Source: Gemmata massiliana
Lineage (GTDB): Bacteria; Planctomycetota; Planctomycetia; Gemmatales; Gemmataceae
DNA: 64,000 bases
Assembly (NCBI GenBank): GCA_000531095.1
Contig: HG799463.1
Span: 879,422 to 943,421 of the forward strand
Reading direction: 5' to 3'
Part shown: in pieces, positions 1-64,000 of the stretch
Layout: each line of letters opens with the position of its first letter
Numbering within the stretch: the stretch's first letter is position 1
Program-made: the position numbers and the translations under genes
The notes under the pieces: model-generated
What the model was told of the DNA's origin: nothing
What the model saw: only the letters and a program-made list of their open reading frames with translations
Databases searched by the model: none

Positions 1-96
1 GCTCGTGTGCTTCACCCGCCGCCCTTGCGGGCGGGGGTTCACCCGGGTAGTTGCTCGTGCGCTCCACCCGCCGCCCTTGCGGGCGGGGTTCACCTG
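1..96. repeat. Two direct copies of a dispersed palindromic repeat
   Basis: Two near-identical units of about 45 bp lie about 52 bp apart. Each contains the short palindrome CCGCCCTTGCGGGCGG followed by GGTTCACC. A decayed third copy may follow at about 103-124. The same element occurs again at 36028-36056 (opposite orientation) and 36087-36118, so it belongs to a dispersed family. It lies upstream of the first gene and could form hairpins, but no function is evident. Confidence 0.8.
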
Positions 97-206
97 GGCG
101 CCCTTCACCCGAGCGCCACTGCGGGACGGTTCTTCTCTTTGCATCTCGCTCGCTGGCCGAATACCATCATCCTTCCGGCTTCTTATCAGTCAGAAGGACG
201 ATCCTC

Positions 207-3200
207 ATGCCGCGTCTCTCCCCCGCGTTTGCACTCACCTTGCTCGTATCGCTCGGCGGACTGTCTCCTCCCGCGCACCTCCACGCTCAGAAAGAGTTCG
301 GGTTCGATAACCAGAAGGGTTCGGGGCAGCCGTACCTCAAACCGGACGAAACGGTCGCGAAGATCAAAGTGCCCGACGAGTTCGAGGTGAAGCTGTTCGC
401 GGGCGAGCCGCAGGTGGTGAACCCGGTCGCGTTCACGGTGGACGAGAAGGGGCGCATCTGGGTCGTGGAGTGCTTCGAGTACCCGAAGCGCACGCCGAAG
501 GGCAAGGCGCCGCGCGACCGCATCGTGATCCTCGAAGACACCGACGGGGACGGCGTGTGCGACAAGCGCACCGTGTTCGCCGAGGGCAAGGACTTCCCCG
601 TGACGGAAGAGCGAAAGAAGGCCGGTCTGGGCGCGTTCGATCTGTGTACCGGCATCGAGGTCGGTCACGGCGGCGTGTTCGTCGGGGCCGCGCCGTACCT
701 GTGGTTCATCGAGAACAAGGACGATAAGGCCGGGAAGTTCGATGTGCTCCTGAAGGGTTTTGGCAGCCAGGACACGCACGAAACGCTGAACACGTTCCAG
801 TGGGGACCGGACGGCTGGCTGTACGGGTTGCACGGCATCTTCACGAACTCCGCGGTCAAGCCGGGCGACCAGCTCGACGGCCCGGAGGCCCGCATCAACG
901 GCGGCATCTGGCGCTACCACCCGAAGCTGAAGAAGTTCGAGATCTTCGCCGAGGGCACGTCGAACCCCTGGGGCATGGACTGGCGCAACACGGACGGGCA
1001 GTTCATCCTCGCGTGCTGCGTGATCCCGCACCTGTACCACATCGTTCCCGGGGGCGTCTACAAGCGCCAGGCCGGGGCGAGCTTCAACCCGCACGCTTAC
1101 AGCTACCTCAACGAGATCTGTGACCACACGTTCCACAAGGAATCGGGCTGGGCGCACGCGGGCCTCATCTCGCTCGACGTACCGCACATGCCCAAGCGGT
1201 TCCAGAACAGCGTGATCTTCGGCAGCATCCACGGGTGCAGCATCAAGCAGAATATCCTGAAGCCCAACGGCAGCACGTACACCGCGAGCCGCGGCGATGA
1301 CTTCTTGGTGAGCGGCGACAAGAACTTCCGCCCGATCAACATGAAGTGGGGGCCGGCAGGCGACATCTACCTCATCGACTGGCACGACCAGAATCCGTGT
1401 CACCAAACGAACCCCGACGACTGGGACTACGAGCGCGGCCGCGTCTACCGCATCCAACTGAAGGGCACGAAGGCGAAGAAGGCCGAGGACATGTCGAAGC
1501 TGACGACAGAAGAGATTCTCAACGGCGTGCTGATTCGCGAAGACAACCCGTACCGCTACCGAACGGCACTCCGGCTGCTGTCCGAGCGCAGCGGGGGCAT
1601 CACCGAGAAGCAGCGCGACAGCGCCCGCGTCCTCACGGGCCTAGGCATCGCGGACGCGCACCTGCGCATCCGCGGGCTGTGGGCGTCGGACGTGTCCGGC
1701 GGGTTGTACGACATGCGGTACACGGAAGACGGCTTCCTCGACACCAAACCGCCCGCGATGCGAGCCACCACCGCGCGGTTCACCGGGCAGAACGACCCGC
1801 GCATGTTCGGCAGCGACCCTGTGGCTGAGAAACTGGTCGCCGAGCGCCTCGGCCACCTCGTCGAGCAAGCCAAGAAAGACGCTTCGCCGGTGGTGCGCCG
1901 TGAACTCGCCTCGACTGCGATTCGCCTGTCCGACAAGCACGACGTAATGCCGCTCCTTCGCGCACTGATGGCCCACAAAGAGGACGCGAAAGACCCGGTC
2001 ATTCCGCAACTCGTGTGGCTCGCATACGAGCGGATCATCGCGAAGAAGGAGGGGGCCAGCACCCCCGCGGAGAAGGAACTCGGGTGGCTCGCGGAGGAGG
2101 CGCCCAAGAACGAGTTCGTGCGCGACCAGATCGTACCGAAGGTGATGCGCCGGCTCGTCGCGACGGGACAGCCGAGCGACCTGCGGCTGTGCGTCGAGTT
2201 CGTCACGAAGCTGAAGGACGCGGACGCCCGCGCCAAAGCGCTCGAAGGGCTGGCGATTGCGCTCGATAAGCAATCCATCAACGCGCCCGAAGGGTGGGCA
2301 GCACTGCAAGCGGAGATCGCGAAGGAGAACAACCCCAAGCACGTCGCGCTGGCGAACAAGCTCGGGGTGGTCTTCCGCGACCCGGCCGCGCTCAAACGAG
2401 CGGTCGATATCGTGGCGAATACCGGTCTGGCCGCCGACGTGCGCGCTGAAGCCGCGCGGCAACTCGGCTCGATCCGGGCGCCGGAAACGGTCGCGCTGCT
2501 GCTGGCCATCGTGCGCACGGACACGTCCGACGCGGTGCGCAGCGAGGCCGTTCGCGCGCTGGCGGGGTTCGACGTCCCGAAGCTCGGGGGTGATCTGCTC
2601 GCGGGCTGGAAGGATTACCCGAAGACCGTGCGCCCGGACATCATCAACACGCTTGCGACGCGCAAAGAGTGGGCGAAAGCCCTGCTCAACGCGATGGCCG
2701 ACAAGAAGATCGATCGCGCGGAAGTGACCGACAACACGATCCTCCGCATTCAGGCATTTAACGACAAAGACCTGAACGCGCTCATCGAAAAGGCGTGGGG
2801 CCGCACACGGACGACGCCCGCGGACCTCGCGAAGCTCATCGACAAGACGCGCGAATCGCTGTACGAAGCGCCGGCCTCGTTCGATCGCGGGCGCAAGGTG
2901 TTCGAGAACAACTGCGGCAAGTGCCACAAGTTCGAGGGCAAGGGCGCTGAAGTCGGCCCGCCGCTCGACGGCGCCGGGCGCGATATCGAGTACATCCTCG
3001 GCAACGTGCTCGACCCGAACCGCGTGATTGGCGCACCGTACTTCCTCCGCACCGCCCGACTGACCGACGACACCGTGTTCTCGGGCCTGCTCGCGGAAGA
3101 GGACGACAAGACCATCACGCTGAAACTCGAAAACGCGGTGCTGAAGAAGATCAAGAAGGAGGATCTCGCCGAACCGGTCCGCGTGGCCGAGAAGTCGCTC

Positions 3201-3647
3201 ATGCCCGAAGGCCTGGGCTACAACATGACGCCCCAAGACTTCCGCGACCTCGTGCGGTACCTGATGGCGAACCCGTTCGTCACCGACGTTGCTGTGAACG
3301 GCACAAAGCACGTGGTCGGCGCGCCGGGCCGGGTGGTACTCCCCGATACGAAGGGCGCGCCGGCGGTAGTCGAGGCCGAAGTGACAGCCGCAAGCGAGCT
3401 AAAGACGCGGGTGCTGGTCGGCTCGACCGCCGATTACGAAGTGCGGCTCGACGGGAAGGTGATCGGCACCGGTCGGGGGGCGGGCAAGGAGACGCGCCCG
3501 GACCGCGACGGCTTCGACGTGACGGTCCCCGCGGGCAAGCACACGCTCGCGGTGGTGGTGAAGGGCGGCGGGCCGAACGCGGTCTACGCGCGTTTCCTCG
3601 ACCCCGACCGCAAGCTGAAATACCCCGACGCGGGCGAAAAGAAGTAA
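207..3647 (+). CDS. Secreted PVC-type haem-binding dehydrogenase-like protein
   Basis: A protein of about 1146 aa. The start at 207 is chosen because it is followed by a clear signal peptide ending near AHLHAQ; the frame stays open further upstream but that part is repeat-derived. The N-terminal half resembles the membrane-bound dehydrogenase/beta-propeller domain of planctomycetes (for example DGVCDKRTVFAEG, WGPDGWLYGLHG, GPAGDIYLIDWHDQ). A helical HEAT-like region follows, then a C-terminal c-type cytochrome domain with CGKCH at about residues 903-907 and a conserved LDPNR segment, and a short beta-rich tail. Family knowledge places such proteins in the periplasm, probably in electron transfer linked to sugar or polymer oxidation; the substrate is unknown. 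A second member lies at 41127-44237. A hairpin follows the stop. Confidence 0.9.
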   Translation: MPRLSPAFALTLLVSLGGLSPPAHLHAQKEFGFDNQKGSGQPYLKPDETVAKIKVPDEFEVKLFAGEPQVVNPVAFTVDEKGRIWVVECFEYPKRTPKGKAPRDRIVILEDTDGDGVCDKRTVFAEGKDFPVTEERKKAGLGAFDLCTGIEVGHGGVFVGAAPYLWFIENKDDKAGKFDVLLKGFGSQDTHETLNTFQWGPDGWLYGLHGIFTNSAVKPGDQLDGPEARINGGIWRYHPKLKKFEIFAEGTSNPWGMDWRNTDGQFILACCVIPHLYHIVPGGVYKRQAGASFNPHAYSYLNEICDHTFHKESGWAHAGLISLDVPHMPKRFQNSVIFGSIHGCSIKQNILKPNGSTYTASRGDDFLVSGDKNFRPINMKWGPAGDIYLIDWHDQNPCHQTNPDDWDYERGRVYRIQLKGTKAKKAEDMSKLTTEEILNGVLIREDNPYRYRTALRLLSERSGGITEKQRDSARVLTGLGIADAHLRIRGLWASDVSGGLYDMRYTEDGFLDTKPPAMRATTARFTGQNDPRMFGSDPVAEKLVAERLGHLVEQAKKDASPVVRRELASTAIRLSDKHDVMPLLRALMAHKEDAKDPVIPQLVWLAYERIIAKKEGASTPAEKELGWLAEEAPKNEFVRDQIVPKVMRRLVATGQPSDLRLCVEFVTKLKDADARAKALEGLAIALDKQSINAPEGWAALQAEIAKENNPKHVALANKLGVVFRDPAALKRAVDIVANTGLAADVRAEAARQLGSIRAPETVALLLAIVRTDTSDAVRSEAVRALAGFDVPKLGGDLLAGWKDYPKTVRPDIINTLATRKEWAKALLNAMADKKIDRAEVTDNTILRIQAFNDKDLNALIEKAWGRTRTTPADLAKLIDKTRESLYEAPASFDRGRKVFENNCGKCHKFEGKGAEVGPPLDGAGRDIEYILGNVLDPNRVIGAPYFLRTARLTDDTVFSGLLAEEDDKTITLKLENAVLKKIKKEDLAEPVRVAEKSLMPEGLGYNMTPQDFRDLVRYLMANPFVTDVAVNGTKHVVGAPGRVVLPDTKGAPAVVEAEVTAASELKTRVLVGSTADYEVRLDGKVIGTGRGAGKETRPDRDGFDVTVPAGKHTLAVVVKGGGPNAVYARFLDPDRKLKYPDAGEKK

Positions 3648-3657
3648 CGCACATTGA

Positions 3658-3695
3658 GACGGCCGGTACCGCGCGCCTGTTCCGCACCGGCCGTC
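3658..3695. terminator. Hairpin after the PVC cytochrome gene
   Basis: The arms GACGGCCGGT (3658-3667) and ACCGGCCGTC (3686-3695) pair perfectly over 10 bp, starting 10 nt after the stop codon. There is no T-run, so it is a candidate intrinsic or factor-assisted terminator. It sits in the convergent gap with the SDR gene. Confidence 0.6.
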
Positions 3696-3776
3696 GCACA
3701 CGGGGTTATTCTCTCGCGCGGGTAGTGGAACGGGTACGACCGGCACGGCACGCTTGATTGGACCGAGGCCCCATCC

Positions 3777-4574
3777 TCAAAGGCGCCGGCTCATCATCCA
3801 CTTCACCGCACGAATCACCACACCGCGCGGGACGAATCGCTCCAAAAACAGCATCACCTTGTTCCGCCAACCGGGGACGACCATCCGGCGGCCCGCTTTC
3901 ATTGCGTTCAGACCGGCCTCGGCCACCGGGCGCGGTCCCATCGCCTGCCCCGCACTGAACACGCGCGTCGTTTGCATGCCCGAAACTGCCGCGAATTCAG
4001 TCGCGACCGGTCCGGGGCACAGCACCGTTACCGTAACTCCGGTCCTGCGTAGTTCGCTGTGGAGCGCTTCGGAGAACGAGTTCACGAAGGCTTTAGTGGC
4101 GTAGTAAACGGCCATGAACGGGCCGGCTTGAAACCCCGCGATCGAACCCACGTTCAGAATGCGCCCACTGTTCCGCGCGACGAACGCGGGTAGAAACAGC
4201 CCGGTCAGTTCAGTGAGCGCGGTGATGTTCACCTGAATCATTCGTAGCGCTTTACCGAGATCCGATTTCGTGAACGGGCCAAGATCCCCGAACCCGGCAT
4301 TGTTCACCAGCACGTCGATCGTAATTCCCGCCCCTTGAACAGCGGCGAACAACTGGCGCGGCGCAGCCGGGTCCGCGAGGTCCGCAGGAAACACGTGACA
4401 CGCAGCCCCGTGTTTCTGCTTCAGTTCGTCAGCGAGCGCGCGGAGCTGCTCGGCCCGGCGCGCGGTGAGAATGAGATCGTGATCGACAGCGAGCAGGCGC
4501 GCGAGCTCGACGCCGATCCCGGCGCTGGCCCCGGTGACGAGCGCGACCGGCCGCGGGGACGGTGGCGTGGACAT
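3777..4574 (-). CDS. SDR family NAD(P)-dependent oxidoreductase
   Basis: A classical short-chain dehydrogenase of 265 aa, the usual length for the family. Visible motifs are the cofactor-binding GASAGIG near residue 15-21, VNNAGFGD in the middle, and the catalytic Y-x-x-x-K as YYATK. The C-terminus is basic, ending KWMMSRRL, which may give peripheral membrane contact. The sequence is closest in feel to the DltE/YqjQ-like SDRs that have broad or unknown substrates. It lies 67 bp downstream of scpA on the same strand and may be cotranscribed with it, although no functional link is obvious. The exact substrate cannot be read from sequence. Confidence 0.9.
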   Translation of the reverse strand: MSTPPSPRPVALVTGASAGIGVELARLLAVDHDLILTARRAEQLRALADELKQKHGAACHVFPADLADPAAPRQLFAAVQGAGITIDVLVNNAGFGDLGPFTKSDLGKALRMIQVNITALTELTGLFLPAFVARNSGRILNVGSIAGFQAGPFMAVYYATKAFVNSFSEALHSELRRTGVTVTVLCPGPVATEFAAVSGMQTTRVFSAGQAMGPRPVAEAGLNAMKAGRRMVVPGWRNKVMLFLERFVPRGVVIRAVKWMMSRRL

Positions 4575-4641
4575 AACGGTACTCGTTGTGGTGTGACGAA
4601 CGACGTTTCGAGCGGTCCGTCACACGAATCGACCGGCTCGT

Positions 4642-5397
4642 TCAAGACAGGATAGGGTCCGCGGCCGGCTCGACCTCTGCCGGTGCGTCGGGAAGGGTGA
4701 CGAGGAAAATGTCGCCGTCGAGTTCGGGCTGTTCTAGACCCAAACCACGGTGCCGGATCAGTTCGAGCACCGCAAGGAAGATGCCAATGAGTCGCGCTTT
4801 GTAATGCGGGGGCGGGAACGCTTCGCGAAACGGCAACCGACCGCCGGACGCGGTCACGCGCTCCATGAGTTGCGCTTCGTACACGTGCTGCGGGGTGTCA
4901 TCCACCGCGATCGTGGTCGGCTGGAGCGCCTGTGTTTCGCGCATGAGCCGGGCGAACGCACTGACCAAGTCCCACAACTCGACCGGGCGCACTTTGGGCT
5001 CGTGTTCGCGCGCCGGTTCGGGCGGCTCCAGGCGCGAGAGCCGCGTACCGGCCTCTTCCGCCTTCGCCTCGAGCGCCGCTGCCGCGTCCTTGAACTTCCG
5101 GTATTCGAGCAACTGACGCACGAGTTCGCGGCGCGGGTCCGGTTGGTCGTCGGCAGCGTGGTGCTCGTCAACGGGAAGTAGCGACCGGACCTTGATCTCC
5201 ATTAGCGTGGCGGTCATCACCAGGAACTCGCCCGCGGCTTCGATGTCCAAATCCTTGACGGCTTGAACGTAAGCGAGGAACTGGTCAGCGAGTTCGGCGA
5301 TGGGGATGTCGAGAACGTCCACCTCGTTCCGCTTGACCAAATAAAGGAGCAGGTCGAGCGGACCGTGGAAAGTGTCGAGTGCGACAAGGTGTGACAT
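4642..5397 (-). CDS. scpA: Segregation and condensation protein A
   Basis: The 251-aa product is the kleisin subunit of the bacterial SMC-ScpAB condensin, which helps organise and segregate the chromosome. The N-terminal signature is clear: FHGPLDLLLYLVKRNEVDVL, then DIPIAELADQFLAYV and AAGEFLVMTATLMEIKVRSLLP. The C-terminal part carries the winged-helix region that contacts the SMC head. The length is normal. The usual partner scpB is not adjacent, which is common when the complex genes are dispersed. The N-terminal motif makes this call secure. Confidence 0.95.
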   Translation of the reverse strand: MSHLVALDTFHGPLDLLLYLVKRNEVDVLDIPIAELADQFLAYVQAVKDLDIEAAGEFLVMTATLMEIKVRSLLPVDEHHAADDQPDPRRELVRQLLEYRKFKDAAAALEAKAEEAGTRLSRLEPPEPAREHEPKVRPVELWDLVSAFARLMRETQALQPTTIAVDDTPQHVYEAQLMERVTASGGRLPFREAFPPPHYKARLIGIFLAVLELIRHRGLGLEQPELDGDIFLVTLPDAPAEVEPAADPILS

Positions 5398-5545
5398 GGG
5401 AACCGGACCGCAACCTTCGGGCGTTCACGCGCCCGGAGTATAACGGCCCCCGGGAAAGAAACCTAGCCGGGTAGTCCGGCCGCGCCAGCCTGCCGCTTGC
5501 CTGACCGGGATAGAATGGGCACCTCGAACGAGAAAGGTCCGTGCC

Positions 5546-6568
5546 ATGTCGCGGTTCTGGCAGCACTTCATTACGAACGGCGGGGAGGATACCGACGCGC
5601 CCGGCGAACCGAAGCGCGAATCGACTCCCGAGCTGGAAGACGTACTCGATGCGTTCTCGCGCGCCGTTGTCGGCGTCGCAGACAAACTCCGCCCGGCCGT
5701 TGTAAACCTCCGGGTCGGTAAGGGAATGCGGGGTGGGAGCGGGTCCGGCGTGTTGTTCACACCAGACGGCTTCCTGCTCACGAATCACCACGTCGTCCAG
5801 GGGCACGAAAAAGTCCGCGTGCGCCTCAGCGACGGTGCGGAAATGAGCGGTCGCGTGGTCGGTAACGACCCGTGGACCGACCTCGCGGTGGTACAAGCGG
5901 AGGGCGGGTCGTTCCCGTTCGCCACGTTCGGCGATTCGGCGAAGATCAAGGTCGGCCAACTCGCCGTCGCGATCGGCAGCCCGCTCGGGTTTGAATCGAC
6001 CGTGACCGCGGGCGTGATCTCCGCACTCGGGCGCACGCTCCGCAGCGTGTCCGGCCACTTGGTCGATAACGTCATCCAAACGGACGCGGCCCTCAACCCC
6101 GGCAACAGCGGGGGACCGCTCGTCGATTCGCACGGCCGCGTGATCGGCATCAACACCGCGGTCATTCAGCCCGCGCAGGGCATCTGCTTCGCGGTGCCGA
6201 TCAATACCGCGAAGACGATCCTGCCGCAACTGCTGAAACACGGCCGGGTGATCCGCGGGTACCTGGGGCTGCACGTGCGGCAAGTACCGGTCGCGCCAGA
6301 ACTTCGCGAGAAGTTCGAGCTGGAGCAAAAGAGCGGCGTCGAGATCCTGATGCTCGAAGAGGACGGCCCGGCACAGAACGCGGGGCTGTGGATCGACGAT
6401 ATTGTCATCGGCTTCGGCGGCAAAACCGTGGCAAGTGTGGACGACCTGCACCGCGCGCTTACGCAACTCCCGGTCGGAATCCCCGCGAAAGCCGCAGTGC
6501 TGCGCGAGGGGCGCCGGGTCGAACGCGCGGTGGTGCCCGGCGAGTACCCCAGCCCGGTACGCGGCTAA
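5546..6568 (+). CDS. HtrA/DegP-like trypsin-type serine protease with PDZ domain
   Basis: A 340-aa S1C-family protease. The catalytic triad is visible: His82 in LLTNHHVV, Asp112 in PWTDLAVV, and Ser188 in NPGNSGGPL. A single C-terminal PDZ domain follows (GVEILMLEEDGPAQNAGL, then DDIVIGFGGKTV). No signal peptide or membrane anchor is visible: the N-terminus reads MSRFWQHFITNGGEDTDAPG, so this form may act in the cytoplasm, unlike most HtrA proteins. The gene is transcribed away from scpA and ends in a strong hairpin. The family usually degrades or refolds damaged proteins; no substrate can be inferred. Confidence 0.93.
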   Translation: MSRFWQHFITNGGEDTDAPGEPKRESTPELEDVLDAFSRAVVGVADKLRPAVVNLRVGKGMRGGSGSGVLFTPDGFLLTNHHVVQGHEKVRVRLSDGAEMSGRVVGNDPWTDLAVVQAEGGSFPFATFGDSAKIKVGQLAVAIGSPLGFESTVTAGVISALGRTLRSVSGHLVDNVIQTDAALNPGNSGGPLVDSHGRVIGINTAVIQPAQGICFAVPINTAKTILPQLLKHGRVIRGYLGLHVRQVPVAPELREKFELEQKSGVEILMLEEDGPAQNAGLWIDDIVIGFGGKTVASVDDLHRALTQLPVGIPAKAAVLREGRRVERAVVPGEYPSPVRG

Positions 6569-6575
6569 TCGCCTC

Positions 6576-6608
6576 TCCTCGGGACTGTGAACTACACAGT
6601 TCCGAGGA
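6576..6608. terminator. Hairpin after the HtrA-like gene
   Basis: A 14-bp stem (6576-6589 with 6595-6608, one G-U pair, loop AACTA) begins 8 nt after the stop codon. It is not followed by a T-run but is the best terminator candidate here, and it separates the protease from the RNA-binding protein gene. Confidence 0.7.
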
Positions 6609-6933
6609 AGAACATTTCAGGTTCCCGCAGAATTGCTCTTTTTATTCTGTAAACGCGGTGTATTATTCCTCACACTGATGTGGCGGGTGCCACTCAGTCC
6701 AGGAGCTACGAATCGCTTTGCTGCCATCTGCTTCGACACTTCTTGGTCTTTCGACTCTGAGCTACCCTCACAGCCTCCAAGACAGTCAAGCCAGCATCGT
6801 TGCAGAGGAACTGTGGTACACGATCATTCCTCGTGAGTGATTGCGGCCCCAGCCACTCGTCAGTCCTGTCCTCAGCGCGGGGGGCTTCCGCGCAGCGTTC
6901 TATCGGGCCACCGGCCCAAGAGTAAGAAGACTA
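6609..6933 (+). other. Long AT-richer leader upstream of the RRM gene
   Basis: This gap of about 325 bp has no convincing ORF. It is visibly richer in A+T than its neighbours, especially at 6630-6670, where a TATTAT sequence could be part of a promoter. The rest could be a long 5' untranslated leader of the RNA-binding protein gene. No known riboswitch could be recognised. Confidence 0.35.
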
Positions 6934-7302
6934 ATGGCGAAGAAGTTGTACGTCGGTAACATCTCGTTCCAAACCACCAGTGACGACCTGGTGCAAGCGT
7001 TCTCCCAGTACGGCACCGTGCTGGGCGCGCAGATCGTCAGCGACCGCGAAACCGGCCGCAGCCGCGGGTTCGCGTTCGTCGAAATGCACGACGGCGGTGA
7101 CGAAGCGATCGCGGCCCTCAACGGCGCCCAACTCGGCGGCCGCACCCTGACCGTGAACGAAGCCAAGCCCCGCGAAGAGCGCCCCCGCACCGGCGGTGGT
7201 GGCTACGGCGGCGGTGGTGGCGGCGGCTACGGTGGCGGGCGCGGTGGCAGCGGCGGTGGCTACGGTGGCGGGCGCGGCGGCAGCGGCGGTGGCCGCTACT
7301 AA
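6934..7302 (+). CDS. RRM-domain RNA-binding protein with glycine-rich tail
   Basis: A 122-aa protein starting MAKKLYVGN at 6934; the open frame upstream (from 6841) is not conserved in character. It has one RNA-recognition motif with RNP2 (LYVGNI) near residue 5 and RNP1 (RGFAFVEM) near residue 47. A tail of repeated GGYGGG/GGRGGSGGG units ends in GGRY. This architecture matches the bacterial and cyanobacterial Rbp family, small single-stranded-RNA binders often induced by cold or stress and similar to plant glycine-rich RNA-binding proteins. The long AT-rich leader is compatible with post-transcriptional control, but this is inference. Confidence 0.93.
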   Translation: MAKKLYVGNISFQTTSDDLVQAFSQYGTVLGAQIVSDRETGRSRGFAFVEMHDGGDEAIAALNGAQLGGRTLTVNEAKPREERPRTGGGGYGGGGGGGYGGGRGGSGGGYGGGRGGSGGGRY

Positions 7303-7844
7303 GTAACCGATCACGCCCGTGGGCCGGCGCTCACTGGCTACGAACTCCCTTCTGCACCGCGCGAAGCGTGTTGACCACCTTCTGCGCGGGACGCGGGGCC
7401 GACTTTCGGGACCAAGAAGAGGGATTCTTCTTCGCCCGGACGAATGGCACCCGCGCCGCGGACGCGAGTACGTGGTCAGCGAGCGCCGGCCTCGGCGTTT
7501 TCCGATCGCCACCCGACACGTGATTGACCACCGCTAACATTTGCTAACATTTCCGGCTCAGCAGAGTCTCGCGGACCCCTCAACCGAGCAAAAACACTCG
7601 TTTTTCCAGTCAAATAGTAAAATTACACGATCTCACAGCCCCATGCCCGCGGCTAACAATCACCAACATTTCCCCGGTGTATGTACCCGCATCAATGGGT
7701 TGCAAAGCCGCACCTGGGATTATACGCCAGGCAGTGGACAAAAATCCACAAGAATACCTCCCGTACTCGCGCCTTGCCCACCCCCGTAGGACCGCTACAA
7801 TACTCCATCCTGCGTAAAAAACAGAAATTCAGGAGAATAGAGTC
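7303..7844. other. 542-bp gene-free region upstream of rpmA
   Basis: No ORF here is convincing on either strand; the candidates of 60-80 residues show no recognisable motif. The first half is GC-rich. The second half (7530-7844) is clearly AT-richer and contains the repeated GCTAACA boxes described separately, and it probably holds the rpmA promoter. Confidence 0.5.
7533..7658 (+). promoter_or_regulatory. GCTAACA boxes (pair plus single)
   Basis: GCTAACA occurs at 7533-7539 and 7543-7549, exactly 10 bp apart, and again as GCTAACAATC at 7652-7661. The arrangement is mirrored at 57415-57542 with almost the same spacing. Direct repeats at one helical turn suggest a protein-binding site, perhaps affecting rpmA. 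The function is inferred only. Confidence 0.4.
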
Positions 7845-8114
7845 ATGGCACACAAAAAGGGTCAGGGGTCAGTCCGCAACGGTCGCGATTCGCTGTCGAA
7901 GCGCCGCGGGCTGAAGGCCTACGGCGGCCAGGCGGTCACCATCGGTAGCATCATCGTGACGCAGTGTGGCACCCGGTACTCGCCCGGTCGGTTCGTGCGC
8001 CTCGCGAAGAACAGCAGCATCTTCGCGCTGGTGGCTGGTAAGGTGTACTTCGACCAGGGCGGCAAGCGCATCAACGTGCTGCCCGACGACGCGACGGCCA
8101 CCGCGATCGGCTAA
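7845..8114 (+). CDS. rpmA: 50S ribosomal protein bL27
   Basis: An 89-aa protein beginning MAHKKGQGSVRNGRDS, the conserved flexible N-terminus of bL27 that reaches the peptidyl-transferase centre. The core SPGRFVRLAKNSSIFALVAG is also typical. The start follows a good ribosome-binding site (AGGAGAA) about 9 nt upstream. The partner gene rplU (bL21), which precedes rpmA in many bacteria, is absent on the 5' side; the gene appears monocistronic, ending in a very strong hairpin. Length and sequence make the call secure. Confidence 0.97.
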   Translation: MAHKKGQGSVRNGRDSLSKRRGLKAYGGQAVTIGSIIVTQCGTRYSPGRFVRLAKNSSIFALVAGKVYFDQGGKRINVLPDDATATAIG

Positions 8115-8132
8115 AACAATCCGAGAGGAACG

Positions 8133-8178
8133 CAAACGAACCGGCCCGCGCGTACTGACGCGCGGGCCGGTTCGTTTG
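8133..8178. terminator. Strong hairpin after rpmA
   Basis: A perfect 20-bp stem (8133-8152 with 8159-8178, loop TACTGA) begins 18 nt after the rpmA stop. It ends in TTCGTTTGTT on the + strand. It is among the clearest terminator-like structures in the window. Confidence 0.85.
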
Positions 8179-8256
8179 TTGAGAGTATCAGCTTCCGTTG
8201 TGGTGTAGGACGCGGTAATATTTGGTTAGGAGTTCCACTTCCGACCGGAACCACTC

Positions 8257-8494
8257 ATGGCCGACGATCCCATCCTGTCTCTCTGGAGCCGACTCATTAG
8301 CCCAACGGGACACCCCCTCCCGCCAAACGGGGAATTGTCTGAGAAGTCTCAAGCCGGGACACTTTCGATCGATGAGCGTGCGGAACTGGAAGCCTACTGC
8401 CACGCAACCGCGTTCCTCAGTGTTGCAGTCCAAGGCCCGCGTTGCGATACGAACGCCCAGCTCAATAAGCAACAATGGCACACCCGCGGCATGA
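8257..8494 (+). pseudogene. Small ORF with an apparent single-base frameshift, upstream of HNH gene
   Basis: From 8257 the frame encodes a plausible small protein (MADDPILSLWSRLISP, then LSIDERAELEAYCHATAFL) up to about 8418. After this, the +1 frame gives the more protein-like VLQSKARVAIRTPS, ending at 8494. Joining the two segments by skipping one base near 8419 gives a 78-aa protein. I recall similar small proteins with an acidic L-x-x-x-E-x-A-E-L-E-x-Y segment followed by LQSKAR in Gemmata-like genomes, but have not checked this. The last 20 nt overlap the HNH gene, as in a translationally coupled pair. It is either a real frameshift, a sequencing error or recoding. Confidence 0.5.
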
Positions 8495-8888
8495 ATTCGT
8501 TCGTGCGCGGGCCGGTGCGGTATGCGAATACTGTCGCCTTCCGGAAGCCCTGTATCCCGGCCCCTACACGACGGAACACATCATCGCCCGACAGCACGGC
8601 GGGTCCGATCGCGACGACAACTTGGCTTACGCTTGCGGGCACTGCAACTTACATAAGGGGCCAAACATCGCCGGACTCGATCCCGCGACCGGCCTGCTGA
8701 CGCGCCTGTTTAACCCGCGCGTAGATGTTTGGAACGATCACTCTGAATGGTCCGGTCACATCCTCACTAGCCGAACACCCGTTGGGCGCACGACGGGTGT
8801 TGTTCTGGCAATGAACGACGCGATGGCCCGCGTCGTTCGAGCCGCACTTTTGGCCGAGGGCGTGTTTCCACCGATCCCCCCGGCCTGA
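8475..8888 (+). CDS. HNH endonuclease family protein
   Basis: A 137-aa protein with a zinc-finger type HNH nuclease core. CEYC lies near residue 17-20, then EHIIARQHGGSDRDDNLAYA, then CGHCNLHKG. The HNH residues are the His of EHI, the Asn of DNLA and the His of NLHKG, and the four cysteines form the structural zinc site. A C-terminal segment (LFNPRVDVWNDHSEW) is typical of stand-alone planctomycete and cyanobacterial HNH proteins. It overlaps the frameshifted small ORF by 20 nt, and its 3' end lies one base from that of proS on the other strand. Its role could be in a toxin-antitoxin or mobile-element context, or unknown DNA processing. Confidence 0.88.
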   Translation: MAHPRHEFVRARAGAVCEYCRLPEALYPGPYTTEHIIARQHGGSDRDDNLAYACGHCNLHKGPNIAGLDPATGLLTRLFNPRVDVWNDHSEWSGHILTSRTPVGRTTGVVLAMNDAMARVVRAALLAEGVFPPIPPA

Positions 8889-8889
8889 T

Positions 8890-10431
8890 CTAGTACGCCC
8901 GTGCGAACACCACGCGGCGCGCGGACGGCTTACCGGTGAAGATGCACGTCCCGGCTTCCTGCGGGCCGTCGAACGGTAGACACCGGATCGTCGCCGCGAA
9001 CTCCTTTTGCACACTCTCTTCCGTCTCGCGCGTGCCGTCCCAGTGGGCGTACACGAACTTCAGCGGCTCCGTGCCCGCTTCCGCAGCCTCCTCGCGCGCG
9101 GGGAACAGGGCCTTGAACTCGTCGAGCGTGTTCGCGGTCACGATGCGCGAGTCGCGGAACGCCTTCGCCCGGTTGTACAGCGATGCCTGGATGTCGCGAA
9201 GCAGTTTCGCAATGTGCTCGGCCGCACCCGTGAGCGGGATGCCGAACTGCTTCCCCTCTTTTCCGGGTACGTCGCGCCGGGCCACGGCGCAGGCGCCCTT
9301 CTCGATGTCCTTCGGCCCGATCTCCACGCGAACGGGCACCCCGCGGACCTCGTGCTCCGCGTACCGGAACCCGGGTTGCTTGTCGAACAGCGTGTCGATC
9401 TTCACGCTGATCGGCTCGTAGCCGAAGAAGTCGTCGCGGGGCAGCGCACGCAGCTCGGTCGCGAGCTTTTCCGCAGCGGCGATCGAGGGGCCGCGCTCCG
9501 CATCGTTCTTGCCCAACGGTACGATAACGACGTGCGTGGCCGCGAGCCGCGGGGGGATTACGAGCCCGTTGTCGTCGGAGTGCGTCATAATGAGGCCGCC
9601 GATGAGCCGCGTGCTCACGCCCCAACTCGTCGCCCAGGCGAACTCTTCCTTGTTCTCCTTGTCCTTGAACTTCACATCGAATGCCTTCGCGAAATTCTGG
9701 CCCAAGAAGTGCGACGTTCCGGCCTGGAGCGCCTTACCGTCCTGCATCATCGCTTCGATGCAGAGCGTGTACACCGCACCAGGGAACTTCTGCCCGTCGG
9801 TCTTGGGACCGACCAGCACGGGCATTGCCATCCACTCTTCCGCGAACTTCTGGTACACGCGGACCATCTGGAGCGTTTCCGCTTCGGCCTCTTGTGCGGT
9901 CGCGTGGGCGGTGTGCCCCTCTTGCCAGAGGAACTCGGCGGTGCGGAGGAACAGTCGCGTGCGCATCTCCCAGCGCACCACGTTCGCCCACTGGTTAATG
10001 AGTAGCGGCAGGTCGCGGTAGCTCTGTACCCACTTCTTGTAGGTGTTCCAGATGATCGTTTCGGACGTGGGGCGAATGATGAGCGGCTCTTCGAGTTCGG
10101 CCGCGGGGTCGACGTGCAGCGGCTTGCCGGGTTCCGCTTTCAGGCGGTAGTGCGTGACCACCGCGCACTCCTTCGCGAACCCCTCCGCCATCTGTTCTTC
10201 CTTCGCCAGGAAGCTCATGGGAATGAAGAGGGGGAAGTAGGCGTTGACGTGCCCGGTGTCCTTGAACAACCGGTCGAGCGCGCGCTGCATCTTTTCCCAG
10301 AGGGCGTACCCGGTCGGCTTGATGACCATGCACCCGCGAACGTCCGAGTTGTCCGCGAGCCCGGCTTCCTTGACGATGTCCAGGTACCACTGGGAGTAGT
10401 TCCGGGCGCGGGGCGTAATCACGTCGGCCAT
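8890..10431 (-). CDS. proS: Prolyl-tRNA synthetase, archaeal/eukaryal type
   Basis: The product is 513 aa and charges tRNA-Pro with proline. Class II motifs are visible: motif 2 region [20 protein letters not shown] followed by HTAH, and motif 3 near [20 protein letters not shown]. The protein lacks room for the large INS editing insertion of standard bacterial ProRS (about 570 aa). It ends in the C-terminal zinc-binding domain with a terminal tyrosine (RVVFARAY), as in the archaeal/eukaryal form found in some bacteria. The start [20 protein letters not shown] is the conserved one. Only one proS gene is seen in the window. Confidence 0.96.
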
Positions 10432-10608
10432 GAGAAGTTCCTTGACAAATGAGGCGCGCGCCCGGGTTTAACGCCGGGCGGCGCGTGTGGTCACGATTAT
10501 AGATAGGGACGGCCCCGCGATCGAAAGGTGATCGGGGCAACGAGAAAGTCGCGGAAGGGTCCGTCGCTTAAGGTCACCCGAAGGATGTGAACCGTCCACT
10601 ACCAATCG

Positions 10609-10893
10609 TCAACTCACGGTGAGCGAACCCACCGAATCGGACGCCGTCCCACTAACCGTTGCGACGACCGAGGCTCCCGTGTAGGCTTGGGTGGCACTGA
10701 TATTCGAGTACCAGTCCCCGCTAACAGCCGTGACGAGAGCTCCCGTTGCCACCGTTGCACCACCGGAATCTTTTAGCACAACACTAATTTGCGACGAAGT
10801 AACCGTCGCCTCACACTTGCCGCTCACAGTAAACGAGCGAGCTACTGTTGCTCCATTGGTCGGCTGAGAAATCGTGATCCAGGGTGTGGGCAT
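10609..10893 (-). CDS. Small Ig-like domain protein
   Basis: A 94-aa ORF starting MPTPWITISQP at 10893, with AGGA about 9 nt upstream. The sequence is rich in Thr, Val, Ser and Gly and reads like one bacterial Ig-like beta-sandwich (FTVSGKCEATV, then ISVVLKDSGGATVATG, ending SVGSLTVS). It has no signal peptide. Its 5' end overlaps the 3' end of the kinase gene by 83 nt in another frame. That overlap is unusually long for a coupled gene and may mean the kinase end is altered by a frameshift. Function unknown. Confidence 0.55.
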   Translation of the reverse strand: MPTPWITISQPTNGATVARSFTVSGKCEATVTSSQISVVLKDSGGATVATGALVTAVSGDWYSNISATQAYTGASVVATVSGTASDSVGSLTVS

Positions 10894-12922
10894 TCGAGTT
10901 CCTAACTCCGGAATCAAGGAAGGGGGTAAGGGTCACGTTCCGGACGGCAACCACCGATCGGTACCCCCAAACTCCGATCGCGCCTCGCGCGTTCCACGCG
11001 GGGTATTTGATGCCGTTGTCGGGGATCAAATTGTTCAGCTCTTCGTGCGGCTTGGAATATTTCGCCTGAACTTCGGCAATGGGTAACGGCCTAAACCGTG
11101 ACGTATTGTCACCCGATCGAATCCACCGGGCCTCAATACCCGCCGGGGTCACGTCGACCTCGATCGTGCGCCACGGCCCCGGAGTTTGATTCGCTTGAGT
11201 GAACGGAACAGAAGCCAAACCCATGTAACGGAGACCGAAAGAAACGGTTGGCGATTTCGGAAGGCACACATGGACGAGGCTAGCCCCCTCTGGCCCCGGG
11301 GGAGGAAAGCCGGGGGGAGGAGGAGGAGTAGAGAATTCAGTGAACTTGACCAAAAACGCAATTTGGGACCGCCAATTATTGTCGCCAAGGGCGGTCTGCC
11401 GGCCGAAGTACAGCCCAACTTCGTGCCCCCCGGGACTGCGCGATCGACCGTCTGAGGTACGAATCACATCCGCCTGCGACAGATCGGCGCGGATGCGATA
11501 ACGATTGATCGTCGTATCGGGGAGTAGATCGAGCATTGATAGGTCTTGCGTGCTAAACGCGCACGGAGCATTGGCCTTGTCGGGAACAAATTCCGCCGAG
11601 CCGAACGCCCATTCGGACCACACGGGCCGCCCCGAATCTTTCACGAGCGTAACCGAGCGGCCGGCAAGAAGTTCTGCCTCTATATACGAGAGCGGCTTGG
11701 GCGGAGGGGGAAGCGGGGCGCCAGTGGCCGGCGGCCAGGTACTAAGGCTTATACCGAGGACAAACACACCCACGAGAGCACACACGAGTAACGCAGCCCC
11801 GGCCAGCGAACCGCGATTCCGAAGCACCGCCTTCCGTGCCCGGCGCAAGGGCGTGAGCGGCTTGGCGAGAACGGGCTTATCCTCAAGGAAGCGGCCCAAG
11901 TCCGCAGCCAGTTCCTCCGCGGTCGCGTACCGAGCACTCGGCTCCTTCTCCAGGCACTTGTGGACGATCGCTTCGAGGTCGACGGAGATTTCGGGGCGCA
12001 CGGTGCGAATGCGGGTCGGCTCCGCGTGCTCGATTTGCCTAACGATCTTGTGCAGTTCGGACTCCTTGAACGGCGCCCGTCCGGTGAGCGCGTAGTAGAG
12101 AGTCGCACCCAAGCCGTAAACATCGGCCGTAGCCTCAACAACGGAAGCTCCGGTAACTTGTTCCGGCGCCATGAAGCCCGGCGTGCCCAAGACCCCGGTA
12201 CCCTGCGTAACACTGACCGTGCGGTCGAGTTGTTTGGCGAGACCGAAATCGGACAACTTCGGCTCGACATCGGTCAACTGCAGGGTCGCCAAATCAGCAG
12301 CCTCACTCGAGTCCGCGGTCCCGTTTTTGAACTGTAGGAGCACGTTCCCCGGTTTAATATCGCGGTGAATGATCTTCGCTTGATTGGCCGCGTGGGTTCC
12401 GTGGGCAACGGCCTGAATTAACTTCGCGGCATCCTTTGGAGCGAGCGGGCCGCGGGCACCAACGAACCGGGACAGCGTTCCGGGCGAGGCGAACTCCATC
12501 GTGTAGTGCGGCGGGTTCTGCTGTAACTTTGCGGCAAAAACGGTAACGACGTTCGGGTGCGTGAGCGAAGCCAGCGTTTCAACCTCGACCTGGAGCCGAC
12601 CAACGGCACCGGAATCGCCGGGCACGTGGAGCAGTTTGACGGCAACCTGGCGCTTGGTTTCGACGTCGCGCGCGAGGTACACCGCGCCCACTCCGCCGCG
12701 CCCGAGTAGGTGGGAAAACACTAACCCCGGCGGGTTCGGCGGGAGCACTTCGGGCGCCGGAGGCGTCGAGCGCACGCGCGCACGTGGTTCGGTAATCTCC
12801 GGTACGTCCGTTTCCGCGCGCGGGTTAACGCGCCGGGTTCTCGCACAAACCGAGCACCCGTCACCCGATTCGGGCAGAATCAGGCGCGAGCACTGCGGAC
12901 ACGTTATTGGATTGGTACCCAT
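10811..12922 (-). CDS. Membrane-anchored Ser/Thr protein kinase with beta-rich C-terminal domain
   Basis: A protein of 703 aa, start chosen at MGTNPITCPQC (12922). An N-terminal zinc ribbon (CPQC and CSVC pairs) precedes a Hanks-type kinase domain at about 65-350: the glycine loop GRGGVGAVYLA, lysine in VAVKLL, catalytic HRDIKPGNVLL, DFGLAKQ and APEQV. One transmembrane helix (GAALLVCALVGVFVLGI) follows near 400. The outer part is a beta-rich domain with VGLYFGRQTALGDNNW, reminiscent of LamG/jelly-roll sensor domains. The last about 35 residues overlap the small Ig-like ORF and are unlike the rest. The ligand is unknown. Kinases of this build are abundant in Gemmataceae. Confidence 0.9.
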   Translation of the reverse strand: MGTNPITCPQCSRLILPESGDGCSVCARTRRVNPRAETDVPEITEPRARVRSTPPAPEVLPPNPPGLVFSHLLGRGGVGAVYLARDVETKRQVAVKLLHVPGDSGAVGRLQVEVETLASLTHPNVVTVFAAKLQQNPPHYTMEFASPGTLSRFVGARGPLAPKDAAKLIQAVAHGTHAANQAKIIHRDIKPGNVLLQFKNGTADSSEAADLATLQLTDVEPKLSDFGLAKQLDRTVSVTQGTGVLGTPGFMAPEQVTGASVVEATADVYGLGATLYYALTGRAPFKESELHKIVRQIEHAEPTRIRTVRPEISVDLEAIVHKCLEKEPSARYATAEELAADLGRFLEDKPVLAKPLTPLRRARKAVLRNRGSLAGAALLVCALVGVFVLGISLSTWPPATGAPLPPPPKPLSYIEAELLAGRSVTLVKDSGRPVWSEWAFGSAEFVPDKANAPCAFSTQDLSMLDLLPDTTINRYRIRADLSQADVIRTSDGRSRSPGGHEVGLYFGRQTALGDNNWRSQIAFLVKFTEFSTPPPPPGFPPPGPEGASLVHVCLPKSPTVSFGLRYMGLASVPFTQANQTPGPWRTIEVDVTPAGIEARWIRSGDNTSRFRPLPIAEVQAKYSKPHEELNNLIPDNGIKYPAWNARGAIGVWGYRSVVAVRNVTLTPFLDSGVRNSNAHTLDHDFSADQWSNSSSLVYCERQV

Positions 12923-13046
12923 AGTGTGTTGTGAGCGCGAGTTATTCGAGTGAATGGAGAAGAGTTTACCCGCACGGGAACGCAAACGCAATCTCCGAGA
13001 GCGGACTATTTTATTCGGGTTTTTACCCGCTTAAAACAACCGGGTT

Positions 13047-14066
13047 CTAACCCAGATCCCAGATCAGGACGCGCCCGAAGCGCCCGCCGACGGCCGCGGT
13101 CAGCCCGTCGGCCGACACCGCAACGCACATCACGCACTCGAGTTGCCAACTCCAATCGTTAATGAGAGTTCCGGTCGGCACGTCCCACAACTGAATGCGA
13201 TTGCGCGGCCGCTTCACCAGAAGCCCGCGCCCGTCGGCTACGAACGCAAACGTCCCGGGCCAGTCCCAGTTCCCGCGCTCGTCCTCCACCTGCAAGGTCG
13301 ATACCGGAGCAAGTACGACGTGTGGTACCGGAGCCGCGGTCGTCGTTTGCGCGGGCGGGTTCGCGCCGTTCTCTCGCTGGACACGCGCGGCGTCCGCCGG
13401 AGACTCGTCTTCGTCCGGTTCCGCGTGTTCGCCGATCTCGTACACGCGAAGTGTTGGCCCCTCGTGAACCGCGAACCGCTGCCCGTTGGGGCAAAATTTC
13501 ACCGAACCCGGCCACAAGTGTTTCGGTTTCTCTTCGTCGTGCTGGACCGTGGCGATCACGTTTCCGGTGCGGAGATCGAGCACCACATTCTGACGGGTCG
13601 GTCGCGTCCTGGTATCGAGAACCGCGAAGCGACCGTCGGGCGAGAGCGCGTCTACGGCGACCGATCCGTTGTGCCCGTACCCGCGCCACCGGGAACGCGG
13701 ATTCGTAACCGGATCGGGCTCCCACTGAACCACCCGGCAGTACGGGTCGATCCCCGTCGTGCGCGTGTCGTCGGCGGTCAGGAGCAAGTTCCAGTGACAA
13801 CTCGCGCTGAGAAGTTCCCCCGTCGTTGCGTCGAAAACTTCGACCCACTTCGCGCTCCCGGTCGCAACGAATCGTCCGCCCGCGCAGAACGTAAGTCCTC
13901 GGAGAACGTCGCGCCGCGGTTGGGCACATACCGCGATCGTGTGACCAGTTGCGCGATCGAGGAGTGTGACGCCGTAGTGCGGTTGAGACACCGCGATCGT
14001 GTTCCCGTCCGGACTAAAAACGATGTGCGTAACCGGTTGGCGCGTGACCATTTTTAGAGCGATCAT
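13047..14066 (-). CDS. WD40 repeat protein
   Basis: A 339-aa protein composed of degenerate WD40-type beta-propeller blades with no other domain and no signal peptide. Blade signatures include FSPDGNTIAVS, LSPDGRFAVLD, FVADGRGLLVKRP and VSADGLTAAVGG, with tryptophan-aspartate endings such as LWDVP and LIWDLG. Propellers of this type are scaffolds for protein contacts. It lies 124 bp upstream of the Ser/Thr kinase on the same strand, so the two may be transcribed together, and WD40 proteins often accompany planctomycete kinases. No specific partner can be named. Confidence 0.85.
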   Translation of the reverse strand: MIALKMVTRQPVTHIVFSPDGNTIAVSQPHYGVTLLDRATGHTIAVCAQPRRDVLRGLTFCAGGRFVATGSAKWVEVFDATTGELLSASCHWNLLLTADDTRTTGIDPYCRVVQWEPDPVTNPRSRWRGYGHNGSVAVDALSPDGRFAVLDTRTRPTRQNVVLDLRTGNVIATVQHDEEKPKHLWPGSVKFCPNGQRFAVHEGPTLRVYEIGEHAEPDEDESPADAARVQRENGANPPAQTTTAAPVPHVVLAPVSTLQVEDERGNWDWPGTFAFVADGRGLLVKRPRNRIQLWDVPTGTLINDWSWQLECVMCVAVSADGLTAAVGGRFGRVLIWDLG

Positions 14067-14153
14067 GGGCCGCGGTATCCTTCATTCGGGGCGCACGACA
14101 TCAGAAACGGACGACCGCCGTTCGCGCCGGGTTCGGTCGGAATGGGGGCACAC

Positions 14154-14807
14154 ATGAACCGCTGGTTCGACGGGGTGTATTTGGTCGGCCGGTACAACTG
14201 GTTGCAAACCGGCGTGTGGGTACTCGCTCACAACGGCGAAGCGGCGGTACTGGAACTCCCGCCGACCAGCCTCGTGGGGGTCGAATTCGGCCCCGGTCCG
14301 GCCGCGGACGCGGCAGCGGTCGCACACGAACTCGGGGTCGCGGTGAAATTCCTCCTTTGCACGCACGCGCACCACGACCACTTCAGCACCCGCACGTTCG
14401 ACGCGATGCGCCAGCGGTTCCCGGAAGCGGCCCCGGTCTTGCAGAGCGGCTTCCGGCAACTCGCCGGCGATTCCGGCCCCCGGTACTTCGATGATGGAGC
14501 TACGCTGTTCGTTGGGGGCGAACCGCTGCACCTCGTTCACGCCCCAAAACACAGTCACACCGACACGATGGTGATCTTCCGCGGCGCGGCCTGCACCGGG
14601 GACTGGGAACTCAACACGGTGCGCACGGTGAACGAGCGGGTGCCGGTCGAGGCGCGGGTGCGCTCCTGTGACCGCATGATCGAGTTCGTGACCCGCACCG
14701 GTTATCGCGTTCACCGCGTGTACTCGGTTCACGCCAACGACCGCCGCGACGGAGTGGACTTCCCCGCACTCATGGCCGACACGCGCACGGACCGTCGGTT
14801 GTGGTGA
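14154..14807 (+). CDS. MBL-fold metallo-hydrolase
   Basis: A 217-aa metallo-beta-lactamase-fold protein. The metal motif H-x-H-x-D-H is present as THAHHDHF, followed by further histidines in LVHAPKHSHTDTM. An Asp near the end (CTGDWEL) could complete the dinuclear site. The start at 14154 is preferred over 14142 because a GGGGG sequence lies 5-9 nt upstream. The family includes glyoxalase II-like thioesterases, lactonases and others; the sequence does not show which. It is alone between the WD40 gene (divergent) and the ankyrin gene (convergent). Confidence 0.88.
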   Translation: MNRWFDGVYLVGRYNWLQTGVWVLAHNGEAAVLELPPTSLVGVEFGPGPAADAAAVAHELGVAVKFLLCTHAHHDHFSTRTFDAMRQRFPEAAPVLQSGFRQLAGDSGPRYFDDGATLFVGGEPLHLVHAPKHSHTDTMVIFRGAACTGDWELNTVRTVNERVPVEARVRSCDRMIEFVTRTGYRVHRVYSVHANDRRDGVDFPALMADTRTDRRLW

Positions 14808-15072
14808 AACGCCCGCGCCCTACCAATAAGGACCGGCACTTCTCCCATCAAAGATTCCCGTGCGTCGCGGTCTGAAGCGCCCGGAATAATGTCGAATGCC
14901 GTACTCTCGCCAGAACAGCGATTGAATTTTTTCGTGGCCCTGCTCCTCTAGCCTAACAACGACAATCCGCCAAAATCTACAGCCCCTTGTCAGGAGCTGT
15001 TGGTGACCAGCTATGAGGTTCGAGCCGGCCGTTCGCCTCAAACGGCCACGGTCCGCACGAACCGGTCGCTGG

Positions 15073-15624
15073 CTACCCCTGGCTACTGGCTGCTTCGAGT
15101 ACGGACACGATCTCTTCCACCTGCCCCGGGTCGTTGAACGCGCGGCGCGCGGCGCGGCGGCGTTCCTGCCACCAGATGCGGAAGAACTCGGGGTCCGCGT
15201 CGGGCAGTTCCTGGCGCATTCGGTCCAGTTCGGCCTGTTCGTCCGCACCCAGTTGGAGCTGGTTGTTTTCGTCGAGCGACGGGGACTTGTGCGGTTTCCG
15301 CCGCTTGGTTTGCAGGCGCATGAGCTTGCGGCGGGCATAATCGAGCGCGGTCAGGCCGGCGCCGTCGGTCGCGTGGGGATCAGCGCCGTGGGTGAGAAGC
15401 GCCCGCACCGTGGCGGCGTTGGGGCACGAACTGCGAATGTTGGCGATGAGCGGAGTGGTGCCTTTGGCGGAGCGGCAGTTGGGATCGACTCCCCACGAGA
15501 GCCGCTCCGCGACGAGATCCGCGTCACCACGTAGAGCGGCGAGGTACAGTAGTTTCTCGAACTTGCGACGGAACTCGGGGTTACGGGCCATCGCGCGGAA
15601 ATCGTCCATGCCGTTCCCCCGCAT
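15073..15624 (-). CDS. Ankyrin repeat protein
   Basis: A 183-aa protein with about two to three ankyrin repeats. Typical pieces are LYLAALRGDADLVAERLSWG, then TTPLIANIRSS, and VRALLTHGADPHATDGAGLT followed by ALDYARRKL. An acidic/charged C-terminal half (ADEQAELDRMRQELP, then IWWQERRRAARRAF) carries no recognised domain. There is no signal peptide. Ankyrin repeats mediate protein contacts; the partner is unknown. The gene sits 5' of icd on the complementary strand but is separated from it only by 67 bp, and both read leftward. Confidence 0.85.
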   Translation of the reverse strand: MRGNGMDDFRAMARNPEFRRKFEKLLYLAALRGDADLVAERLSWGVDPNCRSAKGTTPLIANIRSSCPNAATVRALLTHGADPHATDGAGLTALDYARRKLMRLQTKRRKPHKSPSLDENNQLQLGADEQAELDRMRQELPDADPEFFRIWWQERRRAARRAFNDPGQVEEIVSVLEAASSQG

Positions 15625-15691
15625 AAGGCCGCACTGAAGTGATTACCGCGCCCGGTTCCCACAAGAAGCCAGCCGGGCGCGGTGCGTGCTA

Positions 15692-16906
15692 TTAGCCCAT
15701 CCGCTTCTTGAGTTCGGCGTCCACCGCGTCGAGGTACTGTTCGGTGGTCAGGTACGGCGTCTTGTCGCTGATGAGGATCGCGAGATCCTTCGTCATCTTA
15801 CCGCCCTCGACCATATCGACGCAGACCTTCTCCACCGTCTCCGCGAACTTCACCACGTCCGGCGTGTCGTCCATCTTCCCGCGGTAGATCAGCCCGCGGG
15901 TCCAGGCGTAGATCGACGCGATCGGGTTCGTGCTCGTCGGCTTGCCCTTCTGGTGCTCGCGGTAGTGCCGCGTCACGGTGCCGTGGGCCGCTTCCGCTTC
16001 GACCGTCTTACCGTCCGGCGACATCAGCACGCTGGTCATGAGGCCGAGCGAGCCGTATCCCTGCGCCACGGTGTCGCTCTGCACGTCGCCGTCGTAGTTC
16101 TTGCACGCCCACAGGTACCCGCCGGTCCACTTCATGTTCGCGGCCACCATGTCGTCGATCAGCCGGTGCTCGTAGGTGAGCTTCTTGGCGTCGAACTGCG
16201 CCTTGAACTCCGTGTCGAAGACCTCCTGGAAGAGGTTCTTGAACCGGCCGTCGTAGACCTTCAGGATCGTGTTCTTCGTCGAAAGGTACACGGAGTAATC
16301 GCGGCCGAGGCCGTAGTTGAAGCACGCCCGCGCGAACCCCTTGATGGAGTCGTCGAGGTTGTACATCGCCAGCGTGACACCACCGCCGGGCGCCTTGAAC
16401 ACTTCCTTCTCGATCGCCGGGCCGCCGTCGGCCGGGGTGTAGGTGAGCTTCACTGTGCCCGCGCCAGGAAACAGGATCTCGCTCGCCTTGTACTGGTCGC
16501 CGAACCCGTGGCGCGCGACCACGACCGGCTTGTCCCAGTGCTTCACGAGCCGGGGCACGTTCGCGCAAATGATCGGTTCGCGGAAGATGGTGCCGTTGAG
16601 GATGTTCCGGATGGTGCCGTTGGGCGACGGGTACATCCGCTTCAGGTTGAACTCCTTGACGCGGGCCTCGTCCGGGGTGATGGTCGCGCACTTCACCGCG
16701 ACGCCGTACTTCTTCGTCGCTTCCGCGGAGTCGAACGTCACCTTGTCGTCGGTCGCGTCGCGGTGCTCCATACCGAGGTCGTAGTACTTGAGATCGATGT
16801 CGAGGTACGGCAGGATGAGCTTCTCGCGGATCTTCTGCCAGATGATGCGGGTCATCTCGTCGCCGTCCATTTCGACGACGGGGTTCTTCACCTTGATCTT
16901 GGCCAT
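15692..16906 (-). CDS. icd: NADP-dependent isocitrate dehydrogenase
   Basis: A 404-aa protein converting isocitrate to 2-oxoglutarate and CO2 with NADP+, a TCA-cycle step. The sequence is of the eukaryote-like (type II) dimeric class rather than the E. coli Icd class: it begins [20 protein letters not shown] and has [30 protein letters not shown] and [12 protein letters not shown]. The start at 16906 is preferred to the upstream start at 16948 because homologues start at MAKIKV. The gene appears monocistronic. The call is secure; the cofactor assignment follows from the subclass. Confidence 0.96.
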
Positions 16907-17086
16907 TGACAGAATCTCCGGGAGGGTACGTGTGCGGCGAGAAGCCATTAGCTTATTTGCGGGGCGGAAGTGCGAACAGAAGGGACCGGCCCGCCGTACC
17001 GCGGAGCCTCGGGTTGACCGGCCGCGGGTCGTTCCCGGTGGAGATGTGCGGGAGGGGCGAACAGAAGCTACGAAGACGGGACGCCG

Positions 17087-17869
17087 TTACGCCCCGAACA
17101 TGCGCGAGAACCAACTGCGACCGCTCGGGCGCGGCGCGGGCACCTGGACCGGTTCGCCCCGGAGTACAGCCGCGCCCCACGTGCCCGCGATCCGCGCCGC
17201 GTGTTTGCGCCCGACCCATTTCGCGAGCCGCGCGAAACCGGCGGCCATCTTCGGGCGCCGGCGCTCGATGCCGTGCCCGTCGGACCCGAGCAGGTGAATA
17301 CAACCGTCCCGCGCCCACCGCTTGAGGGCCGCCTCGAACTCGGGCGCCCACGGCTCCGCGATCGCGCGGGCCGTCACCTGGATCAGGCACCCCGCCTCGA
17401 CCCACGATTGTGTCAGGGCGGGATCGTCGAGCAGTTCCGCGTAGCGCTCCGCGTGCGCGATGATGAGGCGGACGCCCTCGCCCCGTAGTGCGTCCGCGAG
17501 CGGGAGCACGTCGACGAACGCGCCGTGCGGCATCTCCACGAGGAGCCACTGTTTGTGGTCCCCCACGGACATCAGCGTGCCCCCGCGCCACTCGTCGAGC
17601 GTGGTGTTCGAGAGCATGACCTCGCCGGTCGGGTACACCGAGAGCGGGATCTTCTTCTCGCTGAGCACGGCCGCGAGCGCGGCGGCGGACGAGCGCAGTC
17701 GGTCGGCGGTGTTGTCGGGGTAGTTGCGGTTCTGGTGCGCGAGCGCGGTCGCGTGGCGCGCGCCCTCGGTCACGAGCATCCGGCACATCGCGACCGCGAC
17801 GTCCATTGTGGGCGGACCGTCGTCCAGACCAGCAAGTAAATGGACGTGGGTGTCCGCGAGGGGAGTCAT
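17087..17869 (-). CDS. CpsB/YwqE-like PHP-fold tyrosine phosphatase
   Basis: A 260-aa protein starting MTPLADTHVHLLAGLDDGP. The N-terminal D-x-H-x-H plus LDDGP motif and the later LIIAHAERYAELL and LLGSDGHGIERRRP match the metal-dependent PHP phosphatases of the CpsB/CapC family. These act on phosphotyrosine of BY-kinases that regulate capsule or exopolysaccharide export. No kinase or polysaccharide genes lie nearby, so the substrate is inferred from the family only. The C-terminus is basic and Pro-rich (PAPRPSGRSWFSRMFGA). Confidence 0.88.
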   Translation of the reverse strand: MTPLADTHVHLLAGLDDGPPTMDVAVAMCRMLVTEGARHATALAHQNRNYPDNTADRLRSSAAALAAVLSEKKIPLSVYPTGEVMLSNTTLDEWRGGTLMSVGDHKQWLLVEMPHGAFVDVLPLADALRGEGVRLIIAHAERYAELLDDPALTQSWVEAGCLIQVTARAIAEPWAPEFEAALKRWARDGCIHLLGSDGHGIERRRPKMAAGFARLAKWVGRKHAARIAGTWGAAVLRGEPVQVPAPRPSGRSWFSRMFGA

Positions 17870-18018
17870 GCGCGTCGGGAACCGGGCGAGCGTGAAAAAG
17901 TAAGTAAGGGAGTTCCGTCCCCGCTCGCCGAAATAGCGAACCAACCGAATCGGGCGGCCTGTTCATTCTCTTAGAGCATGGAATGTGCCGGCGGGCAGAA
18001 AATCCGAAACGACTGAAA

Positions 18019-18070
18019 CACGAAATCCGAACCGTGGACCAATAGTTGAGTCCGCGGTTCGGATTTCGTG
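18019..18070. terminator. 21-bp hairpin downstream of the Gfo/Idh/MocA gene
   Basis: Arms at 18019-18039 and 18050-18070 pair over 21 bp with one wobble and a 10-nt loop. The structure is 58 nt past the stop codon of the oxidoreductase gene, which reads leftward. It lacks a T-run, so it may be a factor-assisted terminator or a repeat-derived palindrome. Confidence 0.7.
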
Positions 18071-18128
18071 TTCACCGCTCAGCGCGGGGAGCGAACGGCC
18101 GGCTCACCGACCGTTCGCGGGTGACGAA

Positions 18129-19667
18129 CTACTCGCCAGCCGGGTCTTTGCCGTTGACCCACGGGCCTTCGAGCTTCTGGTACGCCGGCGCCTCCAGCAG
18201 GCTGCCCTTGTCGCCGGCCTTCCAGCCCTGAACCTGGTTCGGCTTGCCGCGCTTCTTGCTCCGGGCCTCCCACCGGCTCGCCCAGCTCGCGTCCGCTTCC
18301 TTCGGGGCGCGCGTTTCCTTGTCCCAGAACAGCGCCTTGCCGTACCGGTAGCTCTGCACACCCATGTTGACCGTCGCGAACGCCGCGGCGCCGAGTTCCG
18401 GGGTGCTGAGCGTCGTGCGGTTACGGGTGCGAACGCACTCGAGGAAGTTCTCCCACAGGGCGTAGGTGGCGTCGCCCTTCTTCGGGTTCTCGAACACGTG
18501 GACCGGCTTGTCCTCGCCGTTGTTGCTCTTGGGCTTGGCCGGGCCGCCGGCGATGTTCTGCCCGTACACCGAGAAGCCCTTGATGAAGTCGCCGCCGCCG
18601 TCGAACTTGATGGTCGCGAGGTGGCCGCGGATCATCTCACCGAACTGCACGTCGTTGCACATCGTCGCGCCGACGATGAACTGGCAGCCCTCGTCGTAGT
18701 CGGCGACCACGGTGGCCACGTCCGGCACGTCGCGCCCGTCGTACTCGAGGTACAGGCCGCCGGCGCCCACCACGCGGGCCGGGAACCGCAGCCCCATCGC
18801 CGCGATCATGTGCGTCGTCTGGTGGACGAAGAGGTCCGTGTACATGCCGCCGCCGAACGGCCAGTAGCAGCGCCACTGCGCCCAGATCGCCCGGTCGAAC
18901 GCCTGCTCCTGCGGGGTCGGCCCGAGGGGGGCGCCGTCCACGCTCTGGAACTTGTGCCCGAGCCACATGTCCCAGTCGATCGTCTTCGGGCTCATGTCCT
19001 TGGTGAGCGGGTAGTACCGCCACTGGCCGACCGAGCTGTTGCGGAAGTAGCTGGTCTGGCCCTGCATCACCTTACCGATGTTGCCGGCGGCGACGTACTC
19101 GTGCGCGGCCAGCCAGGTCGGGTCGGCCATGCTCTGCACGCCGACGGTGACCACCTTGTTCGTCTTCGCCGCGGTGTCGACGACCGCGATCGCTTCGGCG
19201 ATCGTCTTGGTCATCGGCTTCTCCATGTACACGTCCTTGCCCGCGTTCATGGCGTCGATCGCCATGCGCGCGTGCCAGTGGTCCGGGGTGGCGATGCACA
19301 CCAGGTCCACGTCCTTCTGCTCGAGGATCGTGCGGTAGTCCTTCGACACGTGGTTCTTGTCGGTCTTGTCCAGCCCGCACTTATCGGCCGACGGGTACAG
19401 CCCGCGCCCCTGGATCACGCCCTTCTTCACCTCGCCGTCCCACACGTCGCACACCGCGGCCGGCGCGACCGCCTTGCCCTCTTTCTGCATCTGGAGGATG
19501 ACGCCGATGTGCTGTTGGCACCGGCCGCCCACGCCGAGGAAGCCGACCCGCAGCTTCTCGTTCGCGGCCTTGATCTTCGCGTAGCTGGCGGCGGGCAGGC
19601 TCATCGCGGCCCCGGCCGCGGCGCTGCCGGCGATGAACGCCCGGCGGTTCACTGAGGACTTCGACAC
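18129..19667 (-). CDS. Tat-exported Gfo/Idh/MocA family oxidoreductase
   Basis: A 512-aa protein. The start is a GTG at 19667 (VSKSSVNRRAFIAG), supported by the ribosome-binding site AAGGAG 8 nt upstream; the open frame continues to 20231 but that is a shadow of the next gene. A twin-arginine signal (NRRAFIAGSAAAGAA) directs export. A Rossmann fold follows (LRVGFLGVGGRC) with CIATPDHWHA and the family-typical lysine motif MEKPMTK. Such Tat-exported proteins are very numerous in planctomycetes and are thought to oxidise sugars or their derivatives; the substrate is unknown. Confidence 0.93.
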   Translation of the reverse strand: MSKSSVNRRAFIAGSAAAGAAMSLPAASYAKIKAANEKLRVGFLGVGGRCQQHIGVILQMQKEGKAVAPAAVCDVWDGEVKKGVIQGRGLYPSADKCGLDKTDKNHVSKDYRTILEQKDVDLVCIATPDHWHARMAIDAMNAGKDVYMEKPMTKTIAEAIAVVDTAAKTNKVVTVGVQSMADPTWLAAHEYVAAGNIGKVMQGQTSYFRNSSVGQWRYYPLTKDMSPKTIDWDMWLGHKFQSVDGAPLGPTPQEQAFDRAIWAQWRCYWPFGGGMYTDLFVHQTTHMIAAMGLRFPARVVGAGGLYLEYDGRDVPDVATVVADYDEGCQFIVGATMCNDVQFGEMIRGHLATIKFDGGGDFIKGFSVYGQNIAGGPAKPKSNNGEDKPVHVFENPKKGDATYALWENFLECVRTRNRTTLSTPELGAAAFATVNMGVQSYRYGKALFWDKETRAPKEADASWASRWEARSKKRGKPNQVQGWKAGDKGSLLEAPAYQKLEGPWVNGKDPAGE

Positions 19668-19816
19668 GGTAAGCACTCCTTGAGGAGGGAGGATTAGTGT
19701 TTCCAGTGAGGCGGCTCGCGACCGCAAAAACTCGTGGCAGCGAACCCGGTCACCAACCACCACACTGAAATCGGGACTTTGGAGGCGGAGAATTACAAAT
19801 CTTTGGCGGGACGACG

Positions 19817-20551
19817 CTACTTTTTCTTCTGCTCTAACAGCCACTTGTACAGTTCGTCGGTGCCGTAGGCCATGTCCCACGAGTTGTGACCGACCTTCGG
19901 GTACTCGGTGTACTTCGGTTCCGCGCCCGCCTTCTTGAGCGCGTCGATCATCTCGCGCGAGCGATCGACCTTCACGGCGGTGTCCGCGTCCCCGTGGAAG
20001 CACCAGCACGGGATGCTCTTGATCTTGTCCGCTTCCTTCGGGTTGCCGCCCCCGCACACGGGGACGATCGCGGCCCAGCGGTCCGGGTGCGCGGTGGCGA
20101 TGCTCCAGGTGCCGTACCCGCCCATCGACAGCCCGCTGAGGATCTGCTGCTTCGGGTCGGTCTTGTACTCCTTCTGCACCGCGTCGAGGATCGCCAGCGC
20201 CCGCTTGCCGTCGTCGGACGTCGCGCTCCACGTGCGCTTCTCCGATTGCGGGATCACGACGATGAACGGGAACGTCGCCTCGCGCTTCTTGATCGCCTCC
20301 CCGAGCCCGACCTCGACCGGCATCTTCTTCCCGCCCTTGGTCTCGCCGGACCCGTGCAGGAACAGGATCGTGGGGTACTCCTTCGTGCCGTCGTAGCTCT
20401 TGGGGACGAACACCACGTAAGGTGAGGTGCTGCCGTCCGCGTTCTTGAATGTTTTGTCAATGAAGCCGGTTTTCGGCTTCTCGTCGGCCCGAACCGGCCG
20501 CACCGCGACGAGCGCGAGCAGTACGACCGCGGAGAGGAACAGGGAGCGCAT
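19817..20551 (-). CDS. Exported alpha/beta hydrolase (PHB-depolymerase-like esterase)
   Basis: A 244-aa protein with a signal peptide ending near RPVRADEK. It has the alpha/beta hydrolase fold: oxyanion-hole region ILFLHGSGETKGG, nucleophile elbow GLSMGGYGTW (Ser), acid in CFHGDADTAV (Asp), and catalytic His in KVGHNSWDMAYG. It resembles the small phospholipase/carboxylesterase and polyhydroxybutyrate-depolymerase-like enzymes that planctomycetes export. It lies 149 bp upstream of the Gfo/Idh/MocA gene on the same strand and may be cotranscribed with it. Substrate unknown. Confidence 0.92.
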   Translation of the reverse strand: MRSLFLSAVVLLALVAVRPVRADEKPKTGFIDKTFKNADGSTSPYVVFVPKSYDGTKEYPTILFLHGSGETKGGKKMPVEVGLGEAIKKREATFPFIVVIPQSEKRTWSATSDDGKRALAILDAVQKEYKTDPKQQILSGLSMGGYGTWSIATAHPDRWAAIVPVCGGGNPKEADKIKSIPCWCFHGDADTAVKVDRSREMIDALKKAGAEPKYTEYPKVGHNSWDMAYGTDELYKWLLEQKKK

Positions 20552-20807
20552 GAAGGACTCCGGAGAGGGGCGGTGCGGTAAAGCCTATCAAACCGCTATT
20601 CGGCCCGCCAGCACGCACGCGAAAATGCCGCCCGTCTCTCGTCTAGACGATTGATTATGTGTGCGGCGTGCGTAACGAACCGGAGGGGCGAAGCCGATTG
20701 TTGTGCCGGCGACTGATTGTGATTACCCTGGTAACAAAGCGCTATGCTTTTCAGGCGTTTAGCGGCCGTGTCACATCGACTCACTCACGTACTACCAGGA
20801 CGGCCCC

Positions 20808-21398
20808 ATGACTTTGCGCGAGCGGTTGAGCGGCGTACCCGCCGGCGCCTGGTGGGGGTACGCGACCGTGGCCGCATTCGGCGCGTGGTTCGTTTTGTGC
20901 GTGCTCGTTGGTCCCCATCTGTTCCTGTTCGCGTTCGGGTGCCTCACCCTTCCGGTGTTGGCAGTCGTCACCCTCGTACTCGCGTACCAACTTGCGGTTC
21001 GCCGGGCAAAGAAGACGAGAGCCTTACCGCTGTTTCTGATGTTGGGGTGCGTGACGGTCCTTGTTGGCGCTCCGGGCGTGACGGTGGAACTGCACCTGAT
21101 CGCCAGTGTGTACTGGGCCGGCGGTCCCAACGCGCTCAACGACTGGGCACAAGATGTGATGAACGAACAGAAGGCAGAGCGCGAATCCGGAAAGGCCGAT
21201 ACCGAGCAGCCCCCACCAAAGGATTATCCCGGCTTACGGGGATGGATTGGTGTTGGCTCACCGCTCCGGATCGAGTACGGGGGCGGACATTTTCATTACG
21301 GAATCGTGGTGTATCCCAAAGGGAATAGCCCGCGTGCCGCGTGGTGGCAGCGAGTAGTAGGGTGGCCTCCCGAGGTCGTGATATACCAGGAAAACTGA
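20808..21398 (+). CDS. Hypothetical membrane protein
   Basis: A 196-aa protein that I do not recognise. The N-terminal half has about three predicted transmembrane helices (YATVAAFGAWFVLCVLVG; FLFAFGCLTLPVLAVVTLVL; LFLMLGCVTVLVGAPGV). The C-terminal half is soluble, with a charged stretch (NEQKAERESGKADTEQPPPK) and a final YPKGNSP and GWPPEVVIYQ segment. It is isolated, and its 3' end faces that of the CotH gene across a perfect palindrome. No function can be assigned. Confidence 0.7.
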   Translation: MTLRERLSGVPAGAWWGYATVAAFGAWFVLCVLVGPHLFLFAFGCLTLPVLAVVTLVLAYQLAVRRAKKTRALPLFLMLGCVTVLVGAPGVTVELHLIASVYWAGGPNALNDWAQDVMNEQKAERESGKADTEQPPPKDYPGLRGWIGVGSPLRIEYGGGHFHYGIVVYPKGNSPRAAWWQRVVGWPPEVVIYQEN

Positions 21399-21438
21399 GG
21401 CGGCGATTTGTTGTGTTGTACGTGTTGCTTTTCGTTTG

Positions 21439-21494
21439 GTGGCACAGGCCTCTGGCCTGTGGAGGCGCTCACACAGGCCAGAGGCCTGTGCCAC
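21439..21494. repeat. Perfect 23-bp inverted repeat in a convergent gap
   Basis: Arms at 21439-21461 and 21472-21494 are perfect reverse complements with a 10-nt loop, and each arm itself contains the palindrome AGGCCTCTGGCCT-like core. It separates two convergent genes and could end transcription from both sides. Its look suggests a dispersed REP-like family. Confidence 0.8.
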
Positions 21495-21580
21495 GAACGC
21501 AAAAACACAGGCCCTCAGCACAACAGCATCGCTTTTTTAAGCCCGGCGCCGGTTGTCCCACCGCGGCCGGGCCTCGTGCG

Positions 21581-23671
21581 TCACTTCACGCGGACCTCGA
21601 CCGGGGCGCTCCAGTGCCCGCAGCGCCCCGTGTCGTCGCGCCAGCGGGCGCGCACGCGGTACTCCCCCGGCGCCTTGAACACGTCCGGAGGGATGTCGAT
21701 CGTGCGGCCCGCCCCCTCTTCCTTCCGCCAGTGGTCGTCGAGTTCGTACCAGCCGAGTTGCCCCACGCGACCGACGCGCCACTCCAGCGCCACTGACTTG
21801 CGCCCGGCCGCAGAGGTGAACGCCGCCGCCTCGAACCGGAACTTCCCGTCGGGCCGCTCGACGGTCGGTTTCGCGGGGATCTTGTCGTCCTTGGCTTCGT
21901 GGGCCAGGTAGCCCCACCCGTAACCGCGCTGGTCGCCGTCGTTCGGGGCGTAGTTCTTCGTCGGGCGCGAGTCGGTGCAGAAATCGATCAGGTACTTGCG
22001 AAAGCCGGCGAAGTCGTTGGTCGCCAGCGTTCGCGTCCACTTCCCACCGAAGTGATCGGCGCTGGACGGGTTCACGAAGTACGCCCCCTTCGGGTTGATC
22101 CGCGGGGAGAAATTCCAGCGCGCCTCGTCGAGCCGGGGCCAGTCGACATCGTGCTTCTTCGGCGTGAGAGCCGCACTCAGGTCCGACACCAGTTGCCCCA
22201 CCTGCCCGCCGCGGTCGGTGCCGTCGGCCGCGAACAGGTCGAGGATCTCGCGGGCGCGGTTGCGGTACTCGATCGCGATCGCGGGGTGGTTGAGGCACCC
22301 GATGGCCTCGATGTGCCCCGGCTGGTGGTGCCGCGGGACGAACGTCATGTCCATGTCCCACGGGATCGGTGCCCACCGACCGTCGGGGTGGCGGTAGTAC
22401 CCGTGGTTCCCGTCGGGCCGCAGGTCCACATTGCCCAGCAGCCGGTTCAGCGCGTGGAAGCTGTAGTACGCGGGCAGGTCGAGGTTCTTCCGCCACCACT
22501 CTTCCTTCGGGTTCGACCGCATCCCGTTGAGGAACGTCTCCCACTCTTTCTGGGCCTGATCGCCGGTGATGGTTTTAGGCGTGTGCTTGATTCCGCTTTG
22601 CGTGCTGACCGTCAACCCGTCCGGCAGCTTGCGGTCGGCGAGCAGCTTCGGTTCCATGTCGCCCAGGGCCACGTACAGTCCCCACAAGTCGCCCGAGAAC
22701 TGGTCCTTCGGCACCTCGGTGGCGCCCGTGACCACGCGCCACTGCACCCACGTCGCGGGCGGGCTGGGGACGCCCGCGAGCCGGTACGAGCGCATCGAGA
22801 GCACCTCGTCCATGCCCGCGATGCCGCGGTGGACCGGCAGGTACGGGGTGGACTGGCCCGGGTTGAGGTCGAGCCCCCGACACGCGGCCGGGAACGGCTT
22901 GTCGTCGTGATCGGCGAAGGGAACCTCGTGCCCGCGGTTGAACTTCAGCCCCCACTTGTTCTTGCCGGCGATGTGGGCGCTCCCCTGGCCGCGGTTGCTG
23001 TACTGGATGTGGTCGTACACCACGCCGTGGTAAACGAGCGTGCCCTGTTGTTTCTGTTTGTGGAAGTTGCCGTCCCACTGACTTTTCGCGACGTCTTCGG
23101 CCCGCGCGAGCAGGTGAAGGGTTTGCAGCGTGCCGAGGAACGCCGCGGGGAATTTCACGACGGGGGCTTTGCCCGGTTCGCGCGAGCCGGACCACATGGC
23201 CGGACCCGCGTCGCACCACCACGCGAAGTTGGGGCAGGTGTCGTCGGCTTCGGGCGCCTGGACCGCTTTGCCGTCCCGGCCGGCCGCCGTAACGCGGTAC
23301 CGCACCAGCCAGCGGTGCTTCTGGTACGTGGCCGGGACGCGCGCGCTGTACACGCCGTCGCCGGCCTTCGCGTCCCCCTCCTTGCCGTCGTCGCGCATCG
23401 ACAGGTCGAACCAGTTCTTCTCGTATTCGGCGTCGGCCTTGCGGATGTACTTTCCGGGCGCGACGAGTTGGAGCTTCAGGACCGGTTTGGTTACGCCCTC
23501 CGCCAACCGCACGGTGACGAGGACCGACGCACCGGGCTTCGGCGCGACCGGTTCGTGTTGCACGTGGCTGATCGCAGCGGCCTTCTCCGGGTCGGCGGCG
23601 CTCGCTCCCACAGCCGCCCCGACAAGAACCAGCCACGAGAGAATCAGCCGGCGCCAACAACAGGCGATCAT
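21581..23671 (-). CDS. CotH kinase family protein, exported
   Basis: A 696-aa protein with a signal peptide (LILSWLVLVGAAVGASA). An N-terminal beta-domain precedes a CotH-like protein-kinase fold: KNKWGLKFNRG, then YYSFHALNRLLGNVDLR and the acidic signature WAPIPWDMDMTF. A C-terminal fibronectin-like or Ig-like domain (VALEWRVGRVGQLGWYELDD, then EYRVRARWRDDTGR) completes it. CotH proteins phosphorylate spore-coat proteins in Bacillus; in planctomycetes the role of the family is not known. The protein is probably in the periplasm or on the surface. The gene is monocistronic. Confidence 0.88.
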   Translation of the reverse strand: MIACCWRRLILSWLVLVGAAVGASAADPEKAAAISHVQHEPVAPKPGASVLVTVRLAEGVTKPVLKLQLVAPGKYIRKADAEYEKNWFDLSMRDDGKEGDAKAGDGVYSARVPATYQKHRWLVRYRVTAAGRDGKAVQAPEADDTCPNFAWWCDAGPAMWSGSREPGKAPVVKFPAAFLGTLQTLHLLARAEDVAKSQWDGNFHKQKQQGTLVYHGVVYDHIQYSNRGQGSAHIAGKNKWGLKFNRGHEVPFADHDDKPFPAACRGLDLNPGQSTPYLPVHRGIAGMDEVLSMRSYRLAGVPSPPATWVQWRVVTGATEVPKDQFSGDLWGLYVALGDMEPKLLADRKLPDGLTVSTQSGIKHTPKTITGDQAQKEWETFLNGMRSNPKEEWWRKNLDLPAYYSFHALNRLLGNVDLRPDGNHGYYRHPDGRWAPIPWDMDMTFVPRHHQPGHIEAIGCLNHPAIAIEYRNRAREILDLFAADGTDRGGQVGQLVSDLSAALTPKKHDVDWPRLDEARWNFSPRINPKGAYFVNPSSADHFGGKWTRTLATNDFAGFRKYLIDFCTDSRPTKNYAPNDGDQRGYGWGYLAHEAKDDKIPAKPTVERPDGKFRFEAAAFTSAAGRKSVALEWRVGRVGQLGWYELDDHWRKEEGAGRTIDIPPDVFKAPGEYRVRARWRDDTGRCGHWSAPVEVRVK

Positions 23672-23796
23672 GTGCGGTCCTCGCGGAACGGCGGAATGCG
23701 TAATTCGTTACTCTCGGCCCAACACCAAGTCTACGACCCAACACCCACGCACATGAACCTGATTCGGGGCACGGCAGTGGTTCAGGATGGCCGCAC

Positions 23797-24822
23797 TCAA
23801 GCAGCATCAAGCCAGCTTTCGAGTTCCGCATACGATGCACAGAATGTGCAGTTGTTCCGTTTGATGAAGTTGGCCGGTTGAAGAAGCCGAGCACGCATCC
23901 ACTTATCAAGAGTCAGAAAAGTGTGGCCGTAGGCCAACGGAATAGGGATCATCTCCAAATCGAAAAAGTCACTTGGCTTGTCGTTCCGATTTGGGTCTTC
24001 TGAAGCGCGAGCCATGACCTCAATGTAGTTGTGCATGGCAGGCAGTTCACCGAAAAGTGCGCGAAGCCGCTTACCGATGGGTTCATCCTTAATACCTTCC
24101 CCGAACTTCGCAATGTGCGGCATTAGAGAGATGGGCAGTGATCGAAATGCCGGCTGCCAGTAATGTTCAAATACTGTCATCCCTGTTCGCTCCCATATCT
24201 TTTCTCGATCCCCACCGGTGGCTTTGTGTAGCTCTTGAACTGCCTGTTTATAGGGTTTCGAGGGCAGGTTTTGAACGTAATCGCGCATCTGACCATTTCG
24301 TAATCTGAGAAGCTCCGTCAGGGTTACGGCGTTCGCCCGTTCTAGTACCAAATTTCCCATTTTCTGAATCATCTCATCCGGAGTGTTGATCGGGAATGCA
24401 AGAGTGAAGGCTGACGTGAGGTATGCTAGCGCGGGTGCGAACAGTCTCTTGTGGGGACACCTATCGTCTTCTTGCTTGGCGAGACACTTGGCGAAACGCT
24501 CCACTTCCCACTGATAAACTTCTCTCTCTTGGACAAAGGTGACGTTCAGGCTGAGTTCTTCCATGAGCGCGCCGGTCCTCAACTCGGAGAATTCTTGCTT
24601 GTAGAGTTCCCAAATCAACGGAGCCGAGAGCGGACAGAATACAGCTCCCGCCCTCACGCGATCTTGCAGTTTCACTTTGAGAGATTGGGCTTCGGGTTTC
24701 CCGTCAGCCATGTTTATCCAGATATTGGAATCCAAGAACACGACTTTCCGGTTCTTGATCTTCTCCCACACACCTTCTCGGTCTATCTCGTATCGCACGA
24801 CAATTTCGCTTTCGTTGCTCAT
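23797..24822 (-). CDS. PIN-like domain protein in a low-GC segment
   Basis: A 341-aa protein starting MSNESEIVVRYEIDREGVWE. A PIN-type motif near residue 26 (KVVFLDSNIWINMADG) and an Asp near the end (HTFLTLDKWM) are the kind of acidic residues used by metal-dependent RNases. The middle part is helical with no known motif. The coding segment is visibly lower in GC than its neighbours, suggesting relatively recent acquisition. No antitoxin-like small gene is adjacent, so this is not a standard VapC module; it could be a solitary nuclease or a defence gene. Confidence 0.75.
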   Translation of the reverse strand: MSNESEIVVRYEIDREGVWEKIKNRKVVFLDSNIWINMADGKPEAQSLKVKLQDRVRAGAVFCPLSAPLIWELYKQEFSELRTGALMEELSLNVTFVQEREVYQWEVERFAKCLAKQEDDRCPHKRLFAPALAYLTSAFTLAFPINTPDEMIQKMGNLVLERANAVTLTELLRLRNGQMRDYVQNLPSKPYKQAVQELHKATGGDREKIWERTGMTVFEHYWQPAFRSLPISLMPHIAKFGEGIKDEPIGKRLRALFGELPAMHNYIEVMARASEDPNRNDKPSDFFDLEMIPIPLAYGHTFLTLDKWMRARLLQPANFIKRNNCTFCASYAELESWLDAA

Positions 24823-24997
24823 TGTGTCCCTCGGTAGGTGAATAGGAGAGAGGCTGCGTGCGACGGGAGGGTTCAGAATTGGAGCATAACGAATTTTCTG
24901 ATATTTTACTTGGCGGCACCCTTCACTCATTCGCCCCAGCTTCCTGCGGATCGATCCGTCAGCCACCACCAATCATTCAGACAGGCCCTGAGCGAAC

Positions 24998-25750
24998 ATG
25001 AACGATCTCGCCGGTAAGAAGGCACTGGTGTGCGGCGGCTCGCAGGGCATCGGCCTCGCGGCAGCGCGGGAACTCGCAGCACGCGGAGCGGACGTCACCG
25101 TGCTCGCACGCTCCGAACCGCCGGGCGAAGATCAGTTCGCGTTTCTGCGTGCGGACCTGCAACAGATCGAAACTCTCATTCCCGCGCTGGAAAGTCAGTT
25201 ACAGTCGGCGCCCGCGTTCAGCATTCTCGTGAACAATAGTGGCGGTCCGCCGCCCGGTCCCATTGTGGACGCGACGTCCGAACAGTTCCTCACGGCGTTC
25301 AAACAGCAAGTCCTCGCCGCGCACCTCCTCACGCAGTGGACGCTTCCTGCGATGAAGACCCAGGGGTACGGCCGCATCATCAACGTCGTCTCCACGAGCG
25401 TCCGAGAGCCGATCGAGGGCTTGGGCGTGTCGAACACCATTCGCGGCGCGACCGCGTCGTGGGCGAAAACGCTGTCGCGTGAGGTCGGCAAGTTCGGCGT
25501 GACCGTGAACAACGTGCTCCCCGGCGCCACGCGGACCGCGCGCCTGGAGGCGATCATCAAGCGGAAGGCCGGCGCGAGCGGCAAACCGCAAGAAGAAATC
25601 GAAGCCCACATGCGCGCGGAGATCCCGGCCGGCCGGTTCGCCGAACCGACCGAGATCGGGGCCGTGATCGCGTTCCTCGCGTCGCCCGCGGCGGGGTACA
25701 TTTCCGGCGTGAGTGTTCCGGTGGACGGCGGGAGGTTGCACTGTGTCTGA
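24998..25750 (+). CDS. SDR family oxidoreductase
   Basis: A 250-aa classical short-chain dehydrogenase: NAD(P)-binding GGSQGIG near residue 13-19, VNNSGGPP in place of the usual NNAG, and a C-terminal VDGGRLHCV. The catalytic Tyr of the usual Y-x-x-x-K cannot be seen: the corresponding place reads VSNTIRGATASWAKTLSRE, where Thr replaces Tyr. This variant occurs in a subgroup of SDRs. The last 8 nt overlap the aldehyde dehydrogenase start, so the two are translationally coupled and probably act in one catabolic pathway. Confidence 0.88.
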   Translation: MNDLAGKKALVCGGSQGIGLAAARELAARGADVTVLARSEPPGEDQFAFLRADLQQIETLIPALESQLQSAPAFSILVNNSGGPPPGPIVDATSEQFLTAFKQQVLAAHLLTQWTLPAMKTQGYGRIINVVSTSVREPIEGLGVSNTIRGATASWAKTLSREVGKFGVTVNNVLPGATRTARLEAIIKRKAGASGKPQEEIEAHMRAEIPAGRFAEPTEIGAVIAFLASPAAGYISGVSVPVDGGRLHCV

Positions 25751-27197
25751 GCGCGAGCGCCTGCAGAACTACATCGAGGGCCGGTTCGTCGCACCCGTGC
25801 GCGGCGAGTACCTGCCCGTTTACGAACCCGCGACCGGGCGCCAGTTCGCCGAGGTCGCGTCGTCCGACCGGGCGGACGTGGACGCCGCGTGCATCGCGGC
25901 CGAGCGCGCGGCCCGCGGGTGGCGCGAGACGCCGGTCGAGAAGCGCGCTGTGATCCTCGACGCGATCGCGAACAAGCTGGAAGCGCAAATCGAGCGCTTC
26001 GCCGGCGCGGAATCGAAAGACAACGGCAAGCCGGTGTCACTGGCACGGGCCGTAGACATCCCGCGCGCGGTGTCGAACTTCCGGTTCTTCGCGGGGGCGG
26101 TTCAGCACTTCGCGAGCGAGTGCCACCCGACGTCCGCCGACGTGCTGAACTACACACTCCGCACTCCGCTCGGCGTGGTGGGGTGCATCTCGCCGTGGAA
26201 CCTCCCGCTGTACCTGTTCACGTGGAAGATCGCGCCCGCGCTCGCGAGCGGGAACTGCGTGGTCGCGAAGCCGAGCGAAATGACCCCCGTAACCGCGACG
26301 ATGTTCGCCGAACTGTGCGGCGAAGCGGGGTTACCCCCGGGGGTGCTGAACATCGTTCACGGCACCGGCCCCGATGTGGGCGAAGTGATCTGCACGCACC
26401 CCACCATCAAGGCCGTCTCGTTCACCGGGGGAACGAAGACCGGCGCCCGGATCGCCTCCGTCGCGGCGCCGCTATTCAAGAAACTCTCGCTCGAACTCGG
26501 CGGGAAGAACCCGGTGCTCGTTTTCGACGACTGTGCGTTCGACGAAATGCTCGCGACCACGCTGCGCTCGTCCTTCAGCAACCAGGGCGAAATCTGCCTG
26601 TGCGGGTCGCGCATCTTCGTGCAGGACGCGATCTACGAGCGCTTCAAAACCGAGTTCGTGGCGCGGGCGAAGAAACTCCGCGTCGGCGACCCACTGGAGC
26701 CGACGACCGAACAAGGCGCGCTCGTTTCCGAGCAGCATCATGCGAAGGTGCGCAGCTACCTCGACCTCGCGCGCAAAGAGGGCGGTACCGTTCTCTGTGG
26801 CGGCGAAGTGATCTCTCCTCCAGGTCGGTGCGCGAACGGCTGGTTCCTCTCGCCTGCGGTCATTGAAGGGCTGCCGCACAACTGTCGCACGAGCCAGGAA
26901 GAGATCTTCGGCCCGGTCGCGTCGCTGTACCGCTTCAAGACCGAAGATGAGGCGATCGCGCTCGCGAACGACACGCCCTACGGCCTCGCGTCCGTGGTGT
27001 GGACGCGCTCGCTCGACCGCGCCCACCGCGTCGCCGCGAACCTGCACGCGGGGATCACCTGGGTGAATTGCTGGATGGTGCGCGACTTGAGAACGCCCTT
27101 CGGCGGGGTCAAACAGTCGGGCGTCGGGCGCGAGGGCGGCTGGGAGGCGCTCCGCTTCTTCACCGAGCCGAAGAACGTGTGCCTCAAGCTGTCGTAG
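25743..27197 (+). CDS. NAD(P)-dependent aldehyde dehydrogenase, ALDH8-like
   Basis: A 484-aa enzyme. A GTG start at 25743 is preferred: GGGAGG lies about 8 nt upstream and the start overlaps the SDR stop. The fold is standard: ISPWNLPLYLFTWKIAPALA, cofactor-binding SFTGGTKTG, general base Glu in LELGGKNP, and catalytic Cys in NQGEICLCGSRI. That last motif is typical of 2-hydroxymuconic or 2-aminomuconic semialdehyde dehydrogenases (ALDH8), which act in aromatic or tryptophan degradation. The substrate is inferred from this motif only. The 3' end lies 9 bp from the convergent amidohydrolase. Confidence 0.92.
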   Translation: MSERERLQNYIEGRFVAPVRGEYLPVYEPATGRQFAEVASSDRADVDAACIAAERAARGWRETPVEKRAVILDAIANKLEAQIERFAGAESKDNGKPVSLARAVDIPRAVSNFRFFAGAVQHFASECHPTSADVLNYTLRTPLGVVGCISPWNLPLYLFTWKIAPALASGNCVVAKPSEMTPVTATMFAELCGEAGLPPGVLNIVHGTGPDVGEVICTHPTIKAVSFTGGTKTGARIASVAAPLFKKLSLELGGKNPVLVFDDCAFDEMLATTLRSSFSNQGEICLCGSRIFVQDAIYERFKTEFVARAKKLRVGDPLEPTTEQGALVSEQHHAKVRSYLDLARKEGGTVLCGGEVISPPGRCANGWFLSPAVIEGLPHNCRTSQEEIFGPVASLYRFKTEDEAIALANDTPYGLASVVWTRSLDRAHRVAANLHAGITWVNCWMVRDLRTPFGGVKQSGVGREGGWEALRFFTEPKNVCLKLS

Positions 27198-27206
27198 TCC
27201 GATCGA

Positions 27207-28685
27207 TCACCGGGGCACTTTTCGGCCCGCGACCCAGACGGCCCCGATCGCGCGGGTGTTGCGGATGTCGGCCAACGGGTCCGCGGTCAAGAGGACCAGG
27301 TCCGCGTACCGGCCCGGTTCGATCGTGCCCAGGTCCGCGGTCCGCTTCAGGCACCGGGCCGGGTTCACGGTCGCGGTGCGCAGTGCCTCGGCCGGAGTCA
27401 GCCCGGCCCGCACGAACAGCTCGAGTTCATCGTGGAGCGACGCCCCTGGGGGCACCAGCGGGCTGGGCGTGTCGGTCCCGGCCAGGAGCTGGACCCCGGC
27501 CGCGTGCATGCGCCCGACGAGCTTGATCTCCCCATCCAGGAGGCGCCGGAGTTGCGCCAGATCCTGGTGCGTGTACCACCGGCGTCCGTTGACCAGGCGC
27601 ACCCCGTCGGGCTCGAACTTGCGCACCCAGAGGAACTTCGCCAGCGCCGGGAGCTTCTTCTCGAGTTCCGGGTCGAGCGCCTTCGGGTCGTCGAGCCGGG
27701 TCAGCCCGCGCGTCTGCACGAGCGTGGGCGCGTGCCACGTGCCGTTCTCCACGAACACCCGGAACCCGGTCGCCGCGTGCGCGGGATCGTAGGCGTCGAG
27801 GGCCTCGAGTTCGGTCTTCCAGTGAACGTGCGGGTCCGGGTTCGGGGCGGTGACGGACTCCCGGAGTCGGACCGCGCACCGGTCCTCGATCGGGGAGCAC
27901 ATCGCGGCCACCCCGTCGAGGTGCTCGATCGTGTACTGCCCGGCGGCGCTGGCCCGAGTCGCGGTCACCCCTCGGGGCACGTGCCCGACCAACGGGAGCC
28001 CCTGCGCCTTGGCCTCGGCGAGCGCGGCGAAGTACGCCTCGGGCGGGAGCATCGGGTACACCTTCACGAACGGAACACCGAGATCCTTGAGCGCGCGGAC
28101 CTGCTTGCGCGCGTCCTCCGGGGTGTCGGCCCGAAGGACCCGGAAGTTCAGCGGGAAGGGGATCACGGTGCGCGTGCCGTCGAGCATGTGAGACGTGGCC
28201 ACGAACCGGGGCCGAGGTGCGCCGGGCGGGGACGCGAACTTCGGGTCCGGAACCCCGGCACTGAGACTGAACATGTGCCGGGCCCCGGTCACCCCGTACC
28301 GGAGGAACTCGGCCGCCGACGCCTCTTCCGCGACGTGGGCGTGCATGTCCCACAGCCCGGGGATCAGGAACTGCCCCGTCCCGTCCACGACGCCCGCGCC
28401 GTCGGGGACGCGAACGGTGCCCGTGGGCTCGACCGCGACGATCCGCTCCCCGCGCACGGCCACGGTCATGTTCGGTTTGGTACGCCCGGCGACCACATCA
28501 ACGACGGTGACGTTCGAGATCGCGAGGGTGGCCTCGACGAACCGAGGTTCCGGTGGGCTCGGCTCCGGACCCGACCCATACGAGCCGGACGCGAGATTGC
28601 GGAGCGCCCAGGCAAGTGCCCCCAACCCAACGAGGGCACATGCGAAGAGCAGCACGCGGGGGCGGCAAACACGGGCGAAACGCAT
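27207..28685 (-). CDS. Membrane-anchored amidohydrolase family protein
   Basis: A 492-aa protein. The ATG at 28685 is chosen over the GTG at 28691 because GGAG lies about 5 nt upstream. A single N-terminal hydrophobic segment (VLLFACALVGLGALAWAL) anchors or exports it. The metal-dependent hydrolase (imidazolonepropionase/dipeptidase-like) fold is marked by GLWDMHAHVAEE, a Lys in FVKVYPM, His in GHVPRG and IEHLDG, and Asp in LAGTDTPSP, with the ending IEPGRYADLVLL. The family cleaves C-N bonds in cyclic amides or dipeptides; the substrate here is not evident. Confidence 0.9.
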   Translation of the reverse strand: MRFARVCRPRVLLFACALVGLGALAWALRNLASGSYGSGPEPSPPEPRFVEATLAISNVTVVDVVAGRTKPNMTVAVRGERIVAVEPTGTVRVPDGAGVVDGTGQFLIPGLWDMHAHVAEEASAAEFLRYGVTGARHMFSLSAGVPDPKFASPPGAPRPRFVATSHMLDGTRTVIPFPLNFRVLRADTPEDARKQVRALKDLGVPFVKVYPMLPPEAYFAALAEAKAQGLPLVGHVPRGVTATRASAAGQYTIEHLDGVAAMCSPIEDRCAVRLRESVTAPNPDPHVHWKTELEALDAYDPAHAATGFRVFVENGTWHAPTLVQTRGLTRLDDPKALDPELEKKLPALAKFLWVRKFEPDGVRLVNGRRWYTHQDLAQLRRLLDGEIKLVGRMHAAGVQLLAGTDTPSPLVPPGASLHDELELFVRAGLTPAEALRTATVNPARCLKRTADLGTIEPGRYADLVLLTADPLADIRNTRAIGAVWVAGRKVPR

Positions 28686-29503
28686 GACCACTCCGAGAAT
28701 GGTGCGCGGACGTAATGGGACCGCGGCTCACCGCGATCATTCGTGTATGGGTGCTTTTCCTGGCCGATATCACCGATTCACTCGCGCTCGGAACCGGAGC
28801 CGTCCGAGCACAAACTGAAGCCGCTTGCCGAGTCCACCGGTGCCGTGGGCTCGGGGTGGGTCGCGCCCCGGGACAACCCCAGGGGCGCGACCGCACCGTC
28901 GGCGAGGGCGAAGCCGCCGACACTCGGGTAGGAAGCGAACACGAAGTTCGCTTACCGCACAGGGGCAAACAAATTACGGAGATAAAAACGTGACGTTCGG
29001 TCCTCAAAGCATGTCGAATCTGCCGTCTTATTGCGCGAGTCGGCAGCACACCGTGAAGCTACGGGACATTACACCGCCATCACGTTTTCTGTCGACCCCC
29101 GTAATTAAGGGGTAGCCAGCGCAACATGTATCCGTACCGGGGTTTCCCCCGCTGCGGAGCGGGCGCAGAAGCGCGCCCGCCCGGTCCGATAAACGGCAGG
29201 CGAAACGGGGTGGCAGCGTGAAGTAGGGCAGTTCCCGAACACCTCACGCCGACTCATTGCGGGGTGACCGGTGCCGGAAGAACCGGATCGTGCGGGATGT
29301 AACCAATTACGGATCAATACTTCTCATTCGCTCGTTCATTTCTGCACTTGTGTGTGCCTCTACGACAAGGTAATTCTATTTCTTGGCAATACTCTCCCAA
29401 TTAGACGTGCGGTTGCACTGCGCCACGAGCTGTTACACCAGATTTCAAAGCGGCTACCTGATGTAGGTAGTGTTCAATAGCACCCACATAAATCTCATCG
29501 GGC
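28686..29503. other. 818-bp gene-free region between amidohydrolase and LuxR-type gene
   Basis: No ORF here looks coding. It holds the inverted repeat at 28933-28953 (described separately) and a small hairpin at 29159-29180 (GCGGGCGC / GCGCCCGC). The segment near 28970-29130 and 29290-29500 is AT-richer than average, and probably includes the promoters of the two divergent genes. Confidence 0.5.
28933..28953. promoter_or_regulatory. Candidate operator: 8-5-8 inverted repeat
   Basis: AAGCGAAC (28933-28940) and GTTCGCTT (28946-28953) form a perfect inverted repeat with spacer ACGAA. It lies in the divergent intergenic region, 250 bp upstream of the amidohydrolase start and 550 bp before the LuxR-type gene. 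The symmetry fits a dimeric regulator site, but it could also be a short hairpin. No regulator can be linked to it from sequence. Confidence 0.35.
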
Positions 29504-30322
29504 ATGGGAAAATCCGCTCGCCTTCGCTCGTCCGACATTCGGTCCTTATTTCGGATCGCTGGTGAGTGCCGAGACCTCGGCGACGACCCGACCACGTGGC
29601 GCGCGCACTGGTTCGCCCTGTTAGCGCGGTTCACCGGGGCGGATCTCGTTTGCGGCGGCGAGAAGGCCGGGGTTCTGGTCGGGACCGGGAGAACCATCGG
29701 GGTGGCCGCCTGGGGCTTCGAGCACGGGTTCGACCCGACCGGGTGGGAGCGCTCGATCGAAGCTTACGCCCGGAACCCGGACTACTCCCCGGCCGAATCC
29801 CGGTACCTGGACCGAGTGCGAGCCGAGGGCGAACAGGCGCTGGCCCGGTCCGACGTGATGGCGGACCGGGAGTGGGACCGTTCGCCCGACTATCAGGACA
29901 TCTGCCGGGTCATCGGGATCAACCACCTGACGTGGAGCAACCACCGGATCGGCCCCGCCTCCGCCGACGAGCACAGCGCGATCTTGGTCATGCGGGCCAT
30001 CGGAGCGCCCGATTTTTCGGCCCGCGAGAAGGCGCTCATTCAGGCGTCCCACGACCTCATCGCTCCGCTCGTGGGCGGCGCACTGGCCGCGTTCGCGGAC
30101 CCGGCCCCGACCGACCTCACGCCGGCGGTCCGCCGGGTGCTCCGGAGCCTCCTCGAAGGGGACAGCGAGAAGCAGATCGCGGCGCGCCTCGGGATCAGCC
30201 GGCACACGGTCAGCGAATACGTCCAGAGGATTTACCGGCACTTCCGGGTGACCTCTCGTCCGGAACTCATGGCCCGGTGGTTAAAACGGGGGTGGGCAAG
30301 CCGGTGCGCCTGGGACGTATAG
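29504..30322 (+). CDS. LuxR/FixJ-type helix-turn-helix transcriptional regulator
   Basis: A 272-aa protein. The C-terminal 60 residues form a LuxR-type DNA-binding domain (LTPAVRRVLRSLLEGDSEKQ, then IAARLGISRHTVSEYVQRIY). The N-terminal about 190 residues are not a response-regulator receiver; they look like a GAF- or PAS-type sensing domain without a recognisable ligand motif. The start at 29504 has only a weak ribosome-binding site. No AHL synthase is nearby, so quorum sensing is not implied. It may regulate its own gene or the divergent amidohydrolase, which is inference. Confidence 0.85.
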   Translation: MGKSARLRSSDIRSLFRIAGECRDLGDDPTTWRAHWFALLARFTGADLVCGGEKAGVLVGTGRTIGVAAWGFEHGFDPTGWERSIEAYARNPDYSPAESRYLDRVRAEGEQALARSDVMADREWDRSPDYQDICRVIGINHLTWSNHRIGPASADEHSAILVMRAIGAPDFSAREKALIQASHDLIAPLVGGALAAFADPAPTDLTPAVRRVLRSLLEGDSEKQIAARLGISRHTVSEYVQRIYRHFRVTSRPELMARWLKRGWASRCAWDV

Positions 30323-30507
30323 CTACGATCCCGCTATTTCACGCGAAGCGCTCGAGAGGGGGTGTAAAATCGCAGGCACTGGCCCCAGGGTCAAGTGTGT
30401 TCAGAAACTGGTCGAAGTGTCACGGCGTGCTTGGAAGCGCCGGGCGCGCGAGTGCGGCAAATTGAATTGCTTTTGGGAAACCGCCACAGATAGCCCTGAC
30501 AAGTAAA

Positions 30508-30530
30508 AACGCCCCGTCTTTCGGGGCGTT
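30508..30530 (-). terminator. Intrinsic terminator for aldose 1-epimerase
   Basis: Read on the - strand, AACGCCCCG pairs with CGGGGCGTT around a 5-nt loop and is directly followed by a T-run (GCGTTTTTACTTG). It begins 18 nt past the epimerase stop. This is the most canonical Rho-independent terminator in the window. Confidence 0.9.
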
Positions 30531-30547
30531 CCGGGCGGAAGAGTTAC

Positions 30548-31711
30548 TCACCATTTAAAGTGATACACGGTCGTCTGCTTGTAGGTCTCGCCCGGTTTCA
30601 GGACCACGTTCGACTTGTCCTTCCACTCCGCCTTGTTGATCGAGTCCGGGAACTTCTGCGCTTCCATGCAGAACCCGTTGTACTGCTTGTACTCCGCGCC
30701 GCCCTTGCCCTTGTTCGTGCCGTCCAGGAAGTTGCCCGTATAGAACTGCAGGCCCGGTTCGGTGGACAGCACTTCGAGCACGCGGCCGCTCTTCGGCTCG
30801 ACCACGCGGGCCGCCAGTTCCGGGCGCCCGGTGGTGCCCTTGTCGAGCACGTAGTTCAGGTCGAACCCGACCGGCTTCCCGCCGGCCTTCTCCAGATCGG
30901 CGCCGATCGTCTTGGCCTTCGTGAAGTCGAACGCGGTGCCCGCGACCGGGGCGATCTTGCCCGTCGGGATCAGCGTCTCGTCGGCCGGGGTGTAGTTCTT
31001 CGCGGCGATCGTGGCCTCGTGGCCCTTAATGTCGCCGCTGTTGTGGCCCGCGAGGTTGAAGTAGCTGTGGTGCGCGAGGTTGCAGAGGGTCGTCTTGTTC
31101 GTGGTCGCGCGGTAGTCGATCACGAGTTCGTTGTTATCGGTCAGCGTGTACGTCACCTCGACCGCGAGCGCGCCGGGGTAGCCCTCTTCCCCGTCCGGGC
31201 TGGTGCGCTTGAACGTCACGCTCGGGCCGGTCGCGGTCAGGCTCGCTTTGCCCTGCCACACCTTCTTGTCGAACCCCTCCTTGCCCCCGTGCAGGGTGTG
31301 CGGCTCGTTGTTCGCGAACAGCTTGTACTCCTTGCCCTCGAGCGTGAACTTCGCGTTCGCGATGCGGTTCGCGCAGCGCCCCGCGTTCGTGCCGAAGTAC
31401 GGGTGCCCCTTCAGGTACCCGTCGAGGTTATCGAACCCGAGCACCACGTCGGCGAACTTACCGTTCTTGTCCGGGACGTGCAGCTCGGTGATGATCGCGC
31501 CGTAGTCGATGCACTTCAGCACCACGTTGTTCTTGTTCGTGAGCGTGTACTGGGAGACGTTCGTCGGCCCCTTCTTGTTGTTGTCCGCGGGCGCGGGAAT
31601 GGCGCCGAACTTGGTTTCCTCGAACGCCGGCCCGGTGCCGGCCTTGGGCTGAGCGTATGCACTCGCAGCGAGAGCGAGCGTGGCACACAGAGCGGGGAGA
31701 GTGGATCGCAT
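30548..31711 (-). CDS. Exported aldose 1-epimerase (galactose mutarotase)
   Basis: A 387-aa protein starting MRSTLPALCATLALAASAYA at 31711, with GGAGGA upstream and a signal peptide cleaved near AYAQ. It interconverts alpha and beta anomers of aldoses. Catalytic residues are visible: His in PHTLHGGKEGFD and in AHHSYFNLAGH, and the Glu in GFCMEAQKFPDS. EPGLQFYTGNFLDGT is also conserved. The export signal implies it acts on sugars outside the cytoplasm. It is divergent from the YjhG-type dehydratase; both act on sugars, so a shared regulatory region (31712-31881) is possible. Confidence 0.94.
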   Translation of the reverse strand: MRSTLPALCATLALAASAYAQPKAGTGPAFEETKFGAIPAPADNNKKGPTNVSQYTLTNKNNVVLKCIDYGAIITELHVPDKNGKFADVVLGFDNLDGYLKGHPYFGTNAGRCANRIANAKFTLEGKEYKLFANNEPHTLHGGKEGFDKKVWQGKASLTATGPSVTFKRTSPDGEEGYPGALAVEVTYTLTDNNELVIDYRATTNKTTLCNLAHHSYFNLAGHNSGDIKGHEATIAAKNYTPADETLIPTGKIAPVAGTAFDFTKAKTIGADLEKAGGKPVGFDLNYVLDKGTTGRPELAARVVEPKSGRVLEVLSTEPGLQFYTGNFLDGTNKGKGGAEYKQYNGFCMEAQKFPDSINKAEWKDKSNVVLKPGETYKQTTVYHFKW

Positions 31712-31881
31712 GAGTCCTCCGGAAGCGAGATGGGGTGGGGACATGGTATCCGACCTCACCAACGGAGCCAGAGAACGGTCCCAAAGAAGCGCAAAAACGC
31801 ATAATGAAACACTGAACGCTCGCGTCTCCCCATTTGTAGCCCGGTGTGCTTTTTGTGCCGCCGCTGGCTTTGGAGCTTTCG

Positions 31882-33837
31882 ATGCCGTCCGATGTCCTCG
31901 ACACGCCCGAGTCCGCGTACCAAATCGTCACCACCGGGAGCGGACCGAAAGGCGCGCTGCCGCTCACGGATGAACTCCTCCGCCACTCCCCGAGCGGGAA
32001 CTTGTTCGGGTGGACGCAGAACGTCGGGATGGGCTGGAACCCGGCGCTGCTCGGCGGCAAAGAGTTCACCATCCTCAGCACGCACGGCGGGCTGCGGGCC
32101 GAGGACGGCACGCCGATCGCGCTCGGGTTCCACTCCGGGCACTGGGAGGTCGGGTTGCTGGTGAAGGCCGCGGCCGAAGAGTTCGCCCGACTGCGGTGCG
32201 TCCCGTTCGCGGGCGCCGTCACCGACCCGTGCGACGGGCGCACCCAGGGCACGGCCGGGATGTACGACAGCCTGCCGTACCGCAACGATTCGAGTCAGGT
32301 GATGCGCCGGCTGATGCGCTCGCACCCGACGCGGGCGGGGGTGATGGGCGTCGCGACGTGCGACAAGGGGTTGCCCGCCATGATGATGGCGCTGGCGTCG
32401 CAACACGATCACCCCACGATTCTGGTACCCGGCGGGGTAATGCTCGCGGGGGAAGCGGACCACGAGGACACGGGGAAGGTGCAGACGATCGGCGCGCGGT
32501 ACGCGCACGGCGAAATGACCATCGAGGAAGCCGCGGACGCCGGGTGCCACGCCTGCGCCTCGCCCGGCGGCGGGTGCCAGTTCCTCGGGACCGCGGCCAC
32601 GTCGCAGGTCATCGGCGAGGCACTCGGGCTGAGTTTACCGCACTCGGCGCTCGCACCGTCGGGCCAACCGATCTGGCTCGACATGGCCACGCGGTCCGCC
32701 CGCGCGCTGGTCAACATGACGAATCGCGGTATTCGCACGCCGCACATTCTCACAGAAGCAGCGTTCAAAAACGCCCTCGCGGTGTTCGCGGCGTTCGGAG
32801 GGAGCACCAATCTTCTCCTGCACACACCGGCGATCGCGTTCCATGCGGGCATCAAGCGCCCCACGATCGAAGATTGGACGTTCTACAACCGTAAAGTTCC
32901 GCGCCTCGTCGACGCACTCCCCAACGGGCCGATGAACCACCCCACGATGCGGGTGTTCCTGGCGGGCGGCGTGCCAGAAGTCATGCTCCATTTGCGCGAA
33001 CTCGGACTACTCGAACTCGACGCCCTCACCGCGAGCGGCGAGACGCTCGGCAGCAACCTCGACTGGTGGGCGAAGTCCGAGCGCCGCACGCGGCTGCGCG
33101 AGCTGCTCCGCACGCGCGATAGGGTCGACCCGGACACCGTTATCATGTCGCCGGACGCGGCCCGCAAGCGCGGGCTGACGAGCACGGTCACGTTCCCAAC
33201 CGGGAACCTCGCGCCGGACGGGTGTGTCATCAAATCGACCGCGATCGACCCTTCGGTGGTGGACAAGGACGGCGTGTACCGGAAGCTCGGCCCGGCGAAG
33301 GTGTTCATCCGCGAGAAGGACGCGATCAAGGCGATCAAGGGTGAAGGCGAGCGCAAGGTCGTTCCGGGCGACGTGTTGGTGCTGTGCTGCCGCGGGCCGA
33401 TGGGGAGCGGAATGGAAGAAACGTATCAGGTGACGTCCGCGCTGAAGCACCTGAAGTGGGGGAAGCAGGTCGCGGTGATTACGGACGCGCGGTTCAGTGG
33501 CGTTTCGACGGGCGCGTGCATCGGGCACGTGTCTCCAGAGGCGCTCGTGGGCGGGCCGATCGGCAAACTGCGCGACGGCGATCTCGTGCAGGTCATTGTC
33601 GACCGCAACAAACTGGAAGGCACGATCGACCTCGTGGGCGACGCGACGGGCAATCACGGTCCGTTATGGGGGAGCGCGGAACTCCAGGCGCGCGCCCCGC
33701 GCCCCGACCTGGCCCCGGACCCGGCGCTCCCCGCGGACACCCGCTTGTGGGCCGCGCTCCAGCACGCGAGCGGCGGCGTGTGGGGCGGCTGCGTGTACGA
33801 CCCGGACCTGATCGCGGCGAAACTGGCGGGGCGGTGA
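31882..33837 (+). CDS. YjhG/YagF-type sugar-acid dehydratase (IlvD/Edd family)
   Basis: A 651-aa member of the dihydroxy-acid/6-phosphogluconate dehydratase family, specifically the YjhG/YagF (D-xylonate dehydratase) branch, which removes water from D-xylonate to give 2-keto-3-deoxy-xylonate. The [Fe-S] cysteines are visible in [34 protein letters not shown] and [14 protein letters not shown]. Long colinear similarity to YjhG can be followed to the end ([21 protein letters not shown]). The start at 31882 matches the family N-terminus. The 5-nt gap to the next gene implies cotranscription. The substrate is inferred from the subfamily. Confidence 0.93.
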
Positions 33838-33841
33838 GAGA

Positions 33842-34510
33842 ATGACCGAAGCGGAGTGGTTCACGTGCGGTTCTAGGGTTCACATGCGCCGCATGCTGAA
33901 GGGCTTGGGGCGCTATTCTCCCCGCCGCTGGATTCACTTTAATCTCGCGTGCGTCGATCGCGCCCGTGACTTGATCGATGACGAGCGGTGTACGCACTTT
34001 CTCGAAGAGTTGGAAGTGCACACGGCGGACGGGGGGCGCAATACGCTTCGGTCGTTTCATCGTGAGGAAGAAGCAGTACGAGACGCGATCCGACACTTGT
34101 GGCGTCGTCGAGATGATCCGCTCCGGGGGGCTCGCATAGTCGCAGCGAGAGCAGTTTTGACAGCCAACTCACCTTCATTCGCTTCATCGGAAAATGTCGC
34201 GATTGCGTTTCAGCGCCGGTCGTATATCGAAGGGCTGCAGGAGCGCCGGCGCCATTGCGTGCTACTTCGCGACATTTTTGTTAACCCGTTTCGCCCGTGC
34301 GTTTTCTCTTCGGAATGGCGCACGTCAACTACCATCGCTCTGGCGCGAAAAATGTACGACTCACGCGACTTCAGCGCGATGCCGATTCTCGCCGACGCAT
34401 TCCAGGAGGCCGAGTGCGAGGATGATGTCATTTTGACCCACTGCCGTGACCCGAAGCAGGTTCACGTGCGCGGGTGCTGGATTGTTGACCTACTATTGGG
34501 GAAGGAGTGA
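33842..34510 (+). CDS. MTEAEW-family protein, tandem copy 1
   Basis: A 222-aa protein of a family I recall as highly multiplied in Gemmata-like genomes and unknown elsewhere; I have not searched. It begins MTEAEW and its C-terminal half has the shared pattern FVNPFRPCVF, then EWRTSTTIALARKMYDSRDF, MPILADAFQEAEC and VHVRGCWIVDLLLGKE. Function unknown; no signal peptide or membrane helix. It starts 4 nt after the dehydratase stop. It is less GC-rich than copies 2 and 3, so the three copies are not recent duplicates. Confidence 0.8.
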   Translation: MTEAEWFTCGSRVHMRRMLKGLGRYSPRRWIHFNLACVDRARDLIDDERCTHFLEELEVHTADGGRNTLRSFHREEEAVRDAIRHLWRRRDDPLRGARIVAARAVLTANSPSFASSENVAIAFQRRSYIEGLQERRRHCVLLRDIFVNPFRPCVFSSEWRTSTTIALARKMYDSRDFSAMPILADAFQEAECEDDVILTHCRDPKQVHVRGCWIVDLLLGKE

Positions 34511-34526
34511 TATTGAGGGGATCCGC

Positions 34527-35246
34527 GTGACCGAAGTGGAGTGGCTCGAATCGACGCACCTGTTCGGGCTGCTCGACTACGCGCGGCGCCGGGTGAGCGG
34601 TCGGCGGCTCTGCTCCTACGCACTGTTTTGGGTCGACCAGACGCTCCACCTGTTGACCGACACGACCCGCCGGGGCGTCGAACAGTACCGGGTGCAAGCC
34701 GCCGAACCGGGGCGCGTGATCGAGCACACGTGGTACGCTTATTCGCCCGGATTCAGTACGAGTTTCACGCACGGCAGTGCGGCGAATCACGCCGAGGACG
34801 CGGCCCAAGCGCTCCAGTTCAACGACTGGACGACCGCGGCGCTGGTCGCGGGACGCGCCGTCGCCCAGGACCGCGTGTACGGTCCGCGCACGCCCGCCAG
34901 CGCGAGGTCCGTATACGACCTCCGGTTCCAGTTCTGGGAGGTGGCCGAACACGTCGTCCGCGAGCAAGTGTTCTCCTTGCGGTGCGCTGCGGGAAACCCG
35001 TTCCATGCGCACACCTGCGATCCCGAGTGGCTCACGCCCACCGCGCTCGCACTGGCCCGAGCGGGCGACTCCGGCGATGCCTCCGTGCTGCCCATTTTGG
35101 CCGACGCGCTCCAGGACGCGGGGTGCGAGGACGGCACGATACTGGACCACCTGCGAGGCGCTGGCCCGCACCTTTCCTGTTGCTGGTGCTCGGCCCTAAT
35201 ACTCGGCAAAGGGTGGCGAATGACCAAGTACCTCTCTTCGTGGTAA
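34527..35246 (+). CDS. MTEAEW-family protein, tandem copy 2
   Basis: A 239-aa paralogue of the neighbouring genes. The start is probably the GTG at 34527 (VTEVEWLESTHLFGLLD), 16 nt after the stop of copy 1 and preceded by GAGGGG; an ATG-led upstream extension (from 34446) would overlap copy 1. Shared pieces are GNPFHAHTCDPEWLTPTALA, VLPILADALQDAGCEDG and TILDHLRG. The otherwise conserved HVRGCW end is changed to HLSCCW, and there is an extra C-terminal stretch GKGWRMTKYLSSW. This copy may be diverging or decaying. Function unknown. Confidence 0.72.
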   Translation: MTEVEWLESTHLFGLLDYARRRVSGRRLCSYALFWVDQTLHLLTDTTRRGVEQYRVQAAEPGRVIEHTWYAYSPGFSTSFTHGSAANHAEDAAQALQFNDWTTAALVAGRAVAQDRVYGPRTPASARSVYDLRFQFWEVAEHVVREQVFSLRCAAGNPFHAHTCDPEWLTPTALALARAGDSGDASVLPILADALQDAGCEDGTILDHLRGAGPHLSCCWCSALILGKGWRMTKYLSSW

Positions 35247-35321
35247 CAGTTCTGAACCGTTTTCGCCCCTTCAGGTTCGCGTGCGAGAGATTCGCTATTG
35301 GGTCATGCGTGAGGTTCCTTC

Positions 35322-35939
35322 ATGACCGAAGCCGAATGGCTGAAATCAAAAGACCCCGCCATGATGGGCGAGTTCGTGCGGGCGAAGCGCCGCGCTAGCG
35401 CGCGGGTGCTGCGGCTGTACATGGCCGCGTTCTGGAGTTGGCAGTCGCACCGGCTCGAAACAGATGCCCAGCGCGAGTTGCTGCGCAGTCGGGCGGCGCG
35501 CGTTGAGGAATGGGCCGACAGTGGCGTGTACCCGGCCGACGCCGCCCGAGGATTCGCGCTCGTATTCTTCAACCACCGGGTCCGGGAAGGGTTCATGAGT
35601 ACCCTTCGTGCCCCCGCGGGGTGGAAGAAAGGCGGTCCGGCAAAGAAGCGCGCGATCTGGGCGCTGCACGAGGTGTTCGGCAACCCGTTTACATTCGGTC
35701 GGGCACGCAAACGCACCCCGCGCCGCGGGTGGATGTTCGACAAGTCGTGGCGCACGGAAACTGCTGTGCTGCTCGCGCGCCAGATGTACGAATCGAAGGA
35801 CTTCGGCGCGATGCCGATTCTGGCCGACGCGCTCCAGGACGCGGGGTGTGACAACGCCGACATCCTGAACCACTGCCGCAAGCCGGGCGAACACGTGCGC
35901 GGGTGCTGGGTGCTCGATCTGGTATTGGAGCGGAACTGA
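35322..35939 (+). CDS. MTEAEW-family protein, tandem copy 3
   Basis: A 205-aa paralogue starting MTEAEWLKSKDPAMMGEFVR at 35322. It keeps the full C-terminal pattern (EVFGNPFTFGRAR, then WRTETAVLLARQMYESKDF, GAMPILADALQDAGC, EHVRGCWVLDLVLERN). It follows copy 2 by 75 bp. The order and same strand suggest one transcriptional unit with the dehydratase, though the gaps grow. Two inverted copies of the dispersed 36-kb palindromic repeat follow. Function unknown. Confidence 0.8.
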   Translation: MTEAEWLKSKDPAMMGEFVRAKRRASARVLRLYMAAFWSWQSHRLETDAQRELLRSRAARVEEWADSGVYPADAARGFALVFFNHRVREGFMSTLRAPAGWKKGGPAKKRAIWALHEVFGNPFTFGRARKRTPRRGWMFDKSWRTETAVLLARQMYESKDFGAMPILADALQDAGCDNADILNHCRKPGEHVRGCWVLDLVLERN

Positions 35940-36027
35940 ACGCAAATCGGGGGCGCATCGAACCGGCGATTGCGATAAGGTTGCTGGACGCCGGCCGGTG
36001 ATGGCCTACCGGCGCGGGTTGAGGTGG

Positions 36028-36118
36028 TGAACCCCGCCCGCAAGGGCGGCGGGTTGTTCAACCGTGCATGTGCTCGCGCCTTGTAATTCACCCACCGCCC
36101 TTGCGGACGGGGTTCACC
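36028..36118. repeat. Inverted pair of the dispersed palindromic repeat
   Basis: Copy C (36028-36056, reverse orientation) and copy D (36087-36118, forward) share the core CCGCCCTTGCGGxCGGGGTTCACC with the elements at 1-96. They face each other, forming an inverted pair, between the paralogue cluster and the cytochrome/WD40 gene. Confidence 0.8.
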
Positions 36119-36184
36119 AAGTAGGCATCGAGCCGATACCGACCGCCAATATCCGCACGCCGTTATCACCCCGAAGGAGCACGC

Positions 36185-37309
36185 ATGCTCCGGTTCCTGT
36201 TTGTGGTGTGTGTCCTCTGTGCCCTTCGTGGCGAATCCCGGTCCGCGGACCCGACGTACTGGCAGGACGTGCGGCCCATTCTGCGCAAGCGCTGTGTCGT
36301 GTGTCACAGCGAGCGCCGGCTCGACGAACCGGACCTCTCCGCGAGCCTCGCGCTCGACAAGCCGGACAACATTCGGAAGGGCGGCAAAGGCGGCAAGGTG
36401 ACCGTGCTCGTTGCGGGCAAACCGGACGAGTCACTGATCGTAACTCTACTCACTGCAAAAGACAAAAAGCGCGCGATGCCGCTGGATGCGGATCCGTTGT
36501 CTGCCGACGAGATCGCGACCATCCGCAAATGGGTCGCGGTCGGCGCCCCGGAGGGCACGAAGCCCGCTGACAGCGCGGGAACGGCCACAACGGGGCCGGC
36601 ACGCCTCACGCGCAAGATCGACGTCGTTTTCAGTACGAAAGCCACACTACCTCGAACCGCGAAGTTGCCGGGGCCGCTCGAACTCACGCTCCCGGTCGGG
36701 CCGCTCCCGCCGGTCGCGGCCGTCGCGTTCAGCCCGGACGGGAAGTGGCTCGCGAGCGGCGTTTACGGTCGCGTCACGATCTGGGATCTCGCCAGCGCGA
36801 AGCCGGCGAAGGTACTCACAAACGTTCTCGGCGCGGTAAACGACCTGAAGTTCTCGCCGAACGGCAAACTACTCGCGGTCGCGGGCGGGCAGCCCTCGGC
36901 GCGCGGGGACTTGCGACTCTTCGATGCGACCGAGTGGAAGCTCTTACACGCACTCGGCGGGCACCTCGATACGGTGTCGAGTGTGTCGTTCTCCGCGGAC
37001 GGCAACAAACTGGTGAGCGCCAGTTTCGACAAAACGGTCCGGCTGTGGGACGTCAAAGAAGCGAAGCAACTCCACGCTTACACCGGCCATTCGGACTTCG
37101 TACACGCGGTCAGCTTCGGTCCGGACGGTTCCTGGTACGCGACCGCGAGCAAGGACCGCACCGGGCGCATCGTCGATGCCGCCACCGGGAAAGGGCTGTT
37201 CACGCTCAGCAGTACCGACCAGGAGGTGCTCGCGGTCGCGGTCAACCCGACAAACGGACAAGTCATGGCCGCGGGACTCGATCCGCTCGTGAGTTGGTAC
37301 GACCCCTAA
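36185..37309 (+). CDS. PSCyt1-type cytochrome plus WD40 protein (truncated by a stop codon)
   Basis: A 374-aa exported protein: a signal peptide (LRFLFVVCVLCALRG), a planctomycete-type c-haem site CVVCH at residues 37-41 followed by a long c-type domain (PDNIRKGGKGGKVTVLVAGK, RAMPLDADPLSADE), and WD40 blades (FSPDGKWLASGVYG, FSPNGKLLAVAGG, VSFSADGNKLVSASFD). It probably works in the periplasm. It ends at a TAA at 37307, where the downstream sequence still encodes the end of the same protein family in the same frame, so the stop is likely a nonsense mutation. The remnant is the next feature. Confidence 0.8.
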   Translation: MLRFLFVVCVLCALRGESRSADPTYWQDVRPILRKRCVVCHSERRLDEPDLSASLALDKPDNIRKGGKGGKVTVLVAGKPDESLIVTLLTAKDKKRAMPLDADPLSADEIATIRKWVAVGAPEGTKPADSAGTATTGPARLTRKIDVVFSTKATLPRTAKLPGPLELTLPVGPLPPVAAVAFSPDGKWLASGVYGRVTIWDLASAKPAKVLTNVLGAVNDLKFSPNGKLLAVAGGQPSARGDLRLFDATEWKLLHALGGHLDTVSSVSFSADGNKLVSASFDKTVRLWDVKEAKQLHAYTGHSDFVHAVSFGPDGSWYATASKDRTGRIVDAATGKGLFTLSSTDQEVLAVAVNPTNGQVMAAGLDPLVSWYDP

Positions 37310-37778
37310 ACGTCCGAGCGTCTATACGAAGTTATTACGGGCGCTGGGTGCTCGATCGCAATCGACCCGAAGGGAGCGCTCGTCGTAACGAGCCGGCGGG
37401 GACGGCACGATTCGCACGCTCAACCCGAAGACCGCCGCGCAAATCAAGGCGATGCAAAGCGGTTCGGTGGTCTTCGCGGTCGCGGTGGACGCCGACGCGA
37501 AACGTATCGCGAGTGGTGGCGCTGATGGTGTGGTGAAATTGTGGGACGCGACCGACGCGCGCCTGTTGGTCACATTGTGGTCGGGGGCGGACGGCGCGTG
37601 GGTGTCCCTGGCACCGGAGGGATACGTTGCGGGTCAGGATGCGCTGCTTGAGAAGGCGTCGTGGAAGGCTACCGGAAAAGCGGTCACGGACCCGAAACTG
37701 ATCGCCCCACTGAAAGATGCCGGTCAGGTGGGACAAGCCGCACGAGGAGTGAAGTTGCCCGAACCGGTGTGGAAATGA
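37310..37778 (+). pseudogene. Remnant 3' part of the cytochrome/WD40 gene
   Basis: After the TAA the same frame continues TSERLYEVITGAG, then IAIDPKGALVVTS. An apparent one-base insertion (C at about 37394) then shifts it, and the +1 frame continues GGDGTIRTLNPKT and FAVAVDADAKRIASGGADGV, ending LPEPVWK at 37778, which resembles the usual C-terminus of such proteins. Two independent lesions, a stop and a frameshift, make this a decaying gene end rather than one sequencing error. A 327-nt ORF from 37452 is not likely to be translated by itself. Confidence 0.7.
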
Positions 37779-37923
37779 TACCAACTGCTGTTGGACCGTA
37801 TCGCGAGAGCGGCACAAACAACCCAACCCGTTCTCGATAGTGCGAACCGGCGCGCCGGTTACGGAGCAGGTTGATTTCCATGCGGCCCCGCCCGCGCCTT
37901 GGGCGCAGTCGCGGGCGGAAGAT

Positions 37924-40113
37924 TCAGTTGATTTGCACGAGACCGCCCTTCACGGTCGTTACCCCGGCGCCTTCGACCGCGACCATTGGGCCTTCTACCT
38001 TCACTTGAGCGTCGCCCTTCAGGTTCACGTTCGGCGCCTTCACGGTCACGCCGGCCGGGGCGACTTCCACCGAACCCGCGCTGGCTTTGAGCGTCACCTT
38101 TGCGGCGTCGATCAAAACCCCGCTCGAATCGATGACGATCTTGTTCGCGCCCACCTTCAGCGTGATCGACGTTCCGGCTTGGATCTCGATGCTGCCCGCG
38201 GTCGCCTTGATACCGATATTGCCCTTTGCGACGGTCAACGTGTCGTTGCCCGTGTCGACGCCCACCACGCGGTTGCCCTTCGTGATCGTGTGCGTGTCGT
38301 TGCCCTTGGACACCGTGATGCCGCGGTTCCCCTCTTGCACGGTCACGGTGTAGTCGGATTTCACGTCGACGGTGCGCGTGCCCTTGCTCACGGTCAATGA
38401 TTCGTTGCCCTCGGACACCGTGACGCTGCGGTTGCCCTTGCTCACGAGCAGCGTGTCGTTGCCCTTCGAGACCGTTCGGTCGCGGTTGCCCTCTTCGATG
38501 GTGATCTTTTCGTAGCCCTTTTGCACCGTGAGCGTGCGATTGTTCTTGATCTGAATGAACTGGTCGTGCTCGACCTTCAGGTCGTCGTCGTTCTCCACGA
38601 ACCGGTGGAAGTCCTTCTGCGCGTGGAAGTAAATGTCCTCCTTGCCCTTCAAGTCCTCGAACCGCAGTTCGTTGAAGTCCTCGGTCCCGCCCCCCTTGCT
38701 GGAGCGCGTTTTCAAACCGCTCTGGGTCATGTTGGAGGGCAGCGCGTAGGGCGGCATCAGTTCGGCGTTGTACACGCGGCCCGTGATGAGCGGGCGGTCC
38801 GGGTCGCCCTCCAGGAACTCGACCACCACCTCCTGGCCGATCCGGGGCGTGAAGACCATGCCCCACTGCTTGCCCGCCCACATCTCGGACACGCGGATCC
38901 AGCACGAACTGTTCTCGTCCTTTTTGCCGAGCCGGTCCCAGAAGAACTGCACCTTCACGCGGCCGTACTTGTCGGTGTAAATCTCCTCCCCGCTCATGCC
39001 GACGACCACGGCCGTCTGTGCCCCGGAGATCCGGGGGCGCGGGGTCGTTGGCGCGGGGCGGAACGGCCGGGCCGTAGGGATAACGACGAACAAGTTCGAG
39101 TAATCGGCCATGCCGGGGCCGCCCCCGGCCCAATCCTCGCTCGCGTTGTGCTCCACCTCGAGGAACACGTAACTGCCGTTGTCGGACGGGTGCTTCTCCA
39201 GGGTGAACTTGCCCCCGGGAGTAAAAGACGAGCACCGGCTCGAACCGGTCGCGGTGTCGTACCCGGCCTCCACTTCCTCCATACGCGACTTCGCGAGCGC
39301 GGTACCGTCGCCCGCGACCGGGTACCCGCCCGGGTAGTCGAACAGCTCGAACTTGCCGATGCCGGTGAGCGAAAGGTTGGTGTCTACGTCCTTCAGCAGG
39401 TTCGTGTCCGGCGTCTCGAAGTTGTAGTCGGTGTGGGTAATTTTTCCCGAGCGGAACGCGAACCGCCGGTCCCAACTCGACACGCTTTCTGCGCCGGGCA
39501 TGTCCGGGCGGTACTCGACTGTGCCGTGCGGGGCGCAGTCGAACGTGACCGAGTTCGAGTCGGCCAGGACCAGCGTGTGTTGCCCCTCTTTGAACTCGAA
39601 GAAATAGTAGATCCCGTACTCTTCCATGAGCCGCGACACGAACGCGAACGCGGTCTCGCGGTACTGCACGCAGTACTCGCGCGTCGGGTACGTCCCCTGG
39701 AGCTTCTTCTTGTAGTCGGTGAGCCCGAGCCGGTCGAAGGTGCTCGTGATGATCGCGTCCACGGTCATGTTCTGGAAGATACGGCAGTCCGTGGTGCGCG
39801 TGAGGAACCACAGCCAGGGGACCACTTCGGCGCGGTACCGGCGCAAACCGCGGTCCGCGGTTTCGCCCGCGACCAGTTTCCGCACGAACCCGTGGAACGG
39901 GCGCGGGGAATCGTCGGGCATGTTGATGGTCCACCCGACCGCCTTACCGACCAGATCGGCCGCCGCGACCGTCAGGTTCTCCGAAACCAGATCGAGCGTG
40001 AACTCGAACGGCGCGGAGACGCGCTCGCGCCCGCGGAACCCGGTGACGACGAACGCATCGGCCCCGAGCGGGGTCGTGAGCGTGACGAGTCGGCGCATCT
40101 GTGTGAGGGGCAT
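37924..40113 (-). CDS. vgrG: Type VI secretion spike protein VgrG
   Basis: A 729-aa VgrG/TssI. The start at 40113 (MPLTQMRRLVTLTTPLGADA) avoids an upstream stretch (from 40191) that is unlike the family. The N-terminal gp27-like part shows FTLDLVSENLTV, WLWFLTRTTDCRIFQNMTV and YCVQYRETAFAFVSRLMEEY; the gp5 OB-fold region shows EIYTDKYGRVKVQFFWDRLG and GDPDRPLITGRVYN. The C-terminal beta-helix carries eleven repeats of about 9 aa. VgrG tips the needle and usually carries effectors; no effector or PAAR gene lies downstream. It follows hcp on the same strand. No baseplate or sheath genes are in view. Confidence 0.95.
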   Translation of the reverse strand: MPLTQMRRLVTLTTPLGADAFVVTGFRGRERVSAPFEFTLDLVSENLTVAAADLVGKAVGWTINMPDDSPRPFHGFVRKLVAGETADRGLRRYRAEVVPWLWFLTRTTDCRIFQNMTVDAIITSTFDRLGLTDYKKKLQGTYPTREYCVQYRETAFAFVSRLMEEYGIYYFFEFKEGQHTLVLADSNSVTFDCAPHGTVEYRPDMPGAESVSSWDRRFAFRSGKITHTDYNFETPDTNLLKDVDTNLSLTGIGKFELFDYPGGYPVAGDGTALAKSRMEEVEAGYDTATGSSRCSSFTPGGKFTLEKHPSDNGSYVFLEVEHNASEDWAGGGPGMADYSNLFVVIPTARPFRPAPTTPRPRISGAQTAVVVGMSGEEIYTDKYGRVKVQFFWDRLGKKDENSSCWIRVSEMWAGKQWGMVFTPRIGQEVVVEFLEGDPDRPLITGRVYNAELMPPYALPSNMTQSGLKTRSSKGGGTEDFNELRFEDLKGKEDIYFHAQKDFHRFVENDDDLKVEHDQFIQIKNNRTLTVQKGYEKITIEEGNRDRTVSKGNDTLLVSKGNRSVTVSEGNESLTVSKGTRTVDVKSDYTVTVQEGNRGITVSKGNDTHTITKGNRVVGVDTGNDTLTVAKGNIGIKATAGSIEIQAGTSITLKVGANKIVIDSSGVLIDAAKVTLKASAGSVEVAPAGVTVKAPNVNLKGDAQVKVEGPMVAVEGAGVTTVKGGLVQIN
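38209..38502 (-). repeat. Eleven 9-residue repeats in the VgrG beta-helix
   Basis: Read on the coding strand, 98 residues form eleven units of 9 aa (one of 8), each with a TVSKGN-like pattern (TVSKGNDTL, LVSKGNRSV, TVSEGNESL, TITKGNRVV, TVAKGNIGI). This is a regular triple-strand beta-helix stem. Exact repeats at protein level with diverged codons suggest old duplications. Confidence 0.85.
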
Positions 40114-40215
40114 GTCGTTCCGCGTCCCAATCTTTCGGAATCGCAAGTCGTAAAATCGGTTGCCGGGTCGAACGTCATAAATCGGGAGCACTGCGAGTCG
40201 CGTGGCCGGGCGATT

Positions 40216-40302
40216 GAACGTCAGGAAGGTCGAAAGTCGTAAAGTCGAAGACCAATGTGGTTGGTACCTTCGACTTTACGACTTTCGACCTTCCTGACGT
40301 TC
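40216..40302. repeat. 35-bp perfect inverted repeat between hcp and vgrG
   Basis: Arms at 40216-40250 and 40268-40302 are perfect reverse complements, and the loop ACCAATGTGGTTGGTAC contains a further short stem (ACCAA/TTGGT). The hairpin lies 18 nt downstream of the hcp stop and upstream of vgrG on the - strand. It could partly terminate or stabilise the hcp mRNA and so lower vgrG expression. Confidence 0.85.
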
Positions 40303-40319
40303 GACTCGGCACCACCTGC

Positions 40320-40796
40320 TTACGCGGCGGCCGCGGTCGCCAGGTCGTAGGACACGCGCGGGCTGTCGGTCACCGAGTTGTCCTGGCCGTATTCCTTGAA
40401 GGCGTATTCGATCTTGGTGAAGTTGATCGAGAGGCTCTCGGTCGGCCGGTCGCCGCCGCTCGACAACGAGTACCCGCTCACCATACAGTTGGTCAGTTTG
40501 TATTCCGCGTACATGCGGAGGTTCTTACCGTCAGTTGAGCAGAAGTGGATGGTGCATTCTACACCCTTGCCGGTGAGCGCCTCTTGGAGCCAGGCGAAAC
40601 TGGACTTGTCCATTTCCTTAGAGACCACGATCTCGCTGACCGAGGGGGCGGACGCCTCGCGGTTCGCGGACTTCCCGACCGGTGACCCGATCCCGCGCCC
40701 CACACCCCACTGGAAGCTGCTCACTTCCACCCAATCCTTGTGATTCGTCTCGGTCACGTTCCCGACGATCTTCCCGTACTTGACGTAAACCGGCAT
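40320..40796 (-). CDS. hcp: Type VI secretion tube protein Hcp
   Basis: A 158-aa Hcp that stacks as hexamers to form the inner tube of the type VI machine. The Hcp fold is recognisable: KDWVEVSSFQWGVGRGIGSP, then VVSKEMDKSSFAWLQEALTG, and SLSINFTKIEYAFKEYGQDN. The start at 40796 (MPVYVKYGK) follows an excellent ribosome-binding site (GAGGAGAAGG). It is the first gene of a two-gene unit with vgrG. The assignment is strong, but the rest of the secretion system is not in the window. Confidence 0.92.
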   Translation of the reverse strand: MPVYVKYGKIVGNVTETNHKDWVEVSSFQWGVGRGIGSPVGKSANREASAPSVSEIVVSKEMDKSSFAWLQEALTGKGVECTIHFCSTDGKNLRMYAEYKLTNCMVSGYSLSSGGDRPTESLSINFTKIEYAFKEYGQDNSVTDSPRVSYDLATAAAA

Positions 40797-41126
40797 AACC
40801 TTCTCCTCAGTTGTGGGGTGAAGCACCCCGGACTCGAACCGTTTGTTTTTTCGGGCCGTTGACTCGTGGCCCGCGTTGGATGCCTAAGTTACGGCCCGGC
40901 CCGCGTGATCCTATCACTGATTTTTTCTGCCGGTCCGAAAATCACACTTCGCTCCGTGAGGCTTCAAGTTCTCGGTTGAACAGTTCCGAGTTCGGAGGTC
41001 GAAATTACCCACTCCCCCATTTCGTCGCACCGTGTTGGAACTGTGCAGGAAGGGCTTTTGTTCTGAGACGCGAGGTGGTCTAATCTGGGTCTTCCTCGTT
41101 AGCACTTTTCGCGGAGATCCGACGTT
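40797..41126. other. Divergent promoter region between hcp and a PVC gene
   Basis: A 330-bp region without ORFs. It holds a small hairpin near 40852 (CGGGCC/GGCCCG) and AT-richer stretches, including a run of Ts at 40846, and should contain the promoters of hcp (leftward) and the PVC gene (rightward). The sequence around 40829-40840 resembles a tRNA T-loop fragment but no tRNA folds. Confidence 0.4.
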
Positions 41127-44100
41127 ATGCGGTTCCCTCTCTCAGTGGCCTCGTTACTCGTACTCGCGCTGCCGGCACTCGCGCAGCCAAAGCCCCCGGA
41201 CCTGCCCCCCCACCTGATGGCCCCCACCGACGCCCTCACACCCGCGGAGGAGCGGAAGGCGTTCACCGTGCCCGCCGGGTTCGATGTGCAACTCGTTGCC
41301 AGTGAACCCGATATCCAGAAGCCGATGCAGATGGCCTTCGACGCGAAGGGCCGGATGTGGGTGACGACCTCGTACCACTACCCGTTCGTGCCCCAGGGCA
41401 AGCCCACCGACAAACTGTTCGTCCTCTCCGATTTCGACCCGAAGACCGGCAAGGCCGGGAAGGTGCAGGTCTTCGCGGACGATCTGAACATCCCTATCGG
41501 AATTCTGCCGCTCCCGGATTGCAAGAGCTGCATCGTGTCGAGCGTCGGTGAGATCCGCAAGTACACGGACACCGACGGCGACGGTAAGGGCGACAAGATG
41601 GAGGTGCTGTTCAGCGGGTTCGGCTCCCGCGACACGCACGGGATGTACAACTCGTACACGCTCATGCCGGACGGGTGGGTGTACTCCTGCCACGGGTTCG
41701 CGAACGACAGTACGGTGCGAGGTAAGGACGGGCACGAGGTGAAAATGAACTCCGGGAACACGTTCCGGTTCCGACCGGACGGTTCGCGGCTCGAGGTCTG
41801 GACCCGCGGACAAGTGAACCCGTTCGGGATCGCGGTCGACCCGTGGTTCAACCTCTACACGGCCGACTGCCACTCGAAGCCGATCACGCAACTCGTTCCG
41901 GGCGCGTACTACGAGAGCTTCGGCAAACCGCACGACGGGCTGGGGTTCACCCCGCACGTCACCGCGCACCCGCACAAGAGCACCGGCTTGTGCGGGCTGG
42001 TGTGGTACGACGCGAACCAGTTCCCGGCGGAGTACAAGGGCACCATGCTCCTCGGCGATGTGGTCAGCAACTGCATCAGCTCCGACAAGATCGTGTGGAA
42101 GGGATCGACCCCGGTCGCGATCGAGCAGCCCGACTTCCTGACGAGCACGGACCGGTGGTTCCGCCCGGTGGACATCAAGCTCGGCACGGACGGCGCACTG
42201 TACGTGGCGGACTTTTACAACAAGATCATCGGTCACTACGAAGTGGACCTCAAAGACCCGCGCCGCGATAAAGACCGCGCACGCATCTGGCGCATCGTGT
42301 GGACCGGCAAGGACAAGAAGGCGCCCGCGCCGAAGTTCCACCGCGCCGATTTCACGACCGCGACGGACGCGGAATTGATGGACGACCTGTTCCACCCGAA
42401 CCTGGCGGTGCGGTTCTTCGCGGGGCACCAGCTCCGGCGCCGCGCGACCGAGGGAAATCTGAAGGGGGGCGTCCCCGGCGACAAGCTGGCAAAGAACCCG
42501 GAACTCGCGGCCTCGGTGATCGGCTGGAGCGCGTTCATCTCCGAGGCGCGCCCGCAACCGCTGGCGGCAAAAGATTACGAATTGCTGCGGGCGATTCACA
42601 AGGACGTGGGTGTTAAATCCGATCAACAGACCGGGCACCTGATTCGCGCGCTTTCGAGCCGCCCGAAGTGGGACAAGGACGAACGCGCGATCCTGCTCGA
42701 AGCTCTCAAATCGTCCGACTCGGCTCACCAAACGCGGGCCGCGGTCGAAACGGTAGCCCTGCACCCGCACGCGGAGTTCGTGGAACCGCTCGTCGAGGTG
42801 CTGCGGAAGTGCCCGGCGGACGACGTGCTGTTAAGGCAGGCGGCCCGGATCGCGCTGCGGAACTGCCTCCGCGACGACCCGAAGGGGTGGCCGACGGAGT
42901 ACAAGGCCGTTTACGCGGACATGGCCCTCGCGATCACCAGCCGCGACGCAGCCAAGTACCTCCTGTCTCAGATCAGCACGCGGAAGCTGTCTGCGGACCG
43001 GTTGCCGCCCGCGGCCGAACACGTCGCCCGTTACGGCGGCACTGAGGACGAAGAGACTCTGTTCAAGTCGCTGTCGTCGCCGCCGAACGCGGACGCGGTC
43101 GTTGCCGCGTTTAAGGGGGTGCAGGCTCGTGGAGCAAAACTCGGCGCCGATGCGACGAAACGCCTGTTGGAGCACGCGCAGAGCGCGGTTCACGCGAGTG
43201 ATTTTGCGGCGGGCCTCCCTCCCGCGGGTGTTATCCGCGCGGTCTGGGGGCTGCGAGTGCTTAACGCCCTGCCCACCGTTGCCGAACGCGGAGCCAACGG
43301 ACCGAAATTGGCGCCTCAATCCGTGACGGCCCTGGCGTCCGCGGTGGCCAGCCCGAAGGTGTCGGACGAGATCCGCATCGGGGCGGCGGAAGTGCTGCTC
43401 CGGTACGCGCCGGCGGAGAGTATTAATGCGGTGCGAAAGCAACTGGCGGAACCGACCACGTCCGAGTCCGTGCGCGCGGGGTTCCTAATTGCCTTCGCAG
43501 CGTCCAACGTTCCCGGGGCGCAAGTCGAAGCTCGTGACGGGATGAAAGGCGTGCCGTATCGGATCGCGGTGCAGATCGCTCTGAACCTCGCGGGCACAAA
43601 GGACGGCGCGGACATTCTTCTGACTGCTGTCAAGCAGGGGCAAGCACCGCAGCGGTTGCTCCAGGAAAAAGCCGTGCTTGAACGGCTGAAAGCGTCTGGC
43701 GTGCCGAACTGGGAGAAACAGGTCGCGGATCTGACGAAGGGGCTTCCGCCCGCGGACCAGCGGCTCGCGGAACTTATCAAGAAGCGCGCGACCGGGTTCG
43801 CGTCCGCCAAGGCCGATAAGGTTGAAGGCGCGAAGCTGTTCGCCAAACACTGTGCCGCGTGTCACAAGATTGGTGACCAGGGCGGGAAGATCGCCCCGCA
43901 GCTCGATGGCATCGGCGTTCGAGGGGTGGAGCGCCTGCTCGAAGACGTGCTCGACCCGAACCGTAACGTCGATCAGGCCTTCCGCGCGCGGTCGATCACC
44001 ACGAGCGACGACCGTACCATCACCGCTCTGATGCTTCGAGTGGAGGGCGAGGTATTGGTGGTCGCGGACCTGGAGGGCAAGGAGAAGCGCATCCCACTCA

Positions 44101-44237
44101 AAGAGATCACGCTGAACCGCGAAACGTTGCTCTCCGCAATGCCCGCGAACTTCAGTGATGTGATTCCCGAAGTCGACTTCTATCACATCATCGCGTACTT
44201 GCTCGATCAAAAAGCGAAAGACCCGCCGAAGAAGTGA
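41127..44237 (+). CDS. Second secreted PVC-type haem-binding dehydrogenase-like protein
   Basis: A 1036-aa protein with a signal peptide ending near PALAQP. It has the beta-propeller dehydrogenase-like part (FDAKGRMWVTTSYHYPFVPQ, DTHGMYNSYTLMPDGWVYSC, LGTDGALYVADFYNKIIGHY), a long HEAT-repeat-like helical region with LRQAARIALRNCL and VAAFKGVQARG, then a c-type cytochrome domain with CAACH at residues 909-913 and LDPNRNVDQAF. This follows the same domain order as the gene at 207-3647, though the sequences differ widely. The role is presumably periplasmic redox chemistry on an unknown substrate. Confidence 0.9.
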   Translation: MRFPLSVASLLVLALPALAQPKPPDLPPHLMAPTDALTPAEERKAFTVPAGFDVQLVASEPDIQKPMQMAFDAKGRMWVTTSYHYPFVPQGKPTDKLFVLSDFDPKTGKAGKVQVFADDLNIPIGILPLPDCKSCIVSSVGEIRKYTDTDGDGKGDKMEVLFSGFGSRDTHGMYNSYTLMPDGWVYSCHGFANDSTVRGKDGHEVKMNSGNTFRFRPDGSRLEVWTRGQVNPFGIAVDPWFNLYTADCHSKPITQLVPGAYYESFGKPHDGLGFTPHVTAHPHKSTGLCGLVWYDANQFPAEYKGTMLLGDVVSNCISSDKIVWKGSTPVAIEQPDFLTSTDRWFRPVDIKLGTDGALYVADFYNKIIGHYEVDLKDPRRDKDRARIWRIVWTGKDKKAPAPKFHRADFTTATDAELMDDLFHPNLAVRFFAGHQLRRRATEGNLKGGVPGDKLAKNPELAASVIGWSAFISEARPQPLAAKDYELLRAIHKDVGVKSDQQTGHLIRALSSRPKWDKDERAILLEALKSSDSAHQTRAAVETVALHPHAEFVEPLVEVLRKCPADDVLLRQAARIALRNCLRDDPKGWPTEYKAVYADMALAITSRDAAKYLLSQISTRKLSADRLPPAAEHVARYGGTEDEETLFKSLSSPPNADAVVAAFKGVQARGAKLGADATKRLLEHAQSAVHASDFAAGLPPAGVIRAVWGLRVLNALPTVAERGANGPKLAPQSVTALASAVASPKVSDEIRIGAAEVLLRYAPAESINAVRKQLAEPTTSESVRAGFLIAFAASNVPGAQVEARDGMKGVPYRIAVQIALNLAGTKDGADILLTAVKQGQAPQRLLQEKAVLERLKASGVPNWEKQVADLTKGLPPADQRLAELIKKRATGFASAKADKVEGAKLFAKHCAACHKIGDQGGKIAPQLDGIGVRGVERLLEDVLDPNRNVDQAFRARSITTSDDRTITALMLRVEGEVLVVADLEGKEKRIPLKEITLNRETLLSAMPANFSDVIPEVDFYHIIAYLLDQKAKDPPKK

Positions 44238-44255
44238 GAGCAGAAGAAAAACGAT

Positions 44256-44279
44256 CGTGCCGCGTTCACCTGCGGCACG
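44256..44279. terminator. Hairpin after the second PVC gene
   Basis: CGTGCCGC (44256-44263) pairs with GCGGCACG (44272-44279) around GTTCACCT, 18 nt after the stop codon. A second hairpin (44318-44324 with 44335-44341, CCGGACG/CGTCCGG) follows. Neither has a downstream T-run on the + strand. Confidence 0.65.
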
Positions 44280-44907
44280 TCTAACTAGTGAGTATTGGAG
44301 AGAGGGCGTCCGCTGCCCCGGACGGTTCGTAAATCGTCCGGGCGGCGCACGCTCTACCCGAAGTTGTTTCTCGGCGGGCATCGGCAGTGCAAGTTGTTGG
44401 TGGATGCGCGTTAGAGTTTGTATCGATCATGTTCACGGGCGGGATCTTAGCGCGGTTTTCAACGCATTTCGCGGCCCGCCCGTGCACTCGGAACTAACAC
44501 CGCGGAAGGTCTCGGTTCCAGTTGCTCTTGTGCGTGACGGGCAGTTTTTATCTCCTATCGGCCGCGTTCGGAAACCGCAATCTGCCCGACGGCGCAGCAG
44601 CCCGAGGTGTATAATGTCGATAGACAGTTAGCGGGGCGCGTTTCGATTTCGCAACAGTACAGCCCTGCTCGCGTATTCCGCACAGTTTGCCGAATCGCGC
44701 GACGCGCCCGTCGTCTAGGATTTCTTCAGCGTTGTGTTTGGTGCTTGATATTTGGTATTTTGCGTTTCGGCCCGATTCCTGCTGTGGGCGTTCCCCCGAC
44801 AATCGCTGCCGAAACACTTAATATCAACGAAAGCCCGGATCACTGTCGTTTTCGGACCCTGGTCGGTCCCTCCTCTCCAAAACCGACCTCTGCCGGGAGT
44901 ATTCCAC
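44280..44907. other. 628-bp gene-free region before the E1 alpha gene
   Basis: No ORF is convincing. After the hairpins the segment 44700-44780 is AT-rich with repeats of the style TTGGTGCTTGATATTTGGTA, a decayed dispersed sequence. The E1 alpha start at 44908 has a ribosome-binding site GGGAG just upstream, so the promoter must lie in this region. Confidence 0.45.
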
Positions 44908-46038
44908 ATGCCGGAATCAAACGAGGATCCGCCCGATATTGAGGACGCGCTGCTGCGGCGCGGCACACGCACCGCAGCACCGTCCGCGATCCGCTCGGGT
45001 CGCGACGTCATGTCGGTCGAGGTCGCGCTCACGGTTTTTCGTCAGATGCTCCGCACGCGCGCTCTTGAGGAGCGCAGCATCAAGATGTCCAAGTCCGGGG
45101 AGGCCTACTTCTGGATAGGCGGGCCGGGCGAAGAGGCCTTCAACGTCTGCCTCGGACTTCAAATCAACAAGGGCCGCGGTCCCGCTCACGATTACCTGCA
45201 CCTCCACTACCGCAGCGCCGGGGTCATGCTCGCGATGGGGATGCCCATGATCGAGCACACGCGGCAACTCGCGATGCGGTGGACCGACCGGCACTCTCGC
45301 GGGCGCAACTTCGTCGGCCACTACAGCATTCCCGAGTGGAACGTCGTTCCGGTGACGAGCGTGATCGAGGTGCAGTTCGCGATGGCGCCCGGTACGGCGC
45401 TCGTCCAGAAGCGCCACGGACTGAAGAACCCGCACGAGAGCGAGGGGATCAGCGTCGTCGTGGGGGGCGAAGCGGGTACCGCGGAAGGCGACTTCGAGAC
45501 TTGCCTCAACTGGAGCACGCGGCCCGGTATGGAACTGCCGGTGCTGATGCTGGTGACCAACAACCGGTACGGGATCTCGACCGACCTCGATACCGTTCAC
45601 ACGCACCGGCCGATCGCGGACCGGGCGGTCCCTTACGGTGTGCGCCACGAGACGATCGACGGCACCGACCCGATCGCGGCGTGGCACGGCATCGATCGCG
45701 CGATGCGGTACTGCCGGCGCGAGCGCAAGCCGTTCCTGCTCGAAGCGATGGTGAGCCGGTTGCACGGGCACTCGTCTTCGAGCGGCGCCCAGCGCAACTG
45801 GAACGAAGTCGATCCGCTGAACGCATTCGAGCAAAAGCTCATCGACGCGGGCGCGATCGACATCAACGGTGTTCGCGCGATGAAGGACGAGGCGAAGGCG
45901 GAAGCGGACGAGGCCGTCGTCGCGACAATGAAAGAAGATGAACCGACCCGCGAGGACGTGTACGCCTTCACCTACGCCGCGAGCGAGGTGGACGCAGTTT
46001 ATCCCAAGGATTTCACCGGTCTTCCCGGAGCGAAGTAA
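44908..46038 (+). CDS. 2-oxoacid dehydrogenase complex, E1 alpha subunit
   Basis: A 376-aa thiamine-diphosphate-dependent subunit, first gene of a 2-oxoacid dehydrogenase operon. The start at 44908 (MPESNEDPPDIEDALL) has GGGAG upstream. Conserved pieces include SGEAYFWIGGPGEEAFNVCL, LHYRSAGVMLAMGM and FVGHYSIPEW. The usual GDG of the ThDP-Mg motif is GEA here (VVGGEAGTAEGDFETCLNW, then LVTNNRYGIST), so Asp is Glu; similar variants exist in related planctomycete enzymes as I recall. Which acid (pyruvate or branched-chain) cannot be read. Confidence 0.9.
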   Translation: MPESNEDPPDIEDALLRRGTRTAAPSAIRSGRDVMSVEVALTVFRQMLRTRALEERSIKMSKSGEAYFWIGGPGEEAFNVCLGLQINKGRGPAHDYLHLHYRSAGVMLAMGMPMIEHTRQLAMRWTDRHSRGRNFVGHYSIPEWNVVPVTSVIEVQFAMAPGTALVQKRHGLKNPHESEGISVVVGGEAGTAEGDFETCLNWSTRPGMELPVLMLVTNNRYGISTDLDTVHTHRPIADRAVPYGVRHETIDGTDPIAAWHGIDRAMRYCRRERKPFLLEAMVSRLHGHSSSSGAQRNWNEVDPLNAFEQKLIDAGAIDINGVRAMKDEAKAEADEAVVATMKEDEPTREDVYAFTYAASEVDAVYPKDFTGLPGAK

Positions 46039-46057
46039 GACATCACCACGAAGGGCC

Positions 46058-46152
46058 GGATTTCGGATTGTGGGTTTGCGATTGGTGATTGGAAGCCCTC
46101 GGGGACTAACCCGACCTTCAATCTTCGATCACAAATCCGCAATCGGAAATCC
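46058..46152. repeat. Imperfect inverted repeat between the E1 genes
   Basis: Arms of 38 and 37 nt (46058-46095 and 46116-46152) pair with several mismatches; each looks like GGATTTCGGATTGTGGGTTT-type sequence. The pattern suggests a decayed dispersed palindromic element. It sits in the 164-bp gap between the E1 alpha and E1 beta genes and could affect the relative amounts of the subunits. Confidence 0.7.
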
Positions 46153-46205
46153 CGCTCCCCGTGGTGAACGGCTTTTACGGCCTGTAACTTCGCCGAGGAG
46201 CAATG

Positions 46206-47264
46206 ATGGCGAACATGGCACAAGCGGTGCGAATGGCACTGCACTACGGCGAGAAGCACCTCGGTGTGACGGACGTGTTCGGTGAAGACGTCGGTCCGCC
46301 GCTCGGCGGGGTGTTTACCGCGACCCAGGGGCTGAAGACCGCGTGGAACACCCCGCTCGACGAGCGCGGCATCATCGGCACCGCGATGGGGATCGCCTAC
46401 GCCGGCGGCCGGCCCGTCTGCGAGATCCAGTTCTGCGACTACGCCTTCAACGTTCTGGACATGTTCAAGCTCGCTGGCAACCAGCGGTGGGCCAGCGGCG
46501 GCGGGTACGACATGCCCATTGTCGTGATGACGCCGAACGGGGCGGGCATCCGCGGGAGCCTGTACCACTCGCACAGCTTCGAGAGCTGGGCGAGCCGGCT
46601 CGCGGGCTGGAAAATCGTGATGCCGTCCAGCGCACTGGACGCTTATGGCCTCGTGCTCGCGGCGATCAAAGACCCGAACCCGGTCCTCGTTTTGCTCCCC
46701 AAAGCGCTGCTCCGCGCCCGCGACACGCGACTCATCCCGGGCGAACCGGCCGACGCGGACGAACTGAGCCGGATGATCGACGCGCCGATCGGGGACCGCA
46801 CCGAGTGGGAACCGAACTGGCCGGAACTCGAAGACCACACCGTGAAGATCGGTACCGCCGAACTGGTTCGCGAGGGCACGTTCGGCACCGTCATCAGCTA
46901 CGGGCGCTTGCTGCCGCTGTGCGCACAAGCCGCGGACGAACTCGCGACCGCGCACCACCGCACGTTCGACGTGATCGACCTGCGGAGCATCTTCCCCTAC
47001 GACTGGGATATGATCTCCCGTAGCGTGCTGAAAACGGGCCGCGTGCTGATCGTGAACGAGGACACCGAGGTCACGAACTTCGGCGAGCACCTGCTCCGCC
47101 GGATCGTGGACGAGCACTTCTACGATCTCTCGGTGCGCCCGCGGACGCTGATGGGCAAACACGTGCCCGGCATCGGCATGAACCAGAACTACGAACTCAA
47201 CAGCGTCCCGCAGTTGGGCGACATTCGCAGCGCGCTGTGGGATCTGGCGACCGAGGCCACTTAA
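46206..47264 (+). CDS. 2-oxoacid dehydrogenase complex, E1 beta subunit
   Basis: A 352-aa transketolase-fold partner of E1 alpha. The ATG at 46206 (MANMAQAVRMALHY) suits the upstream GAGGAG better than the one at 46203. Typical pieces are VFGEDVGPPLGGVFTATQGL, DERGIIGTAMGIAYAGGRPV, YALNDMFKLAG-like (NVLDMFKLAGNQRWASGGGY), and the C-terminal transketolase domain DVIDLRSIFPYDWDMI and RVLIVNEDTEVTNFGEHLLR. It pairs with E1 alpha to form the alpha2-beta2 or dimer form of the enzyme. The E3 gene is not in the window. Confidence 0.93.
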   Translation: MANMAQAVRMALHYGEKHLGVTDVFGEDVGPPLGGVFTATQGLKTAWNTPLDERGIIGTAMGIAYAGGRPVCEIQFCDYAFNVLDMFKLAGNQRWASGGGYDMPIVVMTPNGAGIRGSLYHSHSFESWASRLAGWKIVMPSSALDAYGLVLAAIKDPNPVLVLLPKALLRARDTRLIPGEPADADELSRMIDAPIGDRTEWEPNWPELEDHTVKIGTAELVREGTFGTVISYGRLLPLCAQAADELATAHHRTFDVIDLRSIFPYDWDMISRSVLKTGRVLIVNEDTEVTNFGEHLLRRIVDEHFYDLSVRPRTLMGKHVPGIGMNQNYELNSVPQLGDIRSALWDLATEAT

Positions 47265-47324
47265 AAGAACCCGATTCCCGGTCGAACGAAAAGCCCACAC
47301 GGGACACGCGAGCGGAGCGAACAC

Positions 47325-47603
47325 ATGGATTTTCCTCTCCCGCCGGTCGGCGAAGGGCTGCTCGAAGTCGAGCTGACCCGCTGGCTCGTGAGGCCCGGCG
47401 ACGCGATCGCGCGGGGCCAAGCGATGGCCGAGGTGATGTCCGACAAGGCGAGTATGGAGGTGCCGGCACCCTTCGCGGGCACGATTACCGCGCTGAGTGC
47501 CGCGCCGGGCACGAAGATCAAAGTTGGTCAGGTGATCCTGAGTTACACCCCGGTCGGCGATGGGAGCGCGAAAGACAAACCTACCCCCCGCCCCCCTCCC
47601 TGA
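47325..47603 (+). CDS. Lipoyl domain: 5' fragment of an interrupted E2 gene
   Basis: A 92-aa biotinyl/lipoyl-type domain beginning MDFPLPPVGEGLLEVELTRW, with the lipoylation lysine in EVMSDKASMEVPAP. It is followed by the start of the inter-domain linker and then stops at a TGA (47601) inside the palindromic element. The rest of a normal E2 (peripheral-subunit-binding and catalytic domains) follows in the same frame after the element. A free lipoyl domain protein is possible but this is most simply read as the 5' part of one E2 gene. The start has GGAG 8 nt upstream. Confidence 0.85.
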   Translation: MDFPLPPVGEGLLEVELTRWLVRPGDAIARGQAMAEVMSDKASMEVPAPFAGTITALSAAPGTKIKVGQVILSYTPVGDGSAKDKPTPRPPP

Positions 47604-47717
47604 AGGAAAGGGGGAGCTGACGCGCGAGCCCGCTGAACTTGGGTCAGTGTCTCCCTCGGGTGTGAGTTCTGTCTCCCCCTTCCCTTCAGGGAGGGGGGAC
47701 GGGGGGTAGGTCTTCGC
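47568..47717. repeat. 150-bp palindromic element interrupting the E2 gene
   Basis: Left arm 47568-47616 and right arm 47673-47717 are near-perfect inverted repeats with ends GCGAAAGACAAACCTACC and GGTAGGTCTTCGC. It contains two in-frame stops for E2 (47601 and 47634) but its length leaves the frame on both sides the same. No target duplication is obvious. It looks like a non-autonomous palindromic element of a dispersed family. Confidence 0.8.
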
Positions 47718-47762
47718 ACCTCCAACGGCCACACCACGACGCTTCCGCCCGCAGCACCGTCC

Positions 47763-48653
47763 GTGCGCATGCTCGCCCGCAAGTTCGGGGTCGACCTCTC
47801 ACTCGTTCGCGGGAGCGGCCCGCACGGGCGCATCCTGCTCGACGACCTCGCACCGTACCTTACTCCGCGCCCCAGCCCCGGTGCCCGTCCCGCGTCCGCG
47901 CCGAGCGGAACGGACACGTCGAAACTCGATTTCGGCATCGCCGGCACGCGACAGAAACTCATCGGCCTGCGCCGGCGTATTGCCGAGCACATGGTCGAAT
48001 CGAAGAAGCACATCCCGCACTATTCGTACATCGACGAGTGCGATCTCACCGACGCGGTGAAGCTGCGGACCCAACTCCGCGAGCCACTCGCCAAGGCCGG
48101 CGTGAAGCTCACCTACCTCGCGTTCTTCGTGAAGGCCGTGGCGCGGGCGCTCAAGGAGGTGCCGATCGTCAACAGCACTTACGACGAGGCCGCGGGTGAA
48201 GTGGTGCTCCACGACAAGTATCACATTGGCATCGCGGTCGCGGCCCCGAGCGGGTTGATGGTGCCGGTCGTCAAGGACGCGGACAAGAAAGATCTGGCCA
48301 CCATTGCCACCGACATCGAGCGCCTGGGCAACGACGCAAAAAGCGGCAAGAGCAAGCTCGATGACCTGCGCGGCAGCACGTTCACGGTTACGTCGGTGGG
48401 GGGGATCGGTGGGCTGATCTCCACGCCGATTATCAACCACCCGGAAGTCGGGATCATGGGCGTGGGCAAAGTGGTGAAGCGCCCGCTCTACGACGCCAAC
48501 GGCGCGCTGAAACCGTCGGACATCGTGTACCTGTCGTTCTCCTTCGATCACCGTGTTGTGGACGGCGCGATCGGGGCCGCATTCGGCAACGCCGTCACGC
48601 GCTACCTCCAGACCCCGGCCGTGCTGCTTCTGCCGGAGACGTTCGGTGGCTGA
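47763..48653 (+). CDS. Dihydrolipoamide acyltransferase E2: 3' fragment (PSBD and catalytic domains)
   Basis: A 296-aa fragment with the peripheral-subunit-binding domain (ARKFGVDLSLVRGSGPHGRI) and the catalytic core ending in the HxxxDG-type motif (SFDHRVVDGAIGAA), preceded by TVTSVGGIGGLISTPIINHP. It lacks a lipoyl domain. The possible starts are GTG 47763 or ATG 47769, but no clear ribosome-binding site precedes them, so efficient re-initiation is doubtful. Its stop overlaps the next gene. It would need the free lipoyl fragment upstream, or readthrough, to function. Confidence 0.85.
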   Translation: MRMLARKFGVDLSLVRGSGPHGRILLDDLAPYLTPRPSPGARPASAPSGTDTSKLDFGIAGTRQKLIGLRRRIAEHMVESKKHIPHYSYIDECDLTDAVKLRTQLREPLAKAGVKLTYLAFFVKAVARALKEVPIVNSTYDEAAGEVVLHDKYHIGIAVAAPSGLMVPVVKDADKKDLATIATDIERLGNDAKSGKSKLDDLRGSTFTVTSVGGIGGLISTPIINHPEVGIMGVGKVVKRPLYDANGALKPSDIVYLSFSFDHRVVDGAIGAAFGNAVTRYLQTPAVLLLPETFGG

Positions 48654-49938
48654 TCGCAGCGGTACAACGTGGATACTACGGTTCGCGCCGGCCGTGTTAC
48701 TCGGCCTGCTGGGTGTTCAGCAGGCTCTGGCAACGAACCACTTTCCCGACCTCTTCATCTACCGCGCCGGCTCGGAACTCGGGCTGCGCGGCGAGTCTCC
48801 TTACAACATCGCACTCATTCGACAGATCACATCGGCCCAGTTCCCGGACGATAGCCCACAGGAAGACAGTTTCATCCTGAATTGTGGGTACTTTCTCCCA
48901 CCGATGGCCGCACTCGTGTTCGCGCCGTTCGCGGCACTCGCGTGGCCGGCAGCCAAGGTCGCCTGGGGGATCGTGATCGGCTTCGCCGCGGCTGGGATCG
49001 CCTCGTTACCGGATCTGTTTCAGAAGTCCGGTGCCGAGCCGCCGATACGAACGGGGGTTCTATCGCTCATCGTGCGGTTCTCGCTCGTGTTGAACCCGCT
49101 CGCACTGGCAATCGCAATCGTCGGACAGGTCACCGTCGTTTCGGTCGGGTGCGTGGTGGTGGGGTTGTGGTGCATTTCGTACAACCGACCGGTGCTCGGC
49201 GCGGTTCTGTGGTCCGTGGTGTTCGTGAAGCCACACGTCGCTCTGCCTCTTATTCCACTGGCTTGGTACCTCGGTGGCTGGAAACCTGCCGCGATCCTGG
49301 TCGCTTTAGTAGCCGGTTTAAACCTGCTCGGTGCAACAGTGATGGGCGGTTCGCCACTGTTCCTGAAGGATTACTTCGACTACCTCCCGACCGGCCACAA
49401 GGCCGTTCTGTACAACCAAGCGGAACGGAACCCACAAATCACGAGTTGGAACCGCCTTCTCATCTCGTGCGGCGGTCCACCCATCGAGCTCAGTGCGATC
49501 ACGACGATCGCCGGCTACCTCGTATGGGGCGGGCTGGTGGTCGGTCGGTGTGCGGTGACAGGTCGGCGCCCGCCCGCGCCGTGGGCGGGCGCGGCGGCCG
49601 TTTCGGGTGCGGTGGTGTGCAGTCAGGTATTGGTGTACGAGCTGCTGATGCTCGTGATCGCCGTGCCGTGGATACGCGATTTGTTCGCTGCCCGGCGCCT
49701 GGTGTGGGGCTGGACGGCCGTGCTATTCCTGGTGATTCAGACGATCCCTATCAACGGCACAAGCCCGGTGCTCGATTTCTACCGCCCCGGCGGCGCGCTG
49801 GCGTTCGCGCTACTCGTACTCCTGGGGCCAATCGCTCCGGAGCTGCTCCCGCTCTCGCCTTCCTTGCAATCGGGGGAGCACTGCCCCGCACCGGTCGCGC
49901 GACAGGACGAACCCGGCTTCACGACACGGTGCCCTTAA
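48646..49938 (+). CDS. GT87/DUF2029-like polytopic membrane glycosyltransferase
   Basis: A 430-aa membrane protein with about ten hydrophobic helices. The GTG start at 48646 ([13 protein letters not shown]) overlaps the E2 stop by 8 nt and has GGAG 8 nt upstream, so it is translationally coupled. The opening [15 protein letters not shown], then [20 protein letters not shown] and [20 protein letters not shown], and the later [19 protein letters not shown] match DUF2029 (GT87) proteins, polyprenyl-phosphate-mannose-dependent in some members. The substrate is unknown. Its 3' end overlaps panD by 20 nt on the opposite strand. Confidence 0.8.
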
Positions 49939-50278
49939 TCGTGTTCCCGCGGTCGATGAACACGACCCGCGGCTGGTGTACGCGGGCGTCCGCGTCCTCG
50001 TACTCCGCGAACGTCGCGATAATCACGATATCGCCGGTGCGGATCAGGTGCGCACCGGCCCCGTTCACGCAGATCACCCCGCTCCCCCGCGGCCCTTCGA
50101 GTGCGTAGGTGATGAGGCGCGTCCCGTTGGTCACGTCCCACACGTGGATCTGCTCGTGCGGCAGGATGTCCGCGGCTTCGAGCAGGTCGGTGTCGATCGT
50201 CAGACTGCCCTCGTACTCGACGTTCGTTTCCGTCACCGTCGCGCGGTGCAGTTTCGACTTCATCATGAATCGGCGCAT
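49919..50278 (-). CDS. panD: Aspartate 1-decarboxylase
   Basis: A 119-aa pro-enzyme that makes beta-alanine for pantothenate and coenzyme A. The N-terminus [20 protein letters not shown] lines up with the E. coli enzyme, and cleavage between Gly24 and Ser25 in YEGSLTID would generate the pyruvoyl cofactor. [19 protein letters not shown] and the ending IKGTVS are also typical. The start is the first of three ATGs because it gives the family length. The end overlaps the GT87-like gene by 20 nt. Confidence 0.96.
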
Positions 50279-50375
50279 GTGATCCCCAACTCGCGATCCG
50301 TTAGCATTTCGCTGACCATTCTACGCGCAGCGGGTAAGATGTCGTGCGGACGACACCTATAAAGGAGCCTGATTC

Positions 50376-51062
50376 ATGCGAATTGCTTTACAATTCGGTG
50401 CCCTCGCGGTCGTGGTGTGCGCCGCGAGCCTGCGCGCGGACGAGAAAGCCCAACCCCCCGAAAAGCCGGCCGCGCCGCCCGCCGGGTTCACGAGCCTCTT
50501 CAACGGCACGAGCCTCGACGGGTGGAAGGTGAGCGGCGGTAAGGCCGAAGCCTGGGGCACCGAAAACGGCACGATCGTGTGCAAAAGTGGCGGGGGCGGG
50601 TACCTGCTGACCGAAAAAGAGTACGCCAACTTCGAGTTCCGGTGCGAGTACAAGTGGGCGAAAGCGGGCGGCAATAGCGGCGTCGGCATCCGCACCCCGG
50701 AAAAGGGCGATCCGGCCTACGCCGGCATGGAGATCCAACTCATCGACGACGAGGGCTGGGAATCGGTCAACAAGTCGAAGTTGGCCGGCTACCAGCACAC
50801 CGGCTCCATCTACGATGTGCAGCCCGCGAAAGAGGCGAAGAACAAGAAGATCGGTGAGTGGAACACCGTGAAGATCGTCTGTGACGGGCGCAAGGTGACC
50901 GTCGTTCACAACGACGTGGAACTGGTGAACGCGACCCTTGACGACTACAAGAAGAAGTTCGATAAGCACCCCGGCTTGGAGCGCACGAAGGGGCACATCG
51001 GGTTCCAGAGCTACAACATCCGCGTCGACTTCCGCAACGTGTGGATCAAAGAACTGAAGTAA
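50376..51062 (+). CDS. Exported DUF1080 (3-keto-disaccharide hydrolase-like) protein
   Basis: A 228-aa protein with a signal peptide (QFGALAVVVCAASLRAD) and a strong ribosome-binding site (AAAGGAG). The DUF1080 domain is concanavalin-like and shows FTSLFNGTSLDGWKVSGGK, GNSGVGIRTPEKGDPAYAGM, EIQLIDDEGWE and KGHIGFQSYNIRVDFRNVWI. In recent work this domain has been linked to hydrolysis of 3-keto-glycosides; planctomycetes carry dozens. The position in this gene island gives no further hint. The gene is monocistronic and followed by a long nested palindrome. Confidence 0.93.
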   Translation: MRIALQFGALAVVVCAASLRADEKAQPPEKPAAPPAGFTSLFNGTSLDGWKVSGGKAEAWGTENGTIVCKSGGGGYLLTEKEYANFEFRCEYKWAKAGGNSGVGIRTPEKGDPAYAGMEIQLIDDEGWESVNKSKLAGYQHTGSIYDVQPAKEAKNKKIGEWNTVKIVCDGRKVTVVHNDVELVNATLDDYKKKFDKHPGLERTKGHIGFQSYNIRVDFRNVWIKELK

Positions 51063-51078
51063 TCTATTGGGAACCAAC

Positions 51079-51215
51079 AGAATCCAGGGGTTGAAACCCC
51101 TGGCCATTACCGGTGGCCCCGTTGCGGCCGCAAAGACAACGGGGCCACCGGTCTTTTGCATTTGGACCCCGAAGGGGTCACCGGTAGTAGCCAGGGGTTT
51201 CAACCCCTGGATTCT
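51079..51215. repeat. Nested palindromes in a convergent gap
   Basis: An outer 26-bp perfect inverted repeat (51079-51104 with 51190-51215) encloses an inner 16-bp perfect one (51109-51124 with 51137-51152) and a short hairpin at 51165-51179. Each outer arm is itself palindromic (CCAGGGGTTGAAACCCCTGG). It fills most of the 165-bp gap between two convergent genes and can act as a bidirectional terminator. Confidence 0.85.
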
Positions 51216-51227
51216 TGGATTTATTGG

Positions 51228-54200
51228 CTATACCGGAACGAGGTACGTGCCCGCGAGCCGGTCTTGCGGCGGGCGCGCCGGGAATCGCAGTGCGATTACC
51301 GCGTATATGGGCAATAGTGCCGCTGCGAGGAGCCACAGCACGGCCGCCAGATACATTGCGTCGGGCAAATAGACCTGCAACAGAATCGAACCGAGCAACA
51401 GCGCCGTAATCGGGAACCACACCAGTCCGGCCCGGAACGAACACTGTCGACGGTACGCCGGGCGCCCGTCCGCACGGATAATTGCGATACCCGCCAGCAT
51501 CATTGATACCCCACGCCGAGTTACACCCGCGAAGAGCATCAACCCGACCGGCACGAGCGCGAACACCATCGATACGATTGGCACGACCGAAACCCACGGC
51601 GCGCGGGAGCGAGACTGAGAGGAGCCCGCCGGCGCACCGGCCCACAGGAGCACGGGCTCCACCGCACTCGGGGAGAACACGGTGCGGTCCGCGCCCGAAC
51701 GTTCCAGTATGAGACGCTGTGGACGGAACAACTGTGCGTGCCGGAGTTCGGCTTCCGCCTGGGTGCGCTCGACGAGTTCGTTCACGCGCGATTTCGCGTT
51801 CGGGTTGCTGAGTGCGGACAAAAGTTCCGGGGTGACCGCGTCCGGAAGTCGAGTTAGCGTTTCTGGGTGCGCCAGAACTTCGGCGGCCTGCTTCGCGCGC
51901 TGAGCTTGCAGTGTGGACTCGAACGCCATGAACAGCGCGAGCATAAACGCAATCGCGAACATGCTCGCCACGGGCAGGGCTAACAGCGCGGCCTGGATGC
52001 CCAGGTGCGCCGCCCGCACTTGCGCGGTGACTTCCGGCTGCTGGGCATGCGTTTCGGCCAGTTCCTTTTGAAACTCCACGAGCGGGGGCTCGGTTTCAAA
52101 GAGCTGGTTCAATACGCGGCTCGCGTGCGCCGGGAGCGGCGCACGCACGGGGCCGTTGTTCGATCGCGGTTGGCCTTCCAGTACGAGCGACGTCACCTCG
52201 CGCAGTACGGCCAGCGGCTCGTTGGGGCGGTAATGCGACGCACACAGCGGGAAATCGAGCACCTGCACGCGGCCGTTCGGCTCGACCCAAACGTGATCGA
52301 GTGCGAGACGCGGGGGGACCGAGCTTTCGGTCTCCGCGACGCGGAACTCTTCCACCAGTTGTTCGAGTAAATAGCGGGCATCGGCCCACGGCATCGGGTA
52401 CCCGGGGCGAACCGCTTCGACGAGCGGTCCGCCGAGCGGCGCCGCGAACGCGGTCCAGTCGAACCCGGTTCCGCCCCAACTGATCGCCCCGCGACCCACG
52501 CGGCGCAAGCGCGTCGGGCGCCCGGGGTCGGTGTTGAGGCTGAGCGTGCCCCACGGACGCAGCCAAAGGAGCACGCTGCGCCCGAGCGACCGGTCCTCCG
52601 CGAGCCACACTTGCTCGTCATTCGATTCGACCGAGAGGCGCCCGCGCACGACGTACCCACCGACGACTTCGGGCAGCGCATCCGCGGGGGGCGGAAGCAG
52701 CGTTTGAAGCGGGGTCGGCTGGCGCACCGCGAGCCGCAGCTTGCGCGCGCCTAGGGGCCGCTGCGTGACGCGACACCCGCTCGCGAAGTCGTGTATCCCT
52801 CGGTAGCACCACTTCTTCCGAACCTGGAGCAAAATCGCCGTGGCGCTGCCGAGGAACGCGACGGTACCGAGCACCCCACCCAATCCGGGACCGAACCAGT
52901 GGATCAGTTCCTCTGGTATGAAGAACGCCCCGGCGAGTAGTGCGTGGAAGACGAACACCCGCACCAGCGCGCGGCTGACCCCGGGAGGGCCAGTCTGCCC
53001 GATGCGTGAGACTCGCAGCCCGAGGAGCCACTTGCCGGGCGTGGCGCCGAGCAACCCTTCGCTCAGGGCGAAGTACGCCGTCAGTAACCCGACCGGGAGC
53101 CAGCGCAGCTCGAAGAGGTCGATTTTGCCCGTCCGCGAGCCTTCCAGCCAGATGCGGAGTACTTCCGCTGGGAAAATCAGGAACGTGAGCAGGATGCGGT
53201 CGAGAATATACGCGGCCGCGAGCACCCGCGGCCGGGCGGGGCGCTGGCGCTCGGGGAGTAGATCGACGAGCGCTTCGCGCAGATCGTCGAGCGTCTGCCA
53301 CCGGCGCGTGCGGTCGCGCTCCAGTCCTCGCAGAAGAACGCTTTCGAGTTCCGCGGTGACTTCCGGGCGCTTGGTGCGGATTCGCGGTAGAGGGTCGGAG
53401 ATCGCCTTGGCGAGCGCGGTCGCGGCGCTCTCGTGGTGGAACGGTGCTTGGCCGGTGAGCAGGAAGTACAGCGTGGCCGCGACCGAGTACACGTCCGAAC
53501 CGTAGTCGAGCGGCTCCCCGCGGATCTGTTCCGGGGACGCGAACAGCACCGTACCGAGGAACGCGCCGGTCTGGGTGAGGTGGTTCTGCCCGGTGCCCGC
53601 GAGCGACTTCGACAGGCCGAAATCACCGACTTTGACGCGGTCGTCGGCCGTCAGGAAGCAGTTGGACGGTTTCACGTCGCGGTGAATCATGCCGACGCGG
53701 TGCGCTTCGCTCAGTCCGTCGATGATGTCCAGCGTTCGAGTAATGGCTTCGTGCTGGGACAGCGGGCCGCGCTCGTCGATGAGATCCTTGAGCGTGCGCC
53801 CCGGCATCAGCTCCATTACGATGTACGGGCGCCCGTTCTCGGTATCGGCGGCCAGCACGAACACGCAGCGCGGGTGCGTGAGCTGGCTCGCGAGCCGCCC
53901 CTCCTGGCGGAACCGCTCGACCGACGACGGGTTGGACGCGAGCCGCGACGACAGCAGCTTCACCGCGACGCGGTGCCCGGAACCGGGCGCTTCGGCCTCG
54001 TACACGGTGCCCATTCCGCCGGCGCCGAGCATCTTCACGAGCTTGTACCCGCCGACCTCTTCCGGGGCCGGTTCCTGGGCGGGCGGCAGATCGTCATCGA
54101 TCCCCGAATAGACCTGATCGGCATTGGGGGTGAACGTCTGCGTGTGTGTTTCGGACGGCGGGCGCGCGCTGTCGGTGAGTTTCTGCCCGCAGTACATGCA

Positions 54201-54269
54201 AAACATCGGCTGTGCGTCCGCGGAGACGGACGACAGAGAGCGGTGACAGCGGGGGCAGGTTACGACCAT
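51228..54269 (-). CDS. Ser/Thr kinase with RDD domain and second pseudokinase-like module
   Basis: A 1013-aa protein. N-terminal zinc ribbon (CPRCHRS, MFCMYCGQ); Hanks kinase domain at about 73-330 (GAGGMGTVYEA, VAVKLL, HRDVKPSNCFL, DFGLSKS, ASPEQI); an RDD-type membrane domain (AAAYILDRILLTFLIF; KWLLGLRVSRIG); then a second kinase-like module (GGYVVRGRLSVESND, VWLAEDRSLGRSVLLWL, PNGRVQVLDFPL) that lacks HRD/DFG catalytic residues; then a long tail with several transmembrane helices. Such kinases are abundant in Gemmata, but the kinase-RDD-pseudokinase order is noteworthy. The signal sensed is unknown. Confidence 0.9.
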   Translation of the reverse strand: MVVTCPRCHRSLSSVSADAQPMFCMYCGQKLTDSARPPSETHTQTFTPNADQVYSGIDDDLPPAQEPAPEEVGGYKLVKMLGAGGMGTVYEAEAPGSGHRVAVKLLSSRLASNPSSVERFRQEGRLASQLTHPRCVFVLAADTENGRPYIVMELMPGRTLKDLIDERGPLSQHEAITRTLDIIDGLSEAHRVGMIHRDVKPSNCFLTADDRVKVGDFGLSKSLAGTGQNHLTQTGAFLGTVLFASPEQIRGEPLDYGSDVYSVAATLYFLLTGQAPFHHESAATALAKAISDPLPRIRTKRPEVTAELESVLLRGLERDRTRRWQTLDDLREALVDLLPERQRPARPRVLAAAYILDRILLTFLIFPAEVLRIWLEGSRTGKIDLFELRWLPVGLLTAYFALSEGLLGATPGKWLLGLRVSRIGQTGPPGVSRALVRVFVFHALLAGAFFIPEELIHWFGPGLGGVLGTVAFLGSATAILLQVRKKWCYRGIHDFASGCRVTQRPLGARKLRLAVRQPTPLQTLLPPPADALPEVVGGYVVRGRLSVESNDEQVWLAEDRSLGRSVLLWLRPWGTLSLNTDPGRPTRLRRVGRGAISWGGTGFDWTAFAAPLGGPLVEAVRPGYPMPWADARYLLEQLVEEFRVAETESSVPPRLALDHVWVEPNGRVQVLDFPLCASHYRPNEPLAVLREVTSLVLEGQPRSNNGPVRAPLPAHASRVLNQLFETEPPLVEFQKELAETHAQQPEVTAQVRAAHLGIQAALLALPVASMFAIAFMLALFMAFESTLQAQRAKQAAEVLAHPETLTRLPDAVTPELLSALSNPNAKSRVNELVERTQAEAELRHAQLFRPQRLILERSGADRTVFSPSAVEPVLLWAGAPAGSSQSRSRAPWVSVVPIVSMVFALVPVGLMLFAGVTRRGVSMMLAGIAIIRADGRPAYRRQCSFRAGLVWFPITALLLGSILLQVYLPDAMYLAAVLWLLAAALLPIYAVIALRFPARPPQDRLAGTYLVPV

Positions 54270-54512
54270 TAGTGCAACACGCGGGCGGGGCGAACAGCCA
54301 TTATCAGCACAGGTACCCGATCCTCAAGCCTCACAGTAATTACAATGTGCGCCGCGGCTTCATTTCGTGCACGGCACACGGATTGTTGACCTCGTGTCCC
54401 GTAAACGGGAACGGTATCTTAAGGGCGGCAATGGAGTACGTTTGCGCTGATAACCCCGTCCGTGCCAGTCAGGAAGTTGCCCCGCACTCGACCTGTTGCC
54501 GTAGAAGCATCC

Positions 54513-56597
54513 CTACTTTTTCACGGTCACCCAGATCACGTCGCTCGCGTACCCGATTTTCACCACAAAATTGATCGCGACGAATCCCTGTACGCATACC
54601 GGTACGTCGGTCGACTCGGGAGCGTTCGGATCGGCTCTGAGCGTGATGTAACCCGTGCTACCAGTGCCCAGCAGCGTTTTGCTCTTGCCCTCCACCATTG
54701 TCACACCGGGCGGGAGCGGGTTGCCGTAAACCGTGTTGAGGTGCCGCAAAAGCACGTCGAGCGTCACGTCCTTCGTGTACTGTGGTCCGCGGACCACTTC
54801 GACATCGATTCGCACCTCCTCGCCCGGTTTCAGCGCGACGCGGGGCTGTTTCACTTTGATTTCGAGCAGGTCCGACGGGTTGGTGACCGCGACCGCGATC
54901 GTGCCCGCGTCGAACCGTCCGCGGCCCCCACCGGGAAGGTAGATCTCCTCCACCGCGACCGCCGGCCGTGTGAGCTGAACGGCTTCGCCCCGCTCGTTGG
55001 TTGCAGTCGCCGTGCCAGTGACCTTCACGACCGAAGCATCGAGTTTCACGTCTTTCGCCGCGCTTACCACGAGCAAGCCCTGAGTCATATTCGCGGGGAT
55101 CGTGAGGGCATTCACGGAAATACCGGCGGGAAACCCCTGCGCGTCCACCTTCACCGGTCCTGTGAAACCGTTTGCTCGCGTCACTTGCACGAACCACGCG
55201 GTGCGCGAGCCAGGGCCGATCATGGCCTTCGCGGGATCACACTTGATGGCGAAGTCCGGCTTCGCGAAGTCGCATTCGAGGTAGTAGATGAACCCGTCGC
55301 CGCCCTTGTTGTTCAGGTCGCGCATGCGGACGACGTAATCGCCGTCGCTCGGTGGTGTGAAAGTCAGCCCCGCGTCTTTGCCGTTGAGGTCGTCGTTGGA
55401 CGCGAGAATCTTGCCCTCGGGCGTCATTACGTCGATTTGAGAATCGAGTTGGCTGGTCAGCGGCGAACCGAAGCGCCGGGCGAAAACTTCGAGGCGAACC
55501 GCGCGTCCCTTCGGGGCCGTGAAAACGAAGTGATCGAGGTCGCGTTTCGTTCCGATACGGCCGTTCGCGCCGCCCGGAATCGCGATTCGCGTCGCTTGCT
55601 TCGGCGTGTCGCTCGGCTCTTGTTCCTCGATCAGCGGAACGGGCGTCACCACAACGGGAACGGGGTTCGTTTCGGTCCCGTTGAGCTTCAGCGGCGCGGT
55701 GTGAATACCGGTTGCAGTTGGTGCCGTGATGAGCCAGTCCTTCCCAGCAACGGCCGCACTCCCAACGGGTTGCGCCTTCACGGACTGGCCCGGGTTCACG
55801 GCGAGTGGAAAAGACCACACGGCCCGCGGTGCATCGGTGATCGAGAGCGCGTAGGCCCAACGTGGATCGCCGTCGTACTTCGCGTCGCGCACCGAAACGC
55901 GGTACTCGCCGTCCTTCGGCACGGTGAACGTCAGCACAGGGTCGGCGAAATACCCGTCGTCCGCGGCCGCGAGTTCGCGCCCCTCGGTGTCGTAGATCGC
56001 GATGAGCGGGTCCGCGTGTTTTTGGAGATCGTGGATCTTGTCCTGAATCCGGGCACACGTCACTTCGAGCGTGAGTCGCTGACCGGCCCGCGCGCGGAAA
56101 GAATAGTAGTCGACGGCTTCGGGGGTCTTGATGCGCCCGCACACCACAGACGGCACCGGAACGGGGTGCGGCTTCGCCATCGTGGACGGTGCGGGCTTTT
56201 CCCTCACAACGGGGGTATCAACGACGAGGAGTTGCCCAAGCGACGAGACACCGAGCGTCGACGCGATGCGGAACTCGCGCACGCCGAGCGGCGCATCGGG
56301 CGCGACCGTGACTTTCAGTGTGCCCGAAAGGATATTGGGGTTGGTCGGCGCCTTCGGATTTGGTGTTTTTGGCGCGGGTTCTTTGTTCGGTGCGACTTCC
56401 GCGCTGACGCCGGCGCCTTCTATGAGAACCTTGTACGCGCCTGCGAGCGAACTGGTGCGGCACTCGACAATCACGTCCGCCGTGGTGCCGCGTTGGACCG
56501 CGACCGGCGACACGTGCGTAATCATCGGAAAGGAGGTTTGCGCCGCGGCCACCGGAGCGATGGCGGCAACGCACAAAAGAGCGATCGCGGTACGCAT
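54513..56597 (-). CDS. Exported protein with two PPC (pre-peptidase C-terminal) domains
   Basis: A 694-aa protein, start at 56597 (MRTAIALLCVAAIAPVAAAQ) with a signal peptide. N-terminal beta region, then two PPC-like beta-sandwich domains (YYSFRARAGQRLTLEVTCAR, ADDGYFADPVLTFTVPKDGE; and HFVFTAPKGRAVRLEVFARR, LTFTPPSDGDYVVRMRDLNN), then a beta-rich C-terminal half with Ig-like segments. PPC domains usually aid export or substrate contact; here there is no protease domain. Probably a surface or periplasmic protein of unknown role. It is monocistronic. Confidence 0.85.
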   Translation of the reverse strand: MRTAIALLCVAAIAPVAAAQTSFPMITHVSPVAVQRGTTADVIVECRTSSLAGAYKVLIEGAGVSAEVAPNKEPAPKTPNPKAPTNPNILSGTLKVTVAPDAPLGVREFRIASTLGVSSLGQLLVVDTPVVREKPAPSTMAKPHPVPVPSVVCGRIKTPEAVDYYSFRARAGQRLTLEVTCARIQDKIHDLQKHADPLIAIYDTEGRELAAADDGYFADPVLTFTVPKDGEYRVSVRDAKYDGDPRWAYALSITDAPRAVWSFPLAVNPGQSVKAQPVGSAAVAGKDWLITAPTATGIHTAPLKLNGTETNPVPVVVTPVPLIEEQEPSDTPKQATRIAIPGGANGRIGTKRDLDHFVFTAPKGRAVRLEVFARRFGSPLTSQLDSQIDVMTPEGKILASNDDLNGKDAGLTFTPPSDGDYVVRMRDLNNKGGDGFIYYLECDFAKPDFAIKCDPAKAMIGPGSRTAWFVQVTRANGFTGPVKVDAQGFPAGISVNALTIPANMTQGLLVVSAAKDVKLDASVVKVTGTATATNERGEAVQLTRPAVAVEEIYLPGGGRGRFDAGTIAVAVTNPSDLLEIKVKQPRVALKPGEEVRIDVEVVRGPQYTKDVTLDVLLRHLNTVYGNPLPPGVTMVEGKSKTLLGTGSTGYITLRADPNAPESTDVPVCVQGFVAINFVVKIGYASDVIWVTVKK

Positions 56598-56692
56598 GCG
56601 AAAGCCCCGAAAAGCCGGGCGAACGGCCGACACGAGCCGGCGGTACCGAGAGCGCCCGATCGAGATAAACCGGCCAGGCGCTCAAAGCGAAC

Positions 56693-57298
56693 TTACTTGC
56701 CTTCTTCGTACTTGCTCAGTTCCAGCTTCACGACTTCGTTGGACTGGAGGACGAACTCCTCCTTCACGATGCCGCGGTCCTTGGCGAACCACAGGCGCAC
56801 GGTGGTCTTCGCCCCCGCGACGTCCATGTCCTTACCTTCTACGTACACCGTCTCGAAGTCGCCGGCCGGGGTCTTGATCTTCTCCTTGTCGTTGACCACC
56901 TTCATCGTGCCCTTGATGGTCTGCGTGCCGACCTTGCTGTTGACCTCCCAGGTCGCGTCCTTCTTGATCGGGAGCGCGAGCACCTTCACGGGCGGGTCGA
57001 GTTTGTCTTCCTTCACCTTCGTGCGGTACACGCCGTCGGCCTTGATGACGTACACCTCGGACATCTTCGACTCGGTGCCCACCTTCGTATCGACCTGGAA
57101 GTGGTCCTCGGTGCCGACCTTGTCGGACTTCACGACCACAACCTTCACTTCGTTGTCACCGACCTTGTAGGTCCACGTCGTGTTCTTCTTGAGCGGGAAG
57201 TACCCTTCGGCTTGTGGCGCGTCCTTCGGTTGCGCGAGTACCGCGCCGCCGAACATTACCGCCGCCGCACCCAAAACCAAACGGATCGCGCGCAACAT
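56693..57298 (-). CDS. Small exported protein of unknown function
   Basis: A 201-aa protein starting MLRAIRLVLGAAAVMFGGAV at 57298, with a signal peptide ending near VLAQP. The mature part is beta-rich and charged (YFPLKKNTTWTYKVGDNEVK, YVIKADGVYRTKVKEDKLD, TIKGTMKVVNDKEKI, FETVYVEGKDMDVAG). The pattern is reminiscent of the single-domain beta-barrel or lipocalin-like proteins found in planctomycetes, but I cannot name a family. The GCTAACA boxes lie about 120 bp upstream. Confidence 0.75.
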   Translation of the reverse strand: MLRAIRLVLGAAAVMFGGAVLAQPKDAPQAEGYFPLKKNTTWTYKVGDNEVKVVVVKSDKVGTEDHFQVDTKVGTESKMSEVYVIKADGVYRTKVKEDKLDPPVKVLALPIKKDATWEVNSKVGTQTIKGTMKVVNDKEKIKTPAGDFETVYVEGKDMDVAGAKTTVRLWFAKDRGIVKEEFVLQSNEVVKLELSKYEEGK

Positions 57299-57414
57299 CC
57301 GCAGGACTCCTGAGTTGTTACCGGATGGAAAAGGCCGTCGGAGTAATATACGCCACCGGTCCGCGAAAGCCCATGAGACTCCCACTCGCGGATTCGATAC
57401 CCGCTCCGCACCAC

Positions 57415-57570
57415 GCTAACAATTGCTAACCTTTTGGTCCGCGGGCGGTTTCTGATTCGCTATATTCGCGATCTAACTGTCTGCGCCTTAAGGTTTTGGG
57501 AAGACATTCGCCCCACACGCGCAGCAGCGGGTGCTAACAATCCTCCAAAAACCGCGATTTTCGGCTAACA
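57415..57570 (+). promoter_or_regulatory. GCTAACA boxes, second array
   Basis: GCTAACAATTGCTAACC at 57415-57431 gives a pair spaced 10 bp, then GCTAACAATC at 57533-57542, then GCTAACA at 57564-57570. The pair-to-single distance (118 bp) is almost the same as at 7533-7652 (119 bp), although the sequence between is different. The purpose is unknown; a transcription-factor or nucleoid-protein site is most likely. Confidence 0.4.
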
Positions 57571-57603
57571 CGGCACCTCATTTTGGGTGGAAATCGGTGA
57601 GCA

Positions 57604-57742
57604 GTGGAAGAGTTTTGACAGGATTTACAGGATGAACGGGATCAGAACCCAAAGTCGGTTGAACACGGCCTCACGAGCCGCGCTCTCGAGTGCCTGTTCC
57701 GAATCCGGTCGATCCTGTAAATCCTGTCAAAAACTCTTCCAC
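57604..57742. repeat. Inverted repeat with GACAGGATTTACAGGAT arms
   Basis: Arms at 57604-57633 and 57712-57742 match as reverse complements over about 30 bp with a 1-nt difference, separated by about 78 bp. The core TCCTGTAAATCCTGTC looks like a dispersed bacterial repeat. It sits downstream of the chemoreceptor gene's 3' end. Confidence 0.8.
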
Positions 57743-57902
57743 TTCTCACCGGCTGTTCGCCGGTAACGGCTGCCGATCACCTACCGTTCGTCAAATCCGC
57801 GGGCGACGGCAGCCATTTGCTAATTCTAACAAAGTGAACAAAAGAATACAACAAATTCCCCGCCGTACCGGAACTCACCGCTCGGGCGATCCCGGAGCGG
57901 CC

Positions 57903-60227
57903 CTAGAACTCGGTGAACCCGCCGTGATCGTCGTTCCCGAGCCGGTCGAGTTCGTGGGAGCGCCCGTTGCCGTTGGGGGGCCCGTTCTTGAGCGCCCGGG
58001 CCACCGCGGGGCGAGGTTTGGTCGCCGGGAGTTTGGCCCGAACCGCACTCGGCGCCCGCCCGTTTTCGCTGAGCTTGAACCGTGCGACGAGGTCGCGGAG
58101 CTGGGCGGCTTGGTCGGTGAGCGTTTGGGCCGTGGCGGACATCTCTTCGGTCTGGGAGGCGTTCTTCTGGGTTACGGCGTCCATCTGGGTGACGGCCTTA
58201 TTGACCTGCTCGATGCCCGCGGACTGTTCCTTGCCCGCGGCCGCGATCTCCGTGATGATGTCCGTCACCCGCTTCACCGAAGTGACGATCTCGCCCAGCG
58301 CCGAACCGGACTGATTCACCAGTTCCGTGCCCGCGTCAACTTTTTTGACCGAGTCCTCGATCAGCGACTTGATCTCTTTCGCGGACGTGGCCGAACGCTG
58401 GGCCAGGTTGCGCACTTCGCTCGCCACCACCGCGAACCCCCGGCCTTGTTCCCCGGCCCGGGCCGCTTCGACGGCGGCGTTGAGGGCGAGCAGGTTGGTC
58501 TGGAACGCGATCTCGTCGATCGTCGTGATAATGTCCGCGATCTTCTTCGACGACTGATTGATCGCGCTCATCGCGTCGACCGCGTTGCCGACCACCTGAC
58601 CGCCCTTCTCGGCGATGTCGCGCGAGGTACTGGCGAGCTGGCGGGCCTGTTGCGCGCTGTCGGAGTTCTGGCGCACGGTGGCGGTGATCTCTTCGAGCGT
58701 GCTCGCCGTTTCTTCCAGGCCGCTGGCCTGCTCTTGGGCGCCGGTCGAGATCTCGTCGCTGGCCGCGGACAGTTGGCTCGAGGCGTGCGCGAGCTGCTCG
58801 GACACTTCGCGCACCCCCTCCAGGGCCGCCCGGACCGAGACGATCGCCCGATTGAGCGCGGCCCCCATCTGCCCGACTTGGTCGGTACCCAGGTCCGGGG
58901 CCTCTTGCGTGAAGTCGCCCGCGGCCACGGCGCGCACCGCGGTCATGATCGTGGCGACCTTGTCTTTCAACTCGGCCGCGTCCTCCTTGACCTTCTGTTC
59001 CATGTTCTTGGCGGCCGTGATGTCGGTCGCGAATTTGACCACCTTGTAAGGCTTGCCGTTGAGGTCCGGGATCGGATTGTACGAGGCCTGGAGCCACACG
59101 GCCCGGCCCGCTTTGTCCACGCGCTGGAACTCGCCGATTACGGGTTCGCCCCGGTTCAGTTTGGCCCAGAACTCGCGGTACTCGGGGCCGGACGCGAGCG
59201 CGGGGGCGACGAACGTGCGGTGGTGCCGGCCCTGAACCTCCGCGAGGGCGTAGCCCATCGTGCGCTGGAAGTTCTCGTTGGCGCTCGCGACGGTCCCGTC
59301 CATCTTGAACTCGATCACGGCCTGGGCGCGCCCGATGGCCGCGATCTGGCCGGCGAAGTCCGCGTTCTCCGCGCGCTGCTTGCCCACGGCGTCCCAGTCG
59401 ACCTTGTCCTGGTGGAGCGCGGTGTGGATGCCCTGGACCGTGGCGTTGAGGGCCGCGCCCATCTGCCCGAACTCGTCGGCCGAGGTCACCGTCGCCTTCT
59501 GCGTCAGGTCGCCCGTGGACACCGCCCGGAGCACCTCCACCGTGGTGTTCAACGGGTTCACGATCAGGTTCCGGAAGAAGATCCCGAGCCCGATGGCCAC
59601 GAGCACCGCGCCCCCGATGACCGCGTACATGGTTGCCTTGGACGACGCGAACAGTTCCCGTGCGTCCTTGGCTTCGCCCTCTCCGATCTCGCCCTGTAGG
59701 TCGCACATCTCGTTCAGTTGCGCGTTCATTTTGAGCGCGTTGGGGATCGAGTTGAAGCACACCTGTTCCGCGCGCTCGAGATCCCCACTCTTCAGCGCCC
59801 CCATTATGGCCTCGTGGTCCCGGTAGAACTCCGCCACGCGCGGCTGGAGCTCGGCCCAGAGCTTCTTCTCCTTCTCGACCATCGGGAGCGCTTCGTACTT
59901 TTTCGCCGCTTCGCGGGCCTTGACCACCGCGGTTTCCAGCGCGCCCGAGGCCTGGGTCCTTATGGTCTCGTCCTTGCGGCGCGTGGCCACGAGGAGCGAG
60001 CGCTCGGTGCGCTGAACGGCGCTGAGGTGCCCGCGCAGGTCGGTCAGCGCGCGGAGCGACGGGAGCAGGTTCCCGTTGGCGTTCTCCAGGGACTGGTTGA
60101 TCTGGGTCATGGACCGAACGCCCCACAGCCCGACGGCCGCGCACGCGACCGCGAGCACCAGGAACCCACCGACGAGGCGCGTACCGATCCCCAGGTTATT
60201 GAACTTCTCCGTGAGTTGGCTCGGCAT
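57903..60227 (-). CDS. Methyl-accepting chemotaxis protein with PAS domain
   Basis: A 774-aa chemoreceptor. A first transmembrane helix ([18 protein letters not shown]) begins near 18, followed by a four-helix-bundle-like ligand region, a second helix ([18 protein letters not shown]) near 205, a HAMP domain, a PAS domain ([20 protein letters not shown]), a second HAMP-like part, and the MCP signalling hairpin ([20 protein letters not shown], then [20 protein letters not shown]). The start at 60227 has the typical cytoplasmic N-terminus. No che genes lie nearby, so it is an orphan receptor. PAS domains in such proteins often bind haem or FAD, but the ligand is not evident. Confidence 0.94.
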
Positions 60228-60927
60228 GGACAGCGTATCCTAAATCGGGTGGCGGCATGGCGAGCGGGCGGCTCGGGTGAACGTTCGGGCGCGGGCGAAC
60301 CGGGGCACCGGTCGTGCGGTGGTCGTCACGAACCGGTTGAAGTCAGTCGAGGTGTGAGGAGCGCGCTTAATGCACTAAATAACATAAAATCGTCGATTCT
60401 TTATAAGCTATTTCCTGTAAATATTCTTTGAGCATTGCAACACTAGAACCGCATCCGCGCCGTGCGCCTCCTACGGGGCAGGAATGTCAAAATTCGCGCG
60501 AGGCGGCGAATCTTATGGCCCAATCACCAAATTAGGACGAGGGCATCGCATAAGGGCGCGGGCAAAGTGGCGCGCGGCAGGTGCCACACCGCCCGAGCTT
60601 CGCAAGGAACTCGAGCTTCAAGTGCGTGCGGTTCGATCTTCCGTTGAGACAACCAACCCTAGCGCGCACCCGCGGGTAGCGCGCGTCAGGAAAATCCCCC
60701 GCGCGGCTCAAGTGCGCCGCGCCGACGCGAAGTAATTGGATTCGCGCATTCGATCTGGAAGTGCCACGGATTCGCGAGGTGTTCGTGAATGGTCTTGGCC
60801 CTTACCGGTGGCGGTGAGGGCGGGCCGGTCACTTCTGCCGTTGGGGGCGGACCAACGGCAGAAGTGATGCGGCGCGGGCGATTCGAGAGCGTCCGTGCTT
60901 CGTTTCGTCCGCGCCGCACGGCTCTTA
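60228..60927. other. 700-bp region between chemoreceptor and EF-hand genes
   Basis: A short AT-rich stretch near 60365-60430 should include the promoter of the chemoreceptor gene. An 83-codon ORF at 60484-60735 on the + strand is very basic and has no motif, so I leave it unannotated. The rest is the hairpin described next. Confidence 0.45.
60829..60867. terminator. 16-bp hairpin after the EF-hand gene
   Basis: TCACTTCTGCCGTTGG (60829-60844) and its exact complement at 60852-60867 (loop GGGCGGA) lie about 60 nt past the EF-hand gene's stop on its strand. It is a probable terminator of the DUF1553-DUF1501-EF-hand unit. Confidence 0.75.
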
Positions 60928-62412
60928 CTATTTCTTGGCCTTCTCCGATTTCTCTGCTTCCTCCGCGCTCAACAACCCGTCCTTATCAAGATCGAGTTTG
61001 TCGAACACGTCGGCCGGGCCTGTGAACTCGCGCCGGGACACGTCGCCGTCGCCGTTACGGTCCATCGAGCGGAACCACGCCGGTCCGCGGCGCGCGTCGA
61101 GGGCCAGTGTTTGAGGGTACCCGCGACTCGCCGCGACGAGGAGCACGTTCGGCAACGCCTTCGGGTCGAACGCACCACTGGTGACGCACCCCGCACCCTT
61201 TAACTGCTCCCACGCGCCGCGGAGTTCGCGCGGGGAGAGAGCGCCGTCGTGGTTCGTGTCCAGAATCTCGAACAGCCCCGCGCCATCGAGCACCGTGAGC
61301 AGCACCTGACCGCGTGCTACTTGCGCCTGGAGATCGAGCCACGCATCGAGTTCCTTACGGTCGAGGGTGCCGTCGCCGTTCAGGTCGGCGATCGGCGCGA
61401 GCCACGCCAAATTACCCCCGCGCCGCCGGGCGCCGGCGCCCTCTTCTGGTGGGGCGTCGAGTTGAGCCACGATCTGCTTCCGCGCGGCCGCCAGTGCTTC
61501 ATTCACTTTCCCGCTCGCGCCCCACCCGTCCACGCGGAACCGCCCGCTCGCGAACGCGAACCGGTTCGTGGTGCCCGGTTTGTCGGAAAGCTTCACGACC
61601 CAGGACGTGCCCGGCTCTTGCACTCGCCATGCGGGGAGTTCCGCGGCCTTGAACCGCTTGTTGCGCTGGGCGATTTCCGTTGCCCAGTGCGTGTCCTTGG
61701 GGTCGGACGGGAGCAGCACGAGCGGGAGCTTCGCGAGTACATCGGGCTGCACGCTGTCCGCGGCTGGTGGAGCAAGGAGCACGGTCCCCGCTGCACCGGG
61801 ATAAACGGCCTTCGGCACGAGTTCACCCGCACCGATCAGTTCGTCGTCGTTCTTGTCGAGTTTCTTCAGCACATCGGCGGCCGCGCTCCACTCCTTTTCG
61901 CTCACCTTCCCGTCGCCATCGGTATCCAGGTTTTTGACCAGCGCAGCAGCCAGTTCCGTACTCGCGGGCAACCGGCCGACGCCGACCTGCACGTTCCCGA
62001 CGCCGGCCGCGCGGTAGCACGCGGCGAGTTCGTCCGGGGTGACTTTGCCGTCGCCGTTGCGGTCCAATTCTGCGAATGTCGGCGCGGCGCCGACGGGAGG
62101 TGTGAACCCGTTACCCATTGCTTGGCGCAACGAGCGCACGGAGGGGAGCTGCGCGGCTTCCTTGGTGTCGAGCGCGCCGTCGTGGTTGCGGTCGAAGAAC
62201 GCAAAGAGCTTGGCGAACGTTTCGTCCCAGATCGCGGAGACTGCGACGCCGTCAACTTCCGCTCGGAGGTCGATGCGGGTGAGTTTTTCTTCGCCCAACA
62301 GTACGAACTGTACTGGTACGGCGGCGCCTTTAAGGGAAGCAGAATCGGCCGCGGGGGACCACCCGAACGCGGCGAACGCCAGCCCCAGCGCGCACAAAGT
62401 CATGCGAATCAC
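60928..62412 (-). CDS. Exported protein with eight EF-hand loops
   Basis: A 494-aa protein. The start is probably the GTG at 62412: AAGGAG lies 5 nt upstream, and the start overlaps the DUF1501 stop by 4 nt (GTGA). A signal peptide (LCALGLAFAAFGWSPAADS) follows. Eight EF-hand type loops can be counted: DRNHDGALDTKE, DRNGDGKVTPDE, DTDGDGKVSEKE, DKNDDELIGAGE, DLNGDGTLDRKE, DTNHDGALSPRE, DRNGDGDVSRRE and DLDKDGLLSAEE. The fourth is degenerate. Calcium-binding, secreted, of unknown role; translational coupling links it with the DUF1501 protein. Confidence 0.9.
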   Translation of the reverse strand: MIRMTLCALGLAFAAFGWSPAADSASLKGAAVPVQFVLLGEEKLTRIDLRAEVDGVAVSAIWDETFAKLFAFFDRNHDGALDTKEAAQLPSVRSLRQAMGNGFTPPVGAAPTFAELDRNGDGKVTPDELAACYRAAGVGNVQVGVGRLPASTELAAALVKNLDTDGDGKVSEKEWSAAADVLKKLDKNDDELIGAGELVPKAVYPGAAGTVLLAPPAADSVQPDVLAKLPLVLLPSDPKDTHWATEIAQRNKRFKAAELPAWRVQEPGTSWVVKLSDKPGTTNRFAFASGRFRVDGWGASGKVNEALAAARKQIVAQLDAPPEEGAGARRRGGNLAWLAPIADLNGDGTLDRKELDAWLDLQAQVARGQVLLTVLDGAGLFEILDTNHDGALSPRELRGAWEQLKGAGCVTSGAFDPKALPNVLLVAASRGYPQTLALDARRGPAWFRSMDRNGDGDVSRREFTGPADVFDKLDLDKDGLLSAEEAEKSEKAKK

Positions 62413-63725
62413 AGCAGCTCCTTGATCGGCTTGGCGTTCGGGTCGGCGAGGCGAATCGGTCGGCTCACGTTCGACATGTTCTGCTTCATCGGGTCGAGGC
62501 CGATGGTCTTGATGACGGTCGCGATCAGGTCCGGCGTGCGTGTCGGCTCGCTTTCCACGGCGGTGCCGTCCGCACTCGTCTTGCCGACCACTTGCCCACC
62601 CTTAATCCCACCTCCGGCCAGCACCGCGGCCCACGACGTGGGCCAGTGGTCGCGGCCCGTCTGCCCGTTGATCTTCGGCGTGCGCCCGAACTCGCCCTGG
62701 CACACCACGAGCGTGCTATCGAGCAACCCGCGATCCTTCAGGTCGGCCAGCAGCGCCGCGAACGCGGTGTCGAGCGTGCCGGAAAGCGTCTTCACGCGGT
62801 CGAAGTTGTTCGCGTGCGTGTCCCAGCCGTCCAGCGTGACTTCCACGAACGAAACTCCGCGCTCCACGAGACGCCGGGCGAGCAAGCACCCCTGGGCGAA
62901 CGTCCCGCGCCCGTAAGACTCGCGCACCGCGGCCTTCTCGTCTTCGAGCCGGAACGCGGCGGCCGCTTCGGGGCGCATGAGGCGCACGGCGCGGTCGGTT
63001 GCTGCCTTCATCGTTTCTGCAACCGGGTGCCCCTTCCCGGGCGCGAAATCCTTCTCCAGCCCGGAGAGCAGGTCGAGGCGCTTCGCGTGGATCTCGGTGC
63101 TTACACCAGCGGGCCGCTCCAGGTCGGGCACTTTCAGTTCGGTGGGCGGAACGCCCAAACCGCGGTCGCCGCCCACAACGAGCGGCGCGAACCGCGGCCC
63201 GAGGAACCCGCCGCCGATGTCGCCCGTGCGCCCGCCGATGCTCACGAACCCCGGCAGATCGGCTTTGGGATCGTCGAACTCGTGCGCGACGAGGGCACCG
63301 AGCGCGGGGAACTGGATCGCGCCCTGCGGGGTGTACCCGGTCAGGCTGACGACCCGCGCGCGGGCGTGATCGCCCTCGCGGGTGGCCATCGAGCGGACGA
63401 TGGCCAAGTCCTTCGCGCGCTTCGCCAGGTTCGGCATGTGCTCGCTGAACTTCATTCCCAGTGCGGCCGTGTCGATCTCCTTGAACGGCCCACCGTTGTC
63501 GCTCCCCGGCTTCAAGTCCCACATATCGATGGTGGCCGGCCCGCCGTTCATCCACAGCAGAATGACCGACTTGTGGCGCTTCGTGCCGGCCGTTGCATCG
63601 GCCGCGAGCGCTTGCAACCAACCCGATTGGGACGCGCCGATAGCGCCCAGCGCCGAGAGGCGCAAGTAGTCGCGGCGCGACGGCCCGGCACGGAGCGCGG
63701 AGCCAGAAACGCGGAGTGAGAACAT
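62409..63725 (-). CDS. DUF1501 family protein, Tat-exported
   Basis: A 438-aa member of the DUF1501 family, sulfatase-like fold proteins typical of planctomycetes. The twin-arginine signal PSRRDYLRLSALGAIG marks export. Conserved pieces are ILLWMNGGPATIDMWDLKPG, FSEHMPNLAKRAKDLAIVRS, VVCQGEFGRTPKINGQTGRD and HWPTSWAAVLAGGG. A ribosome-binding site (AGGAGG) precedes the start. It lies between a DUF1553 protein and the EF-hand gene in one unit; DUF1553/PSCyt genes are the usual partners of DUF1501. Enzymatic role not established. Confidence 0.95.
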   Translation of the reverse strand: MFSLRVSGSALRAGPSRRDYLRLSALGAIGASQSGWLQALAADATAGTKRHKSVILLWMNGGPATIDMWDLKPGSDNGGPFKEIDTAALGMKFSEHMPNLAKRAKDLAIVRSMATREGDHARARVVSLTGYTPQGAIQFPALGALVAHEFDDPKADLPGFVSIGGRTGDIGGGFLGPRFAPLVVGGDRGLGVPPTELKVPDLERPAGVSTEIHAKRLDLLSGLEKDFAPGKGHPVAETMKAATDRAVRLMRPEAAAAFRLEDEKAAVRESYGRGTFAQGCLLARRLVERGVSFVEVTLDGWDTHANNFDRVKTLSGTLDTAFAALLADLKDRGLLDSTLVVCQGEFGRTPKINGQTGRDHWPTSWAAVLAGGGIKGGQVVGKTSADGTAVESEPTRTPDLIATVIKTIGLDPMKQNMSNVSRPIRLADPNAKPIKELL

Positions 63726-63802
63726 GGACCCCTCCTGTTGATTCGGTTACGGTTCGCGGCACTCCGGGCGAAATCAATCCGCCCGAAGTGCCCCGCGTCC
63801 CG

Positions 63803-64000
63803 CTAGTGGTTTGTGTTGAACTCGGTGGTGTTGACCAGCGCCCAGAACACGTCGCCGAGGGCGCGTTCGCGTTCCGATTCGGTGACACCTTCGACGAACG
63901 CGACCATCGTCTGCGATTCCTTCGCGCTCGGCTTGCGCCCGAGCACCGCGAGGAACAGCGTTTCGATCCGCCCCTTCGTATCGAGGAACGGGGCACTCGC
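63803..64000 (-). CDS. DUF1553 protein, C-terminal end (partial)
   Basis: The last 65 residues of a protein cut by the window edge: RIETLFLAVLGRKPSAKESQ, then VFWALVNTTEFNTNH before the stop. This is the usual C-terminus of the DUF1549/DUF1553 cytochrome-associated proteins of planctomycetes. The position just upstream of the DUF1501 gene on the same strand is the normal arrangement. The remainder lies outside the window. Confidence 0.88.
   Translation of the reverse strand, partial: ASAPFLDTKGRIETLFLAVLGRKPSAKESQTMVAFVEGVTESERERALGDVFWALVNTTEFNTNH

Follow-up and report, generated by a model that had tools for sequence, protein, structure and literature searches.

An E2 gene on two open reading frames

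The window, a 64,000-nucleotide stretch of the Gemmata massiliana genome, carries an operon for E1α, E1β and E2 on its forward strand. E1α (44752–46038, start uncertain) and E1β (46203–47264) are both unbroken, and E2 follows them as two open reading frames (ORFs) in a single frame, at 47325–47603 and 47763–48653. The first encodes 92 residues with a lipoyl domain (Pfam Biotin_lipoyl, 66.5 bits), keeps the sequence SDKASMEV, which contains what we take to be the DKA lipoylation motif, and ends at a TGA codon (47601–47603) within a palindrome. The second, 296 residues counted from its first possible start (GTG at 47763, with ATG at 47769 next), encodes the PSBD and acyltransferase core (E3_binding, 36.3 bits; 2-oxoacid_dh, 274.9 bits) and keeps FDHRVVDG, presumably the recognised motif of the E2 core. 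Two in-frame TGA codons, at 47601 and 47634, stand between the halves, and 159 nt separate the end of the stop from the next start. As in a standard E2, the lipoyl, PSBD and catalytic domains are all recognisable; unlike in a standard E2, the G. massiliana assembly places them on two ORFs instead of a single polypeptide. A first-pass annotation had described this in-frame arrangement with the same two stops, and the ORF list and the Pfam searches confirm it.

That annotation had also judged the ribosome-binding site ahead of the second part to be poor, which agrees with what we find, on a score that only weakly tells genuine starts apart from random positions. Pairing with an assumed 16S tail sequence gave duplex energies of +0.7 for the GTG at 47763 and −1.7 for the ATG at 47769, with −5.8 for the lipoyl ORF and −7.9 for E1β as reference starts; for random 22-mers of the window the median was −3.3 and the 5% value −9.2. 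By this weakly discriminating score neither start of the second ORF is favoured, and no Shine–Dalgarno sequence was detected before 47763 or 47769. The genome holds three further E2 genes, in an aceE plus aceF-like pair, with a 2-oxoglutarate dehydrogenase and in a fusion of E1 with E2 (L169, L170 and L171), the linkers of which appear by eye to be Ala/Pro-rich.

The palindrome between the halves had been given as 150 bp; it is there, but we put its size at 131 bp (47580–47710, forward strand), with ends CCTACCCCCCG...CGGGGGGTAGG. Its arms of 33 nt (47584–47616 and 47673–47705) are 91% complementary, and an outer pair overlaps them. The predicted fold has an energy of −104.3 kcal/mol (z = −9.6), and none of 200 shuffles folded as well; searched with gathering thresholds, the window contained no Rfam family. 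An alternative-frame ORF on the forward strand (47560–47709) crosses the palindrome and reads it in the peptide frame used by several other copies (PLPEGKGE...SPFPSGRG); we do not claim it as a gene.

Sought at other loci, as the first-pass annotation had proposed, the element proved to be dispersed. This family, A, has at least 98 matches on both strands of the G. massiliana genome (40 of 94 candidate regions were scored) and is present in 14 of the 19 genomes of the genus. A complete pair of ends was found at 31 of the 40 repeat loci examined, the E2 copy included. Among the scored regions, the near-full-length copy that comes closest to the one in E2 matches it at 81% identity. Family-A copies have their arms, as terminal inverted repeats, in common, and their ends contain GGTAG; many copies are preceded by AA and followed by TT, dinucleotides that may belong to the element. 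At several loci a copy of another family, B, sits within A or beside it. The first of the two stops in E2, TGA at 47601, stems from the family-A arm sequence read in that phase.

Several other repeats lie in the window. A large inverted repeat at 51079–51215 (49-nt arms, 88%) differs in sequence from family A, and a perfect one at 40216–40302 has 35-nt arms and a 17-nt loop. Further inverted repeats stand at 21426–21507 and 57613–57732 (arms of 36 and 30 nt), and direct repeats spaced mostly 54 bp apart at 38184–38502.

Palindromes in protein genes across the genus

The E2 core was sought in 59 genomes, that of the window included, and matched in 58. We denote the genome of the window G000 and its relatives within Gemmata G001–G018, of which G008 is the sister genome. 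All 18 relatives carry a close E2 core in an unsplit ORF, with 76–99% identity (G018 is cut by a contig end), and in G008, the nearest, the core is 99% identical. Comparison of E2 in sister species, another step that the first-pass annotation had named, finds the split in G000 alone. Every one of the 18 readable linkers has a length divisible by three, and 17 contain no stop, the exception being G000. The contig CAMDQN010000042.1, titled Singulisphaera sp. GP187, carries a 91% identical E2 and is nevertheless placed in the genus of the window (L065).

Palindromic DNA is widespread at this site. In 9 of the 18 linkers (G000, G004, G001, G015, G002, G016, G010, G005 and G014) the best inverted repeat was better than in any of 100 dinucleotide shuffles; it was equalled by 5, 2, 3 and 1 shuffles per 100 in G008, G012, G011 and G007, and was unremarkable in five (G003, G017, G009, G013 and G006). 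When family motifs are counted too, palindromic DNA occurs in the E2 linker of 13 of the 19 genomes, a count that leaves out G011, which has no such motif, and includes G018 by eye from its cut contig. No fewer than three dispersed families, unlike one another, contribute these palindromes. The linker hairpins of G015 and G014 each represent such a family, and for G016 and G002 the motifs counted (E and F) were read off their own linkers. Relatedness of families was judged from hairpins alone, whole-linker comparisons, which include conserved flanks, being left unused, and comparison of the hairpins of A, G015 and G014 gave no similarity beyond that of shuffles (404, 369 and 66 of 500 reached the score).

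On a tree of the E2 core, the families switch between close relatives, for example to C in G015 within the B group. The tree groups G000 with G008. By our reading the linkers of G008 and G012 hold a truncated A plus B, and that of G000 a full A without B; although the tree joins G000 and G008, their linkers differ in this way, so the G000 linker, as assembled, was rewritten after the two split. Judged from these sequences, a palindrome in the linker is in itself not odd for the genus; the two stops are.

The repeat also lies inside other genes. A Pfam test of the flanks covered 20 of the 39 other repeat loci read in G000, and at 7 of these, in addition to E2, the repeat has domains of a single gene on either side. 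Five of the seven are open in a single frame: a thiL-like AIRS protein (L002; the name thiL is inferred), a GT87 protein (L008), a carboxyltransferase (CT_A_B, L149), a poly(A)/CCA polymerase (L159) and an SMUBP-2-like helicase (L161). The other two are broken at the repeat, rarA/MgsA with AAA_assoc_2 pieces 2–39 and 45–81 across it, and penicillin amidase with pieces 168–417 and 420–673. No single gene spans the repeat at the remaining 13 of the 20 loci, and at L017, L145 and L162 the sides belong to different genes. Codon-usage scoring was rejected as a coding classifier, since wrong frames (stop-free windows, 95th percentile 0.31) scored as high as coding ones (median 0.27), and served only to choose ORFs for Pfam.

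Five of these sites could be followed in relatives. First, the thiL loop, readable in 14 of the 18 genomes given, is always in frame and stop-free. In nine relatives its length is 24–30 nt; in G000, G008, G012, G015 and G016 it is 51–303 nt, and palindromic DNA can be made out there by eye. Family A stands at the same point in G000 and G008 with flanks that align well, and the interiors are 40% identical as they stand and 68% identical with one of them reversed; other G000 copies reach up to 72% identity to the G008 interior. The thiL loop holds different palindromes in G000, G008, G012 and G016 (L172, L173, L174 and L177).

Second, the rarA loop, readable in 14 of 16 genomes, is in frame and stop-free in 13 and out of frame only in G000, where two runs of G each lack one base relative to G008. 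G008 and G012 have in-frame palindromes there and G004 a related peptide. The G000 site (L011/L232, G000:C3:499277–499404) goes out of frame at a family-A palindrome. Third, penicillin amidase is one ORF in G008 (831 residues) and in G012 (848 residues), with repeat-like peptides at the site in both. The G000 gene (L164/L248, G000:C2 near 685800–686030) is broken at a composite palindrome. Fourth, the polymerase loop is readable in 3 of 18 genomes (G000, G008 and G012) and open in all three. Fifth, the carboxyltransferase loop is readable in 8 of 18 genomes and open in seven, with repeat-like sequence in G000 and G004; in the fragmented assembly of G003 the gene (L218) is out of frame, with a palindrome-like insertion and 188 nt between the anchors.

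Altogether the frame is kept without stops in five of the seven other genes and in 17 of the 18 E2 linkers, the exceptions being the E2 copy, rarA and penicillin amidase of G000 and the carboxyltransferase of G003. Searches with whole genes flag stops in several matches, among them the G008 thiL, where the stop precedes the start, and likewise in the polymerase and carboxyltransferase of G001, G002, G003, G005, G007, G009 and G016. Runs of N (7 to 259 bases), not necessarily assembly gaps, lie in or beside G000 repeat copies at L016, L152, L153, L154, L158, L160 and L165.

Age of the split and its possible causes

Between window positions 41822 and 51000, the only stretch left unaligned to G008 by blastn is 47574–47719, the rewritten linker (no strand assigned). 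Outside the element, this interval shows no net frame change relative to G008, indels falling between genes, apart from two at 44805/44808 that compensate each other within the uncertain N-terminal part of E1α. Between G000 and G008, dS is 0.221 and dN 0.0045 for the E2 core, and 0.306 and 0.024 for the lipoyl domain. We assigned the changes to branches with G012 as the outgroup, which left 7 synonymous changes ambiguous. The G008 branch has 8 synonymous and 4 non-synonymous changes in the lipoyl domain and 22 and 0 in the rest of E2; the G000 branch has 6 and 0 in the lipoyl domain and 15 and 3 in the rest, the three lying in the PSBD and in the linker that follows it. The G000 branch therefore carries 21 synonymous changes over the whole gene, and the amino-acid sequences of the lipoyl and catalytic domains are unchanged, where about 51 replacements would be expected under neutrality. 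By our arithmetic from these sequence counts (Poisson 95% limit), neutral decay would account for at most about 6% of the G000 branch. Because both halves stayed constrained after the split from G008, the state with stops would be very recent, an error of assembly or a functional split. The first-pass annotation had offered inactivation of the gene as one of two outcomes; we still favour it, with the amendment that it must be very recent, the halves having been under purifying selection for most of the lineage.

Our preferred explanation, to which we give about even chances, is that a resident, translated palindrome in the E2 linker recently lost its frame. The repeat family would reside partly inside Gemmata protein genes, mostly in frame and without stops, and its copies there should be translated as loops or linkers, the frame being observed and the translation predicted from it. 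The flexible linker between lipoyl domain and PSBD is a favoured home, in which species carry different palindromes. After G000 and G008 split, the G000 linker was rewritten, in the assembly, to a full-length family-A copy in a phase with two TGA codons; the route may have been new insertion, overwriting from another copy through the palindromic arms, or inversion. Translation of the lipoyl part would end inside the hairpin, and the catalytic part would be left without a recognisable start signal. The most likely consequence, we infer, is recent loss or strong reduction of one E2, not a stable two-protein E2. Such a loss is perhaps tolerable because the genome has its three other E2 genes. Two observations count against parts of this explanation: the absence of any lipoyl or catalytic amino-acid change on the lineage confines decay to at most about 6% of the branch, and a very recent copy-and-paste insertion should have a near-identical donor, for which the best candidate in the scored regions is the 81% copy noted above. 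The N runs and the breaks in rarA and penicillin amidase, genes that are broken in G000 but open in the sister genomes read, fit an assembly error as well as biology.

That alternative, which we consider possible though clearly less probable than recent loss of frame, holds that the true allele has a stop-free, in-frame palindromic linker and that the stops are errors within a hairpin that is rich in GC and built of runs of C and of G. N runs, not all of them necessarily gaps, lie in or beside several repeat copies; three genes (E2, rarA and penicillin amidase) are broken at a repeat in the G000 draft; the readable G008 sites are open (E2, thiL, rarA, polymerase and penicillin amidase); the two rarA G runs are each one base short of those in G008; and both E2 halves are constrained. 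Against it, the total length is in frame, so that a lone run-length error would not open the gene; two or more errors that offset one another, or reversal of the element, would be required. The first TGA also fits the phase of the family consensus, and outside the element 41822–51000 has no net frame change relative to G008.

The other outcome raised by the first-pass annotation was a free 92-residue lipoyl carrier working with a separate, lipoyl-less PSBD/core E2. We find this improbable. The kept motifs and the purifying selection in both halves would suit it, and there is a precedent in Corynebacterium, where OdhA has an E2 catalytic domain without a lipoyl domain of its own. The PDH–ODH hybrid complex is built on AceF, and the E2 acyltransferase domain is in the ODH E1 protein, according to the available portion of one report (PMC7568260). 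Against a two-protein E2 stand the missing start signal before the core, the hairpin of −104 kcal/mol and the 159 nt that intervene, and the fact that no other member of the genus is split; with 18 of 18 relatives unsplit (G018 being contig-cut), the proposal finds no comparative support. Our ranking from the sequence data favours recent loss of frame first, assembly error second and a working two-protein E2 third.

A palindrome that reverses within the gene, between an open (on) and a closed (off) state, with the assembly showing the off state, is in our view very unlikely. Reversal in silico at 47580–47710 or 47579–47711 does open the frame, which has two stops as assembled, and the thiL interiors of G000 and G008 match better with one reversed. 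Stops remain, however, for 6 of the 8 breakpoint pairs tested; 33 of 102 orientation–phase combinations of 17 other copies are open in any case; and with other copies up to 72% identical to the G008 interior, overwriting would explain thiL equally well. The opening of the frame by reversal is a lead, no more. On a wider conjecture, which we hold to be rather doubtful, the in-gene palindromes of Gemmata would be contingency modules, flipped or overwritten by other genomic copies through their near-identical arms, that rewrite loops in housekeeping enzymes from one sister species to the next and sometimes switch a gene like E2 off and on. Recoding, by which full-length E2 would be made through stop readthrough, slippage on C/G runs or hairpin bypass, is the least credible: each stop is a TGA, there are six-base runs of C or G to either side and the halves are constrained, but two compensating slips would be required and Rfam is empty in the window at gathering thresholds.

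Intragenic palindromes in other bacteria

The nearest known counterparts are the Rickettsia palindromic elements (RPEs), which the accessible part of one paper describes as about 150 bp long, in ten families and often in frame within genes (PMC10969869); part of another reports that RPE groups differ at the same locus of orthologous genes, as with RPE-4, RPE-6 and RPE-7 (PMC3767692). The Gemmata element is likewise a palindrome of about 100–150 bp, in several families, mostly in frame in ordinary protein genes. It differs in its host, a member of the unrelated phylum Planctomycetota with a large, GC-rich genome, in its arms of C and G runs, in its nested families and in its change between sister species. 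Palindromes resembling the Wolbachia palindromic elements (WPEs) lie within addA, addB and priA and, in the portion of the report at hand, keep the frame free of stops except in addA of isopod strains, which has a premature stop (PMC4224334). That addA stop is the closest parallel to the E2 case, with the differences that Wolbachia is an endosymbiont and that its stop removes a nuclease domain, whereas the stop in Gemmata parts a carrier domain from a catalytic core. The likeness of the Gemmata element to the RPEs and WPEs is one of behaviour.

REP or GTAG repeats and MITEs are also short dispersed palindromes (PMC3733652 and PMC10969869, in the parts available), GTAG repeats are reported in Planctomycetes in the same portion of the former (PMC3733652), and the ends of the Gemmata element contain GGTAG. 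Unlike REPs, which are described as 20–40 bp and are extragenic by name, it is 131 bp long and intragenic. Within the part of the matches listed from the open-licence literature, we found no paper on intragenic palindromes in Gemmata or other planctomycetes, and the available portion of the G. massiliana genome paper mentions palindromic repeats only as CRISPR (PMC4672568).

In-frame intragenic palindromes as described before, in Rickettsia and Wolbachia, are readily put down to drift, the hosts being endosymbionts with small populations. Here the same life-style is met in a planctomycete genus with large genomes, with several dissimilar families at the same loops of core enzymes that change between sisters. 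Gene calling and assembly in the genus need care at hairpins. The split of E2 would be the failure mode of palindromes that live in genes, and the genus makes it possible to test how a selfish element turns into protein sequence and where in a protein it is tolerated.
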